Shown here piece after piece: positions 1-64,000 of a stretch of DNA of 64,000 nt. The notes under the pieces were generated by a model. The model saw only the letters and a list, made by a program, of their open reading frames with translations, was not told the origin of the DNA and did no database searches. The stretch's first letter is position 1. The number at the start of each line of letters is the position of its first letter. Source of the stretch: Rhizobiaceae bacterium (GTDB lineage: Bacteria; Pseudomonadota; Alphaproteobacteria; Rhizobiales; Rhizobiaceae); the NCBI GenBank assembly GCA_016742175.1, contig JACVCH010000005.1:1-64000 (forward strand), given 5' to 3'. Position numbers and translations under genes: made by a program.

Positions 1-579
1 GCAACGGCGTCTCGATCTTCACCCGCGACGGCGACGCCGCCCGCGACTTCGCCGCTACACCGCCTCGAACATGGTTTGCATATACCGGTCGCCTTTATCG
101 TGGTTCCGATCTTCGGCTTCGCCAATGCCGGCGTCTCGCTGGAGGGCGTAGGGCTGGGCGAGGCGTTCGCGCCGGTACCGCTCGGCATTGCCTCGGGCCT
201 GTTCCTGGGCAAGCAGATCGGCATTTTCGGCAGCGTCTGGCTGGCGGTGAAGCTCGGCATTGCCAGCCGGCTGCGCGGCGCCACCTGGCTGCAGGTCTAT
301 GCCGTCGCGGCCTTGTGCGGCATCGGCTTCACCATGAGCCTGTTCATCGGCGCGCTCGCCTTTCCCGGCAATGCCGAGCTGATCGACGAAGCGAAGATCG
401 GCGTTATCATGGGCTCTGTCGCATCGGCGCTGCTCGGCTATACCATCCTGCGCGTCTGCCCGCTGCATCCCGAGCACGAACAGGAAGAGCGCGAGCAGGA
501 AGACGAGGTCCGGGCCGATGGCGATATCGAAAGCCTGGAAGACGACGAGGACGAGGACGTGGAAGTGAAGCACGCATGA
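1..579 (+). CDS. nhaA: Na+/H+ antiporter NhaA, C-terminal part (5' end outside window)
   Basis: The frame is open from base 1 and encodes the last 192 residues of an NhaA-type inner-membrane sodium/proton antiporter, which exchanges Na+ for H+ in pH and salt homeostasis. The piece begins in the loop before a late helix ([10 protein letters not shown]), followed by [15 protein letters not shown] and [11 protein letters not shown], both typical of the second half of NhaA. About five membrane segments are visible. The last ~30 residues form a strongly acidic tail ([11 protein letters not shown] and later Asp/Glu runs) that is longer than in many NhaA proteins. An ATG at 76 lies inside the conserved region and is not the true start. 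The stop overlaps the next start as ATGA. This gene is not usual next to hprK in Rhizobiales; see the junction entry. Confidence 0.9.
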
Positions 580-1646
580 GAATGATGACCCGGCTCGGCC
601 TGCTGGCCCTGGTGCTGGCCTGCGCTGCCTGTGTGCAGAAGCCCGCGCCCCAGGCGGCGAAGCCCGCCGATCCGCTGAGCGACATCGCGCGCCAATATGT
701 CCTGCTCTCGCTCGCGATCGGCACGCACGAGGATGGCTATATCGACGCCTATTATGGCCCGGCCGAATGGAAGCAACAGGCGGAAGCGAACCCGCGCGAT
801 CTTGCCGCTCTGGCGCAGGCGGTCGATGCGCTCGATGCCAGCCTGATGGCGGTCGACGTTTCGGATCGCGAGATCATGGTCCAGCGCCGGGCAAAATTTC
901 TCCACGCCCAGCTCAACGCCGCGCGCACGCGGCTGAAGATGCTGCGCGGCGAAAAGCTCTCCTTCCGCCAGGAATCGCTCGGCCTGTTCGGCGCGACGCC
1001 CGACATCCAGCCGCTCTCCAGCTATGATGCGGTGCTGCAGGAGATCGAGGCGCTGCTGCCCGGTGCCGGCACGCTGGCCGAGCGGGTCGATGCGTTTCAG
1101 GAACGGTTCGTGGTCCCCGCCGACCGGCTGAAGCCGGTGTTCGACCGCGCGATTGCCGAGTGCCGCGCGCGCACCGCGGCGTATATCCCGCTGCCCAAGG
1201 GCGAGAGCTTCCACATGGAGTTCGTCACCGGCAAGCCGTGGAGCGGGTACAATTATTATCAGGGCAATCTCGCCAGCCTGATCCAGATCAACACCGATCT
1301 GCCGATCCGCATCACCCGTGCGGTCGATCTGGGCTGTCACGAGGGCTATCCCGGCCATCATGCGCTCAACTATCTGCTCGAACAGAAGCTGACGCGCGGC
1401 CGCGGCTGGGTCGAGTTCAGCGTCTATCCGCTCTACAGCCCGCAGAGCCTGATCGCCGAAGGTTCGGCCAATTTCGGCATCGACCTGGCGTTTCCGGGCG
1501 ACGAGAAGCTGGCGTTCGAAACGCGCGAACTCTATCCGCTCGCCGGGCTTTCCACCGCCGATGCGGCGCGACTGGCGCAGCTGCAAAAGGCGCTGTCGGG
1601 GCTGCGCGGCGCGCGCTTCACCGTCCGGCTCCCCGCCGAAGGCTGA
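576..1646 (+). CDS. DUF885-type putative metallopeptidase with lipoprotein-like signal; C-terminus probably foreign
   Basis: This is a 356-residue product starting at the ATG that overlaps the nhaA stop. The N-terminus is hydrophobic ([13 protein letters not shown]) and looks like a lipoprotein or export signal, although the lipobox is not canonical. The core carries [11 protein letters not shown] near residue 50 and HEGYPGHH at residues 255-262, the His/Glu motif of the DUF885 family, thought to bind zinc, followed by [13 protein letters not shown]. The substrate is unknown. Family members normally continue well past the SANFGI region with a helical C-terminal part. Here the protein ends soon after, in [12 protein letters not shown], which resembles the end of a histidine-kinase ATPase domain. 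I infer that the natural 3' end is missing and was replaced at a join near 1605-1630. The family call is firm; the 3' end is doubtful. Confidence 0.75.
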
Positions 1647-1650
1647 TCCC
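1600..1650 (+). other. Probable join between unrelated sequences
   Basis: Upstream lie nhaA and a DUF885 gene; downstream lies the canonical rhizobial hprK-PTS-ahcY block. In Rhizobiales hprK normally follows the sensor kinase gene chvG. The last codons before the stop at 1644-1646 read [12 protein letters not shown], a good match in style to the end of a sensor kinase, and sit 4 bases from the hprK start as the chvG end would. The simplest reading is that the end of chvG is fused in frame to a truncated DUF885 gene through a short shared GC-rich stretch (around ggcgcgcgcttcacc). Whether this is genomic recombination or an assembly chimera cannot be decided from the sequence. Confidence 0.5.
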
Positions 1651-2079
1651 TTGACAGAAAACGTCCACGGCACGCTCGTGCTCCTCGGCGACCGGGGCGT
1701 GCTGATCATCGGCCCGTCCGGCAGCGGCAAGTCGAGCCTGGCGCTCGACCTGATCGCCCATTCCGGCGGCTTCGCCGTGCTCGTCAGCGACGACCGGGTT
1801 CTGGTGGAGCGCCACGCCGACGGCCGGTTGGTCGGCCGCGCACCTTCGGTCATCGCAGGACAGATCGAGGTCCGCGGCATCGGCATCGTCGCCCGGCCGT
1901 TCGAACCGCGCGCGCTCGTCGATCTCGTCGTCGACCTGACCGATCCCGAGCGGGTGGAGCGCATGCCGGAGGCGCAATCGTGGAACGGAGTGCCGCTTCT
2001 GCGCGTTCCGTGGCGCGCATGCGCGCTGGCGCGGCAACATGTCGCCGCTGCGCTCACGCAGCCGAAATCGGGACTTTAG
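1651..2079 (+). CDS. hprK: HPr kinase/phosphorylase, short kinase-domain form
   Basis: A 142-residue protein starting at TTG (1651). It is the short alphaproteobacterial form that contains only the C-terminal kinase domain and lacks the N-terminal domain of the ~310-residue Firmicutes enzyme. Walker A GPSGSGKSS is at residues 21-29, preceded by the conserved VHGTLV near residue 5, and the SDDRV stretch matches the second catalytic region. It is expected to phosphorylate and dephosphorylate the regulatory serine of HPr, encoded less than 1 kb downstream, linking PTS phosphorylation to metabolism and, in rhizobia, to the ChvG/ChvI system. An upstream extension of this frame would overlap the preceding gene and adds no family sequence, so TTG is preferred. 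Confidence 0.88.
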   Translation: MTENVHGTLVLLGDRGVLIIGPSGSGKSSLALDLIAHSGGFAVLVSDDRVLVERHADGRLVGRAPSVIAGQIEVRGIGIVARPFEPRALVDLVVDLTDPERVERMPEAQSWNGVPLLRVPWRACALARQHVAAALTQPKSGL

Positions 2080-2335
2080 GCCACACTCGAGTCTCAAATG
2101 ATACGAAAACAGCCCGGCTGCGGCGGATTCGACCTTGTCAACCGCCGCAGTCGTGACAAGGATACCGCCCCTGCGCAGGGGAGAGAGACCGGCACAAGAC
2201 TGAAAAGAAATCAGGTCCGGTCTGCCGGCACGGCATTCAGCACGACGCAAAGCTTACGGAGCACCAATTGACCGAAACACGCACCGCGCGCTGGGGCCGG
2301 CGGAAACGTGCAGACAGAACCACCGGCAAGCGGAC
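2080..2335. other. Intergenic region between hprK and EIIA with a perfect palindrome
   Basis: These 256 bases carry no convincing gene. They contain a 14-base perfect palindrome CCCCTGCGCAGGGG at 2168-2181 and, just before it, the inverted pair TTGTC/GACAA around 2137-2160. There is no T-run after the palindrome, so it is not a standard terminator. It may be an operator, an mRNA structure, or chance in GC-rich DNA. A promoter for the EIIA-HPr pair probably lies here, but no strong -35/-10 pair stands out. Confidence 0.35.
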
Positions 2336-2746
2336 ATGCGCGGCATGATCGGCATCGTGCTCGTGACGCATGGACGGCTGGCCGACGAATTCCGCTCGGC
2401 GGTCCAGCATGTGGTCGGTCATCAGGACCAGCTCGAGACCGTATCGATCGAGGCTGAGGACGATATGGAGCAGCGCCGCCTCGACATCGTCGAGGCCGTC
2501 CGCCGCGCCGACAGCGGCACCGGCGTCGTGGTGCTGACCGACATGTTCGGCGGCACGCCGTCGAATCTCGCCATCTCCGTCATGGAGCCGGGCAAGGTCG
2601 AGGTGATCGCCGGCGTCAACCTGCCGATGCTGATTAAGCTGACCAGTGTGCGCAAGGGCGACGACATGGTGCGGGCGCTGGAAGAGGCGCAGAATGCCGG
2701 CCGCAAATACATCAATGTCGCAAGCCAGGTTCTGAACGCGAAATGA
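2336..2746 (+). CDS. PTS EIIA component, mannose (EIIA-Man/PtsM-like) family
   Basis: A 136-residue cytoplasmic phosphocarrier. GIVLVTHG holds the phospho-accepting histidine (residue 12 from this start, or 9 if the ATG at 2345 is used, which would give the family-typical beginning MIGIVLVTHG). TDMFGGTPSNLA and GVNLPML are conserved EIIA-Man motifs. No membrane EIIC/EIID permease gene is nearby, so this belongs to the regulatory PTS of alphaproteobacteria, in which EIIA and HPr act as signalling phosphoproteins instead of moving sugars. The stop overlaps the HPr start (ATGA), so the two are almost certainly co-translated. Confidence 0.88.
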   Translation: MRGMIGIVLVTHGRLADEFRSAVQHVVGHQDQLETVSIEAEDDMEQRRLDIVEAVRRADSGTGVVVLTDMFGGTPSNLAISVMEPGKVEVIAGVNLPMLIKLTSVRKGDDMVRALEEAQNAGRKYINVASQVLNAK

Positions 2747-3036
2747 GCGAGACCGCCGACCGCCCGTCCATCGTCCGGGACCTGCCAATCGTCAACCAGC
2801 GCGGCCTTCACGCCCGCGCCTCGGCGAAGTTCGTCCAGACCGCCGGCGCCTATGATGCGTGCATCGAGGTCGAGAAGGACGGCATGAGCGTCGGCGGCAC
2901 TTCCATCATGGGCCTGATGATGCTGGCCGCCAGCCCCGGCTGTTGCATCCGCGTTTCCGCTTCTGGCCCGCAGGCCGAAGAGGCGATGCGCGCGATCGAG
3001 GCGCTGGTCGCCGACCGCTTCGGCGAGGAAATCTGA
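2743..3036 (+). CDS. ptsH: HPr phosphocarrier protein of the regulatory PTS
   Basis: A 97-residue HPr. The active-site stretch GLHARASAKF contains the histidine phosphorylated by Enzyme I, and VGGTSIMGLMML contains the regulatory serine that HprK phosphorylates. It begins with about ten extra residues before the fold starts at DLPIVNQRG. It overlaps EIIA by four bases and lies in the same transcription unit. In alphaproteobacteria this HPr passes phosphate between PtsP and EIIA proteins and reports nitrogen and carbon state. It is followed by ahcY, which has its own leader. Confidence 0.92.
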   Translation: MSETADRPSIVRDLPIVNQRGLHARASAKFVQTAGAYDACIEVEKDGMSVGGTSIMGLMMLAASPGCCIRVSASGPQAEEAMRAIEALVADRFGEEI

Positions 3037-3063
3037 CGTCGCACTCGCCCGCGTCGCTTCACG

Positions 3064-3083
3064 ACATAACGATGTCTTTATGT
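3064..3083. promoter_or_regulatory. Candidate palindromic operator upstream of ahcY
   Basis: The core CATAACGATGTCTTTATG is an 18-base near-palindrome with one mismatched pair; the outer six bases ACATAA/TTATGT match exactly. It lies about 100 bases before the ahcY start, in an otherwise GC-rich gap. In many proteobacteria ahcY is controlled by an ArsR-type SAH-responsive repressor (SahR) that binds a palindrome with A/T-rich arms. The resemblance is by general form only, so the regulator is inferred. Confidence 0.45.
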
Positions 3084-3181
3084 GCCATTGCCGATCCGGC
3101 GGCGGTCTGCTAGTTACCGCGCCATGAACGGCCGCGCGCGGCCGATGACCCATCATTCAAATCGCAGACCGGGAGCCGTCC

Positions 3182-4579
3182 ATGGCCGCCAATGATTATG
3201 TAGTCGCCGATATCGCGCTGGCCGATTGGGGCCGCAAGGAAATCGAGATCGCCGAGACCGAAATGCCGGGTCTGATGGCCTGCCGCGAGGAGTTCGGCGC
3301 CGACCAGCCGCTGAAGGGCGCGCGCATCACCGGCTCGCTGCACATGACTATCCAGACGGCGGTGCTGATCGAGACGTTGAAGGCGCTCGGCGCCGAGGTC
3401 CGCTGGGCCTCCTGCAACATCTTCTCGACGCAGGACCACGCGGCGGCCGCGATCGCCGCCGGCGGCACGCCGGTCTTCGCCATCAAGGGCGAGACGCTTG
3501 AGGACTACTGGACCTACACGGACCGCATCTTCCAGTGGCCGGATGGCCAGCCCTCCAACATGATCCTCGACGATGGCGGCGACGCGACCATGTACATCCT
3601 GCTCGGCGCGCGCGCCGAGGCGGGCGAGGACGTGCTGTCGAAGCCCGGCTCCGAAGAAGAGGAAATCCTCTTCGCGCAGATCAAGAAGCGCCTCGCCGAG
3701 ACGCCGGGCTTCTTCGCCCGCCAGCGCGATGCGATCAAGGGCGTGACGGAAGAGACGACGACCGGCGTCAACCGGCTCTACCAGCTCCAGAAGGCCGGCC
3801 TCCTGCCGTTCCCGGCGATCAACGTGAATGACAGCGTGACCAAGTCGAAATTCGACAACAAGTATGGCTGCAAGGAATCGCTGGTCGACGGCATCCGCCG
3901 CGGCACCGACGTGATGATGGCCGGCAAGGTGGCCGTCGTCTGCGGCTATGGCGACGTCGGCAAGGGCTCTGCGGCCTCGCTCAAGGGTGCCGGCGCCCGC
4001 GTGAAGGTGACGGAGGTCGATCCGATCTGCGCGCTGCAGGCGGCGATGGACGGGTTCGAGGTGGTGACGCTGGAAGACGCCGCGCCAACAGCCGACATCG
4101 TCATCACCACGACCGGCAACAAGGACGTCGTCACGCTCGATCACATGCGCCAGTTCAAGGACATGGCGATCGTCGGCAATATCGGCCATTTCGACAACGA
4201 GATTCAGGTCGCCGCGCTGCGCAACATGAAGTGGACCAACGTCAAGCCGCAGGTCGACATGATCTCCTTCCCGGACGGGAAGCGCATGATCCTGCTGTCG
4301 GAAGGTCGCCTGCTCAATCTGGGCAACGCCACCGGCCATCCGAGCTTCGTCATGTCGGCCTCCTTCACCAATCAGGTGCTGGCCCAGATCGAGCTGTGGT
4401 CGAAGGGCGAGCGCTACCAGAACGAGGTCTACGTGCTGCCCAAGCACCTCGACGAAAAAGTCGCGCGGCTGCACCTCGACAAGCTCGGCGCGCGGCTTTC
4501 GACCCTTTCGGACGAGCAGGCCTCCTATATCGGCGTGACGCCGAAGGGCCCGTTCAAGCCGGAACACTATCGCTACTGA
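3182..4579 (+). CDS. ahcY: Adenosylhomocysteinase (S-adenosylhomocysteine hydrolase)
   Basis: A 465-residue cytosolic enzyme that reversibly splits S-adenosylhomocysteine into adenosine and homocysteine, removing the product that inhibits methyltransferases. Visible features are the substrate domain ([16 protein letters not shown], the catalytic stretch [13 protein letters not shown]), the NAD-binding loop [10 protein letters not shown] and the C-terminal clamp ending FKPEHYRY. Length and ending match the family. The start follows a recognisable ribosome site (gggag). It is preceded by a candidate operator at 3064-3083 and followed by a hairpin at 4618-4643, so it may be transcribed alone. 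Confidence 0.97.
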
Positions 4580-4617
4580 CACCCCTGCGCGCGACACCTG
4601 CGCAACACATCGTTTTT

Positions 4618-4643
4618 CTTCGGCGGCTTCATTGCCGCCGAAG
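4618..4643 (+). terminator. Hairpin after ahcY, candidate terminator
   Basis: A perfect 10-base-pair stem (CTTCGGCGGC / GCCGCCGAAG) encloses a six-base loop TTCATT, 38 bases after the ahcY stop. The downstream tail tcgtttc is only moderately T-rich, while the other side has a T5 run, so termination in either direction is possible. The stem length makes a structural role very likely. Confidence 0.65.
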
Positions 4644-4698
4644 TCGTTTCAAGGTGCCGCAAGCTTCACGCAGTCCGGGGGAGGCGATACATTGGCCT

Positions 4699-4743
4699 GA
4701 TTCGTGGGGTCGTGATTCGTAGGGTCGTGATTTTTGGGGGCGG
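4699..4743. repeat. 15-base tandem repeat upstream of divL
   Basis: GATTCGTGGGGTCGT (4699-4713) is followed directly by GATTCGTAGGGTCGT (4714-4728), one mismatch, and then by a degenerate third copy beginning GATTTTTGGGG (4729-4743). The array ends 44 bases before the preferred divL start and covers the alternative TTG start at 4734. It could be a regulator-binding array or simple slippage. Confidence 0.6.
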
Positions 4744-4787
4744 CGATCGTGGGGGTGCCGGGCGCAGAGGGGCGGTCGGCGCAGGCG

Positions 4788-7313
4788 ATGATCCCACTTG
4801 AGCGGCTGAGAGGTGGGACGTTGGCAGGACGAGCGGCAGCATTGCGGACGGATGCGCGCCGGAGAGCGGGGCGGCTCGGCATCCGCGCCAAATCCGCCGT
4901 ACTGGGCGCGACGACGACGCTTGTCCCGACGATCGCGCTGGCACAGGCGGATGGCGGGCTCGAAGTGACCGATGTCGCCCAGTTCTCGCTCCTTGCCGGC
5001 GTCGTCTCCGCCGCCTTCATCTCCGCCCTTCTCCTGATCCGCGAACGCGGCCGCATCGACCGCGAGAACCAGCAGCTCAAGGCGCGGCTCGCCGATCTCG
5101 GCACCTCGCTGCAGCGCGCCGAGGCGCTCCTGAACCTACGCGACCAGCGCGTGGTCATCTGGGGTGACCGCAATGCGCGGCCCGAACTGATCGGCACTCT
5201 GCCGGCTGATGCCGGCGCGCCTGAAGAACGCGCGACGTTCCTGGCGTTCGGCCGCTGGCTGACGCCGCAATCGGCCGCCGTGCTGGAGCGTGCGTTGACC
5301 CAGCTTCGCGACAAGGGGGCCGGCTTCGAACTCGTCATCGAAACCATCTCCGGCACGGTGATGGAAGCGCAGGGGCGCTCGAGCCTGTCGCACTGCGTCG
5401 TCCGTTTCAGCGCGCTGTCGCGCCGCCAGCAGGAACTGGCCGAACTCAAGCTCGACCACCAGCGCGTGCTGCGCGACCACGAGACGATTCTCGCGCTGAT
5501 CGACGCGCTGCCGATGCCGTTCTGGCTGCGCGACGGGCGCGGCAAGCTGGAATGGGTCAACCGCGCCTATGCGCGGCTGGTCGATGCTGGTTCGGCCGAG
5601 GCCGTGCTGCGCGACGAGCGCGAACTCCTTTCCGAAAACGCCCGCGATTCCATGGCGCGGCATCACCTTGCGCGGCCTGTTTTCGAGCAGACGTTGTCGG
5701 TCGTCGTCGGCGGCGAGCGGCATATGTATGCCGTCACGAACTTCGCCGCGCCGGACGCGTCGGCCGGTCTCGCGCTCGACAAGACCGAAGTCGAGGCGAT
5801 CCGCGAGGAATACCAGCGCACCATCATCAGCCACGCCGACACGCTCGACCAGCTCCAGACGGCGGTGGCGATCTTCGATGCCGACCAGAAGCTGCTCTTC
5901 TTCAACCAGGCGTTCCAGAAGCTCTGGGCGCTCGACCCGGCCTTCCTCGAAAGCGCACCCGACCAGACGCTTCTGCTCGACCGGCTGCGCAGCGACGGCA
6001 AGCTGGCCGAGCAGCCGGAATGGCGCCGCTGGAAGGAGACGATCCTTGCCGCCTACCGCGCCATCGACCCGCAGGAGCATGTCTGGCACCTGCCGGACGG
6101 GCGCACGCTGCGCGTCGTCGGCAATCCGCAGCCCAAGGGCGGCGTCACCTGGGTTTTCGAGAACCTGACCGAGCAGCTCAACCTCGAAAGCCGCTACCAT
6201 GCGGCGGTGCGCGTGCAGGGCGAGACGCTGGACAATCTGGCCGAGGGCGTGGCGGTGTTCGGCCCGGACGGCAAGGTGCGCCTTGCCAATCCTGCCTTCT
6301 CGCATTTGTGGAATCTCGCCGAGGGGCTGGTGAAGACCGGAACCCACATCGCCGTGATCCGCGCCGCCTGCGAGGGCCATGCGATCGAAAGTCCGTGGAG
6401 TGAACTCGTCTCGGTGGTGACCGGCTTCGACGAGGAGCGCCGCGACCGGCACGGCCAGGCCGAGATGCGCGACGGCGAGGTGCTGCGCTATGCGGTGATC
6501 CACCTGCCGAACGGGCAGGTGATGACGACCTTCGTCGATGTGACCGACAGCGTCAATGTCGAGCGCGCGCTGAAAGATCGCAACGAGGCGCTGGAACGCG
6601 CGGACCGGCTGAAGAACGATTTCGTCCAACACGTCTCCTACGAACTGCGCTCGCCGCTGACCAACATCATCGGCTTCACTGAGCTTCTTTCGCTGGGCGG
6701 CACCGGCCCGCTCAACGAGCGCCAGCGCGAATATGTCGGTCATATCGGCTCGTCGTCGGCGGTGCTTTTGACCATCGTCAACGACATCCTCGACCTCGCG
6801 ACCGTCGATGCCGGGATCATGCAGCTCGACATCGGCGAGATCGTCATCGACGAGGCGGTGCGTTCGGCCTCCGACCTCGTCGTGGAACGGCTGCGCGAGC
6901 ACAATATCCGGCTCGCCATCGACCTGTCGCAGGCGCCTGCCACAATCCATGCCGACGGCCACCGCCTGCGCCAGATCCTCTACAACCTTTTGAACAACGC
7001 GGCGAACTATGCGCCGGAAGGCTCGACGGTCCGCCTGGGCGTCACCGCGATGCGCGGCGACATGGTCGAGTTCCGCGTCAGCGACGACGGGCCGGGCATG
7101 TCGGACGAGGTGCTGGAGACGATCTTCCAGCGCTTCGAATCGCACGCCAATGGCGGCCGCAAGCGCGGCGCGGGCCTCGGCCTCTCCATCGTCAAGAGCT
7201 TCGTCGAACTCCATTCGGGCACGGTCGAGATCAAGACCGGCCGGGATCAGGGCACGACGGTGATCTGCCGCCTGCCGGCGGTTGCCACGCAGAACCGCGC
7301 GGCGGCGGAGTAG
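4788..7313 (+). CDS. divL: DivL-type PAS sensor pseudokinase (Tyr replaces the H-box His)
   Basis: An 841-residue membrane-anchored protein: a hydrophobic signal-like stretch (AVLGATTTLVPTIALAQ), a second membrane segment (FSLLAGVVSAAFISALLL), a coiled coil, three PAS-like segments (around IDALPMPFWLRDG, VAIFDADQKLLFFN and VAVFGPDGKVRLAN), a dimerisation/H-box region and an ATPase domain. The H-box reads FVQHVSYELRSPL, with Tyr (codon 6639-6641) where kinases have the phospho-accepting His. This substitution defines Caulobacter DivL, which binds CckA and DivK and controls CtrA activation. The N, D (VSDDGPGM) and G (GAGLGLSIV) boxes look intact. The position between ahcY and tsaE fits rhizobial DivL. 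The start is set at ATG 4788; a TTG at 4734 would add 18 low-complexity residues. Confidence 0.88.
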   Translation: MIPLERLRGGTLAGRAAALRTDARRRAGRLGIRAKSAVLGATTTLVPTIALAQADGGLEVTDVAQFSLLAGVVSAAFISALLLIRERGRIDRENQQLKARLADLGTSLQRAEALLNLRDQRVVIWGDRNARPELIGTLPADAGAPEERATFLAFGRWLTPQSAAVLERALTQLRDKGAGFELVIETISGTVMEAQGRSSLSHCVVRFSALSRRQQELAELKLDHQRVLRDHETILALIDALPMPFWLRDGRGKLEWVNRAYARLVDAGSAEAVLRDERELLSENARDSMARHHLARPVFEQTLSVVVGGERHMYAVTNFAAPDASAGLALDKTEVEAIREEYQRTIISHADTLDQLQTAVAIFDADQKLLFFNQAFQKLWALDPAFLESAPDQTLLLDRLRSDGKLAEQPEWRRWKETILAAYRAIDPQEHVWHLPDGRTLRVVGNPQPKGGVTWVFENLTEQLNLESRYHAAVRVQGETLDNLAEGVAVFGPDGKVRLANPAFSHLWNLAEGLVKTGTHIAVIRAACEGHAIESPWSELVSVVTGFDEERRDRHGQAEMRDGEVLRYAVIHLPNGQVMTTFVDVTDSVNVERALKDRNEALERADRLKNDFVQHVSYELRSPLTNIIGFTELLSLGGTGPLNERQREYVGHIGSSSAVLLTIVNDILDLATVDAGIMQLDIGEIVIDEAVRSASDLVVERLREHNIRLAIDLSQAPATIHADGHRLRQILYNLLNNAANYAPEGSTVRLGVTAMRGDMVEFRVSDDGPGMSDEVLETIFQRFESHANGGRKRGAGLGLSIVKSFVELHSGTVEIKTGRDQGTTVICRLPAVATQNRAAAE

Positions 7314-7318
7314 CCTCG

Positions 7319-8809
7319 ATGATCGACCGGGTGCTCGCTGACGAAGCCGCAACGCGGCAGGCCGGCAACGATATCGCAGCAGTGCTGAAAAAGGGCGACG
7401 TCGTCGCGCTCCACGGCGACCTCGGCGCCGGCAAGACGACGCTGGCGCGCGCGATCATCCGATCTCTGGCTGGCGACGACGCTCTTGAAGTGCCGAGCCC
7501 GACCTTCACGCTCGTCCAGACCTATCCCGGCCGCTTGCCGGTGGCGCATTTCGATCTCTACCGGATCGGCGATGCCGAAGAGATGCGCGAACTGGGCCTC
7601 GACGAGGCGCTGGCGGAGGGCGCGGCGCTGGTCGAATGGCCGGACCGGGCGGGCGTTTACCTTCCTGAAACCACGATTCACGTGAAACTTCTGGAGGATG
7701 GCTCGGGTCGTCGGCTGACGATCGACGGCCCGGAAGTGGCAATCGCGCGGTTCGAGCGCTCCTTCGCCATCCGCGAATTCCTCGATGGTGCAGGTCGTCC
7801 GCAAGCGAAGCGCGGCTATCTCGCGGGTGACGCTTCGGCGCGCAGCTACGAGACGATCGACCGGAACGGCAACCGCGAACTCCTGATGAACGCGCCGCGC
7901 CAGCCCGACGGGCCGCCGATCCACGACGGCAAGCCTTACAGCCAGATCGCGCATCTGGCCGAATCCGTCCTGCCCTTTGTCGCCATCGACGAGGCCTTGC
8001 GCGTCAACGGCCTCTGCGCACCGGAAATCCGCGCCGCCGATCTCGACGCCGGGTTGCTGCTCATCGAGGATCTCGGCCGTGACGTCGTACTCGACCATGA
8101 CGGCAAACCCATTGGCGAGCGCTATCGCGCCTCGGCGGAAGTGCTGTCTGAAATGCACCGCCGCGAATGGACCGCCGACATCGGATTGGCGAGCGGCGAG
8201 GCCTATCATGTGCCGGCTTACGATCGTGGCGCGATGGCGATCGAAACGGAGCTTTTGATCGACTGGTATCTGCCGTTCGCGGCGGGACGGCCCGCAACCG
8301 AGGACGAGCGGCGCGCGTTTCAGGCGGCGTGGCAGGCGCTTTTCGACCGGCTGGAGCGCGCCGAGAAGAGCCTTGTCCTGCGCGACTTCCATTCCCCCAA
8401 CATCATCTGGCGCGACCAGAAAAGCGGGACAGATCGGATCGGCATCATCGATTTCCAGGACGCGCTGATCGGCCCGGCCGCCTACGATGTCGCCTCGCTC
8501 GCCATGGACGCGCGCGTGACGATCGCCGAAACGCTGGAAGCCGACATTCGCAGTGCCTATGTCAAGGCGCGGGGCGCGGATTTCGACCGCGCCGGTTTCG
8601 ACGAGGCCTATGCCATCATGGCGGCGCAACGCAATTCCAAGATCGTGGGCATCTTCGTGCGGCTCGACCGGCGCGACGGCAAGCCGCAATATCTGAAGCA
8701 CCTTCCGCGCATCCGTGATTATCTCGAACGCGCGACGCGGCACGAAGCGCTGGCTGAATTGCGTGCGCTCTATCGATCGATGAAGGTGCTGCCGGAAGGA
8801 GCGACATGA
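7319..8809 (+). CDS. TsaE–AmgK fusion: tRNA t6A ATPase plus cell-wall amino-sugar kinase
   Basis: A 496-residue fusion of two enzymes. Residues 1-150 are TsaE (YjeE), the ATPase of the t6A37 tRNA modification complex, with Walker A GDLGAGKTT at 33-41, PSPTFTLVQTY and LVEWPDR. Residues ~160-496 are an aminoglycoside-phosphotransferase-fold kinase of the AmgK type, with the catalytic loop LRDFHSPNIIW and the metal site IIDFQDA. AmgK phosphorylates N-acetylmuramate or N-acetylglucosamine at C1 during peptidoglycan recycling. MurU, the next enzyme of that route, follows with an ATGA overlap, which supports the kinase assignment. This fusion is known in Rhizobiales. The gap to divL is five bases, so they are probably co-transcribed. 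Confidence 0.88.
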   Translation: MIDRVLADEAATRQAGNDIAAVLKKGDVVALHGDLGAGKTTLARAIIRSLAGDDALEVPSPTFTLVQTYPGRLPVAHFDLYRIGDAEEMRELGLDEALAEGAALVEWPDRAGVYLPETTIHVKLLEDGSGRRLTIDGPEVAIARFERSFAIREFLDGAGRPQAKRGYLAGDASARSYETIDRNGNRELLMNAPRQPDGPPIHDGKPYSQIAHLAESVLPFVAIDEALRVNGLCAPEIRAADLDAGLLLIEDLGRDVVLDHDGKPIGERYRASAEVLSEMHRREWTADIGLASGEAYHVPAYDRGAMAIETELLIDWYLPFAAGRPATEDERRAFQAAWQALFDRLERAEKSLVLRDFHSPNIIWRDQKSGTDRIGIIDFQDALIGPAAYDVASLAMDARVTIAETLEADIRSAYVKARGADFDRAGFDEAYAIMAAQRNSKIVGIFVRLDRRDGKPQYLKHLPRIRDYLERATRHEALAELRALYRSMKVLPEGAT

Positions 8810-9534
8810 AGACGGCCGGGATGAAGGCGATGGTTCTGGCGGCGGGCCTCGGCACGCGCATGCGGCCGATCACCGACACCATTCCGAAGCCGCTGGTCGA
8901 AATCGCCGGCCGCACGCTCCTCGACCGCGCGCTCGACACGCTGGACGGCGCCGGCGTCGAATCAGCTATCGTCAACGTCCACCATCTGGGCGACCAGATC
9001 GTCGCGCATTGCGCCACCCGGCAGTATCCCGGCGTGGTGATTTCCGACGAACGCGACCGGCTGCTCGATTCGGCCGGCGGCATCGTCAAGGCCTTGCCGC
9101 TGCTGGGCGCTGCGCCCTTCGTTCTTCTCAATGCCGATACGTTCTGGATCGACGCGGGCCGATCCAATCTTGCAGCACTCGCCGCAGCGTGGGACGCTTC
9201 GCAAATGGACATGCTGCTGATGCTCGTTCCCCTATCCGACACCACCGGCCATGGGACCAAGACGGATTTCGTCATTGACGGCGACGGCCGGCTGGCGCGC
9301 GCCAAGGGCGATCCGGCGGGCTTCGTATATGCCGGGGCGGCGATCGTCGATCCTGCCATTTTCGAAGGTGCCGAGGCGGAGCCGCATTCACTCAATCTCT
9401 ATTTCGACCGCGCCATCGACGCCGGCCGCCTCCACGGCCATGTCATGGACGGCCACTGGATCACGGTCGGCACGCCCGGTGCGATCGCCGAGGCCGAAGC
9501 GGCGATCAGGACGCATCAGCCGGCGCTGGCATGA
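8806..9534 (+). CDS. murU: N-acetylmuramate-1-phosphate uridylyltransferase (MurU-like)
   Basis: A 242-residue nucleotidyltransferase that would convert MurNAc-1-phosphate plus UTP to UDP-MurNAc, letting recycled muramic acid bypass the MurA/fosfomycin-sensitive step. The nucleotide-binding signature GLGTRMRPITDTIPKPL is near residue 16, followed by LLDSAGGI and NADTFWID; the length matches MurU. The protein starts in the end of the AmgK-type kinase gene, which makes the sugar-1-phosphate it uses. It overlaps addB by four bases downstream. The fold is shared with other sugar-phosphate nucleotidyltransferases, but the kinase neighbour makes MurU the best call. Confidence 0.85.
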   Translation: MKTAGMKAMVLAAGLGTRMRPITDTIPKPLVEIAGRTLLDRALDTLDGAGVESAIVNVHHLGDQIVAHCATRQYPGVVISDERDRLLDSAGGIVKALPLLGAAPFVLLNADTFWIDAGRSNLAALAAAWDASQMDMLLMLVPLSDTTGHGTKTDFVIDGDGRLARAKGDPAGFVYAGAAIVDPAIFEGAEAEPHSLNLYFDRAIDAGRLHGHVMDGHWITVGTPGAIAEAEAAIRTHQPALA

Positions 9535-12500
9535 CGGGCGCGCCCAACGTCCTGAACATTCCGGCGGCCGCGCCCTTCCTGCCGACCCTGATCGACGCGC
9601 TGCTCGACGGCCGGCTCGTCGCGGGCTTCCGCCATGACGGCTCGCCGCTCGCGCTCGCCGACGTGACGATCTACGTTCCGACGCGGCGCGCGGCGCGCGA
9701 ACTGCGCTCGAGCTTCGTCGAGAAACTGGGCGGTCGGTCGGCGATTCTGCCGGTGATCCGGCCGCTGGGCGAATTCGAGGACGATGGCGCGATGTTCGAC
9801 CTGCCGCCGCCGATCGAGCCGCTGGAGCGCATCGTGCGCCTTGCGCCGCTCGTGCAGGCATGGAGGCGCCGGTTGCCGGCCCATCTTGCCGCGCTCTATG
9901 GCGAGGACCTCGCCATTCCCGCTTCGCTCGCCGATGCGCTCTGGCTCGCCCGCGATCTGTCGGCGCTGATCGACGAGATCGAAACGGATGGCGGCGACTG
10001 GTCGCGGCTGTCCGAACTCGTGCCGGCCGACCTTGCCGGCTGGTGGCAGATCACACTCGAATTCCTGCAGATCGTGACCAAGGCCTGGCCGGATTATCTG
10101 TCCGCCGTCGACCGTTCGAATCCGGCTAAATATCGTGATGCGCAGATCCGCGCCGAGGCGAAGCGACTGGCGACGCGCGTCGCGCGCGGTCCGATCATTG
10201 CTGCCGGCTCGACGGGTTCTATACCGGCGACCGCTGAACTTCTGCAGGCGATCAGCCGGCTGCCGCAAGGGGCGGTGGTGCTGCCGGGTCTCGATCGGTC
10301 GATCGACGCAACAAACTGGAATGCGATCGGCCGCGACGACGCGCCGCCGTCCATTCACGGCCACCCGCAGACAGGCCTGAAAAAGCTGCTGCAGCGGCTG
10401 GGCGTCGACAGGCGCGAAGTGACGGATGTCGGAACTGCCGCGCCCGATCTCGCCGCGCGCATCGATCTCGTCGGGCAGGCGCTGCGGCCGGCCGAGACGA
10501 CGGAAGCCTGGGCGCATGAGCGCGAAATTCTCGACGCCGCGCTTTCCGCTGGCGCGCTGGACGGAGTGACGCTGATCGAAGCGGCGAACGAGCGCGAGGA
10601 GGCGCTGGCGATCGCCGTTTCGCTGCGGCTTGCGATCGACACGCCCGACCGATCGGCTGCGCTGGTGACGACGGACCGGGAACTCGCGCGGCGCGTCGCC
10701 AACGAACTGCGCCGCTTCGGCATCGTCGCCGACGATTCCGCCGGCACGCTGTTGTCCGCGTCGCCGCCTGCGGTCCTGATGCGCCTCGCCGTCGAGGCTG
10801 GGCTGCGGCCGGGCGATCCGGTCGCGCTGTTGTCGCTGCTCAAGCATCCGCTGCTCCATCTCGGTCTTCCGCGCGGGCTCGTGCGCCGCGCGGCCGAAAC
10901 CATCGACCTCGTCGCCCTGCGTGGGGGAACAGGGCGGCCGGACATCGCGAAAATGGGCGACGATTTTTCGGTGCGCATGGCCGCGCACGACACTGCGTCA
11001 AGGCGTGTCTTCTGGCTTGATCGGCTGGGCCCGGACCGACGCAGCGCCGCCGTTGACGTGGCGGGGCGCATCGCGGACGCGGTCAAGCCGGTGGCCGCGC
11101 TGCGCCACGCGCGCGAGATCGACCTGACGCAGGCGCTGCGTGCGACGGTCGAGACGCTTGAAGCGCTCGGGCGCGACGAGACGGGTCGGCTCGATCCCGT
11201 CTATGGCGGCGAGGCGGGCGGCCGTCTGGCGGATTTCCTGCGCGGCCTTGCCGGTCTCGACGGCGCACTCTCCTTTGCGCCCGACGAATGGCCCGACATC
11301 CTCGCAGCCCTCATCGCGGGCGAGACGGTGAAGCCGACGCCGGCGGGCGATTCGCGCGTGTCGATCTGGGGCCCGCTCGAGGCGCGCCTGCAAAGCGTCG
11401 ACACGATGATCATCGGCGGGCTGAACGAGGGAAGCTGGCCGCGCAAGGCCGAGCCCGACCGCTTCATGTCGCGCATGATGAAGTCGGGCCTCGACCTCGA
11501 ACCGCCGGAGCGGCGGATCGGCCAGTCGGCGCATGATTTCACCATGGCGATGGCGAACCGGAACGTCGTCCTGACGCGGTCCGCGCGGGCGGGGGAGGCG
11601 CCGGCTGTGGCGTCGCGCTGGCTGCAACGGCTGATCACCTGCGCCGGACCCTCCCATGCGAGCGAGATGCGCGCGCGTGGCGCCGAACGGCTCGCCTGGG
11701 CGCGGCAACTGGATGAGCGGCCGGAAGTGCCTTTCGCAAAGCGCCCGGAGCCCAAGCCGCCCGTCGACTGGCGGCCGAAGCGGTTTTCGGTGACGGAGAT
11801 CGAGACGTTGCGGCGTGACCCCTACGCGATCTACGCGCGGCAAATCCTGCGGCTTCACCCCATCGACCCTCTGCTGCGCGATCCGGGCGCGGCCGAGCGC
11901 GGCACGCTCTTCCATGACATCCTCCACGGGTTCGCCGTCGCCGCGATCGACCCGTTTGCGCCCGACGCGACGGCGGAACTGCTGCGGATCGGCCGCGAAC
12001 AGTTCGACAAGGCCACGCTACCGCCCGACGTGGACGCCGTCTGGTGGCCGCGTTTCCGGAAGATGGCGAGCCGGTTCGTCGCATGGGAGCGTTCGAGGCT
12101 CGGCGTCACGCGCCGCTTTGCGGAGGCCCGCGCCGCGCCGACCGAGATCGGCGTGACGGGCGTGACGCTCCGCGGCTATGCCGACCGCATCGACCTGCGG
12201 CCGGCGGGAATGGCGGACATCATCGATTTCAAGACGGGCTCCAGCCCGTCCAAGGGGCAGGCGCACACGCTGCTCGCGCCGCAACTCGCGCTCGAAGCGG
12301 CGCTTTTGACACGTGGCGCTTTCGCCGACATCGGCGCGGCGATGCCGGCCGAACTCGCCTATGTCCGTCTGAAGGCGAACGGCGAAGTCGACCACGACCC
12401 CATCCACGAGTTCAAGAAGGAGATCCGATCGGGACCGGAACTGGCGCAGGATGCGTGGGAGCGGCTGGAAAAAATGATCGCCTACTATCAGCGGCCGGTA

Positions 12501-12620
12501 GCCGGCTATCTTTCGCGCGCACTGCCTTTCAGGGAAGGCGACGTCAGCGGCAGTTACGACCATCTGGCGCGGGTTCTCGAATGGTCCGCCGGCGGCGACG
12601 AGGGAGGGGCCGAGGAATGA
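9531..12620 (+). CDS. addB: Double-strand break repair protein AddB
   Basis: A 1029-residue subunit of the AddAB helicase-nuclease, which resects double-strand breaks for RecA-dependent repair. The N-terminal half has an inactivated helicase-like fold (VYVPTRRAARELRSSF-type start; ALVTTDRELARRVANELRRFGI; VDTMIIGGLNEGSWPR). The C-terminal part is a RecB-type nuclease domain with VTEIETLRRDPYAIYAR and the catalytic IIDFKTGSSPS. No Walker A motif is evident, as in the alphaproteobacterial AddB type. It overlaps murU and addA by four bases on either side, so these genes are translationally coupled. Confidence 0.95.
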   Translation: MTGAPNVLNIPAAAPFLPTLIDALLDGRLVAGFRHDGSPLALADVTIYVPTRRAARELRSSFVEKLGGRSAILPVIRPLGEFEDDGAMFDLPPPIEPLERIVRLAPLVQAWRRRLPAHLAALYGEDLAIPASLADALWLARDLSALIDEIETDGGDWSRLSELVPADLAGWWQITLEFLQIVTKAWPDYLSAVDRSNPAKYRDAQIRAEAKRLATRVARGPIIAAGSTGSIPATAELLQAISRLPQGAVVLPGLDRSIDATNWNAIGRDDAPPSIHGHPQTGLKKLLQRLGVDRREVTDVGTAAPDLAARIDLVGQALRPAETTEAWAHEREILDAALSAGALDGVTLIEAANEREEALAIAVSLRLAIDTPDRSAALVTTDRELARRVANELRRFGIVADDSAGTLLSASPPAVLMRLAVEAGLRPGDPVALLSLLKHPLLHLGLPRGLVRRAAETIDLVALRGGTGRPDIAKMGDDFSVRMAAHDTASRRVFWLDRLGPDRRSAAVDVAGRIADAVKPVAALRHAREIDLTQALRATVETLEALGRDETGRLDPVYGGEAGGRLADFLRGLAGLDGALSFAPDEWPDILAALIAGETVKPTPAGDSRVSIWGPLEARLQSVDTMIIGGLNEGSWPRKAEPDRFMSRMMKSGLDLEPPERRIGQSAHDFTMAMANRNVVLTRSARAGEAPAVASRWLQRLITCAGPSHASEMRARGAERLAWARQLDERPEVPFAKRPEPKPPVDWRPKRFSVTEIETLRRDPYAIYARQILRLHPIDPLLRDPGAAERGTLFHDILHGFAVAAIDPFAPDATAELLRIGREQFDKATLPPDVDAVWWPRFRKMASRFVAWERSRLGVTRRFAEARAAPTEIGVTGVTLRGYADRIDLRPAGMADIIDFKTGSSPSKGQAHTLLAPQLALEAALLTRGAFADIGAAMPAELAYVRLKANGEVDHDPIHEFKKEIRSGPELAQDAWERLEKMIAYYQRPVAGYLSRALPFREGDVSGSYDHLARVLEWSAGGDEGGAEE

Positions 12621-15600
12621 AATCGCCCTTCGTCGTTCCCGAATCGACGATCCGTGACCAGGCCCGCGCGTCCGACCCGAAGAATTCGGCCTGGGTGTCG
12701 GCCAATGCCGGGTCGGGCAAGACGCATGTGCTGTCGCAGCGCGTCATCCGGCTGCTGCTCGACGGCACCGACCCGTCGCGCATCTTGTGCCTCACCTATA
12801 CCCGGGCGGCGGCGGCGAACATGTCGAACCGCGTTTTCGAGACGCTGAGTTCGTGGACCGCACTTGACGATGCGGCGCTTGCCGCAAGAATCGCGGAACT
12901 CGACCGGCGCGCGCCGACGCGCGAGCGGCTGATCCGGGCGCGGCGGCTCTTTGCCGAGGCGCTGGAGACGCCGGGCGGGCTCAAGATCCAGACCATCCAC
13001 GCCTTCTGCGAAGCGATCCTGCACCAGTTTCCGCTCGAAGCGAATGTGGCGGGGCATTTCGAGCTGCTCGACAACCAGATGGAAGCCGCGCTCATAGCCG
13101 AGGCGCGCCGCTCGATGATCGCCGGCGCGTCCGGCGGCAACGAACCGGAACTGGCGGAAGCCTTCGCCGACATTCTCGACATCGGCGGCGAGACGGGATT
13201 GGAAAACCTGCTCGGCGCGATCGTCCGCCGCCGCGACGACCTGCGGTCCTTCATCGACCAGGTCGGCCCGGCCCCCGAAAACCACGCGCCGCTGTTTGCG
13301 GCCTTCGGCTTTACGGGTGCCGAGACGGCGGACGATATCCTGGCCGGCATCTGGCCGGACAGTTACTTCGGCCGCCCGCTGGCCGAGCGTTTGGCCGACC
13401 GGGCGCTCGCGGCCGGCAAGGTGAAAGCCCAGCAATTCGCCGAGGATTTGCTCGCCGCCTGCGATGCGGGTGACGCGGAACTGTGCCTCAATGCGTTGCG
13501 CACGGCCTTCCTGACCAAGAAGGGCCCGTCCTACGAGCCGCGCGCGACCAAGCAGATTCTCGCCAAGGGCGTTGCCGAACATTTCGACGGTTTCGACGAG
13601 GAATTCGCGCGCATGGCGGGCGCGCTGCAGGTTGCGCTCGACCGGGCGGCGTTGCTCGCGATGCTCAAGGCGTCGCGGTCGGCGCTGATCGTCGCCGACT
13701 GGCTGATCGCGCGCTATGAGCGGCTGAAGAGCGCGCGGGGCTTTCTCGACTTCAACGACCTGATCCGCCGCACGGCCTCGCTGCTGGCCCGCCAGGATGC
13801 GGGCGCGTGGGTGCACTACAAGCTCGACAAGGGCATCGACCACATTCTGCTCGACGAAGCGCAGGACACGAGCCCCGAGCAGTGGCGCGTGGTGAAGCGG
13901 CTCGCGGACGAGTTCTTCGCCGGCGAAACGGCGCGGGGTATCGAGCGTACGGTCTTTGCCGTGGGCGACGAAAAGCAGTCGATCTATTCGTTCCAGGGCG
14001 CCGAGCCGGAGGCGTTCGCGGTCTCGGGGCATGAATTCGCACGGCATGTCGAGGGCGCCGAGCGCAGCTTCGCGCGGGTTCGGCTGAGCCATTCCTTCCG
14101 CTCGACGCAGGACGTGCTCTCCGCCGTCGATCTCGTCTTCGCGCGGCCCGAGACGCGCAAGGGCCTGACACGCGACATCGAGGAGATTCGCCACAGCGCG
14201 ATCCGCACGGACGAGCCCGGCCAGGTCGAGGTCTGGCCTTCGCTCGCGCCGCAGGATGTCGAGGCGCCCGATGATTGGACGCAGGCGATCGACCATACGT
14301 CCGCGCCGGCGGCGAAGCTCGCCGAGTTGATCGCGAGGACGGTCGCCGGCTGGCTGGCGAAGGGGGAGATGATCCCCGGCCGCAACCGACGCATGACGGC
14401 GGGCGACGTGATGGTGCTCGTGCGCAAGCGCGGCAATTTCGTCCACGCGCTGTCGCGGGAATTGAAGAACCGGCATGTGCCGGTCGCGGGCGCAGACCGC
14501 CTCGTCCTCGCCGACCACATCGCCGTTCAGGACCTGATGGCCATCGGCCGCTTCGCGCTGCAGCCGGAAGACGATTTGTCGCTCGCCGCGCTTTTGAAGA
14601 GCCCGATCTTCGGCGTCTCGGAAGAGCGGCTGATGGAGATCGCCTACCATCGCAGGGGCTCGCTCTATGCGGCGATCCGCGCGGAAGCGGAGAGAGATGT
14701 CGAGCTGAAGCTCGTCCGCGACCAATTGCAGGTTTGGCGCGACGAGGTCGGCTTCATGCCGGCCTTCGAATTCTACGGCCGGGTGCTGGGCCGCGATGCC
14801 GCGCGAGCGCGGATCGTGGCGCGGCTCGGGCCCGAGGCGGGCGATGTGGTCGACGAGTTCCTGAGCTTCTGCCTGGCGGCCGAGCGCAGCGGCGCGGCCG
14901 GGCTGGAGGCCGTTCTGGCGCTGCTCGACGGCGGCGGGCCGGAAATCAAGCGCGAGATGGACCAGTCGCGCGGCGAGGTGCGGATCATGACCGCGCACGC
15001 CTCCAAGGGGCTCGAGGCGCCGGTGGTATTTCTCGTCGACAGCGGTTCGGCGCCGTTTTCCGATAGCCATTTGCCTACGCTGATGCCCTTCGACCCGCCG
15101 CGCGGCTTCTGGAACGGCCCCGGTTTCCTGTGGCGCACCGGCGGCGAGACGAATAACGGCTTTGCCCGCCAGATCGCAGCGGTGGCGCGCGAGAAGGCGG
15201 AGGAGGAGTATCGCCGGCTGCTCTATGTCGGCATGACCCGCGCGGAGGATCGGCTGGTCGTCTGCGGCTACCAGGGCAAGCGCGCGCCGGCAGACCTCAC
15301 CTGGCATCGCATGGTGAGCGAAGCGCTCGCAGCCTCGGAGCATGCGCGCGCCGAGCCGCATCCGGTTTCGGGGGAACACATCGTCGTCTATCGCGAGACC
15401 CCGCGGCGACCGATGGCGGTGGGAGAGGTTGCGCAGGAGCCGCAAAAACAGGCGATCGCATTGCCGGCCGCCTTACTTGCGCCGCTTCCGGCGGCGCCGA
15501 TCCTACCACGCCCGCTCGCACCGTCCGGCGTCGGCGCTGTGATCGAGGCGGCGAGAGACCCCGTCGGGTCGCAGGGCTCGCCGATCTTCGCGGCGGAAGC

Positions 15601-16138
15601 CGGACCATCGCCGGCGCTCGAACGCGGCTCGGCGATCCACCGCCTGCTGCAATCGCTCCCGGACGTGGCCGAGGCCGAGCGCGAAGCGTCAGTGCGGCGT
15701 TATCTCGGCCGGATGGGCGAGGGCTGGGAGGAGGACGATCGCGATCTGATCTGGCGGCAGATCGCCGCGATTCTCGACGATTCGACATTTGCGGGTGTCT
15801 TTGCCTCAGGGTCGCGCGCCGAAGTCTCGATCATGGGCCGCGTGACGGTCGGCGGTATAGAGCGCGCCGTTTCCGGTAAGATCGACCGGCTGGTCGTCAC
15901 CGAACGCGAGGTTCTGATCGTCGACTACAAGACCAACCGCCCGCCGCCGCGCAGCCTCGCCGCCGTGCCGCCCGGCTATGTCGCGCAGCTCGCGCTCTAT
16001 CGCGCACTGTTGCAGCCGCTCTATCCGGATCGAGCGGTTAGCGCGGCGCTGCTTTTCACCGAGGCGCCGATCCTGATCGACGTGCCCGAGACCGCGATGG
16101 ATGCGAGCCTTGCCGGCCTTGCAGCGCGCGTTTCTTAA
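12617..16138 (+). CDS. addA: Double-strand break repair helicase-nuclease AddA
   Basis: A 1173-residue UvrD-like helicase and nuclease, the catalytic motor of AddAB. The ATG at 12617 overlaps the addB stop; longer upstream frames are not supported. Walker A is SANAGSGKTHV (residues 28-38). DEAQDTSPEQW is the Walker B region, followed by VGDEKQSIYSFQGA, MTAHASKGLEAPVVFLV and LLYVGMTRAEDRLVV, all classic superfamily 1A motifs. The C-terminal nuclease domain contains VLIVDYKTNRPPP. In rhizobia trxA commonly follows addA; here a convergent RibD-like gene on the other strand overlaps the addA stop by four bases. Confidence 0.96.
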   Translation: MKSPFVVPESTIRDQARASDPKNSAWVSANAGSGKTHVLSQRVIRLLLDGTDPSRILCLTYTRAAAANMSNRVFETLSSWTALDDAALAARIAELDRRAPTRERLIRARRLFAEALETPGGLKIQTIHAFCEAILHQFPLEANVAGHFELLDNQMEAALIAEARRSMIAGASGGNEPELAEAFADILDIGGETGLENLLGAIVRRRDDLRSFIDQVGPAPENHAPLFAAFGFTGAETADDILAGIWPDSYFGRPLAERLADRALAAGKVKAQQFAEDLLAACDAGDAELCLNALRTAFLTKKGPSYEPRATKQILAKGVAEHFDGFDEEFARMAGALQVALDRAALLAMLKASRSALIVADWLIARYERLKSARGFLDFNDLIRRTASLLARQDAGAWVHYKLDKGIDHILLDEAQDTSPEQWRVVKRLADEFFAGETARGIERTVFAVGDEKQSIYSFQGAEPEAFAVSGHEFARHVEGAERSFARVRLSHSFRSTQDVLSAVDLVFARPETRKGLTRDIEEIRHSAIRTDEPGQVEVWPSLAPQDVEAPDDWTQAIDHTSAPAAKLAELIARTVAGWLAKGEMIPGRNRRMTAGDVMVLVRKRGNFVHALSRELKNRHVPVAGADRLVLADHIAVQDLMAIGRFALQPEDDLSLAALLKSPIFGVSEERLMEIAYHRRGSLYAAIRAEAERDVELKLVRDQLQVWRDEVGFMPAFEFYGRVLGRDAARARIVARLGPEAGDVVDEFLSFCLAAERSGAAGLEAVLALLDGGGPEIKREMDQSRGEVRIMTAHASKGLEAPVVFLVDSGSAPFSDSHLPTLMPFDPPRGFWNGPGFLWRTGGETNNGFARQIAAVAREKAEEEYRRLLYVGMTRAEDRLVVCGYQGKRAPADLTWHRMVSEALAASEHARAEPHPVSGEHIVVYRETPRRPMAVGEVAQEPQKQAIALPAALLAPLPAAPILPRPLAPSGVGAVIEAARDPVGSQGSPIFAAEAGPSPALERGSAIHRLLQSLPDVAEAEREASVRRYLGRMGEGWEEDDRDLIWRQIAAILDDSTFAGVFASGSRAEVSIMGRVTVGGIERAVSGKIDRLVVTEREVLIVDYKTNRPPPRSLAAVPPGYVAQLALYRALLQPLYPDRAVSAALLFTEAPILIDVPETAMDASLAGLAARVS

Positions 16139-16956
16139 GCCTTCAGATCGCAGTCGATGACGATGTCGCCGCCAAGTCCGTAGACATGGGCGCGGGGGCG
16201 CTTGGCCTGCGCCAGAAGCGAGACCGGGTTGGTCGTCAGGCCGGGCGGACCCGCGCCGATGATCAGGGGCGAAATGCCGACATGCAGGCGGTCGACGAGG
16301 TCGGCATCCATGAAATGCCCGATCGTGATACCGCCGCCCTCGATCATGACCCGCCGGAAACCGCGCTCGATGAGGCCGGTGACGATGGACACGGGATCGA
16401 GACCGTCGGCGGAGGACGCGACCTTCAGCGTCTCGACGCCGGGCGGGCGTTCGCGTTCGCACGCCTGGACGACGAGGCACCGCTCGCCGGTCATCAGGGC
16501 AGCGTCGTCGCCGAGCCGCCCACGCGGATCGATGACCACGCGCGCCGGATTGTCGCCCTTGACGAGGCGGACTGTAAGGCGCGGATTGTCCTGGATCGCC
16601 GTGTTGGCGCCGACGATGACGCAATCGGCGAGCGCACGGCAGCGATGGAGATGCTTGAGGCCTTCCGTGCCCGACACGTCGGCGGCGTCGCCGTCGACCG
16701 TGGCGACGCGGCCGTCGAGCGACTGGCCGATTTGCGCAAAGACGAAAGGCCGGTCGCCCTGCCCGAGCAGGGGCGCATAGAGCTCCCACGCGGCGCGCTC
16801 ACCAGCGCTCCAGACCGTCGACGCGCGAGCCGTGCCGCTGCTGCGCGCCGCGAGCAGCGCATCCCACACGCGATCCGTGACCGTCGCGGCCGCGACCGGC
16901 ATGTCGGCGGAGGCGGCTGACCGATCGTCGGCCTGGATGCGCTCATGCTGGTTCAT
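16135..16956 (-). CDS. RibD C-terminal-domain reductase (RibD family, no deaminase domain)
   Basis: A 273-residue protein with only the reductase half of RibD/dihydrofolate-reductase-like enzymes. After ~60 N-terminal residues (VWDALLAARSSGT) it has FAQIGQSLDGRVA, VIVGANTAIQDNPRLTVR and MIEGGGITIGHFM, the substrate and NADPH motifs of aminouracil or pterin-type reductases. It lacks the zinc deaminase domain of bifunctional RibD, and no other riboflavin gene is near, so classical riboflavin synthesis is not the obvious role. The start at 16956 follows a ggagg site; longer frames run into the sulfatase-fold gene, which it overlaps by 14 bases. It is the last gene of a minus-strand operon. The substrate is unknown. 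Confidence 0.8.
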   Translation of the reverse strand: MNQHERIQADDRSAASADMPVAAATVTDRVWDALLAARSSGTARASTVWSAGERAAWELYAPLLGQGDRPFVFAQIGQSLDGRVATVDGDAADVSGTEGLKHLHRCRALADCVIVGANTAIQDNPRLTVRLVKGDNPARVVIDPRGRLGDDAALMTGERCLVVQACERERPPGVETLKVASSADGLDPVSIVTGLIERGFRRVMIEGGGITIGHFMDADLVDRLHVGISPLIIGAGPPGLTTNPVSLLAQAKRPRAHVYGLGGDIVIDCDLKA

Positions 16957-18562
16957 CGCTGTCCACTTCCTCCCGCACCGGAGTGCCGAATGCCTCGACG
17001 AAGCGCTTGCGGAACGTGTCCATCCGCCACACCGGCGCCTGAGCGGTCGGAATTGCGCCTTCGTCGAACGACCAACCTTCGATTGATTCCAATGTGGCGC
17101 GGTCGCCGATGAAGTGAACGGGCACGTCGCGATTTTCTTCATCGCCGGAAACGAACGTTGCCGGCTGGTGGTCGCCGAGAACGACGATCAGCGGCGCGGG
17201 GCGGCCCTGACGTTCGACGAAGGAGGCGATGGTGCGCAGCGAATAGTCGATCGAGAGGCCGAACTGCGCCCGCACGCGATCGTGATCGCGCCAGACCGTC
17301 TCCGGGCTGTCGCCGGCGCGCGCCTGGTCGTTGAAGATCGTGCCGTCGCCGATCGCATCCCAGTCGACGAGGTGCGGAATCGGCGTCCACGGCGCGTGTG
17401 AGGAGATGAGCGCGATTTCGGCGAAAACCGGCTTGCGGCCCGGCTCGTCGAGTACCAGCCGCTCGAAGGCGGAGAGCGTGTACTGGTCGGGCATCGTCAC
17501 CCAGTTGAAGGGCAGGCCGCGATAGCCGAGATCGTCCTTGGCGAGGATTCGGTCATAGCCGAAATAGCTTCCCTCCGGCCACGCCATGGTGATGGCGGGC
17601 ATCACCGCGACGCTCTGCCAGCCGGCATCGGAGGCGAGCGCCATCAATGATTTTCGCGAACTGGCCAGCATGGCGCGGTAGCGGCCCTGGCTGTCGATCC
17701 ACAGGCCCGAGAGGACACTGGCATGGGCAAGCCAGCTCTGGCCGCCGACCATGGGCGCGGTGAGATAGGCCGAGCGGACTTCGAGGCTCGCTCCTTTTGC
17801 GCTGGTTTCGAGCGCGGTCAGGGCGGCTTTGGTCGATGCCTCGTAAAGCGGGTTTTCCAGCGTCGAGCGCCCGTAGGATTCGACGAAGACGAGGAAGACG
17901 TCGCGGCCGGCGAGCCCTTGCAGGAGCGATCCGTCGGCGACGTCGTCCGACCGGGCCTCGACTTCGAGCGCGGCGATTTCCGCCTGCGCCGACCGTGCCG
18001 CCGAAACATGCGTGGCGAGAAGTTCGCTCGATGCGGTCGAGGCGCGGTCGGTCAGGACCAGCGCGCCGGCGAAGATGAGCAGGATCGCCAGCGTCGGAAC
18101 GGTGCGCCGCGCCGAAAGGCGGGCGAAGACGCCGGTCGCCCACCAGATCGCGGCGATGGCGGCTGTCAGCGCCAGCACGCCTGCGACGAGATAGAGGCTC
18201 GCTGCGATCGTTCCACTCGTTCCCGAAGCCAGCATCCAGCCCGCGTGAAGCAGCGGCAGATCATAGGCGAAGTTGAACGGCCGGTTGAGCGAGGCGTGCA
18301 GGCCGAGATCGGCGCATTTGACGAGGAGCGCGACGCCGAGCAGCGCGGTGAAGATGCCGCGCAGGCCGAACAGAGCCCGATGGTTGCGCGGCAGCACGGC
18401 GAGGAGGCCGGCAACCAGCGCGAGTTCGACGGGAAACCGGATGACGTAAGCGAGATTGGCGTCCTGCGGCCGAGACGGCATCGCGAGGATGGCGAAGACG
18501 AGCACGCAGGCGGCGGCAACCGCCAGGAGGCGCGGCCGCTCAAACTGTCGCGCGGCGTGCAT
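16943..18562 (-). CDS. LtaS/sulfatase-fold membrane transferase
   Basis: A 539-residue protein with about five N-terminal membrane helices (residues ~15-180) and a periplasmic alkaline-phosphatase/sulfatase-like domain. VFLVFVESYGRST is the first metal-binding stretch, GGQSWLAHASVLSGLW sits where LtaS and phosphoethanolamine transferases have the catalytic threonine, and LIVVLGDHQPA is the late Asp-His metal site. The putative nucleophile is Ser, not Thr. Such proteins move phosphoglycerol, phosphoethanolamine or similar groups onto envelope glycans or lipids; true lipoteichoic acid is not expected in this group. The start at 18562 has a good gggag site and limits overlap with fkbM to 23 bases. 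Donor and acceptor are unknown. Confidence 0.78.
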   Translation of the reverse strand: MHAARQFERPRLLAVAAACVLVFAILAMPSRPQDANLAYVIRFPVELALVAGLLAVLPRNHRALFGLRGIFTALLGVALLVKCADLGLHASLNRPFNFAYDLPLLHAGWMLASGTSGTIAASLYLVAGVLALTAAIAAIWWATGVFARLSARRTVPTLAILLIFAGALVLTDRASTASSELLATHVSAARSAQAEIAALEVEARSDDVADGSLLQGLAGRDVFLVFVESYGRSTLENPLYEASTKAALTALETSAKGASLEVRSAYLTAPMVGGQSWLAHASVLSGLWIDSQGRYRAMLASSRKSLMALASDAGWQSVAVMPAITMAWPEGSYFGYDRILAKDDLGYRGLPFNWVTMPDQYTLSAFERLVLDEPGRKPVFAEIALISSHAPWTPIPHLVDWDAIGDGTIFNDQARAGDSPETVWRDHDRVRAQFGLSIDYSLRTIASFVERQGRPAPLIVVLGDHQPATFVSGDEENRDVPVHFIGDRATLESIEGWSFDEGAIPTAQAPVWRMDTFRKRFVEAFGTPVREEVDSDEPA

Positions 18563-19283
18563 AGACGTCTCCCGAGCGGCCACGGCCGATGGCGGCGGCG
18601 ACATGGTCGCGGATCGCGGCCGCGTCGACCCAGTGCGGCGACAGGAACTGCAGCCTCTCGCCCGTCATCAGGTTGAATTCGTAACGGCCGAGGCTTTCCA
18701 GCCGCGCGATGCAGGATTCGGCCACATCGCCCATCGATGGCAGGAACTCGAAGGCGAGCGCGGAAACCGGCCGGCTGAGCCCGGCAAGAACCTGATCCTC
18801 GAACCCCTCGACGTCGATCTTGATGAAGGCGGGTGCGCCATGCTCGGCGATGAGCGCGTCGAGCGTCGTCATCTCGATCTCGGCCGTCTCGTCCCAGGTG
18901 ACGGCGTCGAAGCCGGCATCGCCCTTCACCGCGGTGCCGATGTCGGCGCGCAGCGAGGAGACCGTCGGATGAAGGCTGGAGACGGACATGCACGAAGAGC
19001 CGCGATGCGGCCCGACCGCGAGCGGCAGGACGGTGATGTCCGCGGGAAGGGTGCGCTTCAGGAACCGGTAGAAGAGCGGCTGCGGCTCCAGCGTGACGAC
19101 CTTCGCGCCGGTGCGGCGAAGCGCGCGCGATCGATTGCCGACATGGCCGCCAATGTCGAAGACGACGTCGCCCGGCCCCGCGAACTGGCCGTAGAAGCGC
19201 CCCGTCCGGCCGATCCGGTGGGGACGGGAATAGTAGATGATCAGCGAGCGCGCGAGCCCGGCCGCGCTGCGCAGCCCGCTCAT
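18540..19283 (-). CDS. FkbM-family methyltransferase
   Basis: A 247-residue SAM-dependent methyltransferase. VVFDIGGHVGNRSRAL (near residue 40) is the SAM-binding loop, followed by the acidic LEPQPLFYRFL. FIKIDVEGFEDQVLAGL near residue 170 is the hallmark FkbM motif. FkbM enzymes usually O-methylate sugars or secondary metabolites. The start at 19283 overlaps the end of the upstream CDP-alcohol phosphatidyltransferase gene (ATGA), and the 3' end overlaps the LtaS-like gene, so it is the second gene of a coupled envelope-type operon. The target is not known. Confidence 0.85.
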   Translation of the reverse strand: MSGLRSAAGLARSLIIYYSRPHRIGRTGRFYGQFAGPGDVVFDIGGHVGNRSRALRRTGAKVVTLEPQPLFYRFLKRTLPADITVLPLAVGPHRGSSCMSVSSLHPTVSSLRADIGTAVKGDAGFDAVTWDETAEIEMTTLDALIAEHGAPAFIKIDVEGFEDQVLAGLSRPVSALAFEFLPSMGDVAESCIARLESLGRYEFNLMTGERLQFLSPHWVDAAAIRDHVAAAIGRGRSGDVYARRATV

Positions 19284-20026
19284 GCGGCCACCGGCCGGCG
19301 CAGGAGATGGACGATATCGATGGCGAAAGACCAGGTGAGGAGGACGAGCGCCATGGCCGCGATCCAGACCGAATGCGGCGGTTCGATCTGCGGCAGGAGC
19401 AGTAGGCCGAGCGCGGCGATCTGCACGACGCAGACCGCCTTGCGGCGCATCGATTCGGGCAGCGGCGCTTCCAGCTTCGGCGTCAGCCGGCCGGCGAAGA
19501 AGAAGGCGTAGCGCATCGCGCCGATGAGGAGCACCCAGGCGCCGGCCTTGCCATGCGTGAAGGCGAGCGCCGACAGGACGAGGACGAAGAGCGCGTCGAT
19601 CTCGAGATCGAACCTTGCGCCGAAGGTCGAGGCGAGGCCGGTGCGGCGCGCCAGCCAGCCATCGACGCCGTCGAGCGCCAGGATGACGAAGGCGAGCCCG
19701 CCGATGAGGAGAGCGGCGTCGCCGCTGGGTGCAGGCGCGAAGAGCGTCGCGGCGATGAGCGCGACGAGCCCGGCGCGTATCAGCGTCACGGCATTGGCCG
19801 CGCCGAAGGCCTCGTGCGGATGGCTGGTGGTGATCCGCGTGATGATGCAGGCGGCGACGACGAGATAGAGCACGATGCTGGCCGCGCCCCAGCCGAGGCC
19901 AAGCGCGTCGAGGCCCATGGCGGCAAGCGCGGTTCCCGCGCCCACGGCCTGCACCCAAAGGCCGGCGCGCGCCGCAAGGCCATGCGGCCCGCCCACTCCG
20001 GCTGCCCTGGTCGATGTCGTCGTCAT
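19280..20026 (-). CDS. CDP-alcohol phosphatidyltransferase family membrane enzyme
   Basis: A 248-residue integral membrane protein with six or so helices. It carries the complete family motif DGVDGWLARRTG followed at the right spacing by G and D-x3-D (FGARFDLEID), which binds Mg2+ and the CDP-alcohol. Members join a CDP-activated alcohol (CDP-diacylglycerol, CDP-inositol-like or CDP-glycerol-like donors) to a second alcohol. Length and extra N-terminal helices differ from standard PgsA and PssA, so it is probably not the housekeeping phosphatidylglycerol or phosphatidylserine synthase. It is the first gene of a minus-strand operon ending with the RibD-type reductase, and diverges from the cytochrome b561 gene. 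Confidence 0.85.
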   Translation of the reverse strand: MTTTSTRAAGVGGPHGLAARAGLWVQAVGAGTALAAMGLDALGLGWGAASIVLYLVVAACIITRITTSHPHEAFGAANAVTLIRAGLVALIAATLFAPAPSGDAALLIGGLAFVILALDGVDGWLARRTGLASTFGARFDLEIDALFVLVLSALAFTHGKAGAWVLLIGAMRYAFFFAGRLTPKLEAPLPESMRRKAVCVVQIAALGLLLLPQIEPPHSVWIAAMALVLLTWSFAIDIVHLLRRPVAA

Positions 20027-20152
20027 GTCGTGCTCCCGAATGGCGAGTATGCCTTGCCCTTTGCCGGCTGCAAGCCCTCCCTTTGCTCTAGACCTTTGAC
20101 TTTGCTCAACTCTGCGTCATTCTCTTGTCGTTCAACCCGATGAGATACGACG

Positions 20153-20698
20153 ATGGGCTATGATCGGATGTCCCGCATCCTGCACTGGCTGACCGCCCTG
20201 ATGGTGCTGGCGATGATCCCGGCCGGCCTGATCATGACCAATGTGGACGATCGCGCGGTACAGGACCCGCTCTTCATCTTCCACAAGAATGCCGGCGCGC
20301 TGCTGCTGATCCTGATCGCCGTCCGGCTGGTCTGGCGCGCGACGCATAAGGCACCGCCTCTGCCCGACAGCCTGCCGCGGGCCCAGAAATTTGCCGCCCG
20401 CGCGACTCACGTCGCGCTCTACCTGCTTTTGATCGTCATGGCGGTGAGTGGCTATGTGCGGGTTCGGGCCGGGGGATTTCCGGTCGAGCTTCTGGACGCG
20501 ATCGGCGTCCCGAACTTCATCCCGCGCGACGACGCGCTGGCCGAGACGGCGAAATCCATCCATGCCCGCGCCAAGTTCGGCATCGGCCTCTTCATCGCGT
20601 TGCATGTCGGCGCCGCCGCCTATCACGGCCTCGTGCGCCGCGACGGCGTCTTCTCGCGGATGTGGCCGCCTACGGCTTCGGCTGCGCGAGTTCCTTGA
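20153..20698 (+). CDS. Cytochrome b561-type membrane protein
   Basis: A 181-residue protein with four transmembrane helices and histidines in the positions expected for two b-type haems: ILHWLTA near residue 10, FIFHKNAG near 44, ATHVALYLL near 90 and IALHVGAAAYH near 145. This matches small cytochromes b561 that pass electrons, often from quinol, to a periplasmic or membrane partner. It is transcribed alone on the plus strand. Its last 29 bases overlap the end of the convergent flavoprotein gene. A TTGACT at the end of the upstream spacer may be a -35 element. The redox partner is unknown. Confidence 0.85.
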   Translation: MGYDRMSRILHWLTALMVLAMIPAGLIMTNVDDRAVQDPLFIFHKNAGALLLILIAVRLVWRATHKAPPLPDSLPRAQKFAARATHVALYLLLIVMAVSGYVRVRAGGFPVELLDAIGVPNFIPRDDALAETAKSIHARAKFGIGLFIALHVGAAAYHGLVRRDGVFSRMWPPTASAARVP

Positions 20699-21902
20699 GG
20701 CGCGGCGCGCCGGCGGCGATGTCGGCATCGGTCGGCGACACGCCGGCGGCGAGCAGGCGCCGTGCGATCATGTGATCGGCGGCGCGGTTGATCGAATCGA
20801 CCGCCAGCAGCCTCGGCCCGGCGAAATGCCAGACGGAGAAGGCGTTCTCTTCGGGGTTTCCGGACGTGACGAACCGGTCGGCATCGAATGAAAGCCCCGC
20901 CGTCTGCAGCTTGATGTCGCCCTGGTCCGACCAGAACCACGGCACGTCGCGATAAGGAGCGGGCTTGCCGGTGATGGTGCGCGCGGCGTGCTTGGCCTGG
21001 TCGCTGGCATTCTGCACCGATTCGAGCCGCACCGAACGCGCCGCGTGCCAGTGATGGAAGCTGGCAGCGTCGCCGAGCGCAAGGATGCGTGGATCGGCGG
21101 TGCGCATCGCCTCGTCGACCACGATGCCGTTGGCGGTTTCGAGCCCGGCCTCGGCAGCGAGTTCGACATTCGGCACGACGCCGGTGCCGAGAATGACAAG
21201 ATCGGCCGGCACGCGCGAGCCGTCGGCGAGCCGCACGGCGTCGACATGGCCGTTCGCGCCTTCGATGCCGGCAACGCCGGTCCCGACCCGCACATCGATG
21301 CCGGCCTGCCGTGCGCGCGCGTCGGCATAGGCCGAGATCGCCGGCGCGACCGAGCGGCCGAGCACGCGCGGCGCCATTTCGAGGAGCGTCACCTTTTTGC
21401 CGAGGCCGGCGAGCGTGTGGGCGATCTCCATGCCGATGAAGCCGCCGCCGACCACGACGGCGGACTGTGCGGCCTCGGTCGCCTGCCGGATGCGACCGGC
21501 ATCCGCGAAGTTGCGAAGGGCGAAGACGCCGTCGAGCGCGAGGCCATCAAGAGGCGGCAGGCGCGGACGGGCGCCGGTGGCCAAAATGATGTGCGAGAAG
21601 GGCAACGACGTGCCGTCGTCAAGCGACACCGTGCCCGCCTGGCGATCGATCGCCGCGACGCGGCGGCCGAAGACGAGGTCGACCGCATTGTCGCGATAGA
21701 AGCTTTCGGGCCGCAGCATCTGCGACCCGCCATCGGGCGTCTTCAGGAAGGTCTTCGAGAGCGGCGGCTTGTGGTAGGGCAGTTCCGTCTCGTCATTGAC
21801 GAGCGCAATGGCGCCGGAAAAACCCTCCTGCCGCAGGCTCGCGGCGGCCTGCGATCCGCCATGCCCGGCGCCGACGATGATGACCCGATCTTCCACGCGC
21901 AC
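20670..21902 (-). CDS. FAD/NAD(P)-dependent ferredoxin-reductase-like oxidoreductase
   Basis: A 410-residue two-dinucleotide-binding flavoprotein of the rhodocoxin/putidaredoxin reductase group. FAD site VIIVGAGHGGSQAA (residues 7-20), then YHKPPLSKTFL, ILATGARPRLP, the NAD(P) site VVGGGFIGMEIAHTL, and LALGDAAS for the flavin ribityl contact. The C-terminal reductase domain includes WFWSDQGDIKLQ, typical of the group. It would transfer electrons from NAD(P)H to a 2Fe-2S ferredoxin, but no ferredoxin or P450 gene is in the window. It lies 67 bases downstream of the methyltransferase gene on the same strand and may belong to that transcript. Confidence 0.9.
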   Translation of the reverse strand: MRVEDRVIIVGAGHGGSQAAASLRQEGFSGAIALVNDETELPYHKPPLSKTFLKTPDGGSQMLRPESFYRDNAVDLVFGRRVAAIDRQAGTVSLDDGTSLPFSHIILATGARPRLPPLDGLALDGVFALRNFADAGRIRQATEAAQSAVVVGGGFIGMEIAHTLAGLGKKVTLLEMAPRVLGRSVAPAISAYADARARQAGIDVRVGTGVAGIEGANGHVDAVRLADGSRVPADLVILGTGVVPNVELAAEAGLETANGIVVDEAMRTADPRILALGDAASFHHWHAARSVRLESVQNASDQAKHAARTITGKPAPYRDVPWFWSDQGDIKLQTAGLSFDADRFVTSGNPEENAFSVWHFAGPRLLAVDSINRAADHMIARRLLAAGVSPTDADIAAGAPRLKELAQPKP

Positions 21903-21969
21903 TCCGATCCGCTCTCTGTCCGCCTGCTATGTGCGACGGGATGGCGGCGTGTGCAAGGCGGCAAGCAGA

Positions 21970-22731
21970 TCAGGCCGGCAGGGCCAAGACGTCGAGATGG
22001 CCGACTGTGCAATGGGCGCTGGGTGCTGCAGCAAGACGCCGTTCGCGCCAGGCATCGGCCGATGCGACGTCGAGTTCGCGCGCGGCATCCGCGATCCCGG
22101 TGACGAGCGCGCGCTGCAGTTCAGTCTCCGCCGGCCCGAGTTTCCAAGGGCTGTCGGCGACCGTGACGCGATAGCCGCGTCTGCGCATGGCGTCCGCGAG
22201 GTGGGATGCACCCGAAGGGCCGAGCGCGGGGCCAAAGCCTTTTTCGCCGCGCTGATGCGCGTTGAACGCGTCGCGGATCGCGGCATCGTCGGGATCGGCC
22301 GGGCTCCATTCGAGGACGCCGTCATAGCTGAGCGCGGCATAGAGGCCCGTTTGCGATGTGGAGAGCCGGTCGGCGAGCGCGTCGATCCAACTTGCGCTGG
22401 CGAGGTCGAACAAGGCCGAAGCGGTGACGAGCGCGGCGCCTTCGAGCGGGATGTCGGCGGTGCGGGTGAGGTCGAGCTCCACGGTCTCGACCGTCGGGCC
22501 GGATCGCCGCGCGGCTTCGGCGAGCAGCGCCGGATCGTGGTCGACCAGGCGCCAGCGCCCCGGAACGTCGCCGATGGCGCGCAGGGTGGAGCCGGTGCCC
22601 GAACCGAGATCGACAATGAGGGGGGCGGGACGCTGCGCGAGGTATGCGCGAACGTCAGCGAGCAACAAAGCGTCGCGCGCGGCGTTGTCGGTGCCTTCGC
22701 GCAGGTCGAGCCATGCGGTGGAAAAGCTCAT
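21970..22731 (-). CDS. Class I SAM-dependent methyltransferase
   Basis: A 253-residue Rossmann methyltransferase. LIVDLGSGTGSTLRAI (about residues 37-52) is the SAM-binding motif, WRLVDHDPALL the following acidic loop, and VTASALFDLAS the post-II motif. There is no membrane segment. The start overlaps the stop of the glycosyltransferase gene (ATGA), so it is translationally coupled to the dehydrogenase–PTPS-like–glycosyltransferase series. The substrate is probably the product of those enzymes, but nothing in the sequence names it. Confidence 0.82.
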   Translation of the reverse strand: MSFSTAWLDLREGTDNAARDALLLADVRAYLAQRPAPLIVDLGSGTGSTLRAIGDVPGRWRLVDHDPALLAEAARRSGPTVETVELDLTRTADIPLEGAALVTASALFDLASASWIDALADRLSTSQTGLYAALSYDGVLEWSPADPDDAAIRDAFNAHQRGEKGFGPALGPSGASHLADAMRRRGYRVTVADSPWKLGPAETELQRALVTGIADAARELDVASADAWRERRLAAAPSAHCTVGHLDVLALPA

Positions 22732-23774
22732 CGGCCGATCTCCTCGAGCGCGCGGGCGACGATGGCGGTCGTGTCGGACCAGCCTGGAAGGCGCTCGGCG
22801 GCAAGGCGCGCGCCTTCGGCGGCGCTCGCATAGGCTTCGTCTTCGCAGAGAAGCCGCCGCAAGGCATCGGCGAACGCGGCCGGATCGTCAGCAGGCACGA
22901 GCGCGCCGGCCTCCGGCGGCACGACCTCCGGCACCGCACCGACCGCACAGCCGACGATCGGCAGGCCAGCGGCCAAAGCCTCGGCATAGGCCATGCCGTA
23001 GCCTTCGTGGCGGGTGGCGAGGACGAAAATGCCGGCTTGCGCGTATTCGGGATTGAGATCGTTCAGCGGGCCGGTGAATTCGATGCGATCGGCGAGGCCG
23101 GCATCCGTGATCATCCGGTCGAGCCGCGCGCGCCAGACTTGATCGCGCGAAGGCCCGACGAGCCGCGCATTCCAGTCCAGATCGGCGATCTTCGTGAGCG
23201 CTTCGACGAGGACGTCGTGACCCTTGCGCGGGACGATGGACGCAACGCAGAGAAGGCGCGTTCGATCTCTCTCATAGGTAAGCGATGGCTTACGTTCGGT
23301 TCCGGGCGGTGCGACGGACAGGTGTGATGTCGACACGCCGTAATGATCGGTCAGCCGGCGTCCCGTCGTACTGCTCGTACAGATGATCGCTGACGCATGG
23401 CGGAGCGCAGCACGTTCGTCCGCCTCGAAACGTGCTGCGGTTTCGGCTGGCAATCCGCCCTCGTCGGCGAGCGGATGATGGATCAGCGCGGCCAGCCGCA
23501 ATCGGCCGGCCTGGAGCCCCATCAAATCGGGAAGCCGGGCGAAGGCGAGCCCGTCGACCAGCACCAGCGCATCGTCGGACAGGTTCGCAAATGCCGTCTC
23601 GGCCGCGTGGTGCGTTTCTGCGTCCGTGGCAGGGTAGCTGCCGGGAAGAGAAACGATCTCGACGGTCCAGCCCAGTTCGCGCAATCCGGCGGCGACCTGC
23701 CGGTCGTAGCCATAGCCGCCGGTGGGCGTCTCGATGTCGCCCGGAACGACGAAATGGAGATGCGGCTGCGTCAC
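22728..23774 (-). CDS. Glycosyltransferase family 4 (GT-B fold)
   Basis: A 348-residue GT-B glycosyltransferase starting at a GTG that overlaps the PTPS-like stop (GTGA). The N-terminal acceptor domain has VVPGDIETPTGGYGYDRQVA. The C-terminal donor domain has VASIVPRKGHDVLVEAL, RIEFTGPLNDL and the E-x7-E signature in HEGYGMAYAEALAAGLP. It lacks signal or membrane segments, so it acts in the cytosol on a small molecule or a membrane-surface lipid. Sitting between a pterin-synthase-like gene and a methyltransferase, it may glycosylate a pterin-like or other small product. That role is inference. Confidence 0.85.
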   Translation of the reverse strand: MTQPHLHFVVPGDIETPTGGYGYDRQVAAGLRELGWTVEIVSLPGSYPATDAETHHAAETAFANLSDDALVLVDGLAFARLPDLMGLQAGRLRLAALIHHPLADEGGLPAETAARFEADERAALRHASAIICTSSTTGRRLTDHYGVSTSHLSVAPPGTERKPSLTYERDRTRLLCVASIVPRKGHDVLVEALTKIADLDWNARLVGPSRDQVWRARLDRMITDAGLADRIEFTGPLNDLNPEYAQAGIFVLATRHEGYGMAYAEALAAGLPIVGCAVGAVPEVVPPEAGALVPADDPAAFADALRRLLCEDEAYASAAEGARLAAERLPGWSDTTAIVARALEEIGR

Positions 23775-24166
23775 AACTCGCCTTCGTACCAGGCGCGCGC
23801 GACATGGCTCTCGTGAAGCTGGACGCGGATCTTCACGACGCGGCCATTGTCGCCGAGGCCCTTGGTGCGGACGGTTACCGCAAGTTCGTCGAAGATGTGC
23901 TTGCACAGGAATTCGGTGGTGGTGATCTTGCCCTTGAAGGCGTCGATCTCGTCGAGATTGCCGTAGCGCAGCGGGTCGAGCGCGGCCTTCAGCGCGTCCG
24001 TCGCCAGCCCGATATCGACGGTCAGGCCGTTGTCGTCGATGTCGCGCGTGTAGAAGGCGGCGTCGACGACGAAGGTCGCGCCGTGCATGTTCTGCGCCGG
24101 GCCGAAGACGGGCGAGGGCAGGCTGTGGGCGATCATGATGTGGTCGCGAACTTCGACGGCAAACAT
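23771..24166 (-). CDS. PTPS/QueD-family protein with altered catalytic residues
   Basis: A 131-residue protein of the 6-pyruvoyl-tetrahydropterin synthase / 6-carboxytetrahydropterin synthase fold. His14 (IMIAHSL) and His28 (NMHGATF) fit two zinc ligands, but the usual HGH is HGA (Ala30), and the position of the catalytic Cys before LHGH is Ala24/Gln25. VDIGLATDAL, TTTEFLCKHIF and VQLHESHVARAWYE keep the Asp/Thr-Glu/Glu pterin-binding positions. It may bind a pterin-like substrate but catalyse something else, or use a different ligand set. It starts directly after the dehydrogenase stop and overlaps the glycosyltransferase by four bases. QueD for queuosine is an alternative, but no queC or queE is nearby. 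Confidence 0.75.
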   Translation of the reverse strand: MFAVEVRDHIMIAHSLPSPVFGPAQNMHGATFVVDAAFYTRDIDDNGLTVDIGLATDALKAALDPLRYGNLDEIDAFKGKITTTEFLCKHIFDELAVTVRTKGLGDNGRVVKIRVQLHESHVARAWYEGEL

Positions 24167-25123
24167 CTATTTTCCTTCGTATCGGATGCGGTGGCAGAGC
24201 GTCGCCGGATCGGCGAGGATTTTTTGATAGTCGCGGTCGAGCGTGGCGAACGGGCTCGTGCCGGAGATCAGCGTGTCGAGCGCATCGTCGTCGGCGAGAA
24301 GGTCGAGCGCCTTGGCGAGCCGCCGCCGGAAATCCCAGCGAGGCGCGCGCTCGGCCGGGATCGAGCCGACCTGCGAGGAGACGAGTTTCAGCCGTCCGGC
24401 GTGGAAACTGGCGCCAAGCGAGAGATCGACGCGCTTGTCGCCATACCAGCTCGCCTCGACGATCCGCGCGTCGCGGCCGGCGCAATCGAGCGCAGCCTGG
24501 AGGCCGGCGGCGCTGGCGCTGGCGTGAATGGCGACGTCGCAATTCGCCGGCGGCTGCGAGGCGAATGCGATGCCGAGGCGATCAGCGATCGCTTCTCGCG
24601 CCGGATTGATGTCGACCAGCGAAACTTCCGTGCCGGGAATGCGGTCGCAAAGCCAGGCAGCGAGCATGCCGACGACACCGGCGCCGATCACGGCGATGCG
24701 GTCGCCGGGAGCGGCGCGCGCGTCCCAGACGATGTTGAGCGCTGTTTCCATGTTGGCGGCGAGAACGGCGCGAGCTGGCGGCAGATTGGCGGGAAGCGGC
24801 GTCAGGTCTGCGTCGGGGACGGCGAAACGGTCCTGATGCGGGAAGAGCGAGAACGCAATCTCACCCGCGCGCGGGCCTGAGACGATGCGCCCGACATTGG
24901 CGTAGCCATACTTGACCGGGAACGGGAAATCACCCGCCTGATGCGGGCAGCGCATTCGCTCGCGCTCCGATTCGGGCACCGCTCCGTCGAAGACCAGCGA
25001 TTCCGTGCCCCGGCTGATGCCGCTGAACAGCGTTACCACCGCCACCAGATTGTTGCCCGCCGGCAACGTTTCCTGCCGCAGCGCACACATATTCCGGTCG
25101 GTGATCCACAGCGCCGTCGCCAT
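24167..25123 (-). CDS. Medium-chain dehydrogenase lacking the usual catalytic zinc Cys
   Basis: A 318-residue protein of the zinc-alcohol-dehydrogenase (MDR) family. The GroES-like part reads SGISRGTESLVF where classical enzymes have a Cys-Gly-Thr-Asp zinc motif, so the catalytic Cys is absent. The nucleotide site is IAVIGAGVVGMLAAWL, followed by the acidic SLVDINPA, which suggests NAD(H). The same SRGTES-type loop is known in BchC-like hydroxyethyl dehydrogenases. The start at 25123 removes a long unsupported N-terminal extension. It is the first gene of the operon leading into the PTPS-like, glycosyltransferase and methyltransferase genes, diverging from phaZ. The substrate is unknown. Confidence 0.8.
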   Translation of the reverse strand: MATALWITDRNMCALRQETLPAGNNLVAVVTLFSGISRGTESLVFDGAVPESERERMRCPHQAGDFPFPVKYGYANVGRIVSGPRAGEIAFSLFPHQDRFAVPDADLTPLPANLPPARAVLAANMETALNIVWDARAAPGDRIAVIGAGVVGMLAAWLCDRIPGTEVSLVDINPAREAIADRLGIAFASQPPANCDVAIHASASAAGLQAALDCAGRDARIVEASWYGDKRVDLSLGASFHAGRLKLVSSQVGSIPAERAPRWDFRRRLAKALDLLADDDALDTLISGTSPFATLDRDYQKILADPATLCHRIRYEGK

Positions 25124-25218
25124 TTCGTCCTCGCTTCCGGCCGAAAAGCTAGATGCTTTCGGGCACTTGGCAAGGCGCAACCCCCACGAAAGGCGAATCG
25201 GCTGAAAGTCATGCTCTA

Positions 25219-25229
25219 TTGCAATGCAA
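25219..25229. promoter_or_regulatory. TTGCA-A-TGCAA dyad upstream of phaZ
   Basis: An 11-base dyad TTGCAATGCAA lies about 90 bases before phaZ, in the 193-base gap between the divergent dehydrogenase and phaZ genes. PhaR, the polyhydroxyalkanoate regulator of alphaproteobacteria, binds TGC-rich dyads, so a PhaR site is possible. The site is short and could be chance. Confidence 0.3.
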
Positions 25230-25316
25230 CAGGTGCCTGCTAGATTCGTTACAACATGATGACAACAGCCCCGACCGGCCAGGCAAATCGCCGGCCGAGG
25301 CTCCGGGGGCCAATCC

Positions 25317-26594
25317 ATGTATTATCAGTTCTACGAATTGAACCATGCCGCGCTGCAACCGGCGCGCGCCTTCGCCGACGCGGTGAAGCTTCTCTATTCC
25401 AATCCGCTCAATCCGATGTCGCACACGCCCATGGGGCGCACGATCGCGGCCGGAGCGGAGATGTTCGAGCGCACGACGCGGCGCTACGGCAAGCCGTCCT
25501 TCGGCATCACGCAAACCAAGGTCGGCTTCGACCAGGTGGCGGTGAGCGAGCGCGTGGTCTGGAAGAAACCGTTCTGCGACCTCATCCATTTCGAGCGCGA
25601 TCTGCCGAGGAACCGCAAGGCCGATCCCAAGCTGCTGATCGTCGCGCCGATGTCCGGCCACTACGCGACGCTCCTGCGGGGCACGGTCGAGTCGATGATC
25701 CAGCATGCCGAGGTCTACATCACGGACTGGACGGACGCTCGCATGGTGCCGGTCGCTGACGGGCGGTTCGACCTCGACGACTATGTCGATTACATCATCG
25801 ACATGCTCCACCATCTCGGCCCGGACACGCATGTGATGGCGGTCTGCCAGCCATCGGTGCCGGTGCTCTCCGCCGTATCGATCATGGAGGCGCGTGGCGA
25901 CCGTTTCGCGCCTGCCTCGATGACGCTGATGGGCGGGCCGATCGACACGCGCCGCAATCCGACCGCCGTCAACAAACTGGCGGAGGAAAAGGGGATCGAC
26001 TGGTTCCGCGACAACGTCATCATGCAGGTGCCGTGGCCGGAGCCTGGCTTCATGCGCAACGTCTATCCCGGCTTCCTGCAGTTGTCGGGCTTCATGAGCA
26101 TGAACCTCGACCGCCACATCATCGCGCACAAGGATTTCTACATGCACCTCGTCAAGGATGACGGGGATTCGGCCGAGAAGCACCGTGACTTCTATGACGA
26201 GTATCTGGCGGTGATGGACCTGACGGCGGAGTTCTATCTGCAGACGGTGGATACGGTGTTCGTGCAGCACGCCTTGCCGAACGGCACGATGCGCCATCGC
26301 GGCGAACTGGTCGATCCGAAAGCTGTCAAGAATGTCGCGCTTCTGACCATCGAGGGCGAGAACGACGACATTTCAGGCCTCGGTCAGACGCAGGCGGCCC
26401 ACGATCTGTGCGTCAATATTCCGGACGACATGCGCGCCCACTACATGCAGCCGAAGGTGGGCCATTACGGCGTCTTTAACGGCTCGCGCTTCCGGTCCGA
26501 GATTGTGCCGCGCATCGTCGACTTCATGGCGAGCAACCCAGGCGCGGCCAAGCGCGAGCGGCCGAAGCCGCGGATCGTCGCCAACAAGGGCTGA
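25317..26594 (+). CDS. phaZ: Intracellular polyhydroxybutyrate depolymerase
   Basis: A 425-residue cytosolic depolymerase that breaks down stored PHB granules. It begins with MYYQFYELNHAALQPARAF, characteristic of the intracellular PhaZ family. The alpha/beta-hydrolase nucleophile elbow is MAVCQPSVPVL, with Cys replacing the usual lipase-box Ser. Later conserved stretches are VNKLAEEKGIDWF and VGHYGVFNGSRF, the latter with the catalytic His. No signal peptide is present. The gene is single; its stop abuts the stop of the convergent uppP gene within the palindrome GGCTGATCAGCC. Confidence 0.95.
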   Translation: MYYQFYELNHAALQPARAFADAVKLLYSNPLNPMSHTPMGRTIAAGAEMFERTTRRYGKPSFGITQTKVGFDQVAVSERVVWKKPFCDLIHFERDLPRNRKADPKLLIVAPMSGHYATLLRGTVESMIQHAEVYITDWTDARMVPVADGRFDLDDYVDYIIDMLHHLGPDTHVMAVCQPSVPVLSAVSIMEARGDRFAPASMTLMGGPIDTRRNPTAVNKLAEEKGIDWFRDNVIMQVPWPEPGFMRNVYPGFLQLSGFMSMNLDRHIIAHKDFYMHLVKDDGDSAEKHRDFYDEYLAVMDLTAEFYLQTVDTVFVQHALPNGTMRHRGELVDPKAVKNVALLTIEGENDDISGLGQTQAAHDLCVNIPDDMRAHYMQPKVGHYGVFNGSRFRSEIVPRIVDFMASNPGAAKRERPKPRIVANKG

Positions 26595-27401
26595 TCAGCC
26601 GAAGGCGAGCAGGGCCGCGAGCCCGATCGTGCCGACGAGGATGCGCCAGATGGCGAAGGGCGTGTAGCCGCGCTTCGCCACGAAATCGAGCAGGTAGCGA
26701 ACGACGAAGACACCGGCGATGAAGGCCGTGACGAAGCCCGCGCCGATGATCCAGAAATCGTCCATCGTCAGGATGTCGCGATTCTTGAAGAGGTCGTAGG
26801 AAAACGCGCCGACCATGGTCGGCATGGCGAGGAAGAACGAGAACTCCGCCGCCGAGCGCTTGTCGGCGCCCATCAGCAGCGCGCCGACGATGGTCGCGCC
26901 CGAGCGCGACGTGCCGGGGATCATCGCCAGGCACTGGATGAAGCCGATCTTGAGGCAGACCGACAGCGGGAACTCCGCGACATGACTGTACTTCGGCTCG
27001 ACCTGGCGCCGGTCGATCCACAGGAGCACGAAACCGCCGATGATCAGCATGACGCAGATCACCATCGGCGTCTCGAAAAGGACCGTCTTGATGAAGTCGT
27101 GCGCCAGCGCGCCGATCACGGCCGCCGGCAGGAAGGCCAGCAGGAGGCCGCCGACGAAACGCTGCGTCTCGCGATGCTTCGGCAAGGTGACGGCGAGATG
27201 CCACAGCCGTGCCGAATAGACGGTGAGGATGGCCATGATCGCGCCGAGCTGGATCAGCACCTCGAAGCTGCGCCCGGTCGATTCGAAGCCGAGGAAGTGT
27301 CCGGCGAGCAGCAGGTGGCCGGTGGACGAGACCGGGATGAACTCCGTCAACCCCTCCAGGATGCCGAGAAGGGCTGCAACGAGAAGGGATTGCTCTTCCA
27401 T
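26595..27401 (-). CDS. uppP: Undecaprenyl-diphosphatase UppP (BacA)
   Basis: A 268-residue membrane phosphatase that turns undecaprenyl diphosphate into the monophosphate carrier used for peptidoglycan and other envelope glycans. The two signature loops are clear: [17 protein letters not shown] near residue 15 and [10 protein letters not shown] near residue 165. About eight hydrophobic helices are visible. The start at 27401 ([13 protein letters not shown]) gives the family length; upstream reading adds a low-quality Arg-rich extension. It is convergent with phaZ with no spacer at all. Confidence 0.96.
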
Positions 27402-27571
27402 GGAAACTCCGGGCGGGCCTGTCTCAAAGGTTCGCTTGTCAGGCGGGCCGCGCTTGCCTATAGCTTCGCGCGCATCGCCGCTTTCGAACCCGAATCTGCG
27501 CCGAGGATTAGCCATCGGGCCATCAAAAGGCCAGACTTTTCGGGCCCGTCCCCCTGCGACATACCCACCGA

Positions 27572-28270
27572 GTGCCCATGCTGACCCTGTTCCATCACCC
27601 GCTTTACGCGTCCTGCCGTTTCATTCGCCTGGCCTTCGGCGAATATGGCGAGGATCTCTCTTTGATCGAGGAAAAGCCGTGGGCGCGGCGCAAGGAATTC
27701 CTGCAGTTGAACCCGGCTGCGACGCTGCCTGTCCTGCTCGCCGAGGCCGACGAGCCGATCGTCGGAGCGTCGGTGATCGCCGAATATGTCGACGAGACGC
27801 GCGGTGCGCTGAAGCGCGACAAGCGCCTGATGGCCGAAAACCCGATCACGCGCGCCGAAATCCGCCGCCTGGTCGACTGGTACCTGGTCAAGGCCGACGG
27901 CGAAGTCACGCGGCATCTGGTGCGCGAGCGCGCCCTGAAGCCGCATATGCCGCCGGAGCATGGCGGCGGCTCGCCCAACTCGACCGCGATCCGCGCTGCC
28001 CGCGCCAACATCCGCCAGCATATGAAATACACGAACTGGCTGGCCGGCACGCGCAACTGGCTCGCCGGTCCGCGCCTGACCTATGCCGACCTTGCCGCCG
28101 CGGCCTCGATCTCGGTCCTCGACTATATGGGCGAGATCGACTGGAGCGAGCATGGCGCGGCCAAGGAGTGGTATACGCGCATGAAGTCGCGCCCCTCCTT
28201 CCGGCCCCTCCTGGCCGACCGCTTGCGCGGCCTCACTCCGGCCTCCCACTATGCGGACCTCGATTTTTGA
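27572..28270 (+). CDS. Glutathione S-transferase family protein
   Basis: A 232-residue GST. The thioredoxin-like N-terminal domain starts [24 protein letters not shown] and contains the cis-proline region [12 protein letters not shown] and VIAEYVDET for glutathione binding. The all-helical C-terminal domain includes the [15 protein letters not shown] stretch. The specific reaction is not predictable; detoxification or a lyase/isomerase role are both possible. It lies immediately before queG, one base separating the genes, so the two are probably co-transcribed. Confidence 0.88.
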
Positions 28271-28271
28271 C

Positions 28272-29411
28272 ATGACCTCCTCCCGAAACCCCGTTCCGGC
28301 GGCGCGTCTTCGGGAGTTCATCGAGACCGAGGCAAAGGCGCTCGGCTTCGACGCGGTCGCGGTGACGCGGCCCGATGCCATCGCCGAGGCCGGCCCCCGA
28401 CTAGGCGCCTTCGTTGCGGCGGGCCGCCACGGCACGATGGAATGGATGGCCGAGACGCTCGAACGCCGCGCCCATCCGAATGGGCTTTGGGCGGACGCGC
28501 GCTCCGTCATCATGCTCGCCATGAATTACGGCCCGGACGAGAATCCTCTGGAATTGCTTGAGAGGCGAGACCGCGCGGCGATCTCGGTCTATGCGCGCAA
28601 CCGCGACTATCACGACGTCATCAAGGGCAGGCTGAAGACACTCGCGCAGAAGTTTGCCGCGCGCACGGGCGCGGACGTGAAGGTCTTCGTCGACACCGCG
28701 CCGGTGATGGAAAAACCGCTTGCCGCGGCTGCGGGCCTCGGCTGGCAGGGCAAGCACACCAATCTCGTCAGCCGCGAGTTCGGCTCCTGGCTCTTCCTCG
28801 GCTCGATCTTCACGACGGCCGAATTCACGCCCGATGCGCCGGAGGTCGATCATTGCGGCTCTTGCCGCGCTTGTCTCGACATCTGCCCGACCAACGCGTT
28901 TCCCGCGCCCTATCAGATCGATGCGCGGCGCTGCATTTCGTACCTCACCATCGAGCACAAGGGCCCGATCCCGCACGAGTTTCGCGCCGCGATGGGCAAC
29001 CGCATCTATGGCTGCGACGACTGCCTGGCCGTGTGTCCCTGGAACAAGTTCGCGCAGGCAACGCGCGAGATGAAGCTTGCTGCCCGCAACGACCTTGCCG
29101 CACCCGCGCTCGCCGATCTCCTGATGCTCGACGATACCGCCTTTCGCGAAAAATTTGCCGGCTCACCGATCAAGCGGATCGGCCGAGATCGCTTCATTCG
29201 CAACGTGCTGATTGCGGCCGGAAACTCGAACGATGTCGGCTTGGCTCCGCTGGCGGAGACGCTCCTGGCTGACCCTTCGCCACTTGTGCGCGGTGCGGCG
29301 GTCTGGGCCTTGTCGCGGCTGGCTGGGCCGGACACGTTCGACCGCTTGCGCCTCGCTTCGCACGAACAGGATGACGACGTGAAGGCCGAATGGATGCATG
29401 CGCCGGCATGA
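28272..29411 (+). CDS. queG: Epoxyqueuosine reductase QueG
   Basis: A 379-residue cobalamin- and Fe-S-dependent enzyme for the last step of queuosine tRNA modification. Two ferredoxin-like cluster motifs are present, [15 protein letters not shown] and [13 protein letters not shown]; upstream are GRHGTMEWM and the [20 protein letters not shown] region typical of QueG, and the C-terminus has HEAT-like repeats. ATG 28272 gives the family-like start; an ATG 21 bases upstream lies inside the GST gene. The next gene overlaps the stop by four bases. Confidence 0.95.
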
Positions 29412-30298
29412 CGAAGACCTTTTACATCTTTGGCGCAGGTTATTCGGCAAGAGCTTTTGCGCAGCAAGCGACTGCGGCGGGAAATCGCGTCATCGGCACG
29501 ACCCGAAGCGCCGATAATTTCGCCGAACTTTCTGCAATTGGCATCGAGCCTCTGATGTTCGACGGACATGTGCTGAGCAAGGACGCGGTGGAGGCGTTGA
29601 GCGCAGCGACACATATCGTCGCTTCGGTCGCGCCGGACGAGGCCGGTGACCCGGTCCTGCGCGCCGCCGGTGACGCGATCCGCGCGTCCACGATGGGCCT
29701 GCGCTGGATCGGCTATCTGTCGACCGTCGGCGTCTATGGCGACCACGGCGGCGCATGGGTCGACGAGGAGAGCGAATGCCGGCCGGTCTCGAAGCGCTCG
29801 GTCGCGCGGCTCGCGGCCGAGGATTGGTGGCGCGCCTTCGCAGCCGAATCCGGCTGGCCGCTCGCGACCCTGCGCCTGTCCGGCATCTACGGCCCCGGCC
29901 GCAACGCCTTCGTCAATCTGGAGGAAGGCAAGGCGAAGCGCATCGTCAAGCCGAACCAGGTGTTCAACCGCATCCATGTCGAGGACATCGCCGGCGCGCT
30001 CGCTCTTTTGGCGGAGCGGGAGGCGGACGGCGTCTTCAACGTCACCGACGACGAGCCGGCTCCGCCGCAGGATGTCGTGGCTCACGCGGCTGGCCTGATG
30101 GGCGTCGATGCGCCGCCTGAAACGCCGTTCGACGCGGCCAACATGACGCCGATGGCCCGCTCCTTCTATGGCGAGAACAAGCGCGTCTCGAATGCCAAGC
30201 TGAAGGCGGCGGGCTATGCCTTCCGTTCTCCAACCTATCGCCATGCTCTGGGCGCGATGTGGCGCGATCACACTTGGCGACAGGCGCCACCGCGTTAG
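29408..30298 (+). CDS. NAD(P)-dependent epimerase/SDR, YeeZ-like
   Basis: A 296-residue extended short-chain dehydrogenase. The start [17 protein letters not shown] at 29408 overlaps the queG stop, and FGAGYSAR is an NAD(P)-binding glycine-rich loop. [13 protein letters not shown] and [12 protein letters not shown] are the typical active-site and substrate regions, but the catalytic Tyr-x3-Lys is not obvious, as in YeeZ-type proteins. The substrate is unknown. It shares an operon with GST and queG. Confidence 0.82.
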
Positions 30299-30357
30299 GA
30301 TTTCGCTAACCTTGACGGCCGCAGGCTCAGGCCGACGAAATGCGGGGAGAATCATCG

Positions 30358-31362
30358 ATGCGCGCGAGAAACTGGATCAAGGCCGCCTGTGTCGCCCTCG
30401 CGATGACAGCCGCGACGAGCGCCGAGGCGCAACTCGCAAAGGATCTCTTCGGCAACCAGCCGTTGCCGGCCGCCACCGAGGCGCGCGTCTACGGCTCCTA
30501 TTCCAAGGGCTGCTTTTCCGGCGGCATGGCGATCGCAAACGATGGCCCGAATTGGCAGGCGATGCGCCCCTCGCGCAACCGCCGCTGGGGCCATCCGGAC
30601 ATGGTGCGGCTCGTCGAGCGCCTGTCGCGCGATGCGACCGCCGACGGCTGGCCGGGCCTCCTCGTCGGCGACATCTCGCAGCCGCGCGGCGGTCCGATGC
30701 TGTCCGGCCACGCCTCGCACCAGCTCGGCCTCGACGCCGACATCTGGTTCCAGCCGATGCCCGGCCGCCGCCTGTCGGCATCGGAGCGCGAGAATCTCGA
30801 GTTTGTTTCCATGCTGCGCGACGGCGAACTGACCGTCGACGACCGCAAATGGTCGCCCGCCCATGCCGGCATCCTGCGCCGGGCGGCGAGCTACCCCGAG
30901 GTGGAGCGCATCCTCGTCCATCCCGGCATCAAGAAGAAGCTGTGCGACACGGTGACTGGCGACCGTTCCTGGCTCGGCAAGGTGCGCCCGTTCTGGGGCC
31001 ACGATTCGCATTTCCATATCCGCATCGGCTGCCCCGCCGGCTCGCCCGGCTGCCGCCCGCAGGAGGGGATCGGCCGCGGCGACGGCTGCGATTCCTCGCT
31101 CGCTTGGTGGTTCACCGACGAGCCGTGGCGCCCGGCGACGGGCCCGCAAAAGCCGCGCGCCCGCGACGTGATGCGCATGGCCGACCTGCCCCGCGAATGC
31201 TCGGCGGTTCTGCAGGCGCCCGCGCCGCAGTCCGAAGCCATGGTGACGATCGGCGGACCCGGCCGCACGATCGCTCCGGCCGGCGCGCCGATCGCCGCGA
31301 GCGCCTATGCACCGACGCCCGAGACCGCCATTCCGGTGCCCTTCCCACGCCCCCAGCCTTGA
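30358..31362 (+). CDS. mepA: Penicillin-insensitive murein endopeptidase MepA
   Basis: A 334-residue exported peptidoglycan endopeptidase that cuts the D-alanyl-meso-diaminopimelate cross-link. The signal peptide is about residues 1-24 (ending TSAEAQ). Zinc and catalytic residues appear in LSGHASHQLGLDADIW and GHDSHFHIRIGCP, the MepA/LAS family pattern. The start at 30358 has a gggaga ribosome site seven bases away; a start 18 bases earlier is less likely. The C-terminal ~70 residues are Pro/Ala-rich and probably disordered. It acts in the periplasm. Confidence 0.93.
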   Translation: MRARNWIKAACVALAMTAATSAEAQLAKDLFGNQPLPAATEARVYGSYSKGCFSGGMAIANDGPNWQAMRPSRNRRWGHPDMVRLVERLSRDATADGWPGLLVGDISQPRGGPMLSGHASHQLGLDADIWFQPMPGRRLSASERENLEFVSMLRDGELTVDDRKWSPAHAGILRRAASYPEVERILVHPGIKKKLCDTVTGDRSWLGKVRPFWGHDSHFHIRIGCPAGSPGCRPQEGIGRGDGCDSSLAWWFTDEPWRPATGPQKPRARDVMRMADLPRECSAVLQAPAPQSEAMVTIGGPGRTIAPAGAPIAASAYAPTPETAIPVPFPRPQP

Positions 31363-31428
31363 CTTGGCCGCCCGCGTGTGACCTTCAAATATCTTCGATT
31401 TGAACAGCGACACGCGGCAGCCGCCCTA

Positions 31429-32457
31429 ATGATTCCCGAAGTCGACGCCGCCGGCGTCCTGCAGTTCCCCGTCCTCGTCGGCGATATCGGCGGCACCAAT
31501 GCCCGCTTCGCCATCCTGCCGTCGCGCGAGGCGGCCGCGATCGAATTTCCGACCGTCGCGACGGCCGACTATCCCGACATCGACGTTGCGCTCGAACGCG
31601 CCATCCTGACGCGGACCGACATCAAGCCGCGCTCTGCGGTGCTCGCCATCGCAGCGCCGGTCACCGGCGACGAGATCCGGCTGACCAATTGCCCCTGGAC
31701 GGTGCGCCCGCGCGTGATGATCGCGCGGCTGGGCTTCGCCGAGGTCGTCATCCTCAACGATTTCGAGGCGCAGGCGCTGGCCGTCGTCGCCATCGGGCCG
31801 GAGCATCTGGAAAGGATCGGCGGCGGCGCGGCCGATCCGGAGGCGAGCCGCGTCGTGCTCGGCCCGGGCACCGGCCTGGGCGTTGCCGGCCTCGTGCGCG
31901 CAGGCGATGTCTGGGTGCCGGTCCCCGGCGAAGGCGGCCATGTCGACATGGGACCGCGCACGCCGCGCGACTTCGCGGTCTTCCCGCATATCGAGCGCAT
32001 CGAGGGCCGCATTTCGGGCGAGCAGATGCTGTGCGGCCGCGGCCTCGTCAATCTCTACCGCGCGGTCGCCGCTGCCGACGGCAAGCCGGCCGAGTTCACC
32101 TCGCCGGCCGGCATCACCGCTGCGGCCTTGGCGAAGTCCGACCCGGTGGCCGAGGAAGCGCTCGACATCTTCGTCACCTGCCTAGGGCGGTTGGCGGGCG
32201 ACTTGGCGCTCATCTTCATGAGCCGCGGCGGCGTTTATCTCACCGGCGGCATCGCGCAGAAGATTGTGCCGGCGCTGAAGCATCCGCGCTTTCGCGAAGC
32301 CTTCGAGGACAAGGCGCCGCATTCGGGCCTGATGCGGGATCTGCCGGTCTTCGTGATGACGCATCCGCTTGCCGCGCTCGCCGGCCTCGGCGCCTTCGCA
32401 CGCACGCCGCAGGCGTTTCATATCCGCACCACCGGCCGCCATTGGCGCGCCGCGTGA
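31429..32457 (+). CDS. glk: Glucokinase
   Basis: A 342-residue cytosolic glucokinase (bacterial Glk family) that phosphorylates glucose at C6. The ATP site [14 protein letters not shown] is near residue 14. [12 protein letters not shown] contains the catalytic Asp, [12 protein letters not shown] and [13 protein letters not shown] are further hallmarks, and the late [12 protein letters not shown] is the second phosphate loop. ATG 31429 gives the usual length; a start at 31378 would add 17 residues of uncertain value. It is followed by an ABC exporter gene and dapB. Confidence 0.95.
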
Positions 32458-32614
32458 GGCGCATGCGGCCGATTGGCGATTGCATCGCCGGTCTTCAGGA
32501 GGCATAGGCAGGCGGCCCGCGCGTCTCCGGCGGGCGGCAGAACGGGATTTCGAACACTTGGCCAACGCCGAGACATCGCAGCGCAAGGCGGAACCGGGCG
32601 AAATCGTCGCGGTG

Positions 32615-34378
32615 ATGCGGCGGATTCTGGCCGAGAACGGTCGCGAATACCTTCCCCAATATGCGCTCGCCACGCTCTGCCTGCTTGCCGTCGCGGCCAC
32701 TACCGCCTTCAGCGCATGGATCATGCGCGACATCATCGACGAGATATTCTATCGCGAGAATTATTCGCTCGTCCCCTATATCTGCGCCGCTATCATTGCC
32801 GCCTTCGCGATCCGGGGCGTCGCGAGCTACGGCCAGGCGGTCATCCTCGCGCGGATCGGCAACAATCTCGTCGCCCGCTACCAGCGCCGCCTGTTCGACC
32901 ATCTGATGCGGCTCGGCCTCGACTTCTATTCGAGCGCCCGCTCCGGCCAGCTTGCCGCCCAGATCAGCCAGAACGTTACCGGCATCCGCGACATGCTGTC
33001 GATCACGCTGACGTCGATCGCGCGCGACTTCGTCTCGCTGATCGGCCTCGTCGCGGTCATGGTCTTGCAGGACCCGCTGTTGTCGGTGATCGGTCTGCTC
33101 ATCGGGCCGCCGCTCGTCTATTCAGTCAACTATCTGATGCGCCGGCTGCGCCGCGTCACACGTGAATCCGTCGAGGTCAATTCGCACCTTTTCGGCGCCA
33201 TGCAGGAGACGGTGCAGGGCATCGCCATCGTCAAGGCGTTCACCATGGAGGAGCAGCTTTCGCGAAAGCTCTCCGAACTGGTGACCTCGGCCGAGAACCG
33301 CGCCAACAAGATCGCGCGCGTCTCCGAGCGCCTGACGCCGATCACCGAGATGCTGGCGGGCTTTGCCATCGCCGGCGTCATCGGCTACGCCGCCTATCGC
33401 GCCGCTTCGGCGGGCCAGTCGCCGGGCTCGGTCTTCTCCTTCATCACCGCGCTTCTGCTCGCCTACGATCCCGCCCGCCGGCTCGCCCGCGTCCAGGTCA
33501 ATCTGGAACGTTCGCTGGTCAATGCGCGCATGATCTACGAACTCCTCGACCAGGAGCCGCCGCAGCGCGATGTGCCGGGCGCGAAGGAGCTCGTCGTCGG
33601 CGCCGGCGGCATTGCCTTCCGCGACGTTTGCTTCTCCTATGGCCCCGACAGGCTCGTGCTCGACAAGGTCTCGTTCGAGGCCGAGCCCGGCAAGGTCACC
33701 GCGATTGTCGGCTCGTCGGGCGCGGGCAAGTCGACGCTGGTCGCGCTCGTCCAGCGCTTCTACGACGTCGATTCGGGCCGCATCGAGATCGACGGGCAGG
33801 ACATTGCCGGCGTAACCAAATCCTCGCTGCGCGCCCGCATCGCCTATGTCTCGCAGCACCCCTATCTCTTCGAGGGCACGATCCGCGACAACATCCGCTA
33901 CGGTCGTCCCGACGCCACCGATGCGGAGATCGAGACGGCGGCGCGCCTTGCCAATGCCGACGACTTCATCCGCGACAGCGCCTTCGGCTACGAGACGCTG
34001 GTCGGCGAGAATGGCGTCACGCTCTCGGGCGGCCAGCGCCAGCGCCTGTCGATCGCGCGCGCCATCGTGCGCAATGCGCCGATCCTGCTTCTCGACGAGG
34101 CGACCTCGGCGCTCGACAACGAATCCGAAGCGCGCGTGCAGGACGCGCTCGACACGGTAATGAAGGGCCGCACGACGATCGTCATCGCGCACCGGCTGTC
34201 GACGGTCGTCAATGCGGACAGCATCGTCGTCATGGAAGAGGGACGCGTGGTCGAGCAAGGCACGCACCGCGCGCTGATTGCCGATCCGGCCGGGCTCTAT
34301 GCCCGCTTCCACCGCCTGCAGGGCGAGCGCAGCCTCGATCTCGTCGACGATCAAACGCTGGAGGAAAAGAGCGCATGA
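32615..34378 (+). CDS. ABC transporter, fused membrane and ATPase domains (MsbA-like exporter)
   Basis: A half-transporter of about 587 residues: six N-terminal helices (residues 1-310), then an ATPase domain with Walker [11 protein letters not shown], signature LSGGQRQRL, Walker [13 protein letters not shown] and the switch His in VIAHRLSTV. It should dimerise and export a lipid, glycolipid, peptide or drug. The start is uncertain: ATG 32615 is used, but an in-frame TTG at 32558 would add 19 residues (LANAETSQRKAEPGE), and an AGGAGG at about 32498 hints that translation could begin further up. It overlaps dapB by four bases. Confidence 0.88.
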
Positions 34379-35190
34379 GCGATATGGGTCTCGTCGTCGT
34401 CGGCGCCGCCGGCCGCATGGGCCAGGCGATCACGCGCGCGATTTCCGCCATCGAGGGCGTGACGGTCGTCGGCGCGCTCGACCGCAAGGGCGCGCCCGCC
34501 ATCGGCCGCGATGCGGGCGAACTCGCCGGCCTCGGGCCGATCGGCGTTGAAATCACCGATGACCCGCTGCCGCTTTTCGCAAAGGCCGACGGCGTGATCG
34601 ACTTCTCCGCGCCGGCCGCCAGCGTCGAATATGCCGGCTACGCCGCGCAGGCGCGCATCGTCCATGTGATCGGGACGACCGGTTGCTCGGCCGAGGACGA
34701 TGCCGCGATCGCGGCCGCCGCGCGCCACGCGACCATCGTCAAGTCGGGCAATATGAGCCTCGGCGTCAACCTCCTGGCGGCACTCGTCGAGCAGGCGGCG
34801 CGCGCGCTTCCTGCGGCCGATTTCGACGTCGAAATCCTCGAGATGCACCACCGCCACAAGGTCGACGCACCGTCCGGCACCGCGCTTCTCCTCGGCGAGG
34901 CGGCGGCGAAGGGCCGCGCGATTGCACTTTCCGAAAAATCGGTGCGCGTGCGCGACGGCCACACGGGCGCGCGCGAAGCCGGCACGATCGGCTTTGCAAC
35001 GCTGCGCGGCGGCTCGGTCGTCGGCGACCATTCGGTGCTGCTCGCCGGCACCGGCGAGCGCATCACGCTCTCCCACCAAGCTGAGGATCGCGCGATCTTC
35101 GCGCGCGGCGCCGTGCAGGCCGCGCTGTGGGCGAAGGACCGCAAGCCCGGCCTCTATTCGATGCGCGACGTGCTTGGCCTGAACGGCTGA
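34375..35190 (+). CDS. dapB: 4-hydroxy-tetrahydrodipicolinate reductase
   Basis: A 271-residue cytosolic enzyme of lysine and diaminopimelate synthesis. The NAD(P) loop is [13 protein letters not shown], and [11 protein letters not shown] and [13 protein letters not shown] match the conserved DapB core. The catalytic stretch [16 protein letters not shown] is complete. The ATG at 34375 overlaps the ABC exporter stop; longer upstream frames lie within that gene. It is the last gene before tRNA-Leu. Confidence 0.96.
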
Positions 35191-35203
35191 CCAAGGGTCA
35201 CCG

Positions 35204-35226
35204 CCGCGAAGCCAATTCTTTCGCGG
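35204..35226. terminator. Hairpin after dapB
   Basis: CCGCGAA and TTCGCGG form a seven-pair stem around a nine-base loop, 13 bases after the dapB stop. There is no clear T-run, so intrinsic termination is uncertain; it separates dapB from the tRNA promoter. Confidence 0.35.
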
Positions 35227-35243
35227 GTCCGGCTGTTTATCCG

Positions 35244-35272
35244 TTGACACCATCTTCCCGCCCGCTTACATC
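35244..35272 (+). promoter_or_regulatory. Sigma-70-type promoter for tRNA-Leu
   Basis: A perfect -35 box TTGACA (35244-35249), an exact 17-base spacer and a -10 box TACATC (35267-35272) end 13 bases before the mature tRNA, the spacing expected of a strong stable-RNA promoter. Confidence 0.75.
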
Positions 35273-35285
35273 GGCGGCGCACCTA

Positions 35286-35370
35286 GCCCAGGTGGCGGAA
35301 TTGGTAGACGCGCACGGTTCAGGTCCGTGTGCCGCGAGGCGTGGAGGTTCGAGTCCTCTCCTGGGCACCA
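35286..35370 (+). tRNA. tRNA-Leu(CAG), CCA encoded
   Basis: An 85-base tRNA. The acceptor arms GCCCAGG and CCTGGGC pair perfectly and are followed by A plus encoded CCA. The D arm contains TGGCGGAATTGGTAGACG. The anticodon stem CACGG/CCGTG encloses loop TTCAGGT with anticodon CAG at 35320-35322. There is a class II variable arm (around tgccgcgaggcgt) and a T-loop GGTTCGAGTCC. A long variable arm and CAG identify leucine, reading CUG codons. A strong promoter precedes it. Confidence 0.96.
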
Positions 35371-35388
35371 CCTTTCTCATGAGGTGGT
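35367..35388 (+). terminator. Hairpin overlapping the tRNA-Leu 3' end
   Basis: ACCACCT (including the tRNA CCA) and AGGTGGT form a seven-pair stem with an eight-base loop. It may end transcription or guide 3' processing; the T-run is absent. Confidence 0.35.
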
Positions 35389-35584
35389 CGACGCGGCTGG
35401 ACAGTCACCCAACTGCGGGCCATTTAAGTCCCGGGCGCGACACCAGCGTGCGGTGCATCTCTCCTTCTCCCTGCTGCTTCTATTGCCTGCGCTGTCGCCT
35501 GATTCCGCTTCATACATGTCTGGCTAAAGGCTAGAAAACCCTGCACGTATAAGTTCAGGGGCGACTGCGTGTGAGGGAGGATCT

Positions 35585-37213
35585 ATGAACCAGGCAGGCA
35601 ACGCCGTCGACGCCGGCGAGTTCGACTATGTGATCGCTGGCGCGGGCTCGGCGGGCTGCGTGCTCGCCAATCGGCTGTCGGCCGATCCGAAGAAACGTGT
35701 CCTTCTGCTGGAAGGGGGCGGGCGCGACAACTGGATCTGGTTCCACATCCCGGTCGGCTATCTCTTCGCGATCGGCAATCCGCGCGCCGACTGGATGTTC
35801 AAGACGGCGGCCGAACCCGGTCTCAACGGGCGCAGCCTTGCCTATCCGCGCGGCAAGACGCTGGGCGGCTCGTCGGCGATCAACGCGATGATCTACATGC
35901 GCGGGCAGGCGCGCGATTATGACCACTGGCGACAGCTCGGGCTCGAAGGCTGGGCCTGGGACGACGTCCTGCCGTTCTTCCTGAAGCATGAGGATCACGA
36001 GAACCCGCCCAACGGCTTTCACCGCTCCGGCGGCGAATGGCGTGTCGAGCATCCGCGCATCCAGTGGGACGTTCTCGACCGCATCCGCGATGCGGCGGAA
36101 GAGGCCGGCATTCCGAAGATCCCGGACTTTAACACCGGCGACAATACCGGTTCGTCCTACTTCCAGGTCAACCAGAAGCGCGGACGCCGCTGGAGCGCGG
36201 CGCGCGGCTTCCTGAAGCCGGTGCTGAACCGGCCGAACCTCAAGGTCGAGACAGGCGTGCTGGTCGACCGCGTGATCGTCGAAGGCGGCCGAGCGGCGGC
36301 GCTGGTCTTCAGGCGCGGCGGCGAGGTTCATGTCGCGCGCGCGCGCGGCGACATCGTGCTGTCATCGGGCGCGGTGGGATCGCCTGCCATCCTGGAACGG
36401 TCCGGCATCGGCGACGCTGCGCGCCTGTCCGGGCTCGGCATCGATACCGTGGCGCATCTGCCGGGCGTCGGCGAGAATTTGCAGGACCATCTGCAGATCA
36501 GGCCGATCTACAAGGTCAACGGCATCCGCACGCTGAACGACCAGTATGCGAACCTTTTCCAGCGGGCGCTGATGGGCGTCGACTACGCGTTGCGCCGGCG
36601 CGGCCCCCTGACGATGGCGCCGTCGCAGGTTGGCGCCTTCGTCAAGTCGAACCCGAGCTTCGAAACGGCCAATCTCGAATTCCACTTCCAGCCGCTTTCG
36701 CTCGACAATTGGGGCGACGGGCTCCACGCCTATCCGGCCTTCACCGCTAGCGTGTGCAACCTGCGCCCGACCAGCCGGGGCGGAATCCACGTCACCTCGC
36801 GGGCGCCGGAGGAGATGCCCGACATCCGGCCGAACTACCTGTCGACGCCCGAGGACAGGGAAGTCGCGGTGGAATCGATCGAATGGGCACGGCGCATCGT
36901 TTCACAGCCGGCGCTCGCGCCCTACAGGCCCGAGGAAATGAAGCCCGGCGCCCATGTCGCCTCGCGCGAGGATTTGCTGGTCGCCGCCGGCGATCTCGGC
37001 ACGACCATCTTCCACCCGGTCGGCACGGCGAAGATGGGCACGGACGACGACAGGGGCGCGGTTCTCGACGCGCGGCTTCGCGTTCGGGGCATTGACGGCC
37101 TGCGCGTGATCGACGCCTCGGCGATGCCGACGATCACGTCGGGCAACACCAATTCGCCGACGATCATGATCGCCGAAAAGGGCGCGTCGATGATCCTGGA
37201 CGACAGGCGGTGA
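35585..37213 (+). CDS. GMC-family FAD oxidoreductase (choline dehydrogenase-like)
   Basis: A 542-residue glucose-methanol-choline oxidoreductase. The FAD loop is DYVIAGAGSAGCVLANRLS near residue 14. GMC signatures are YPRGKTLGGSSAINAMIYMRG and SSGAVGSPAILERSGIG. The C-terminal catalytic region FHPVGTAKMGTD contains the active-site His, followed by DASAMPTITSGNTNSPTIM. It oxidises a primary or secondary alcohol to the carbonyl; the substrate is not predictable. It is preceded by a gagggag ribosome site and opens the catabolic region just downstream of tRNA-Leu; the next two genes converge on it. Confidence 0.92.
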   Translation: MNQAGNAVDAGEFDYVIAGAGSAGCVLANRLSADPKKRVLLLEGGGRDNWIWFHIPVGYLFAIGNPRADWMFKTAAEPGLNGRSLAYPRGKTLGGSSAINAMIYMRGQARDYDHWRQLGLEGWAWDDVLPFFLKHEDHENPPNGFHRSGGEWRVEHPRIQWDVLDRIRDAAEEAGIPKIPDFNTGDNTGSSYFQVNQKRGRRWSAARGFLKPVLNRPNLKVETGVLVDRVIVEGGRAAALVFRRGGEVHVARARGDIVLSSGAVGSPAILERSGIGDAARLSGLGIDTVAHLPGVGENLQDHLQIRPIYKVNGIRTLNDQYANLFQRALMGVDYALRRRGPLTMAPSQVGAFVKSNPSFETANLEFHFQPLSLDNWGDGLHAYPAFTASVCNLRPTSRGGIHVTSRAPEEMPDIRPNYLSTPEDREVAVESIEWARRIVSQPALAPYRPEEMKPGAHVASREDLLVAAGDLGTTIFHPVGTAKMGTDDDRGAVLDARLRVRGIDGLRVIDASAMPTITSGNTNSPTIMIAEKGASMILDDRR

Positions 37214-37222
37214 CGCGGTCCT

Positions 37223-37858
37223 CTAGACGCGCAGCTCGCCGAACAGCCGGTAGTTGACGGCGCGGGGCCGGGCCGCCTCCTCCGGCGTCGCCGGGACGAA
37301 GGACGACTGGCCGCCTTCGAGTTCGGCCGGCAGCACCATCACCCGCACGAAGACGTTTTCGCCGTCGCTGATGTTTTCGCCGACCACCCAGTCCTTGCCG
37401 GTTTCGAACCAGGCCTGGCCGGCCGCGATCCGCTCGAGATTGTCGCCGATCGTCGCGCGGATGCGGCCCTTGACCAGGCGTCGGATGCCCGGTCCGCGAT
37501 GGCCGTGAAGCGGGGTCCGTGCGCCCGGATTCGAGGCGACGCGATCGGCGCGCAGCATCCAGCTTCCGGCGAAGTCGGGGGCGATCACATACGAAAGCAC
37601 GGGGTCGATCGCATCCCCCGTCATCAGCGGCGCATCGCGTTCGACAAGGTCGAACAGCCAGCCGGCTCCGGCAAGGCGAAGTGACCCGTTTGCAAGGCAA
37701 CCCTCGTCCAGGCCGAGAACCGTCTCGCCCCGGGGGCTCGTTAGCCTGACGGGCCCGGCGACCGCATAGACGAAGCGCGTTCCACCCGCTTCCAGCGTCA
37801 GTTCAGACGCGGTCGTGTCGAAGTCGTAGACGGTGAGCCGCATCGTTCGAGCGCTCAC
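37223..37858 (-). CDS. Cupin-domain protein
   Basis: A 211-residue protein whose second half looks like a cupin: TPLHGHRGPGIRRLVKGRIRA gives the first metal-binding motif with two His, and the GENVFVRVMVL region the second strand set. The first half is a diverged repeat of the same fold, suggesting a bicupin. Its function is unknown; sensing or isomerising a pathway intermediate is possible. It overlaps the upstream hydrolase gene by four bases and converges with the GMC gene nine bases away. Confidence 0.65.
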   Translation of the reverse strand: MSARTMRLTVYDFDTTASELTLEAGGTRFVYAVAGPVRLTSPRGETVLGLDEGCLANGSLRLAGAGWLFDLVERDAPLMTGDAIDPVLSYVIAPDFAGSWMLRADRVASNPGARTPLHGHRGPGIRRLVKGRIRATIGDNLERIAAGQAWFETGKDWVVGENISDGENVFVRVMVLPAELEGGQSSFVPATPEEAARPRAVNYRLFGELRV

Positions 37859-38727
37859 AGCCCAAGGCTCCGCTTGATCAGGCTGGCACCGATCGGGGCA
37901 TCCGGATCGACGAAATCGTTGAGGATGTCGAAATGCCCGTAGGCGGGCAGCACATGCACTTCAGGCCGCATTCCCTGGCGATGCAGGTGGTGGGCGTAGC
38001 GATAGGTCTGGTCGATCCAGTGCCAGGGCTCAAGCCCGCCGACGAAGAGCGAGACGGGGCAGCGCAGCAGGACCGGACGTGCCTCGACATTGCGCCGCGC
38101 GATGATCTCCTCGGTCAGGTTGAGCTGCGCGTTGACCGTGGTGCGCATCGCCGGCTCGGGATCGAAGATGCCGCTGACCGGCACCGCGCCGATGATGAAG
38201 GCCGGGTCGACGCCGCGCGCGGCCCAGTCCTCGGCCATCGCCTCGGCGACGAGATGCGCGCCCGCCGAATGACCGGACAGGCTGACGCGCATCGGATCTC
38301 CGCCGAAGGACGCGATGTTCCGGTAGACCCATTCCAGCCCCGCGAGGGCAGAGTCCGTCACACCGTCGAGCGTGGAGTCGGGGCACAGCTCGTAGTTCAT
38401 GACCACCGTGGTGATGCCGCGCTCGACCAGCATCGGCGCGATGCTGGCGAAATTCGCCTTGTCCTGCGCGCGCCAGTAGCCGCCATGGAAGAACACGTGA
38501 ACCGGCCGCGGCCCCGCCTCGTTTGCGGGGTAGATGTCGAGCTTTCGCAGCGGATGATCGCCGAATGCGATGTCGCGATGCTGCGCGAGTTCGGTCAGGG
38601 CGCGTGTATTGAGCGGCTCGCGCGCCTCCCTCGATCTGGCGAAGTCCGGAAAGGCATTTTGCGGATTATACTGAAACTCGTGCTCCGTTTGGCTCAAATT
38701 GGTCCACAGTTTCGCTGGCTGGCTCAT
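37855..38727 (-). CDS. Alpha/beta hydrolase, arylformamidase/esterase-like
   Basis: A 290-residue alpha/beta hydrolase. VHVFFHGGYWRAQDK is the oxyanion-hole motif seen in kynurenine formamidase-like and carboxylesterase families. VSLSGHSAGAHL contains the nucleophile Ser, and the late VLPAYGHFDIL contains the His. The start at 38727 (MSQPAKLW) is preferred; an upstream ATG at 38826 would add 33 residues with no family match. It leads a two-gene minus-strand operon with the cupin and diverges from the enolase-superfamily gene, so amide or ester hydrolysis in the same pathway is plausible. Confidence 0.78.
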   Translation of the reverse strand: MSQPAKLWTNLSQTEHEFQYNPQNAFPDFARSREAREPLNTRALTELAQHRDIAFGDHPLRKLDIYPANEAGPRPVHVFFHGGYWRAQDKANFASIAPMLVERGITTVVMNYELCPDSTLDGVTDSALAGLEWVYRNIASFGGDPMRVSLSGHSAGAHLVAEAMAEDWAARGVDPAFIIGAVPVSGIFDPEPAMRTTVNAQLNLTEEIIARRNVEARPVLLRCPVSLFVGGLEPWHWIDQTYRYAHHLHRQGMRPEVHVLPAYGHFDILNDFVDPDAPIGASLIKRSLGL

Positions 38728-38805
38728 CGCTTTGGTCCGCTCCATCCTCTCGATTTCGCTTACATTAGAGCGATCTTCGCCGAAATTGAAAGTAGGCCCT
38801 TGCTC

Positions 38806-38857
38806 TTTGGACGAAAAATGGTTCACATATAATCCATGATTGATCCTCTTTTGGATC
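38806..38857 (+). promoter_or_regulatory. Promoter-like TATAAT and inverted repeat before the enolase-superfamily gene
   Basis: A perfect -10 box TATAAT at 38828-38833 has a weak upstream TTTGGA. Just downstream GATCC-tcttttG-GATC forms a short inverted repeat (38842-38857) overlapping the expected transcription start, a natural place for an operator. It lies in the divergent spacer between the hydrolase and enolase-type genes. Confidence 0.4.
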
Positions 38858-38901
38858 GCGGCCGTTCCAGGCCATTTCGTTGATCAGCGAGAGGCGTTTC
38901 C

Positions 38902-40032
38902 ATGCGGATCAAGTCCGTCGAGTTCATTGCGCTCAACGTGCCGCTCGGCTCCGGCAAGGCCTATGGAATGTCGAAGTCGCTGGCGACTGGACGGCAGTCG
39001 ACGCTGGTCCGGCTGACGCTCGAGGGCGGCATCGTCGGCTATGGCGAGGCCTGGGGCATTCCGGCCGTGAACAAGGCGTTCCTGCCGCTCCTGTCGGGCT
39101 ATGTCGTCGGCACGGACGTGTTCGCCACCGAGCATGCCTTCGCGCGCATTCTGGCGCGGCACTATCATTTCGGCGTGCAGGGCGGCCTGATGTGGGCGCT
39201 GAGCGGCATCGACATCGCCGCCAAGGACGCGATGGGCAAGGTGACCAACCTTCCGGTGGCGCAGCTCATCGGCGGCAAGCGGATCTCGCAGGTGCCGTGC
39301 TACATGTCGGGCGGCTACCTGACCGAGACGCCTGACCCGGACTACCGCCCGCAGATCGAGGAGATGGCAAAGGCCGGCCACCGATCGATCAAGATCAAGG
39401 TCGGCCTTGGCCCGTCCAGCGACGAGGATCGCGTCGCGCTTGCCCGCGAACTGCTCGGCGACGATGTCGAAATTCTCGTCGACATCAATTCCAACTATAC
39501 GCTCGATCTTGCGCTCGACACCGTCGCACGCCTCGAAAAATACCGCATCGGCTGGCTCGAGGAGCCGCTGAGCCCGCAGGATTTCGAAGGGTATGCAGCG
39601 CTTCGCAAGCGCGCGCTGATGCCGATCGCCACCGGCGAGGCGCTTTATACGGTGCATGACTTCAAGCGCCTGACCGATGTCGGCGGGGCCGACATTCTCC
39701 AGCCCGATCTGTCGTTGTGCGGCGGATTCTGGCAGGGCCGCAAGATCGCGGAACTGGCGCTCGCCAACCATCTGCGCGTCTCGCCGCATGTGTGGGGCGG
39801 CGCGGTCGGGCTCGCCGCCGGGCTCCAGTTCATCGCGTCCCTGCCGGTTCATCCGCATTCCGACAACATCCCCAAGCCCATCCTTCTCGAATACGATCTC
39901 GGCGCCAATCCGCTGCGCACCGAACTCTTGAAGACGCCGATCGAGATACGCGACGGTTTCGCGATCGTGCCCGAAGGGCCGGGCCTTGGCATCGAAATCG
40001 ACGAGGAGGCCGTGGCGCGCTATGCAGTCTGA
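38902..40032 (+). CDS. Enolase-superfamily enzyme (mandelate racemase/muconate-lactonizing type)
   Basis: A 376-residue enzyme with the enolase-superfamily capping domain (GYGEAWGIP) and barrel. The catalytic Lys-x-Lys is SIKIKVG, metal ligands are in LVDINSNY, WLEEPL and IATGEAL, and the late His is in RVSPHVWGGAVG. Lys-x-Lys plus the Asp-x-Asn and His stretch fits the mandelate-racemase group: racemases, epimerases or sugar-acid dehydratases. It is followed at once by a peptide-type ABC importer, so it probably acts on the imported compound. Substrate unknown; N-acyl amino acid racemisation is one possibility. Confidence 0.85.
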   Translation: MRIKSVEFIALNVPLGSGKAYGMSKSLATGRQSTLVRLTLEGGIVGYGEAWGIPAVNKAFLPLLSGYVVGTDVFATEHAFARILARHYHFGVQGGLMWALSGIDIAAKDAMGKVTNLPVAQLIGGKRISQVPCYMSGGYLTETPDPDYRPQIEEMAKAGHRSIKIKVGLGPSSDEDRVALARELLGDDVEILVDINSNYTLDLALDTVARLEKYRIGWLEEPLSPQDFEGYAALRKRALMPIATGEALYTVHDFKRLTDVGGADILQPDLSLCGGFWQGRKIAELALANHLRVSPHVWGGAVGLAAGLQFIASLPVHPHSDNIPKPILLEYDLGANPLRTELLKTPIEIRDGFAIVPEGPGLGIEIDEEAVARYAV

Positions 40033-41050
40033 AGCGGTCGGGCATAGCGGCCGGCCCGTGCTTTCGGTGCGGGACCTGAAGACGCATTTCTTCACCGGGG
40101 CCGGAATCATCAAGGCGGTCAACGGCGTGACGCTGACCGTGCGCGAGGGCGAGACGCTGGCGGTGGTCGGCGAATCCGGCTCGGGCAAGTCGGTCACCGG
40201 ATTGACGGTGATGCGGCTTCTCGGCCGCACGACGGCGCGCGTCATGGGCGGCTCGATCCATTTTTCCGGGCGCGACGGCAGGAATCTCGATCTTCTGGCG
40301 CTGTCGGAAGGCGAGATGCGCCAGGTGCGCGGCCATGACATCGCGATGATCTTCCAGGATCCGATGTCGAGCCTCAATCCGGTCTTCACGATCGGCGACC
40401 AGATTTCGGAACCGATCCGCATTCACAAGGGTCTGGGCAAGAAGGAAGCGCGCACACAGGCGCTCGACCTCCTGCGGCAGGTCGGCATTTCCGATCCGGA
40501 ATCGCGCATCGACGCCTATCCGCATCAATTGTCGGGCGGCATGCGCCAGCGCGTCATGATCGCGGTCGCGCTCGCCTGCGATCCGCGGCTGCTGATCGCC
40601 GACGAGCCGACCACCGCGCTCGACGTCACGATCCAGGCCCAGATCATCACCCTCCTGAAACGGCTCCAGGTCGAGCGGCGGATGGCGATGATCTTCGTCA
40701 CGCATGACTTGAAGCTCGTCGGCGAGATCGCCGACCGGGTGGCCGTGATGTATGCGAGCCAGGTGGTCGAGGAAGGGCCGGTCGCCGAGGTCCTGGCGCG
40801 TCCTAAGCACCCCTATACGCGCGCGCTTCTCGACTGCATCCCGAGCCGCCGCGATGCGGCGGGCAATCGCCGCCAGTTGCGGCCGATTCCGGGCATGCTG
40901 CCCAATCCGCTGGCGCCCCCCGAAGGCTGCCGGTTCCATCCGCGCTGCGTCCACGCCGAGGACAAGTGCATCGCCACGCAGCCCGAGCTCGAGGCGGTGA
41001 GCGCGAACCACCAGACGCGTTGCCTGCGCTGGAAGGAGATCGCCCTGTGA
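40022..41050 (+). CDS. Oligopeptide/dipeptide-type ABC importer ATPase (DppD/OppD-like)
   Basis: A 342-residue ATPase. Walker A VVGESGSGKSV, signature LSGGMRQRV, Walker B LLIADEPTTALDV, and the peptide-importer C-terminal region RFHPRCVHAEDKC, whose cysteines bind an Fe-S cluster in related proteins. The ATG at 40022 overlaps the enolase gene, and the end overlaps the DppF-like gene. Together with the genes at 41047, 43587, 45257 and 46218 it forms a complete importer. Confidence 0.92.
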   Translation: MQSEAVGHSGRPVLSVRDLKTHFFTGAGIIKAVNGVTLTVREGETLAVVGESGSGKSVTGLTVMRLLGRTTARVMGGSIHFSGRDGRNLDLLALSEGEMRQVRGHDIAMIFQDPMSSLNPVFTIGDQISEPIRIHKGLGKKEARTQALDLLRQVGISDPESRIDAYPHQLSGGMRQRVMIAVALACDPRLLIADEPTTALDVTIQAQIITLLKRLQVERRMAMIFVTHDLKLVGEIADRVAVMYASQVVEEGPVAEVLARPKHPYTRALLDCIPSRRDAAGNRRQLRPIPGMLPNPLAPPEGCRFHPRCVHAEDKCIATQPELEAVSANHQTRCLRWKEIAL

Positions 41051-42066
41051 GCGCGACGATCGACCTCGCGACGCAGGCGGACGCCGGCGGATCGCCGGTC
41101 GGGCAACCGCTGGTTTCGGCCCGGGGCCTCACCAAGCACTTTGAATCCGGCGGCGGCTTCCTGTCCCGCGCAAGGCCGCCGGTGCGGGCGGTGGAAAGCG
41201 TCGATCTCGACATTGCGGCCGGCGAGGTTCTGGGTGTCGTCGGCGAATCCGGTTCCGGCAAATCGACGCTGGGGCGCCTGATCCTGCGGCTGATCGAGCC
41301 GACCTCCGGCTCCGCGACCTTCCAGGGCCGCGATCTCGATTCATTGGGGGCGTCGGAGTTGCGGCAGTTCCGCCGCCACATGCAGATGATCTTCCAGGAT
41401 CCGTTCGCAAGCCTCAATGCGCGCATGACGGTCGGCGCGGCCCTGATCGAGCCGCTGTCGCTGCATCGCGGCCTGAAGGGCAAGGTCGCGCGCGAGGCGG
41501 CGGTCGCGCTTCTGGAAAAGGTCGGACTTTCCGGCGACCACATGGAGCGCTATCCGCGCATGTTCTCCGGCGGCCAGCGCCAGCGCATCGCGATCGCCCG
41601 CGCGCTCGCGTCCGGGCCGAGCTTCATCGTCGCCGACGAACCGGTCTCGGCGCTCGACGTGTCGATCCAGACCGAGGTGATCAATCTGCTGCAGAACTTG
41701 CAGGCCGATCTCGGCCTGACGCTGATGTTCATCAGCCACGACCTGTCGGTCGTCGAGGTGATCACCGACCGGGTGATGGTGCTTTATCTCGGCCGCGTCA
41801 TGGAACTGGCGCCGACCGAGGCGCTCTACGGCAGTCCGGCCCATCCCTATACGGCGGCGCTCCTGCAGGCGGCGCCAGGCATGGCGGCGCAACGCAAGTA
41901 CATTTTGAAGGGCGAGATTCCGAGCCCCGCCAATCCGCCCTCGGGCTGCGTCTTTCGCACGCGCTGCCCCTTCGCGATCGACGCCTGTTCGCAGGTCGTC
42001 CCCGAACTGCGCCCCGTCGGCGCCGGTCATTTCAAGGCATGTATCCGTGACGACATCGAGCTCTAG
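41047..42066 (+). CDS. Oligopeptide/dipeptide-type ABC importer ATPase (DppF/OppF-like)
   Basis: A 339-residue ATPase starting at a GTG that overlaps the preceding stop (GTGA). Walker A VVGESGSGKSTL, signature FSGGQRQRI, Walker B FIVADEPVSALDV, and a C-terminal FRTRCPFAIDAC Cys-rich tail. It pairs with the DppD-like subunit. A GTG-started NAD epimerase overlaps its last 20 bases. Confidence 0.92.
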   Translation: MSATIDLATQADAGGSPVGQPLVSARGLTKHFESGGGFLSRARPPVRAVESVDLDIAAGEVLGVVGESGSGKSTLGRLILRLIEPTSGSATFQGRDLDSLGASELRQFRRHMQMIFQDPFASLNARMTVGAALIEPLSLHRGLKGKVAREAAVALLEKVGLSGDHMERYPRMFSGGQRQRIAIARALASGPSFIVADEPVSALDVSIQTEVINLLQNLQADLGLTLMFISHDLSVVEVITDRVMVLYLGRVMELAPTEALYGSPAHPYTAALLQAAPGMAAQRKYILKGEIPSPANPPSGCVFRTRCPFAIDACSQVVPELRPVGAGHFKACIRDDIEL

Positions 42067-43021
42067 TCTCTTCGATCCGGCAAGGCCGGTTCTGGTGATC
42101 GGCGGCCGCGGCTTCGTCGGGTCGCACATCGTGCGCGCGCTGCTCGACGCCGGGCTGACCGTCCACCTGTTCGGGCCGAAGATGAAGGACGATCTCCTCG
42201 CCGATCTTTCCGGCCGGTTCGACGAGACGGATGGCTCGGTCGAGGACCAGGCCGCGATCGAAGTGGCGATCGAGGCCTCCGGGGCCGGCGCGATCGTGAC
42301 GACGGCCGCCTATGCGTCCGGCAATCTCGGCCTGATGCGGGGCGGCGATGCCGATGCGCAAAAGGCGATGGCGATCAATGTCGAGGGGCTGCGCCGCACC
42401 TTCGAGGCCGCGCGGCTCAAGGGCATCGCCCGCATCGTCTGGGCGGACTCGACCGTCGTCTACGGCCATGCCGACCGCTACGACAAGGCGCGGGTGGACG
42501 AGGATGACGACCGCCGTCCGACCACCTTCTACGGGCTGACGAAAGTGCTCGGCGAGGACATCGCGCAATATTATCGCGACCGCTACGGCATGGACATCGT
42601 CGGCTTGCGCATGTCGCTGCTGCTCGGACCCGGGCTGTGGTATCAGGGCGCGGCGAGCGCAATCGCCGGCGTCATCCGCAATGCGGCGCCGGGCAAGAGC
42701 CATACCGTGACCTTCCATGCCGACTGCATCGACCTGATGCATGTGGCCGACGTCGCCAATGCCACGCTCCTCGCCCTTCGCAGTCCGCGCCCGCTTGGCG
42801 CCGTCTACAACATCAACGGCTTCACCGCTTCGCTGCCGGACATCGTCGCCAGCGTCGAGGCGCGCGTTCCCGGCTACCGGGTGGAGCATGAAATCGTCCC
42901 GTCGCAGCTGACGTTCCCGTTGATCAGCGATGAGCGCTTTCGCCGCGACGTCGGCTTCGCGCCGCGCTTTGCGCTCGACGACATCGTCGCCGAACTGATC
43001 GGCACAGGAGTGAATTCATGA
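42047..43021 (+). CDS. NAD-dependent epimerase/dehydratase
   Basis: A 324-residue extended short-chain dehydrogenase starting at GTG within the DppF-like gene end. VLVIGGRGFVGSHIVRAL is the NAD loop. VWADSTVVYGHADRYDKA and FYGLTKVLGEDIAQYY (Tyr-x3-Lys) carry the catalytic residues. It probably oxidises or epimerises a hydroxy-acid or sugar-acid intermediate of this pathway; no exact substrate is visible. The RidA-like gene overlaps its stop by four bases. Confidence 0.85.
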   Translation: MTTSSSSLFDPARPVLVIGGRGFVGSHIVRALLDAGLTVHLFGPKMKDDLLADLSGRFDETDGSVEDQAAIEVAIEASGAGAIVTTAAYASGNLGLMRGGDADAQKAMAINVEGLRRTFEAARLKGIARIVWADSTVVYGHADRYDKARVDEDDDRRPTTFYGLTKVLGEDIAQYYRDRYGMDIVGLRMSLLLGPGLWYQGAASAIAGVIRNAAPGKSHTVTFHADCIDLMHVADVANATLLALRSPRPLGAVYNINGFTASLPDIVASVEARVPGYRVEHEIVPSQLTFPLISDERFRRDVGFAPRFALDDIVAELIGTGVNS

Positions 43022-43473
43022 TCGCAGACCGCCTGGCCGAACTCGGCTTGACGCTGCCGCAGGCAGCCGACCCTTCGTTCAACTACCTGCCGGTGACGCT
43101 CCACAACGGCGTCGCCTATGTCAGCGGCCAGATGCCGAAGGTCGAGGGCGAGGTGCGCGTTTTCGGCAAGGTCGGCGGCGAGGTCGATCTGGAGACCGCG
43201 CGCGGCGAGGCGCGCATCTGCATCCTGCAGGGCCTCGCCTGCCTCGAGGCCGCGCTCGGCAGCCTCGACCGCGTGACGCGCATCCTGAAGGTCAATGGCT
43301 ACGTCGCCTCGGCGCGCGACTTCAACGCGCAGCCGAAGGTGCTCGATGCCGCGTCCGACCTTCTCGTCGAAATCTTCGGCGAAACGGGCCGCCATGCCCG
43401 GGCGGCGGTCGGCGTCGCCGAACTGCCGCGCAATGCCGCCGTCGAGATCGAGATGATTGTGGCTTTCGAGTGA
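43018..43473 (+). CDS. RidA/YjgF-family protein
   Basis: A 151-residue protein of the YjgF/RidA superfamily, in the longer ~150-residue subgroup. VTLHNGVAYVSGQMPKVEG and the C-terminal AELPRNAAVEIEMIVAFE are typical. Canonical RidA deaminates reactive enamine/imine intermediates, but its key Arg is replaced here by Asn (PRNAAVE instead of PRGALVE), so this subgroup may do something else. It suggests an amine- or enamine-type intermediate in the pathway. It is coupled to the epimerase and followed by a hairpin. Confidence 0.8.
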   Translation: MIADRLAELGLTLPQAADPSFNYLPVTLHNGVAYVSGQMPKVEGEVRVFGKVGGEVDLETARGEARICILQGLACLEAALGSLDRVTRILKVNGYVASARDFNAQPKVLDAASDLLVEIFGETGRHARAAVGVAELPRNAAVEIEMIVAFE

Positions 43474-43477
43474 ATCG

Positions 43478-43498
43478 GGCGCGCGGGAAACGCGCGCC
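43478..43498 (+). other. GC-only hairpin between the ridA-like and solute-binding genes
   Basis: GGCGCGCG-GGAAA-CGCGCGCC: a perfect eight-pair stem with a five-base loop, five bases after the stop. There is no T-run. Such structures often protect an upstream mRNA end or set segment-specific mRNA levels. Confidence 0.6.
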
Positions 43499-43586
43499 TG
43501 CAAATGGCTGGTCCTGAAAGCCTGTCGCGGACCGGCGTGCCCTGGGGAGGGCAGACCCAACAACAGGTGAGAAAAGGGGTTCTGGA

Positions 43587-45188
43587 ATGTCTTTTTCGCG
43601 CATGCTCGATCGCAAGGGCGCCTTGCGGATCAGCTTGATGGGGGCGGCCGTGCTCGGCCTTCTCCATTCCGCTCCGGCCTCGGCCCAGAGCGAGGGTCTT
43701 TACGGGCCCGTCGCCGACAATGCCGTCATGGGTGGCCGCCTCAACATGGGTCTCCTGGTCGAGCCGCCCGGCCTCGACCCCTTCCACCAGGCCGCCGATG
43801 CGCGCATCCGCGTGTCGGTGCTGATGTATCAGGGCCTCTTCTACGAAGCGCCGTCGGGCACCGCTGAGCCGCTTCTGGCTGAAAGCTATGAAGTCTCCGA
43901 CGACGGCCTGACCTACACGATCAAGGTGCGCCAGGGCGTCAAGTTCCACACCGGCGCCGACATGACCGCCGAGGACGTGGCGTACAGCTACAACTACATC
44001 CGCGATCCGGAGAACGGTTCGCCGGGCGCCGGCGACTTCGCCATCATCACCGACATCACCGCGGTGGACGCGACCACGGTCGAGATCAAGCTGAGCACGC
44101 CCAACGCCTCGCTGCCGATGACGCTCGGCAACAAATATGGTGCGGTCGTGCCGGCCGGCACGTTCGACGACGAGAACGCCCGCAATCTGATGAACGCGCA
44201 GAGCGTCGGCACCGGCCCCTTCAAGCTCGCCGAATTCGTCCCGAACTCGCATATCGTCCTCGACAAGAACGAGGAATATTGGGAACAGGGCATGCCCTAT
44301 CTCGACGGGGTCGACTTCGCGATCCTGCCGAACAGTGCCTCCATGCTCGTCGCGCTGCGCAACCAGCGCGTCGACCTCGTCGCCCTCTCGCGCCCGCAGG
44401 ACGTGCAGCAGGTCGAGGGCGTCGAAGGGCTCGAAATCGAACGCTGGCCCTCGCTCGGCCAGGCCTCGATCGATCTCGGCTCCGAGACCAAGCCGCTCGA
44501 CGACGTGCGCGTGCGCCAGGCGATCTCGCTTGCCGTCGACAAGAGCGAGGTGATGCAGGCCTCGATCGGCGATTTCGGTACCGTGCTCGGCACCGTCCCC
44601 GCCGGCCTTCAGGAACAATGGGGGCTGCCGCTCGATCAGGTCCCGATGCAGGGACCGGATAACGAGAAGGCCAAGGCGCTTCTGGCCGAGGCCGGGATGA
44701 CCGACGGCGTCACCATGACGCTGACGACCATCAACGGCTACGACTGGATGGATGCGGCCGCCGTCACGCTGCGCGAGCAACTCGGCGAGATCGGCGTCAC
44801 GCTCGACATCCAGAAAGTCGACCTCGGCGTCTGGATCAACAACTTCCGCTCCAGCCAGATGGGCTTCACCTTCAACGACTGGGCGACCCAGCCGGACCCG
44901 AACCTGCTCTTCTACCGCCACTTCCACAAGAAGCCGGAGGGGGCGGATTTCCGCAACTGGGCCAATGACGAGGCGAGCGCGCTGCTCGACGAGGGTCGTG
45001 CCGAGGCCGACCCCGCCAAGCGTCGCGAGATCTACAACGAGTTCCAGACGATCCTGGCCGAGACCGTGCCGACGATCATGCTGTTCTCGCCCGACCACAT
45101 CACGGTGCGCAGCGCCCGCGTCCAGAACTACGTCCAGCACCCGACCGGTTGGTACTACGGTCTGGCGCGGACCTATCTGAGCGAGTGA
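43587..45188 (+). CDS. Peptide/nickel-type ABC importer, periplasmic solute-binding protein
   Basis: A 533-residue family 5 extracellular solute-binding protein. It has a signal peptide (LGLLHSAPASAQS end), then GRLNMGLLVEPPGLDPFHQAAD, LLAESYEVSDDGLTYTIKVRQGVKFHTG and DVRVRQAISLAVDKSEV, all typical of DppA/OppA-like proteins. It binds the transported compound in the periplasm; members carry peptides, opines, glutathione, sugars or acids, so the ligand cannot be read. It has a ggtgagaaaagggg leader and is flanked by strong hairpins at 43478 and 45196. Confidence 0.92.
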   Translation: MSFSRMLDRKGALRISLMGAAVLGLLHSAPASAQSEGLYGPVADNAVMGGRLNMGLLVEPPGLDPFHQAADARIRVSVLMYQGLFYEAPSGTAEPLLAESYEVSDDGLTYTIKVRQGVKFHTGADMTAEDVAYSYNYIRDPENGSPGAGDFAIITDITAVDATTVEIKLSTPNASLPMTLGNKYGAVVPAGTFDDENARNLMNAQSVGTGPFKLAEFVPNSHIVLDKNEEYWEQGMPYLDGVDFAILPNSASMLVALRNQRVDLVALSRPQDVQQVEGVEGLEIERWPSLGQASIDLGSETKPLDDVRVRQAISLAVDKSEVMQASIGDFGTVLGTVPAGLQEQWGLPLDQVPMQGPDNEKAKALLAEAGMTDGVTMTLTTINGYDWMDAAAVTLREQLGEIGVTLDIQKVDLGVWINNFRSSQMGFTFNDWATQPDPNLLFYRHFHKKPEGADFRNWANDEASALLDEGRAEADPAKRREIYNEFQTILAETVPTIMLFSPDHITVRSARVQNYVQHPTGWYYGLARTYLSE

Positions 45189-45195
45189 TCGCGAC

Positions 45196-45223
45196 GGGCT
45201 CCGCCGCACAGGCGGCGGGGCCC
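45196..45223 (+). other. Twelve-pair hairpin between solute-binding and permease genes
   Basis: GGGCTCCGCCGC, loop ACAG, GCGGCGGGGCCC: twelve pairs with one T-G wobble, starting seven bases after the binding-protein stop. There is no T-run. It fits an mRNA stabiliser that raises binding-protein over permease expression. Confidence 0.7.
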
Positions 45224-45256
45224 GGCCAACCATCCGCATCCACGAGGTCTCGTTCC

Positions 45257-46201
45257 ATGGGCGCATATCTGGTCAAACGGCTTGCCGCTTCTCTGCTGAC
45301 GGCCCTGCTTGCGTCGATGCTGGTGTTCCTGCTCGTGCGCCTCGTGCCCGGCGATGTCGTCGCGCAGATGATGGGCCAGGCCGGCGGCGAGGCGGCGGCC
45401 GGTGCCATGCGCGAATTCTTCGGCCTCGACCAGCCGGTCTACGTCCAGTATTTCCGCTGGTTGACCCAGGTGCTCCAGGGCGATCTCGGCACGAGCTGGA
45501 CGCGCGGCCTGCCGGTGACGATGCTGATCGGCCAGGCCTTCCTGGTGACGCTCGAAATCGGCCTTCTCACTCTCTTCGTCGCCACGGTCGTCGGAGTGCC
45601 GCTCGGCATCGTTGCGGGCATCTATGAGGACGGCCCGCTCGATACCTTCATCCAGAGCATCAATGTCGTCGGCCTGTCGGCGCCCGTCTTCTGGGTCGGC
45701 CTGATGCTGCTCGTCGGCGTGTCGTCGATGTTCGCCTGGTCGCCGCCGCTGCGCTACGTGCCGCCGGCCCGGTCGCTGGCGGACAACCTGTCGATTCTGG
45801 CGCTGCCGATCGCCAGCCTCGCCTTCCTGCAGATCGCCGCCTACAGCCAGTTCGTGCGCCAGAACGTGGTCTCGGCGCTGCATCAGGAATATGTGCGCAC
45901 CGCGGTCGCCAAGGGCGTGCCCGTCCGCACCATCTTCTTCAAGCACATTCTGCGCAATGTCCTGATCCCGATCGTCACCTTCATGGGCCTGATCCTGATC
46001 CAGATCCTCGGCGGCGTCGTCATCATCGAATCGCTGTTCGCGCTGCCGGGTCTCGGCCGCCTGCTGCTGACCGCGATCGAGACGCGCGACTATCCCGTGC
46101 TTCAGGGCGCGCTCCTGATCGTCGTCGTCGCCGCGATGGTCGTCAATCTCGTCGTCGACCTCGCCTACCGGCTGATCGACCCGCGCGTGCGCGTCTCGTG
46201 A
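45257..46201 (+). CDS. ABC importer permease (DppB/OppB-like)
   Basis: A 314-residue inner-membrane permease with six helices, starting MGAYLVKRLAASLLTALL at 45257. VPLGIVAGIYEDGPLDT precedes the coupling region, and YVRTAVAKGVPVRTIFFKHILRNVLIPIV is the EAA-type loop that contacts the ATPases. An earlier in-frame ATG at 45149 lies within the binding-protein gene. It pairs with the DppC-like permease 16 bases on. Confidence 0.93.
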   Translation: MGAYLVKRLAASLLTALLASMLVFLLVRLVPGDVVAQMMGQAGGEAAAGAMREFFGLDQPVYVQYFRWLTQVLQGDLGTSWTRGLPVTMLIGQAFLVTLEIGLLTLFVATVVGVPLGIVAGIYEDGPLDTFIQSINVVGLSAPVFWVGLMLLVGVSSMFAWSPPLRYVPPARSLADNLSILALPIASLAFLQIAAYSQFVRQNVVSALHQEYVRTAVAKGVPVRTIFFKHILRNVLIPIVTFMGLILIQILGGVVIIESLFALPGLGRLLLTAIETRDYPVLQGALLIVVVAAMVVNLVVDLAYRLIDPRVRVS

Positions 46202-46217
46202 CCGGGAAGGGACAACC

Positions 46218-47075
46218 ATGACCGACCTTTCGCACCCTCGCCGCTTCGGCGCCGTCGGAAGCCTGACACGCAGGTTCCGCGCCGAGCCGGGCCTCGTCAT
46301 CGGCACCGCGCTCCTGGCGGTCATCGCGGTCGTCGCCGCCTTTCCGGGGCTCTTTGCCTCGGCCTCGCCCTTCTCTGTCGACGTCGGCGCGTCCATGCTG
46401 CCGCCCTCCGCCGAACACTGGTTCGGCACCGACGATGTCGGCCGGGACCTTTACGCCCGCGTCATCCATGGAACGCGGGTCACCCTGTCGATCTGCGCCG
46501 GCTCGCTGTTCATCTCCGCCCTCATCGGCGGGACGCTCGGCCTCGTCTCGGGCTATTTCGGCGGCTGGGCCGATCAAATCCTCGGACGGCTCATCGACGT
46601 CCTCCTGAGCTTCCCGCCGATCATTCTCGGTGTCATCATCACCGGCGTCCTCGGCCCCGCGACGGTCAACCTCATCCTGGCGTTGTCGGTCGTCTACATG
46701 CCGGTTTTCTTCCGCATCGCGCGCGCCGGTGCGCTCGGCGAGAAGGAGAAGACCTATGTCGAGGCGGCGCGCTCCATGGGGATCAGCGAACCGGCCGTGC
46801 TCGGCCGTCACGTGACGCGCAACGTCATGCCGCTGATCCTGACGCAATACATGATCCTGTTCCCGCTGATCCTGCAGATCCAGGCCGCGCTCGGCTTCCT
46901 GGGGCTCGGCGTTCAGCCGCCGGTGCCCGACTGGGGCGCCATCCTGGAACAGGGCAAGGACTACATCCTCTACGCGCCGTGGATGTCCGTCTTCCCGGGC
47001 CTTGCCGTGCTCGTCACGTCGCTGTCGCTCATCCTGGTGGGAAGGGCGCTGCAAAAGCGCATCGACCAGCGATGA
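46218..47075 (+). CDS. ABC importer permease (DppC/OppC-like)
   Basis: A 285-residue permease with the N-terminal soluble segment and HWFGTDDVGRDLYARVIHG typical of DppC/OppC, six helices, and the EAA loop YVEAARSMGISEPAVLGRHV. It completes the importer (two ATPases, two permeases, one binding protein). It converges with the GntR-type regulator 11 bases downstream. Confidence 0.93.
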   Translation: MTDLSHPRRFGAVGSLTRRFRAEPGLVIGTALLAVIAVVAAFPGLFASASPFSVDVGASMLPPSAEHWFGTDDVGRDLYARVIHGTRVTLSICAGSLFISALIGGTLGLVSGYFGGWADQILGRLIDVLLSFPPIILGVIITGVLGPATVNLILALSVVYMPVFFRIARAGALGEKEKTYVEAARSMGISEPAVLGRHVTRNVMPLILTQYMILFPLILQIQAALGFLGLGVQPPVPDWGAILEQGKDYILYAPWMSVFPGLAVLVTSLSLILVGRALQKRIDQR

Positions 47076-47086
47076 GAAAAGCTGCG

Positions 47087-47803
47087 TTAGCCGCTGCTGG
47101 CGTTGGAGAGCGTGCGCAGAAGATAGTCGCGGATCGCGGTGCGGGCCGCCGGGGCGTCGCCGCGCTTCAGCGCCTGGACGATGCCCAGATTGTCGGCATA
47201 GGCGGTCTCGCGCACGGCCGAAACGGGCGAGGGATGGCCGCCCGGCCGACCCCAGCCCGCCCTGCGGCGGGATTCGAGGATCTGCTCGAAGATGGACACG
47301 ATGAAGCGGTTGCGCGAACCGCGCGCAATGGCGAGGTGCAGCCCATATTTCGCTTCCTTGAACTCGTGCCAGCTCGCGGCGCTGCGCATGGCGTCGAGGC
47401 TCTTTTCCATGTCGGCGATGTGCTCGGGCGTCGCGCGCTCGACGACGAGGTCCGGCAGGCTCGGCTCGAACAGGAGGCGCGCCTCGAGAAGCTCGGTCAG
47501 GCTGTATTCGTCGGCGCCGGGGGCGGCCGTGCCGGACACAGTCTGCGCCACGAAGGTGCCGCGTCCGACATAGCGGACGATCAGCCCCTCCTCGACGAGC
47601 TGGTTCATCGTCTTGCGAACCGTGTTTCGCGCCGCGTTGAACCGGCTCGACAAGGTGCGCTCGGTCGGCAGCCGGCTGCCCGCCTCGAAGCTGCCGCCCA
47701 GGATGGCAGCTTTCAGGTCGCCGTAGATTCGTTGCGAATCGCGTTCCGATTTTTCCCGCACACCGGGAAGTTCCGCGTCGTCCTGGGTCACGTTGTCGAG
47801 CAT
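47087..47803 (-). CDS. GntR/FadR-type transcriptional regulator
   Basis: A 238-residue regulator. The N-terminal winged helix (IYGDLKAAILGGSFEAGSRL, then LSSRFNAARNTVRKTMNQLVEEG) binds DNA; the C-terminal all-helical FCD domain (ELLEARLLFEPSLPDLVV and the later HLAIARGSRN, with His residues for a metal or ligand) senses a carboxylic acid. The start at 47803 is preferred because the upstream extension covers the likely operator. It is divergent from the ThDP enzyme gene, so it probably controls that gene and the importer operon in response to a pathway acid. Confidence 0.88.
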   Translation of the reverse strand: MLDNVTQDDAELPGVREKSERDSQRIYGDLKAAILGGSFEAGSRLPTERTLSSRFNAARNTVRKTMNQLVEEGLIVRYVGRGTFVAQTVSGTAAPGADEYSLTELLEARLLFEPSLPDLVVERATPEHIADMEKSLDAMRSAASWHEFKEAKYGLHLAIARGSRNRFIVSIFEQILESRRRAGWGRPGGHPSPVSAVRETAYADNLGIVQALKRGDAPAARTAIRDYLLRTLSNASSG

Positions 47804-47811
47804 GTCGGTGC

Positions 47812-47845
47812 TTTTTGGCTGGAAGTGATGCGTTTTTGGCCGGAA
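47812..47845. promoter_or_regulatory. Two 13-base direct repeats upstream of the GntR regulator
   Basis: TTTTTGGCTGGAA (47812-47824) and TTTTTGGCCGGAA (47833-47845) differ at one base and are spaced 21 bases start to start, two helical turns, so two protein dimers could bind the same face. They sit just upstream of the regulator start, in the divergent spacer. Confidence 0.5.
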
Positions 47846-48053
47846 CGGCGTTCCATCCTCATTACACCATTTCGGGTGGCACGACAAATGGATGCGCATG
47901 GGCGCGCCGCGTCATCAACGGCACGAATATCGACAATGGGTCGGTTTTGGTAGGGAATTGGCGAGCCGTTCGGGGACGCCGCAAGAAACAACGCTGAATT
48001 GCATGCCGGAGCCGACGTGCTCGCTGGCAGGGACAGGGATCAAGGAGGTCTTC

Positions 48054-49733
48054 GTGGAACAGACAAACCGGACGACGCGCGGTGCAGACGTCCTCGTATC
48101 GTGCCTTCTGGCGCAGAACGTCGACCGCGTCTTCTGCGTGCCGGGCGAAAGCTACCTGCCCGTCCTCGACGCACTTTACGAGGTGCGCGAGAGCGTCGAT
48201 CTGACCGTCTGCCGTCAGGAAGGCGGGGCCGCCAACATGGCGGACGCCTATGGCAAGCTCACCGGCCGGCCCGGCGTCTGCTTCGTCACGCGCGGTCCCG
48301 GCGCCACCAACGCCTCGATCGGCATCCACACCGCCTTCCAGGATTCGACCCCGCTCGTCCTCTTCGTCGGCCAGGTCTCGCGCGAGATCAAGGATCGCGA
48401 GGGGTTCCAGGAGGTCGATTTCACCGCCATGTTCGGCCCGCTCGCCAAGTGGGTGGCCGAGATCAACGATCCGCGCCGCATTCCCGAATATGTCCACCGC
48501 GCCTTCCAGACGGCCCTCGCCGGCCGTCCGGGTCCGGTCGTCCTGTCGCTGCCCGAGGACATCCTGAGCGAGATCGTCGATGGCGAACTCGACATCGGCC
48601 TTGCAGCCGAGCCGCTCGACGCCGCACCCGCCGCCCGCCATCTCGAAAGGCTTGCGACACTGCTGGAGCGAGCGCAGAAACCCATGATGATCGTCGGCGG
48701 GGGCGGCTGGACGGCCGAGGCCGGAGCCAATGTCGTCGCCTTCGCCGAGCGTTTCGGCGTCGCGGTCGCGAGTTCGCTGCGCTGCCAGGATTACGTGCCC
48801 AACGACCACCCGAACTATGTCGGTCATCTGGGCATCGGCGCCGATCCGGCACTTGCCGCCCATCTGCGTGAATCCGACCTCCTGATCGTACTCGGTGCGC
48901 GGCTCGGCGAAATGACGACGGCGGGATACCGCCTGCTTCAGCCGCCGCGCCTGCGCCAGAAGCTGGTGCACATCTATCCGGATCCGGAGGAGCTCGGCCG
49001 GGTCTACCAGCCCGATCTGCCGATCAACGCATCGTCGGTCGAGATGGCCGCGGCGCTGGCGGCCATGAGTGCAAAATCGCCGCCACGCGGTGATTTTCTT
49101 CCCGCCTGGCGCGCCGATTTCGAGAAGACGCTCGAGCTTCCGGCAAAGCCGCGCCCGCTCGACATGGCCGACATCGTCACCCGCCTGCGCAAGCGCATGC
49201 CGGCGGATACGATCGTGACCACGGGCGCCGGCAACTACACCGGCTGGGTCCACAAATACTGGCCGTTCCAGGCCTATCGCTCGCAACTCGCGCCCACGTC
49301 GGGTGCCATGGGCTACGGCGTGCCGGCGGCGGTCGCCGCCAGGCTCACCTGCCCGGATCGCAGCGTCGTCGCCTTCGCCGGCGACGGGTGCTTCCTGATG
49401 AACGGCCAGGAACTGGCGACCGCCACCCAGTACGATGCGAAGATTCTCGTGATCGTGGTCAACAACGGCATGTACGGCACGATCCGCATGCACCAGGAGC
49501 GCGACTTCCCACGCCGGGTCCACGGCACCGAGCTGAAGAACCCGGATTTCGTCGCGCTCGGCAAGGCCTACGGCCTCCATGCCGAAAAGGTCACCGATAG
49601 CGCGCAGTTCGACGCGGCTCTGGAACGCGCTCTGGCGGCGCCGCAAAGCGCGCTTTTGGAGTTGATCGTCGATCCCGACGCGATCTCGGTGCGCACGACC
49701 ATCACCGCGCTGCGCGAAAAGGCGCTCGCCTGA
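48054..49733 (+). CDS. Thiamine-diphosphate enzyme, acetolactate-synthase-like
   Basis: A 559-residue ThDP-dependent enzyme. The N-terminal catalytic Glu region is CRQEGGAANMADAYGKLTGRPGV, with FVTRGPGATNASIGIHTA. The C-terminal cofactor motif GDGCFLMNGQELATATQYDAKILVIVVNN binds Mg-ThDP. GTG at 48054 is chosen because aaggagg lies five bases upstream. Close relatives include acetolactate synthase, sulfoacetaldehyde acetyltransferase and benzoylformate- or oxalyl-CoA-decarboxylase-like enzymes. No small regulatory subunit gene is present, so a catabolic decarboxylase or lyase is more likely than branched-chain amino acid synthesis. Confidence 0.85.
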   Translation: MEQTNRTTRGADVLVSCLLAQNVDRVFCVPGESYLPVLDALYEVRESVDLTVCRQEGGAANMADAYGKLTGRPGVCFVTRGPGATNASIGIHTAFQDSTPLVLFVGQVSREIKDREGFQEVDFTAMFGPLAKWVAEINDPRRIPEYVHRAFQTALAGRPGPVVLSLPEDILSEIVDGELDIGLAAEPLDAAPAARHLERLATLLERAQKPMMIVGGGGWTAEAGANVVAFAERFGVAVASSLRCQDYVPNDHPNYVGHLGIGADPALAAHLRESDLLIVLGARLGEMTTAGYRLLQPPRLRQKLVHIYPDPEELGRVYQPDLPINASSVEMAAALAAMSAKSPPRGDFLPAWRADFEKTLELPAKPRPLDMADIVTRLRKRMPADTIVTTGAGNYTGWVHKYWPFQAYRSQLAPTSGAMGYGVPAAVAARLTCPDRSVVAFAGDGCFLMNGQELATATQYDAKILVIVVNNGMYGTIRMHQERDFPRRVHGTELKNPDFVALGKAYGLHAEKVTDSAQFDAALERALAAPQSALLELIVDPDAISVRTTITALREKALA

Positions 49734-49762
49734 GACGGCGCGCCGGCATAGCCTGACGCGGT

Positions 49763-49797
49763 TCGGGAAACGGGTTCTGTCCGGGTCGGGAAACGGG
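49763..49797. repeat. Direct repeat TCGGGAAACGGG (two copies)
   Basis: TCGGGAAACGGG occurs at 49763-49774 and again at 49786-49797, 23 bases apart, in the 92-base gap before the LysR gene. It is a possible regulator site or local duplication. Confidence 0.5.
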
Positions 49798-49825
49798 CCC
49801 GGACCGTTCCAACGGGTCGGATCGC

Positions 49826-50752
49826 ATGAATCTCAAATTTCTCGAGACGTTCCTCTGGGTCGCAAGGCTGAAGAGCTTCTCGGCGGCGGCCGACAGGCTG
49901 AACATCACCCAGGCCGCCGTTTCGGCCCGAATCGCGACCCTGGAAAGCGATCTGGGCGTGCGTCTGCTCGACCGCGACGGCCGCACCGTCCAGTTGACCG
50001 CGCACGGCATCAAGGCGCAGGAGCGCGCCCAGGAGATCGTCGCGCTCGTCCAGTCCTTCGTGTCCGAAGTGTCGAGCCCGGTCAGCCAGCGCGGCACGCT
50101 GAAGATGGGCGTCATCGACACGATCTCACATAGCTGGCTGGTCGATCTGATCGACATGGCGCGGCTGCGCTTTCCCAATGTCCGCTTCGAGCTCTATGCG
50201 GATACGAGCCTCGTCATCAACGACCTGCTCGCCCGCAACGAACTCGATGTCGGCCTCCTGATGGGACCGGTGATCGGACAGAACGTCGTCAATGTCGAAC
50301 TGTGCCGCTATCTGTGCTCGTGGGTCGCCTCGCCCGGCTTCGAAATCTGCGGCCGGCCCACAGGCCTTGCCGAAGTGGCCCGGCACCCGATCATCTCGTT
50401 CCCGGCCGCCTCGCGGCCGCATGACTGGCTGATGCAGCTCCTGCGCCATGCCGGGGCGGACAATCCCTTGATCTACACGTCGAATTCGCTGGCGACGATC
50501 ACGCGCATGGTGCGCGACGGGATCGGCATCGCCGCGCTGCCGACGGTTCTCGTCGAGGAGGAAGTGGCGGCCGGCACGCTGCGCATCCTCGAGGTCGCGC
50601 CCGAATTCCCGCCGCTTCTCGTGCACGCCTCCTATGTCGGCGAGGACCATTCGATCCTGCCGGCAGCCATCGCCGCCATGGCGGTCGACGTCGCCTCCAA
50701 CTACGTGGTCCGAAAGAGAAAATTTATGCTGGAAGCCACTGGTCACGGCTAG
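49826..50752 (+). CDS. LysR-family transcriptional regulator
   Basis: A 308-residue LysR protein. The N-terminal helix-turn-helix FLETFLWVARLKSFSAAADRLNITQAAVSARIATLE is followed by LGVRLLDRDGRTVQLTAHG; the C-terminal periplasmic-binding-like sensor domain begins GTLKMGVIDTI. It is encoded on the same strand and directly upstream of the nitrilase–RraA–polyamine-importer genes, so it is the likely local regulator. Classical LysR regulators are divergent, so autoregulation through the 50758-50788 repeat is only a possibility. Confidence 0.92.
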   Translation: MNLKFLETFLWVARLKSFSAAADRLNITQAAVSARIATLESDLGVRLLDRDGRTVQLTAHGIKAQERAQEIVALVQSFVSEVSSPVSQRGTLKMGVIDTISHSWLVDLIDMARLRFPNVRFELYADTSLVINDLLARNELDVGLLMGPVIGQNVVNVELCRYLCSWVASPGFEICGRPTGLAEVARHPIISFPAASRPHDWLMQLLRHAGADNPLIYTSNSLATITRMVRDGIGIAALPTVLVEEEVAAGTLRILEVAPEFPPLLVHASYVGEDHSILPAAIAAMAVDVASNYVVRKRKFMLEATGHG

Positions 50753-50757
50753 TCGAC

Positions 50758-50788
50758 AAAATTTTCTTATCGAAGTGGAGAAAAATTT
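50758..50788. promoter_or_regulatory. AT-rich inverted repeat between the LysR and nitrilase-type genes
   Basis: AAATTTTCT and AGAAAAATTT form an imperfect inverted repeat in an AT-rich patch that stands out in GC-rich DNA, about 75 bases before the nitrilase-type start. It is a candidate LysR-regulator site or promoter region. Confidence 0.35.
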
Positions 50789-50860
50789 CGCGTTGGACAG
50801 CCGGCTTCGTCCTGCGCCACGCTCCTGCCCATAGGTCAAGCCTTTGAGGGATGGAGCAGC

Positions 50861-51661
50861 ATGAAAGTCGTCCAGATTCAGATGAACAGCCAGAGCGACA
50901 AGGCCAGGAACCTTGCCGACGCCGCGCGCCTGCTCGACGAAGCCGCGGGCGAGAGCCCGGACATCGTCGTGCTCCCGGAATACTGGGCGATGCTCGGCAA
51001 CAGCCCCGACGAGTTCCACGCCAGCGCCGAAACCTTCCCCGACGGCGACGCCTACGCGCTGATGAAGCAGAAGGCTGCCGAGCACGGCTACTACGTCCAT
51101 GGCGGTTCGATCGTCGAGAAGGCCGGCAACGCCTTCTACAACACGACCGTCGTCTTCGACCGTTCGGGCGAGGAGGTCACGCGCTACCGCAAGATCCACC
51201 TCTTCGACGTCGACGTTCCGGGCGGCGCTAGCCACCGCGAGAGCGAGACGATCGCGCGCGGCGAGGAGGTCGTGACCTATGACGTCGATGGCCGCACGGT
51301 CGGCTGCTCGATCTGCTACGACATCCGCTTCCCCGAACTCTTCCGCGCGCTGCGCGACAAGGGGGCGGAAGTCATCATGCTGCCGGCCGCATTCACGCTG
51401 ATGACCGGCAAGGACCATTGGGAACTACTGGCCCGCGCCCGCGCGGTCGAGACCCAGACCTATTTCCTCGCCACCGGCCAGTTCGGCACCCATGCCGACG
51501 GCAAGAAGGCCTGCTACGGCCACACGCTGGCGGTCAATCCGTGGGGCCATGTCATCGCTCAGGTGGGCGACCAGGTCGGCCTGTCGGTCTCCAAGCTCGA
51601 TTTCCCCTATCTCGAGACCGTCCGCCAGAACCTTCCCGTCGCCAACCACCACGTCCTTTGA
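50861..51661 (+). CDS. Nitrilase-superfamily carbon-nitrogen hydrolase (omega-amidase-like)
   Basis: A 266-residue cytosolic hydrolase with the intact catalytic triad Glu40 (VVLPEYW), Lys111 (YRKIHLFD) and Cys152 (CSICYDIRFPELF). Length and motifs fit the Nit1/Nit2 amidase group, not true nitrilases. Nit2 enzymes remove ammonia from alpha-keto acid amides such as alpha-ketosuccinamate and alpha-ketoglutaramate, but the group also covers N-carbamoyl and other amides. It is followed by an RraA-like gene 12 bases on. Specificity is uncertain. Confidence 0.88.
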   Translation: MKVVQIQMNSQSDKARNLADAARLLDEAAGESPDIVVLPEYWAMLGNSPDEFHASAETFPDGDAYALMKQKAAEHGYYVHGGSIVEKAGNAFYNTTVVFDRSGEEVTRYRKIHLFDVDVPGGASHRESETIARGEEVVTYDVDGRTVGCSICYDIRFPELFRALRDKGAEVIMLPAAFTLMTGKDHWELLARARAVETQTYFLATGQFGTHADGKKACYGHTLAVNPWGHVIAQVGDQVGLSVSKLDFPYLETVRQNLPVANHHVL

Positions 51662-51672
51662 AGCGAGCCGAC

Positions 51673-52344
51673 ATGTTCATCATCAACGATCTTCCGCCCC
51701 AGATCCCGGCCGACGTGATCGACCTTCTCGAACAGGTCGAGACGGCAACGGTGGGCCACATCCTGCATTCCGGCTTCGTCGATCCGCGCCTGCGCGCCGT
51801 CCTCCCCGAAAAGCGCGTCGCCGGCACGGCCGTCACGCTGCGCATTCCAGGCGCGGATTCGACGCTTCTCCATCATGTGCTGTCGCTCGTGCGGCCGGGG
51901 GATTTCCTCGTCATCGACCGCTGCGGCGACACGCGCCACGCATGCTGGGGCGGCGTCGTCACCCATGCCGCCAAGCTTGCCGGCATCAAGGGCGGCGTCA
52001 TCGACGGCCCCGCGACCGACTTCTCCGAAATCCGCAAGGTTGAGATGCCGCTCTGGTGCGCCGGCCCGTCGCCGATCACCACCAAGCTATTGGGGCTCGA
52101 AGGCGCGTTCAACGTGCCGGTCAGCGTCGGCGGCCAGAATGTCGAGCCGGGCGATGCGATCCTCGCGGACGAGTCCGGCGTCCTCGTCCTGAAGCCCAAG
52201 GAAGCGCGCGCCATCGCGGAAAAGGCGATCGCCATGCAGGAGCGTGAGATCACGCTTCTGGAGCGCCTGCGCAAGGGCGAAAAGCTGCCCGTGATTTCGG
52301 GCGCGACGGAAAAGATCGAGACGGTCAACGCCCGCGCCGGCTGA
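51673..52344 (+). CDS. RraA-like / HMG-aldolase-family protein
   Basis: A 223-residue protein of the RraA/4-hydroxy-4-methyl-2-oxoglutarate aldolase fold. VEPGDAILADESGVLVL is the conserved C-terminal motif, and GGVIDGPATDFSEI is the active-site loop, where aldolases have Arg-Asp and this protein has Thr-Asp. Aldolase members also decarboxylate oxaloacetate, but the missing Arg weakens that prediction. It sits between a nitrilase-type amidase and an importer. An oxoacid lyase or decarboxylase role is inference. Confidence 0.8.
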   Translation: MFIINDLPPQIPADVIDLLEQVETATVGHILHSGFVDPRLRAVLPEKRVAGTAVTLRIPGADSTLLHHVLSLVRPGDFLVIDRCGDTRHACWGGVVTHAAKLAGIKGGVIDGPATDFSEIRKVEMPLWCAGPSPITTKLLGLEGAFNVPVSVGGQNVEPGDAILADESGVLVLKPKEARAIAEKAIAMQEREITLLERLRKGEKLPVISGATEKIETVNARAG

Positions 52345-52387
52345 GGCCGGTGTGATCAGGGAAGAGAAGAACAAGGGAGAGAGACAG

Positions 52388-53443
52388 ATGAAAACGAGAC
52401 TTCTTCTGGCGGGCGTCGCAGGCCTTGCCATGCTCCAGTCGCTCAGTGCCGCGTACGCGCAGTCCGGCCAGGTCACGCTCGCCGCCTATGACGGCATTTT
52501 CCAGACCGAATACATGGCCACCGTGATCGCCGGCTTCCAGGAAGCCTATCCGGATATCGAGGTGAACTACTACCCGATGGCGAATTCGGCGGCGACGCTC
52601 GGCACGCTGCGCGCCCAGAAGTCCGCCCCGCAGGTCGACGTCGTGATCTTCGACGTTTCCGTCGCCAAGGCGGCGACCGACGAGGGCCTGCTCGCCGAAC
52701 TCGACCGCGAGACCGTGACCAACCTCAACGATCTCTACGACACCGCCTTCACCGAAGGCGTCAACGCCGCCGCCGTCACCTTCGACAATCTCGTCCTGCT
52801 CTACAACACCAAGGCCATCGCCGAGGCCCCGACGAGTTGGGAAGCCTTGTGGGACCCGGCCTATGACGGCCGCGTCGTGATCCCCGCCGCGCCCGACATC
52901 CAGGGCATCGCGATGACCATCATCGCCAACCAGCTTGCCGGCGGCACCGACTACACGGACGGCCTCGACGCCGGCGTCGAGAAGATGGGCGAACTTGCCC
53001 CGCACGTCCAGACGTGGGAACCGACGCCCGATCCCTACCAACCGATCATGAACGCGCAGGCCGATATCGGCATCGGGTGGAACGCGCGCGGCCAGATCTT
53101 CTCCGACCAGTCGAACGGGTCGATGGGCGTCGTCATCCCGACCGAAGGCTCGGTCTTCCAGATCAACGCGATCGGCACCGTCGCGGGCAGCGCCAACGAG
53201 GAGGCCGCCAAGATTTTCATGAACTACGCCCTCTCGCCCGAAGCGCAGGCCGCGTTCACGGAACGCATGTTCTACGCACCAACGAACGAGAAGGCGCAGC
53301 CCGCGCCCGAAGCCCTCGAGCGCACTGCCGCCACGCCGGAACGCATGGAAACCATGCTCGACATCAACTGGCTGGAAGTGGCGCAGTTCCGCGAGGCGCT
53401 GACCGAGCGCTGGCGTCGCGAAGTCATCGCGCTCAGCCGCTGA
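52388..53443 (+). CDS. Polyamine-type ABC importer, periplasmic binding protein (PotD-like)
   Basis: A 351-residue family 1 solute-binding protein with a signal peptide ending LSAAYAQS, then VTLAAYDGIFQTEYMATVIAGFQEAYP and VDVVIFDVSVAKAATDEG, typical of PotD/PotF-like proteins that bind spermidine, putrescine or related cations. Relatives bind amino acid derivatives or opines, so the ligand is open. The ATG at 52388 follows an agggagagag site. A hairpin at 53459 follows the stop, and the ATPase and both permeases come next. Confidence 0.9.
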   Translation: MKTRLLLAGVAGLAMLQSLSAAYAQSGQVTLAAYDGIFQTEYMATVIAGFQEAYPDIEVNYYPMANSAATLGTLRAQKSAPQVDVVIFDVSVAKAATDEGLLAELDRETVTNLNDLYDTAFTEGVNAAAVTFDNLVLLYNTKAIAEAPTSWEALWDPAYDGRVVIPAAPDIQGIAMTIIANQLAGGTDYTDGLDAGVEKMGELAPHVQTWEPTPDPYQPIMNAQADIGIGWNARGQIFSDQSNGSMGVVIPTEGSVFQINAIGTVAGSANEEAAKIFMNYALSPEAQAAFTERMFYAPTNEKAQPAPEALERTAATPERMETMLDINWLEVAQFREALTERWRREVIALSR

Positions 53444-53458
53444 CATCGGGACAGGACT

Positions 53459-53483
53459 GCCGGGCGTTCAACGAGTGCCCGGC
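53459..53483 (+). other. Hairpin between polyamine-type binding protein and ATPase genes
   Basis: GCCGGGC and GCCCGGC form a seven-pair stem around an 11-base loop, 15 bases after the binding-protein stop. There is no T-run, so it is likely an mRNA stabiliser like the one at 45196. Confidence 0.5.
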
Positions 53484-53526
53484 GGTTTCCGATCATTTCG
53501 CGCGCCGCGAGGGCAGGAGAACCACC

Positions 53527-54648
53527 ATGCTCGCAGAAAACCCGATCCACATCGCCAATGCCGAAGCGTCGGACGCGCGCAGTGAGGCGCATCTGCAACT
53601 GACGCATCTCGAAAAGCGTTACGGCGACTTTCTGGCGGTCGAGGATCTGAGCGTTTCGGTCAGGCGCGGCGAGCTGATCGCGCTTCTGGGGCCGTCCGGC
53701 TGCGGCAAGACGACCACGCTGCGCATGATCGCCGGCCTCGCCTCGGCGACTTCGGGCGCCATCCGGGTCGACGGGCGCGAAATCCAGACGCTGCCCGCCC
53801 ATGCCCGCGACATGGGCCTCGTCTTCCAGAGCTACGCGCTCTTCCCGCACATGACCGTCGAGCGCAACGTCGCCTTCGGCCTCGAAATGCGCAGGAATTC
53901 GAAGGACCAGATTGCGGGCCGCGTCGCCAAGGCGCTGGAACTGGTGCAGCTCGGCCACCTCGCCCAGCGCCGCCCGCGCGAACTGTCCGGCGGCCAGCAA
54001 CAGCGCGTGGCGCTCGCCCGCGCGCTCGTCATCGAACCGAGCATCCTCCTCCTCGACGAACCGCTCTCCAACCTCGACGCCAAGTTGCGCGACCAGATGC
54101 GCGTCGAGATCCGCGACATCCAGCAGCGGCTCGGCATCACCACCGTCTTCGTCACGCACGACCAGGTCGAGGCGCTGTCGATGTGCGACCGGATCGCGGT
54201 GATGGATAAGGGCCGTCTGGCGCAGATCGGCACGCCGCAGGATATCTACGAGCGCCCCGCAACGCCCTTCGTCGCCGAGTTCGTCGGCCGCATCAACAAG
54301 CTGCCCGGCCGCGGGACGTCGGCGAACGAGATCACGGTCGGCGACCGCCGCTTCGGCACCGCCGGCAAAGGAGCAGCAAACGGTGCGGTGACCGCGATGA
54401 TCCGCCCGCACCGCATCGAGATCGTGCCGCGCGGCACGCCGGCCGACAATCGCAATGCGGCCGAGGGCGTCATCACCCGCGCCACCTATGTCGGCGATAT
54501 CCTCGAATACATGGTCGCGCTCGAGGGCGGCGTGACGCTCGCCGTCGAGACCGCGACGGGCGGGCATCGGCGCAACTTCGCGCTTGGCGACGAGGTCGAA
54601 CTGCGCTGGGCGCACGAGGACACGCTGGTTTTCGGAGCGGACGCATGA
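53527..54648 (+). CDS. Polyamine-type ABC importer ATPase (PotA-like)
   Basis: A 373-residue ATPase. Walker A LLGPSGCGKTTTLRMIAGL, signature LSGGQQQRVALARAL, Walker B ILLLDEPLSNLDAKLRDQM, switch His in VFVTHDQVEALSMCD, and a C-terminal TOBE/regulatory domain (TAMIRPHRIEIV). Start ATG 53527. It overlaps the PotB-like permease by four bases. Confidence 0.93.
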   Translation: MLAENPIHIANAEASDARSEAHLQLTHLEKRYGDFLAVEDLSVSVRRGELIALLGPSGCGKTTTLRMIAGLASATSGAIRVDGREIQTLPAHARDMGLVFQSYALFPHMTVERNVAFGLEMRRNSKDQIAGRVAKALELVQLGHLAQRRPRELSGGQQQRVALARALVIEPSILLLDEPLSNLDAKLRDQMRVEIRDIQQRLGITTVFVTHDQVEALSMCDRIAVMDKGRLAQIGTPQDIYERPATPFVAEFVGRINKLPGRGTSANEITVGDRRFGTAGKGAANGAVTAMIRPHRIEIVPRGTPADNRNAAEGVITRATYVGDILEYMVALEGGVTLAVETATGGHRRNFALGDEVELRWAHEDTLVFGADA

Positions 54649-55526
54649 CCGCGACCGACACGGCGCCGGCCGCCGCACCCTTCCGGCTCTCCGGACGGCA
54701 GATCGTGCCGCTCCTGATCATGCCGATCCTGATCGTCAACGCCGTCTCCTTCATCTGGCCGACGCTCAGCCTCCTGCGCATGAGCCTCAACGAGCCGATC
54801 GCCGGCGGCGCGATCCGCGAGACGCTGACGCTTCAGACCTATGTCAGCGTCATGACCGATTCGTTCTATCTCGAACTCGTCTGGAACTCGGTCTATCTGT
54901 GCTCGATCATCACCGCGTTCACGCTGCTCCTGTCCTATCCGATCGCGCTCTTCATCCACCGCGCCGATCCGAAATGGAAAAGCCTCCTGACCCTGATGGT
55001 CATCTCGCCGCTGCTCGTCAGCGCGGTCGTGCGCACCTATGGCTGGGTCATCATCCTGGGCGACCAGGGCCTGATCAACGCGCTTCTCCTCGGCTCCGGC
55101 CTCGTCGACCAGCCCGTCCGGCTGATCTTCAACAATTTCGGCGTCATGGTCGGCCTGGTGGAAATCCTGATGCCCTACATGATCCTGTCGCTGATGGCCG
55201 GCTTCGGCCGGCTCGACCCGCGGCTGGAGGAAGCCGCCCAATCGCTGGGCGCCAAGCGCCTGACGACGCTCTACCGCGTCACCATCCCGCTGACGGCGCC
55301 CGGCATCGCGCTTGGGTGCCTGCTCGTCTTCGTCCTGTCGATCTCGTCCTTCGTCACGCCGAAGCTGCTCGGCGGCGGGCGCGTCTTCCTTTTGGCGACG
55401 GAGATCTACGATCAGTCGATCGTGCTCCTGAACTGGCCGCTCGCCGCATCGCTGTCGATGCTCGTGCTGGTCATCTTCGGCGCCGCGCTCGTCGTCTATT
55501 CCCGCGTCGTCAAGGCACTGGATTGA
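54645..55526 (+). CDS. Polyamine-type ABC importer permease (PotB-like)
   Basis: A 293-residue permease with six helices; the EAA loop EEAAQSLGAKRLTTLYRVTIPLTAPG couples to the ATPase. The C-terminal VLVIFGAALVVYSRVVKAL completes it. The start overlaps the ATPase stop, and the second permease starts four bases after its stop. Confidence 0.92.
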   Translation: MTATDTAPAAAPFRLSGRQIVPLLIMPILIVNAVSFIWPTLSLLRMSLNEPIAGGAIRETLTLQTYVSVMTDSFYLELVWNSVYLCSIITAFTLLLSYPIALFIHRADPKWKSLLTLMVISPLLVSAVVRTYGWVIILGDQGLINALLLGSGLVDQPVRLIFNNFGVMVGLVEILMPYMILSLMAGFGRLDPRLEEAAQSLGAKRLTTLYRVTIPLTAPGIALGCLLVFVLSISSFVTPKLLGGGRVFLLATEIYDQSIVLLNWPLAASLSMLVLVIFGAALVVYSRVVKALD

Positions 55527-55530
55527 GCTG

Positions 55531-56325
55531 ATGGAACAGAAGAACTCGCTTCCCTTCACCATCGTCGTCGCCCTGCTCTTCGTCTTCCTGCTGGCGCCGG
55601 TGCTGCTCGTCTTCCCGATGAGCTTTTCGGGCGACAATTTCATGTCGTTCCCGCCCTCCTCCTGGAGCACGAAATGGTACGCGGCGCTGCCGGGCAATAC
55701 CGTTCTCATCGGCGCTCTCTGGACCAGCCTCGGCCTCGCCGTTGTGGTGACGACGCTCTCGCTCCTGATCGCGATTCCGGCCGCCTATGCGATCGCGCGG
55801 ATCGAGTTCTTCGGCCGCGAAACGCTGTTCGCGCTCTTCACCGCGCCGCTGCTCCTGCCCTCGATCGTGCTCGGCCTCGCGATCCTGATCGTCTTCGTCG
55901 GCATCGGCCTGATCTCGACCTTTCCAGGTCTCGTGCTGGCGCATCTCGTCGTGACGCTGCCCTATGCGCTGCGCGTGCTCGCAACCGCGCTTTCGACGCT
56001 GCCGCATCAGGTCGAGGAAGCGGCGTCGAGCCTCGGCGCGACACCGCTGACCGTCTTCCGGCGGGTGACGCTCCCGCTGATGACGCCGGGCATCGTCGCG
56101 GCCGCGGCACTCGCTTTCCTGGTCTCCTTCGACGAGGTCGTCATCTCGCTCTTCGTCGTCGGCCCGCGCATCACGACGCTGCCGGTCGAACTCTACCGCT
56201 ATGTGGACACACGCGCCGATCCGCTGGTCGCCGCCGCCTCGGTCTTCCTGATCCTCGGCACGGTCGCCGTCGTCCTGATCGTCGAGCGCACGATGGGTCT
56301 CAACAAGGCGGTCGGCAAGGGCTGA
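55531..56325 (+). CDS. Polyamine-type ABC importer permease (PotC-like)
   Basis: A 264-residue six-helix permease starting MEQKNSLPFTIVVALLFVFLL; the EAA loop is EEAASSLGATPLTVFRRVTLPLMTPG. It completes the importer (binding protein, one ATPase type, two permeases). A stem CTCGCCC/GGGCGAG follows in the 101-base gap before dgcN. Confidence 0.92.
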   Translation: MEQKNSLPFTIVVALLFVFLLAPVLLVFPMSFSGDNFMSFPPSSWSTKWYAALPGNTVLIGALWTSLGLAVVVTTLSLLIAIPAAYAIARIEFFGRETLFALFTAPLLLPSIVLGLAILIVFVGIGLISTFPGLVLAHLVVTLPYALRVLATALSTLPHQVEEAASSLGATPLTVFRRVTLPLMTPGIVAAAALAFLVSFDEVVISLFVVGPRITTLPVELYRYVDTRADPLVAAASVFLILGTVAVVLIVERTMGLNKAVGKG

Positions 56326-56426
56326 GCCCTCAATCGGTCTGGCCCTACGGCCGAACCGGACCTCGCCCTTGAGGCCGGACGGGCGAGATGCGACAACGGA
56401 CCCCTCCCAGGAACCCGAGGTCCGCC

Positions 56427-57425
56427 ATGCTCAAGACCCCTTATCTCCTCTTTCTCGGCGACGCGCCCGATCCGCTGGCGGCCAAGGTCGCCAACGGCAT
56501 CAAGGACTGGCGCCCCGACCTGTCCGTCGGCCAGTTCCGCATGGACGGTTGCAAGGCCGATCTCGGGCTAAAGGACTTGACGATAGCCGAGGCGAAGGCG
56601 GCAGGCGCGAATACCCTCGTCATCGGTGCGGCCAATCGCGGCGGAATCATCTCGAAGAGCTGGATCGCCGTCATGAAGGAAGCGATCGAGGCCGGCATGG
56701 ACGTCGCGTCCGGCCTGCACGACCTCCTGTCCGAAGTGCCCGAACTGGTCGAGGCTGCCGAACATCACGGCACGAGACTGATCGACGTGCGCATTCCGAC
56801 CGTCGACTACCCCATCGCGAACGGCGTCAAGCGCACCGGCAAGCGCTGCCTCGCCGTCGGCACGGACTGCTCGGTCGGCAAGATGTACACGGCGCTCGCG
56901 ATGGAAAAGGTCATGCGCGAGCGCGGCCTGAAAGCGACGTTCCGCGCCACCGGCCAGACCGGCATCCTCATCACCGGCGAAGGCGTCCCGCTCGACGCGG
57001 TGATCGCCGATTTCATGGCCGGCTCGGTCGAATGGCTCACGCCCGACAACGACGCCGACCACTGGGACCTGATCGAGGGACAGGGAAGCCTCTTCCACGC
57101 CTCCTATTCGGGTGTGACGCTGGCGCTGATCCATGGCGGCCAGCCGGATGCGCTGGTGCTCTGTCACGAGCCGACGCGCGACCACATGCGCGGCCTGCCC
57201 GGCTACAAGCTGCCCGCGCTGGAGGCGCTCCGGGACCTGGCGCTGACGATGGCGCAGATGGTCAATCCGGATTGCAAGGTGGTCGGGATTTCGATCAACA
57301 CGGCGGCGATGTCGGAAGCCGACGCCCGCGCCTATCTCGCCGAAGTCGAGGCGCGGCTGGGCCTGCCGGCCGTCGATCCGTTCCGCGACGGCGCGGAACG
57401 GCTGGTCGATGCACTGGAGGGCTGA
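56427..57425 (+). CDS. dgcN: DUF1611 protein, DgcN-like (D-amino acid N-acetyltransferase family)
   Basis: A 332-residue DUF1611 protein. The N-terminal domain is Rossmann-like. A P-loop-like motif GTDCSVGK lies at residues 145-152, followed by FRATGQTGILITGEGVPLDAV and IEGQGSLFHASYSGVTLALIHG. Members named DgcN take part in D-glutamate/D-amino acid breakdown by N-acetylation, followed by racemisation by the enolase-superfamily DgcA. No dgcA is adjacent here; an enolase-superfamily gene lies 17 kb away at 38902. ATG 56427 matches the family length. The stop abuts the convergent DUF1330 gene stop. Confidence 0.78.
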   Translation: MLKTPYLLFLGDAPDPLAAKVANGIKDWRPDLSVGQFRMDGCKADLGLKDLTIAEAKAAGANTLVIGAANRGGIISKSWIAVMKEAIEAGMDVASGLHDLLSEVPELVEAAEHHGTRLIDVRIPTVDYPIANGVKRTGKRCLAVGTDCSVGKMYTALAMEKVMRERGLKATFRATGQTGILITGEGVPLDAVIADFMAGSVEWLTPDNDADHWDLIEGQGSLFHASYSGVTLALIHGGQPDALVLCHEPTRDHMRGLPGYKLPALEALRDLALTMAQMVNPDCKVVGISINTAAMSEADARAYLAEVEARLGLPAVDPFRDGAERLVDALEG

Positions 57426-57434
57426 TCAGCCCTC
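57417..57434. repeat. 18-base perfect palindrome at two abutting stop codons
   Basis: GAGGGCTGATCAGCCCTC is fully palindromic. The central TGATCA holds both stops (TGA of dgcN at 57423-57425 and, on the other strand, the stop of DUF1330), and both proteins end Glu-Gly. It could fold as a hairpin in both transcripts. Confidence 0.7.
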
Positions 57435-57725
57435 ATAGCCTTCCATGATGGTCATCTCGGCGTCCGCCACTTCCTGGCGGATTGCCTTGGCGGCTTGGTA
57501 CTCGGCCGAATTGTAGCAGTCGAGCGCGTCCTTCATCGAGGCGAATTCGATGACAACGTTGCGGCCGCGGCCCTTGCCTTCCATGGCTTCATACGTCCCG
57601 CCGCGTGCCAGGAACTTCGCGCCATAGCGCTCGAAGGCCGGCTTGGCGGTCGACACGTAATCCTTGTAGCGCTCGGGATCGCGGACATCGACATGTGCGA
57701 TCCAGTAACCCTTGGCCATGGTCAT
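57426..57725 (-). CDS. DUF1330 protein
   Basis: A 99-residue protein of the DUF1330 family, a ferredoxin-like dimeric alpha-beta barrel: [20 protein letters not shown] at the start, then [26 protein letters not shown] and [18 protein letters not shown]. Related barrels include monooxygenases and stress-response enzymes, but no function is known for this type. It overlaps the pyrF stop by four bases, so it is coupled to pyrF. An alternative start is at 57719. Confidence 0.85.
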
Positions 57726-58423
57726 GTCCCTTGGATGGTCTGCATTTCGTCGAGAATGGCATTCGCCGCCGCGCGCCGGTCGGATGCGGCGATGATCGGG
57801 CGTGCGACGACGAGGTGGCTCGCGCCCGCGCGCAGGGCGTCGGCGGGCGTCACCACGCGCTTCTGGTCGCCATGGTCGGCGCCCTGAGGGCGGATGCCGG
57901 GCGTGACGACGGCCATGGAAGGGCCGACGATGGCGCGTACCCGCGCGGCTTCTGCCGCCGAGCAGACGATGCCGCCCATGCCGGCGTCGCGCGCCTGTTC
58001 GGCGCGGCGGGCGACCAGCGTTTCGGGATCGTCGCGATAGCCGGCCTCGCTGAGGTCGGCCGCATCCATCGAGGTCAGGACCGTGACGCCGAGAAGGGTG
58101 AGGTCGCTGCCGCGCGCGGCCGTGACTGCCGCGTGCATCGCCTTCGGATAGGCATGCAGCGTCAGCATGGTCACGCCCATCTTCGCGATGTTCTCGACCC
58201 CCTTCGCCACCGTGTTGTCGATGTCGAGCAGCTTCATGTCGAGAAAGACCTGCTTGCCCGCGGCTGCGAGGTCGCGGGCGAACTCCAGGCCGCCGGCGAA
58301 AACGAGCTGGTAGCCGATCTTGTAGAAGTTCGCGAGCCCGTCAAGGTCGCGCACCACCTGCTCGGCGTCGGCGACCGTCGGCACGTCGAGCCCGACGATG
58401 AGGCGGTTGTCGAGCTTCGTCAT
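57722..58423 (-). CDS. pyrF: Orotidine 5'-phosphate decarboxylase
   Basis: A 233-residue TIM-barrel enzyme, the last step of UMP synthesis. [15 protein letters not shown] at the start, then the catalytic [17 protein letters not shown] and the phosphate-binding [18 protein letters not shown]. The start at 58423 gives the family length; the longer frame upstream is inside the flavin reductase gene, whose stop it overlaps (ATGA). Confidence 0.95.
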
Positions 58424-59013
58424 CTCATCCTCGGCGAGAGCAGGCGCGCGCGCTCGATCAGCGTGCGGCAGACATTTTCCATGGCCTTGCGCGTGCGCTC
58501 GTCCTTGAAGCGGCCTTGCTCGTCGAAGGCGTCGCGGGCGCGCGCGACCGAGCATTGCGGCGTGATGATCTCGACGCCGCAATTCATCAGAACCGAGCGC
58601 AGATGGTAGAGCCCGCGAATGCCGGCGAAATTGCCGTCGGACGACGAGCAGAGCCCCGCGACCTTGCCTGCATAGGGCCTGAACGGCTTGCCGTTTTCGG
58701 CATGGACGCGGCTCACCCAGTCGATGGCGTTCTTCAGGAGCGGCGGGATCGAGGAATTGTATTCGGGGCTCGCGATCAGCAGCCCGTCATGCGCCGCGAT
58801 CTGGCGCGCGAGCTTGAGCGCGTTTTCCGGAACGCCGTGTTCGCGTTCCAGATCCTGGTCGACGATGGGCATCGGATAGTCGGCGAGCGAGATGCGGGTG
58901 ACGTCGGCGCCCTGTGCGCCGAGTTCGGACTGCGCCACGTCGGCGGTCTGGCCGCTATAGGCGCCGGTCCGGATCGATCCGGCGAAGACCAGGATTCTGG
59001 GTGCTGCCTGCAT
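58420..59013 (-). CDS. NADPH-dependent FMN reductase family protein
   Basis: A 197-residue flavodoxin-like reductase. [19 protein letters not shown] is the FMN phosphate loop, [21 protein letters not shown] is the family's signature stretch, and [14 protein letters not shown] follows. Relatives reduce chromate, quinones, azo dyes or free FMN. The start at 59013 follows agagg; starts at 59025 or 59034 would add four or seven residues. It is the upstream partner of pyrF and DUF1330 on the minus strand. Confidence 0.88.
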
Positions 59014-59069
59014 GCCGCCTCTCATCGCTGACAAGGCGATTAAAGCGCCTGCCGGTGCTTGTCAAAGTG

Positions 59070-59666
59070 TCAGGCGAGGGGGCGGCGATAGAGCCAGAGC
59101 TGGCTGGGCGGGAAATTGCGGAACACGAAGTCGTGGTGCTCGACCGTGTAGTTTCCGCGGCCGGGCGGAACCGGCGACTTCGGGCCGTAGCTGATCTGCA
59201 CGATCGGCCGGCCGGGGGGAATGCGCGCCAGAAGGTCTTCCACATAGGCGACGCGGCGCGGTACCGGAAAATTGAGGAGCGGCACCGCCGAGACGATCGA
59301 ATCGAAGACGAGCCCGCTCTGGTCGCCGAGCGTCGCGTCGAGGTCGAAGGCGTCGCCCTCGATGATGTTGACCTCGGGATATTCGGCTTCCAGATGTTCG
59401 ACGAAATCGGCCGAATATTCGATCGAATAGAGGTTTCGCGGCGCAACGCCCCGCTCCAGGATCGCCTTGGTGATGACGCCGGTGCCGGGTCCGAGTTCGA
59501 GAACGGGCAAACCCGATTCGGGATTGATGACCGACGCCATCCGCCGCGCGGTCACCGAACTCGTCGGCAGCATGGCGCCGACGGCGCGGGGCTGGTCGAT
59601 CCAGCCCTTGAGGAATTTCAGCTCTTCGTCGAAATGGCGCGTCAGCTTCTGCAACCCGGATTTCAT
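59070..59666 (-). CDS. pmtA: Phospholipid N-methyltransferase PmtA (rhizobial type)
   Basis: A 198-residue SAM-dependent methyltransferase at the membrane surface that converts phosphatidylethanolamine stepwise to phosphatidylcholine. It begins with the amphipathic ELKFLKGWIDQPRAVGAMLPTSS of the Agrobacterium/Sinorhizobium enzyme. The SAM loop is LPVLELGPGTGVITKAIL, the post-I acidic loop LYSIEYSADFV, and VSAVPLLNFPVPRRVAYV follows. Length and location downstream of dnaJ match rhizobial pmtA. Confidence 0.9.
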   Translation of the reverse strand: MKSGLQKLTRHFDEELKFLKGWIDQPRAVGAMLPTSSVTARRMASVINPESGLPVLELGPGTGVITKAILERGVAPRNLYSIEYSADFVEHLEAEYPEVNIIEGDAFDLDATLGDQSGLVFDSIVSAVPLLNFPVPRRVAYVEDLLARIPPGRPIVQISYGPKSPVPPGRGNYTVEHHDFVFRNFPPSQLWLYRRPLA

Positions 59667-59809
59667 CTCGGCGTCATCCCTCCATTCGACGGTGGCGGGA
59701 GACTACAGGCAAAGCGTGTCCGAACAAGGACAATCATGTCGCTCACACACGATTGAATGTCGCATTCGCGTCCTGCGTGTGGAGCCGGCCCTTGCGCAAG
59801 CCGCACGCG

Positions 59810-60943
59810 TCAGTTTCCGAACGATTCGAAGAAGTCCTTCATCCGGCTGAAGAAGCCGGCCGATTGCGGGCTGTTCTCGGTCGAGGAAAGCTCCTCGAAC
59901 TCCTCCAGCAATTCGCGCTGGCGCTTGGACAGGTTCTGCGGCGTCTCGACGGCAACCTGGATGTAGAGATCGCCGACCTGGTTCTGGCGCAGGACCGGCA
60001 TGCCCTTGCCCTTCATGCGGAACTGGCGGCCGTGCTGCGTGCCGTCGGGCACCTTGACGCGCGTCTGCGTGCCGTCGAGCGTCGCGACCTCGAATGCGCC
60101 GCCGAGCGCCGCCGTCGTCATCGAGATCGGCACCTTGCAGTAAAGGTCCGCGCCGTCGCGCTGGAAGAATTCGTGCGGCTTCAATGACAGGAAGATGTAG
60201 AGGTCGCCCGAGGGCCCGCCGCGCAGGCCGGCTTCGCCTTCGCCGGCAAGCCGGATGCGGGTGCCGTCCTCGATGCCGGCCGGGATGTTGACCGACAGCG
60301 CGCGTTCCTCGGTGACGCGGCCCTGGCCGGAACATTTGCGGCAGGGATCGGCGATCGTCTGGCCGCGGCCCTGGCATTGCGGGCAGGTGCGCTCGATGGA
60401 GAAGAAGCCCTGCGCGGCCCGCACGCGGCCGGAGCCCGAGCACATGGAACAGGTGACGGGCTGGGTGCCGGGCTTGGCGCCCGAGCCCGCACAGTCGTCG
60501 CAGACCATGGAGGAGGGCACGCGAATCTGCGCGGTCTTGCCGGCGAATGCCTCCTCGAGCGTGACTTCCATGTTGTAGCGCAGGTCGGCGCCGCGATTGT
60601 TGGCGCCGCCGCGGCGGCGCCCGCCCATCATGTCGCCGAAGATGTCCTCGAAGATGTCGGCGAAGCCGCCGGCCTGGCCGAAACCGGCTCCACCGCCGCC
60701 GCCGAACCCGCCTTGCTCGAACGCAGCGTGGCCGAAGCGGTCGTAGGCCGCGCGCTTCTGCGGGTCCTTCAACGCCTCATAGGCCTCGTTGATGTCCTTG
60801 AACTTCCGCTCCGCGTCGCCGTCGCCGGGATTGCGGTCGGGATGGTACTGCATGGCCAGCTTGCGGAACGCGACCTTCAATTCCTTGTCGTCCGCGCTCT
60901 TCTGCACCCCGAGGGTTTCGTAATAGCAGGCCTTCATTGTCAT
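59810..60943 (-). CDS. dnaJ: Chaperone DnaJ
   Basis: A 377-residue Hsp40 cochaperone that stimulates DnaK. The J domain with HPDRN is at about residues 6-70, then a Gly/Phe-rich linker ([17 protein letters not shown]), four Cys-x2-Cys-x-Gly-x-Gly zinc motifs ([32 protein letters not shown]), and two C-terminal substrate-binding domains. The start is ATG 60943 or 60937. It lies downstream of dnaK with a 223-base gap that holds a hairpin. Confidence 0.97.
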
Positions 60944-61101
60944 CCCTGGTCAGGTCTCAAGATTGGGCGAAGGGGCGGCGCGGCGGTATCGACGCAACGC
61001 GCGGCGCATCAAGGCCCGATTTAGGAAGCCTCGCGCCGGTATGCCATAGGCAAGGCGCATCGCCATGCGCATTTCGGCAACAGATGGCATCAAATCGCCA
61101 T

Positions 61102-61150
61102 GAACGAAGAAACCCGGCCGAGGTTCTGAAAACCGGGCCGGGTCTCGTTC
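61102..61150 (-). terminator. Hairpin after dnaK (terminator or attenuator)
   Basis: The CCCGGCC/GGCCGGG stem, extended by an outer GAACGA/TCGTTC pair across a small internal loop, starts 17 bases after the dnaK stop. On the minus strand it is followed by tttcttcg, a modest T-rich tail. It may partly end transcription so that dnaK is made in excess over dnaJ. Confidence 0.6.
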
Positions 61151-61166
61151 GTCGGCGCCCGAAAGA

Positions 61167-63086
<1,920 letters not shown>

Positions 63087-63211
63087 TTTCTTCTTCTCTC
63101 CGCTTAAGCAGGCCGTCTGGACCCAATGCGAGGCGTTCCGGACGACGGCCCCTGTTCAGTGAAAATGCCGCCGCCGCCACCTGTCGACCAGGCCCGGCTC
63201 GGCTGTGCGGC

Positions 63212-63242
63212 GTATATAAGAAGGCGTCATTTTTGGCGCAAG
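63212..63242 (-). promoter_or_regulatory. RpoH (sigma-32)-type promoter of dnaK
   Basis: On the minus strand CTTGCG (-35) is followed by exactly 17 bases and TTATATAC (-10), which fits the alphaproteobacterial heat-shock consensus CTTG-N17/18-TATAT. The -35 half is also one arm of a CGCAAG/CTTGCG inverted repeat extending to 63254. Confidence 0.6.
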
Positions 63243-63282
63243 TGACGGCTTGCGGCGTTTTTGAACCGGATGTGATCGGTGC

Positions 63283-64000
63283 TCAGATTTCGGCCCATCC
63301 GCCGCCCGCGCCGGCGGCGTAGACGGCGTCGATGACCCGCTGATTACGCACCGAATTCTCGAGCGTGAAGATCGGAGTCTCTTCGCCGCCGGCAGCCCGG
63401 GCGAAGGCTTCGACCTCGAGCCGGTACTGCCGCGTCCCGGGAAATCGGAACACGCGCGCCTCCGCCCGCCGCTGGTCATGCAGTTCGATCCGGTGATGGT
63501 CGAAATCGCCGGCATTGAATGGCGCCTGGACCTGGATGAAGCCCTCCTCGCCGTGGAACGCCATCTCCTGTCGCAGCGCCATCTGCGTCGAGCAGTAGAA
63601 GGAGAGGTCGAACGTGCCGAAATCGGCGCTGACGCTGGCATAGATGTCGGTGCCGAAATCCGGGTCGCGCTCGATCGTCGCGCGCACCCGCTTCGGCTCG
63701 CCGCCCGTCGCGATCCGGGTCGTGACGACGGGGTAGACGCCGATGTCCGGCAGCGCCCCGCCGCCGAGCTCGGGACGGTTGCGCATGTTGTCGGGGTCGC
63801 GGTTGAAATAGGAGAACGCCCCCTGCACGTGCCGCAGCCGGCCGATCGCGCCGCCCGCGATCAGGTCGCGCACCTTCGCCCATTGCGGGTGGTAGAACAC
63901 CATGAAGGCTTCGGAGATCGCGACCCTGTTGCGGTTGCGCGCGTCGATCACCGGCTGGATGTCGATGGCCTTCAGGGCCAGCGGCTTTTCCACCAGCACA
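63283..64000 (-). CDS. Gfo/Idh/MocA-family NAD(P) oxidoreductase, C-terminal part (5' end outside window)
   Basis: The frame is open to the window end; 238 residues are visible. VLVEKPLALKAIDI at the edge is the conserved Lys-Pro loop after the Rossmann domain, and the rest is the beta-sheet domain (EAFMVFYHPQWAKVRDLI, GGGALPDIGVYPV with the catalytic Asp). It oxidises or reduces a sugar, inositol or similar compound. The first ~90 residues with the NAD loop are missing. It is transcribed toward dnaK, which follows about 200 bases on with its own promoter. Confidence 0.9.
   Translation of the reverse strand, partial: VLVEKPLALKAIDIQPVIDARNRNRVAISEAFMVFYHPQWAKVRDLIAGGAIGRLRHVQGAFSYFNRDPDNMRNRPELGGGALPDIGVYPVVTTRIATGGEPKRVRATIERDPDFGTDIYASVSADFGTFDLSFYCSTQMALRQEMAFHGEEGFIQVQAPFNAGDFDHHRIELHDQRRAEARVFRFPGTRQYRLEVEAFARAAGGEETPIFTLENSVRNQRVIDAVYAAGAGGGWAEI

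Follow-up and report, generated by a model that had tools for sequence, protein, structure and literature searches.

Pterin glycosides of cyanobacteria and green sulfur bacteria bear a sugar on a pterin-type ring, involve a GT4-like transferase and begin with GCH I and 6-pyruvoyltetrahydropterin synthase (PTPS)-type enzymes. In the archaeal riboflavin branch, 2,5-diamino-6-ribosylamino-4(3H)-pyrimidinone 5'-phosphate (DARoPP) is converted to its ribityl form. According to a 2008 structure paper, SCO6650 reportedly lacks both zinc and PTPS activity, and the product of SCO6655 is said, in a 2006 paper on GTP cyclohydrolase II (GCH II), to keep the formyl group. One account takes the archaeal branch from GTP through a formylamino-pyrimidine to DARoPP (PMC9478397), and another places SCO6655, an annotated GCH II of S. 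coelicolor, among candidate secondary-metabolism genes, with expression that runs against the predicted riboflavin flux (PMC2853524). The natural product of the 8-azaguanine (ptn) cluster of Streptomyces is built on a 2,5-diaminopyrimidine nucleotide, with opening by a GCH I-like enzyme and triazole closure with nitric oxide (PMC7109123). The locus analysed here lies in a 64-kb window, the whole stretch of Rhizobiaceae DNA under study. In agreement with an earlier note on this DNA, no described pathway with its gene set was found in the full-text literature searched, subscription papers being mostly outside reach.

Linkage, co-occurrence and spread of the core genes

An MDR dehydrogenase, a PTPS-like protein, a GT4 glycosyltransferase and a methyltransferase (MT) had been read as an operon at 21970-25123 with 0- to 4-base junctions, and all four genes are found there on the minus strand (Table 1). 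The MDR and PTPS-like genes abut (0 bases), and the PTPS/GT4 and GT4/MT junctions are each a 4-base overlap.

Table 1. Genes of the core operon and its surroundings, with positions in the window
Feature	Position	Strand	Remarks
RibD-type reductase, stand-alone	16135..16956	minus	PF01872, no deaminase domain; ATG at 16956 picked by eye
Sulfatase-like protein	16943..18562	minus	PF00884 24.6 bits, cut-off 25; recurrent neighbour; start 18562 picked by eye inside longer ORF 16943-18604
FkbM family methyltransferase	18540..19283	minus	Recurrent neighbour; 4-base overlap with CDP-alcohol phosphatidyltransferase gene
CDP-alcohol phosphatidyltransferase	19280..20026	minus	Recurrent neighbour; putative pathway role
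Cytochrome b561	20153..20698	plus	Recurrent neighbour, 32/60 order neighbourhoods
Ferredoxin-NAD reductase-like flavoprotein	20670..21902	minus	Conserved in nearest relatives only
Class I SAM-dependent methyltransferase (MT)	21970..22731	minus	253 aa
GT4-type glycosyltransferase	22728..23774	minus	348 aa, GTG start
PTPS-like T-fold protein, SCO6650 (3d7j) family	23771..24166	minus	131 aa
MDR-fold dehydrogenase	24167..25123	minus	318 aa; without zinc ligands; distantly BchC-like; first in core operon

In a survey of 297 genomes from the order, the 89 with strong PTPS-like matches are exactly the 89 with strong MDR matches; five genomes with weak PTPS-like matches (G122, G151, G176, G192 and G199; E 1.3e-5 to 6.8e-4) and 13 with weak MDR matches alone (E 4.6e-47 to 3.5e-63) were left out of the respective counts. 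The arrangement MDR-PTPS-GT4-MT on one strand is kept in 69 of 91 neighbourhoods. This conserved order, together with the co-occurrence of the PTPS-like and MDR genes in 89 of 89 genomes, shows that the core grouping is not due to chance. The earlier note had called for a neighbourhood survey and had read the tight coupling as the mark of one product; the genes proved to be nearly always together, and a single pathway gains support, with wide conservation. PTPS-like copies without a nearby MDR gene were seen at two of 60 order loci (L141 and L168) and two of eight plasmid loci. The order neighbourhoods represent 60 of 90 strong PTPS-like places, chosen mostly from the upper end of the ranking, which biases this census toward higher-scoring copies, and the 80 named loci are the best 80 of at least 554.

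At the 74 of 91 loci with a complete core, the four proteins have correlated distance matrices (r 0.64-0.75, with none of 500 permutations as high), a congruence that is not proof of function because vertical descent alone would produce it. Among the matches listed, the core set is also present in Rhodobacterales, one gammaproteobacterium and Actinomycetota (14 weak Actinomycetota-side matches, E 1.8e-19 to 4.0e-16, were left out), so the set is not peculiar to Rhizobiales.

Three further types of gene accompany the core in some order neighbourhoods: CDP-alcohol phosphatidyltransferase (7/60), LPG TM (4/60) and sulfatase-like (7/60). With the first in only seven neighbourhoods, the membrane link may be lineage-specific. 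The ferredoxin reductase was considered as a pathway member and rejected, as close likeness is confined to L033-L035 (88-94% identity); it is probably a recent passenger. A candidate Pho box ahead of the MDR gene was also discarded: 31 of 163 upstream regions match CTGTCATNNNNCTGTCAT at 10 or more of 14 positions, versus 89 of 815 mononucleotide shuffles, a small excess against a weak control. At Rfam gathering thresholds the sole match in the window is a tRNA (35286-35367), which leaves it with no known riboswitch.

Family membership and loss of the PTPS/QueD catalytic residues

Pfam analysis placed the GT4 protein in PF13692 (GT group 1; 109.4 bits, cut-off 27), and the MT scores 26.2 bits with PF13649, slightly below the cut-off of 27, with a predicted class I SAM methyltransferase structure (pLDDT 96.9). 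The MDR protein reaches merely 19.6 bits with ADH_zinc_N (cut-off 31.8) and 37.7 bits with the BchC model TIGR01202, under its cut-off of 291.25; its predicted structure is that of an MDR dehydrogenase (pLDDT 82.6, residues 63-72 below 50). The two segments that we take to bear the ligands in zinc MDRs carry fixed motifs, SRGTE and PVKYGY, in all 16 sequences aligned. This replacement fits both the missing zinc Cys described earlier and an MDR protein without the catalytic zinc ligands of zinc-dependent MDR alcohol dehydrogenases.

The PTPS-like protein matches PF01242 (75.2 bits, cut-off 22.4). It is 53% identical to SCO6650 (PDB 3d7j) over 130 aa, and common invariant residues make it a member of that family. 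All 172 PTPS-like sequences have Ala at the presumed catalytic-Cys position, four residues ahead of the zinc HxH; in all 172, the first and second of the presumed zinc His ligands are kept, the third is Ala and a C-terminal Glu is retained, which we assume, from its role in PTPS, to be the pterin anchor. Judged by its residues, with the catalytic Cys and third zinc His lost, this protein is not QueD.

Riboflavin-type genes accompanying the core

The system is not confined to four genes, as had been supposed: a RibD-type reductase and often GCH II accompany the core. A second coupled minus-strand run overlooked by the earlier note (16135-20026) comprises four genes, from the RibD-like gene up to the CDP-alcohol phosphatidyltransferase gene, and the RibD-like gene, above the others of this run, is part of the same conserved set as the core operon. 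Its product scores 131.8 bits with PF01872 (cut-off 24.1) and 102.3 bits, under the cut-off of 186.45, with TIGR01508 (2,5-diamino-6-ribosylamino-pyrimidinone 5'-phosphate reductase), and a profile search gave no match in it to the N-terminal deaminase domain of bifunctional RibD. The best solved chains for the RibD-like profile are 6p8c (144 bits), named 2,5-diamino-6-ribosylamino-4(3H)-pyrimidinone 5'-phosphate reductase, and 2azn (133 bits), named putative 5-amino-6-(5-phosphoribosylamino)uracil reductase, with all others at or below 113 bits.

This RibD-like subfamily was found in 67 of the 89 PTPS-like genomes and one of the 208 others, that single genome being 56% complete; a strong match is missing from 22 of the 89, and eight genomes with weak matches (E 2.6e-39 to 9.7e-36) were not counted. 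Since 24 of 68 copies lie more than 10 kb from the PTPS-like gene or on another contig (11 of these 24 have a GCH II gene no more than 2.5 kb away), the co-occurrence is more than mere neighbourhood.

GCH II is encoded in 73 of 171 neighbourhoods, and in 20 of the 60 from the order. Six of the 73, all Streptomyces-type, have Met at the position of E. coli Tyr105; each of these six has a creatininase-family gene and none a RibD-like gene, which is present in all of the remaining 67. For the creatininase, the MftE model gives a better fit (141 bits, cut-off 172) than ArfB, to which the match is weak (37 bits, cut-off 180). No canonical-scoring GCH II was found anywhere in 36 of the 89 PTPS-like genomes, the window's own included. 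For 12 of the 20 order genomes whose neighbourhood includes GCH II, this is the sole GCH II of at least 139 bits among the matches listed, so it may be a riboflavin enzyme that lies close by. FolE, QueC, QueE, QueD and RibH occur in none of the 171 neighbourhoods (tblastn with the own genome's proteins for the Que genes). Elsewhere the window's genome encodes FolE, a QueD adjoining frames of QueC and QueE type, and another PF01872 gene, a RibD in a 515-aa frame about 1 kb from RibH, so the cluster copies are paralogues.

Proposed pathway, alternatives and known systems

On balance, the operon is probably the core of a widespread, undescribed pathway leading from GTP, by the GCH II branch, to a sugar-bearing methylated compound. 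We infer each reaction, the sequence of steps, the product, and what the PTPS-like and MDR proteins do, as follows. GCH II would open GTP to give DARoPP, which could alternatively arise from a formyl-retaining GCH II with a creatininase-family deformylase, or be drawn from the host riboflavin route. The stand-alone RibD-type reductase would turn the ribosyl group of DARoPP into a ribityl chain with retention of the 2-amino group. The zinc-free MDR and PTPS-like T-fold proteins may then remodel or cyclise the side chain, for which the putative pterin-anchoring Glu would suit the 2-amino-4-oxo edge common to pterins and diaminopyrimidines, and GT4 and MT would add a sugar and a methyl group. The product class we favour is a dedicated GCH II-derived diaminopyrimidine, redox-processed, glycosylated and methylated, which is possibly turned into a pterin later and is perhaps membrane-linked; in some hosts it may be tied to the membrane or exported, to judge from the recurrence of CDP-alcohol phosphatidyltransferase and of membrane proteins of LPG-synthase type.

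A glycosylated, methylated tetrahydropterin made from the GCH I product dihydroneopterin triphosphate, cyanopterin- or limipterin-like, with the PTPS-like protein as a drifted PTPS, is unlikely. The PTPS-family T-fold, the conserved Glu, the GT4 and MT genes and the presence of GCH I in the own genome would all suit it, but Ala stands in for the catalytic Cys and third zinc His throughout, FolE is missing from every neighbourhood and the co-occurring genes are of GCH II and RibD type. The glycosylated, methylated small molecule of the earlier note is retained as a proposal, and its glycosylated pterin survives only as one candidate end product, because the linked enzymes point to the riboflavin diaminopyrimidine branch and none to GCH I. 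Slightly less likely still is a GCH I-independent pterin route, in which GCH II opening and reduction to a ribityl chain would be followed by oxidation of the chain's 2'-hydroxyl to a ketone by the zinc-free MDR protein and closure of the 5-amino group onto this ketone by the T-fold protein. Reduction and re-oxidation would there do the work of GCH I's Amadori rearrangement, and a dihydroneopterin-type monophosphate, or an N8-ribityl pterin through another closure, would then be glycosylated and methylated; if true, this redox route would give the pterin ring a second biosynthetic logic.

Decoration of a surface polymer or lipid, for which the PTPS-like, MDR and RibD-like proteins would supply only the unusual head group, is unlikely as well. 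The membrane and sugar genes in question (GT4, FkbM, CDP-alcohol phosphatidyltransferase, sulfatase-like and LPG synthase TM) do recur at Rhizobiaceae, Rhodobacterales, gammaproteobacterial and Actinomycetota loci; however, the CDP-alcohol phosphatidyltransferase, LPG TM and sulfatase-like genes are missing from most order neighbourhoods, where the core genes stay. A role for the PTPS-like protein as a QueD paralogue in 7-deazapurine (queuosine-like) modification, as the many database records labelled 6-carboxytetrahydropterin synthase and a weak TIGR03367 match (32.2 bits) might suggest, is scarcely credible, and the earlier worry about an ordinary QueD is cleared, given a score far under the 89.25-bit cut-off, the lost key residues, the absence of Que genes from all neighbourhoods and the separate QueD-type gene that the own genome has next to frames of QueC and QueE type.

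The core set of the preferred diaminopyrimidine pathway is present in 89 of 297 sampled order genomes, as well as in Actinomycetota, Rhodobacterales and one gammaproteobacterium, but database records label its members as queuosine- or riboflavin-pathway enzymes, and many '6-carboxytetrahydropterin synthase' annotations would be corrected. The predicted substrates are enzymatically accessible.

Of the known systems, SCO6650 has the same invariant residues as the window's PTPS-like protein and is 86-94% identical to those of six Streptomyces-type loci, so that the orphan crystal structure 3d7j gains a genomic context. All six loci hold GCH II, creatininase, LPG TM, MT, GT4, PTPS-like, MDR and CDP-alcohol phosphatidyltransferase genes; they combine Met-type GCH II and creatininase without a RibD-like gene, whereas the window has the RibD-like gene without GCH II. 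The numbers SCO6650 and SCO6655 appear to agree with the gene order of these loci, and the orphan GCH II paralogue would gain a context too if this numbering is read rightly. QueD and PTPS belong to the same T-fold family, PF01242, but possess the catalytic Cys and third zinc His that the window's protein lacks and have other neighbours. The 8-azaguanine cluster has none of the window's core genes among its listed genes ptnA-F, and the likeness lies in the 2,5-diaminopyrimidine nucleotide that underlies its product (PMC7109123). The archaeal riboflavin branch (GCH III, ArfB and a stand-alone reductase) shares the early chemistry proposed for the window's pathway, and supplies the solved structures nearest to the RibD-like protein. 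In the window's pathway, GCH III would be replaced by GCH II or host supply, and lumazine synthase by the MDR, PTPS-like, GT4 and MT proteins.

The operon, its second gene run and their conservation

The analysis confirmed the four-gene operon of the earlier note at its stated place on the minus strand; its three junctions measure 0, 4 and 4 bases. Family searches assigned the second gene to PF01242 (75.2 bits, cut-off 22.4) and the third to glycosyltransferase group 1 (109.4 bits, cut-off 27). By sequence, genes one and four score below Pfam cut-offs; structure models of their products adopt an MDR dehydrogenase fold (mean pLDDT 82.6; residues 63-72 poorly modelled) and the fold of a class I SAM methyltransferase (pLDDT 96.9), and nearly all PDB matches shown for these models have the same folds. 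Sequence, model and PDB comparison found no closer functional relative of either protein. Downstream, a second run overlaps by 4, 23 and 14 bases from the CDP-alcohol phosphatidyltransferase to the RibD-type gene, given starts chosen by eye. Between the two operons, a ferredoxin reductase gene (20670-21902) is present only in the nearest relatives (neighbourhoods L033-L035); L036 and L037 lack it, and their second run is inverted.

Genes of the core operon and its neighbours in the window
Feature	Position	Strand	Remark
MDR dehydrogenase	24167-25123	minus	core operon
PTPS-like protein	23771-24166	minus	core operon
GT4 glycosyltransferase	22728-23774	minus	core operon
Methyltransferase	21970-22731	minus	core operon
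Cytochrome b561	20153-20698	opposite to both runs	
CDP-alcohol phosphatidyltransferase	19280-20026	minus	downstream of core operon
FkbM methyltransferase	18540-19283	minus	downstream of core operon
Sulfatase-like protein	16943-18562	minus	downstream of core operon; start chosen by eye
Stand-alone RibD-type reductase	16135-16956	minus	downstream of core operon; start chosen by eye

Among the best 80 of at least 554 named relatives, the PTPS-like gene lies near genes for the methyltransferase (80), MDR (78), GT4 (57), FkbM (49), inositol monophosphatase (45), sulfatase-like protein (43) and LPG-synthase-TM (38), although just 67 of these stretches extend to 15 kb or more, so absences partly reflect truncation. 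The tight coupling claimed for the operon stands, but the system is larger than four genes: RibD-like and GTP cyclohydrolase (GCH) II genes occur in 75 and 39 of these 80 neighbourhoods. A census of Rhizobiales covered 60 neighbourhoods from 59 genomes, or 60 of 90 strong PTPS-like places, and the fetched stretches contained MDR (58), GT4 (59), methyltransferase (54), RibD-like (32), cytochrome b561 (32), FkbM (21), GCH II (20), sulfatase-like (7) and LPG-synthase-TM (4) genes. CDP-alcohol phosphatidyltransferase is found at 7/60 of these loci versus 48/80 named loci (again the best 80 of at least 554) and 6/7 Actinomycetota-side loci; such recurrent membrane genes suggest membrane attachment of the product, but not as a general feature.

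The earlier note's proposal would have suffered had the genes rarely been together. Instead, MDR, PTPS-like, GT4 and methyltransferase genes follow in that order on one strand in 69 of 91 neighbourhoods (60 from the order, 16 from a phylum sample, 7 Actinomycetota-side and 8 plasmid), with MDR not nearby at 2/60 order loci (one of them being its genome's second PTPS-like copy) and 2/8 plasmid loci. The cleanest test that the grouping is real is genome-wide: strong PTPS-like and strong MDR matches each occur in 89 of 297 Rhizobiales genomes, and these are the identical 89. Species are not independent draws in such counts, yet presence is patchy, with PTPS-like matches in 1 of the 12 other genomes of this organism's family in the order sample and 2 of the 16 listed in the phylum sample. 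Because they occur together in all 89 genomes, including those that lack RibD-like or canonical GCH II proteins, we regard MDR and PTPS-like proteins as central to the pathway.

At E up to 1e-15, PTPS-like matches were found in 27/398 genomes sampled from the phylum (11 of them outside the class) and in 23/296 genomes drawn around an Aquiluna genome, where only 9 were strong (E up to 1e-30); plasmid records gave 20/72,556. Two Streptomyces plasmid genes (L217, 12001-12426; L222, 12001-12399), 72-78% identical to SCO6650, lack MDR, GT4 and methyltransferase neighbours and stand in a different context, each near a MEKHLA-domain gene, cupin genes, an MBL-fold hydrolase gene and a BTAD regulator.

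The PTPS-like family and QueD

The only close solved relative of the PTPS-like protein is 3d7j, 'uncharacterized protein SCO6650' from S. coelicolor (E 3.7e-35; 1.2e-60 in a profile search, next match 2e-5). In all 172 sequences surveyed (171 loci plus SCO6650), Ala occupies the positions that we take, from QueD and PTPS, to be those of the catalytic Cys and third zinc His. The first two zinc His are likewise present in 172/172, as are Gln25, Asp51, Asp72, Glu85 and the LHES-motif Glu. Asp72 is followed by Glu (105), Asp (39) or other residues, at the position where QueD has His. A second PF01242 gene in the same genome adjoins frames that by eye are of QueC and QueE type. Together with the invariant replacements, this argues that the PTPS-like proteins are not the ordinary QueD that the earlier note had considered as an alternative; they form a conserved, enzyme-like family whose chemistry differs. 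The QueD-type protein of this genome (L001, C22:68502-68849) has an HxH zinc motif, but by eye carries Ser at the QueD catalytic Cys.

GCH II, RibD-like partners and the likely precursor

Queries with FolE (GCH I), QueC, QueE, QueD and RibH from this genome matched none of 171 neighbourhoods (tblastn, E up to 1e-8; one query per protein, which lowers sensitivity in Actinomycetota). A RibBX-type query matched 12/171, at GCH II genes in the examples checked, and a profile search placed GCH II in 73/171. At the position of E. coli Tyr105, these 73 have Tyr (61), Met (6) or Leu (5), and the remaining one is a fragment. The Met-type loci, on an S. fungicidicus plasmid and in five genomes, encode PTPS-like proteins 86-94% identical to SCO6650 and feature a creatininase-family gene (6/6) and no RibD-like gene (0/6); RibD-like is present at each of the other 67, although L236 scores just 64 bits, and creatininase-family genes also occur at 5/61 Tyr-type loci. 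With Met at this position, the S. coelicolor GCH II SCO6655 reportedly stops at the formylamino-pyrimidine. A deformylase of the creatininase family, to which ArfB belongs, would then complete the route to 2,5-diamino-6-ribosylamino-4(3H)-pyrimidinone 5'-phosphate (DARoPP). The creatininase scores weakly against the ArfB model, at 37 bits (cut-off 180), and comes closer to MftE, at 141 bits (cut-off 172), so we infer its deformylase act from context. This pairing suggests that the cluster requires a deformylated diaminopyrimidine nucleotide. Five loci of one genus (L126, L134, L138, L142 and L161) encode the Leu-type GCH II, possibly another formyl-retaining type; their genomes have canonical GCH II elsewhere, and creatininase was not found in the stretches.

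Strong RibD-like matches occur in 68/297 genomes, comprising 67/89 with PTPS-like and 1/208 others, the latter 56% complete. In 24 of the 68, the PTPS-like gene does not lie on the same contig within 10 kb of the RibD-like copy, and 11 of these 24 copies have a GCH II gene no more than 2.5 kb away (among listed matches, down to about E 2e-34). GCH II and RibD-like thus form a second module that accompanies the PTPS-like operon even from elsewhere in the genome; counting against this, 22/89 PTPS-like genomes have no strong RibD-like match. The RibD-like profile best matches two solved stand-alone-type reductases (144 and 133 bits, with at most 113 for the rest), while the RibD-type protein stays below the TIGR01508 cut-off (102.3 bits against 186.45). 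Given these best matches and the absence of a deaminase domain in family searches, the 2-amino group, which a PTPS-type pocket would recognise, should be retained after this step.

Proposed route and DARoPP supply

Linkage, co-occurrence, folds, lost residues and paralogy are established; the pathway reactions are inferred. In the boldest reading, resting on chemistry, RibD-like would reduce C1' and MDR oxidise C2' as a redox pair, and the 5-amino group would close onto the resulting 2'-keto side chain to give a dihydropterin without GCH I. The product may equally be an N8-substituted pterin or a monocyclic diaminopyrimidine glycoside. Gene numbers and six closely related loci suggest that SCO6655 is a member of this cluster. 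As an independent hint, its expression in S. coelicolor opposes predicted riboflavin flux (r -0.61), and genes with such expression are listed as secondary metabolism candidates (PMC2853524). In the full texts covered, which include few subscription papers, we found no description of the cluster, its genes or Streptomyces homologues, although one may exist in print elsewhere.

PF00925 has one match each in this genome and two Aliihoeflea genomes (112-117 bits). The protein here (L113, C16:156517-156969) fuses RibB to a GCH II half in which, by eye, the zinc Cys is missing. Genomes with PTPS-like more often have a canonical-scoring GCH II (E below 1e-40; 53/89 versus 39/208 others). In 12 of the 20 Rhizobiales genomes with GCH II nearby, that gene is the only one listed at 139 bits or more and may serve riboflavin. 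Sinorhizobium and a relative produce DARoPP using the formamidase BrbF, and a GCH III-type enzyme, its identity still unknown, is proposed for Sinorhizobium and relatives (Yurgel et al. 2022, PMC9478397). By analogy with the BrbF route, the present organism may have DARoPP without GCH II. Across the order, 205/297 genomes lack canonical-scoring GCH II (best PF00925 E above 1e-40; 18 without a match), which fits the GCH III proposal and provides a large set in which to seek this enzyme.
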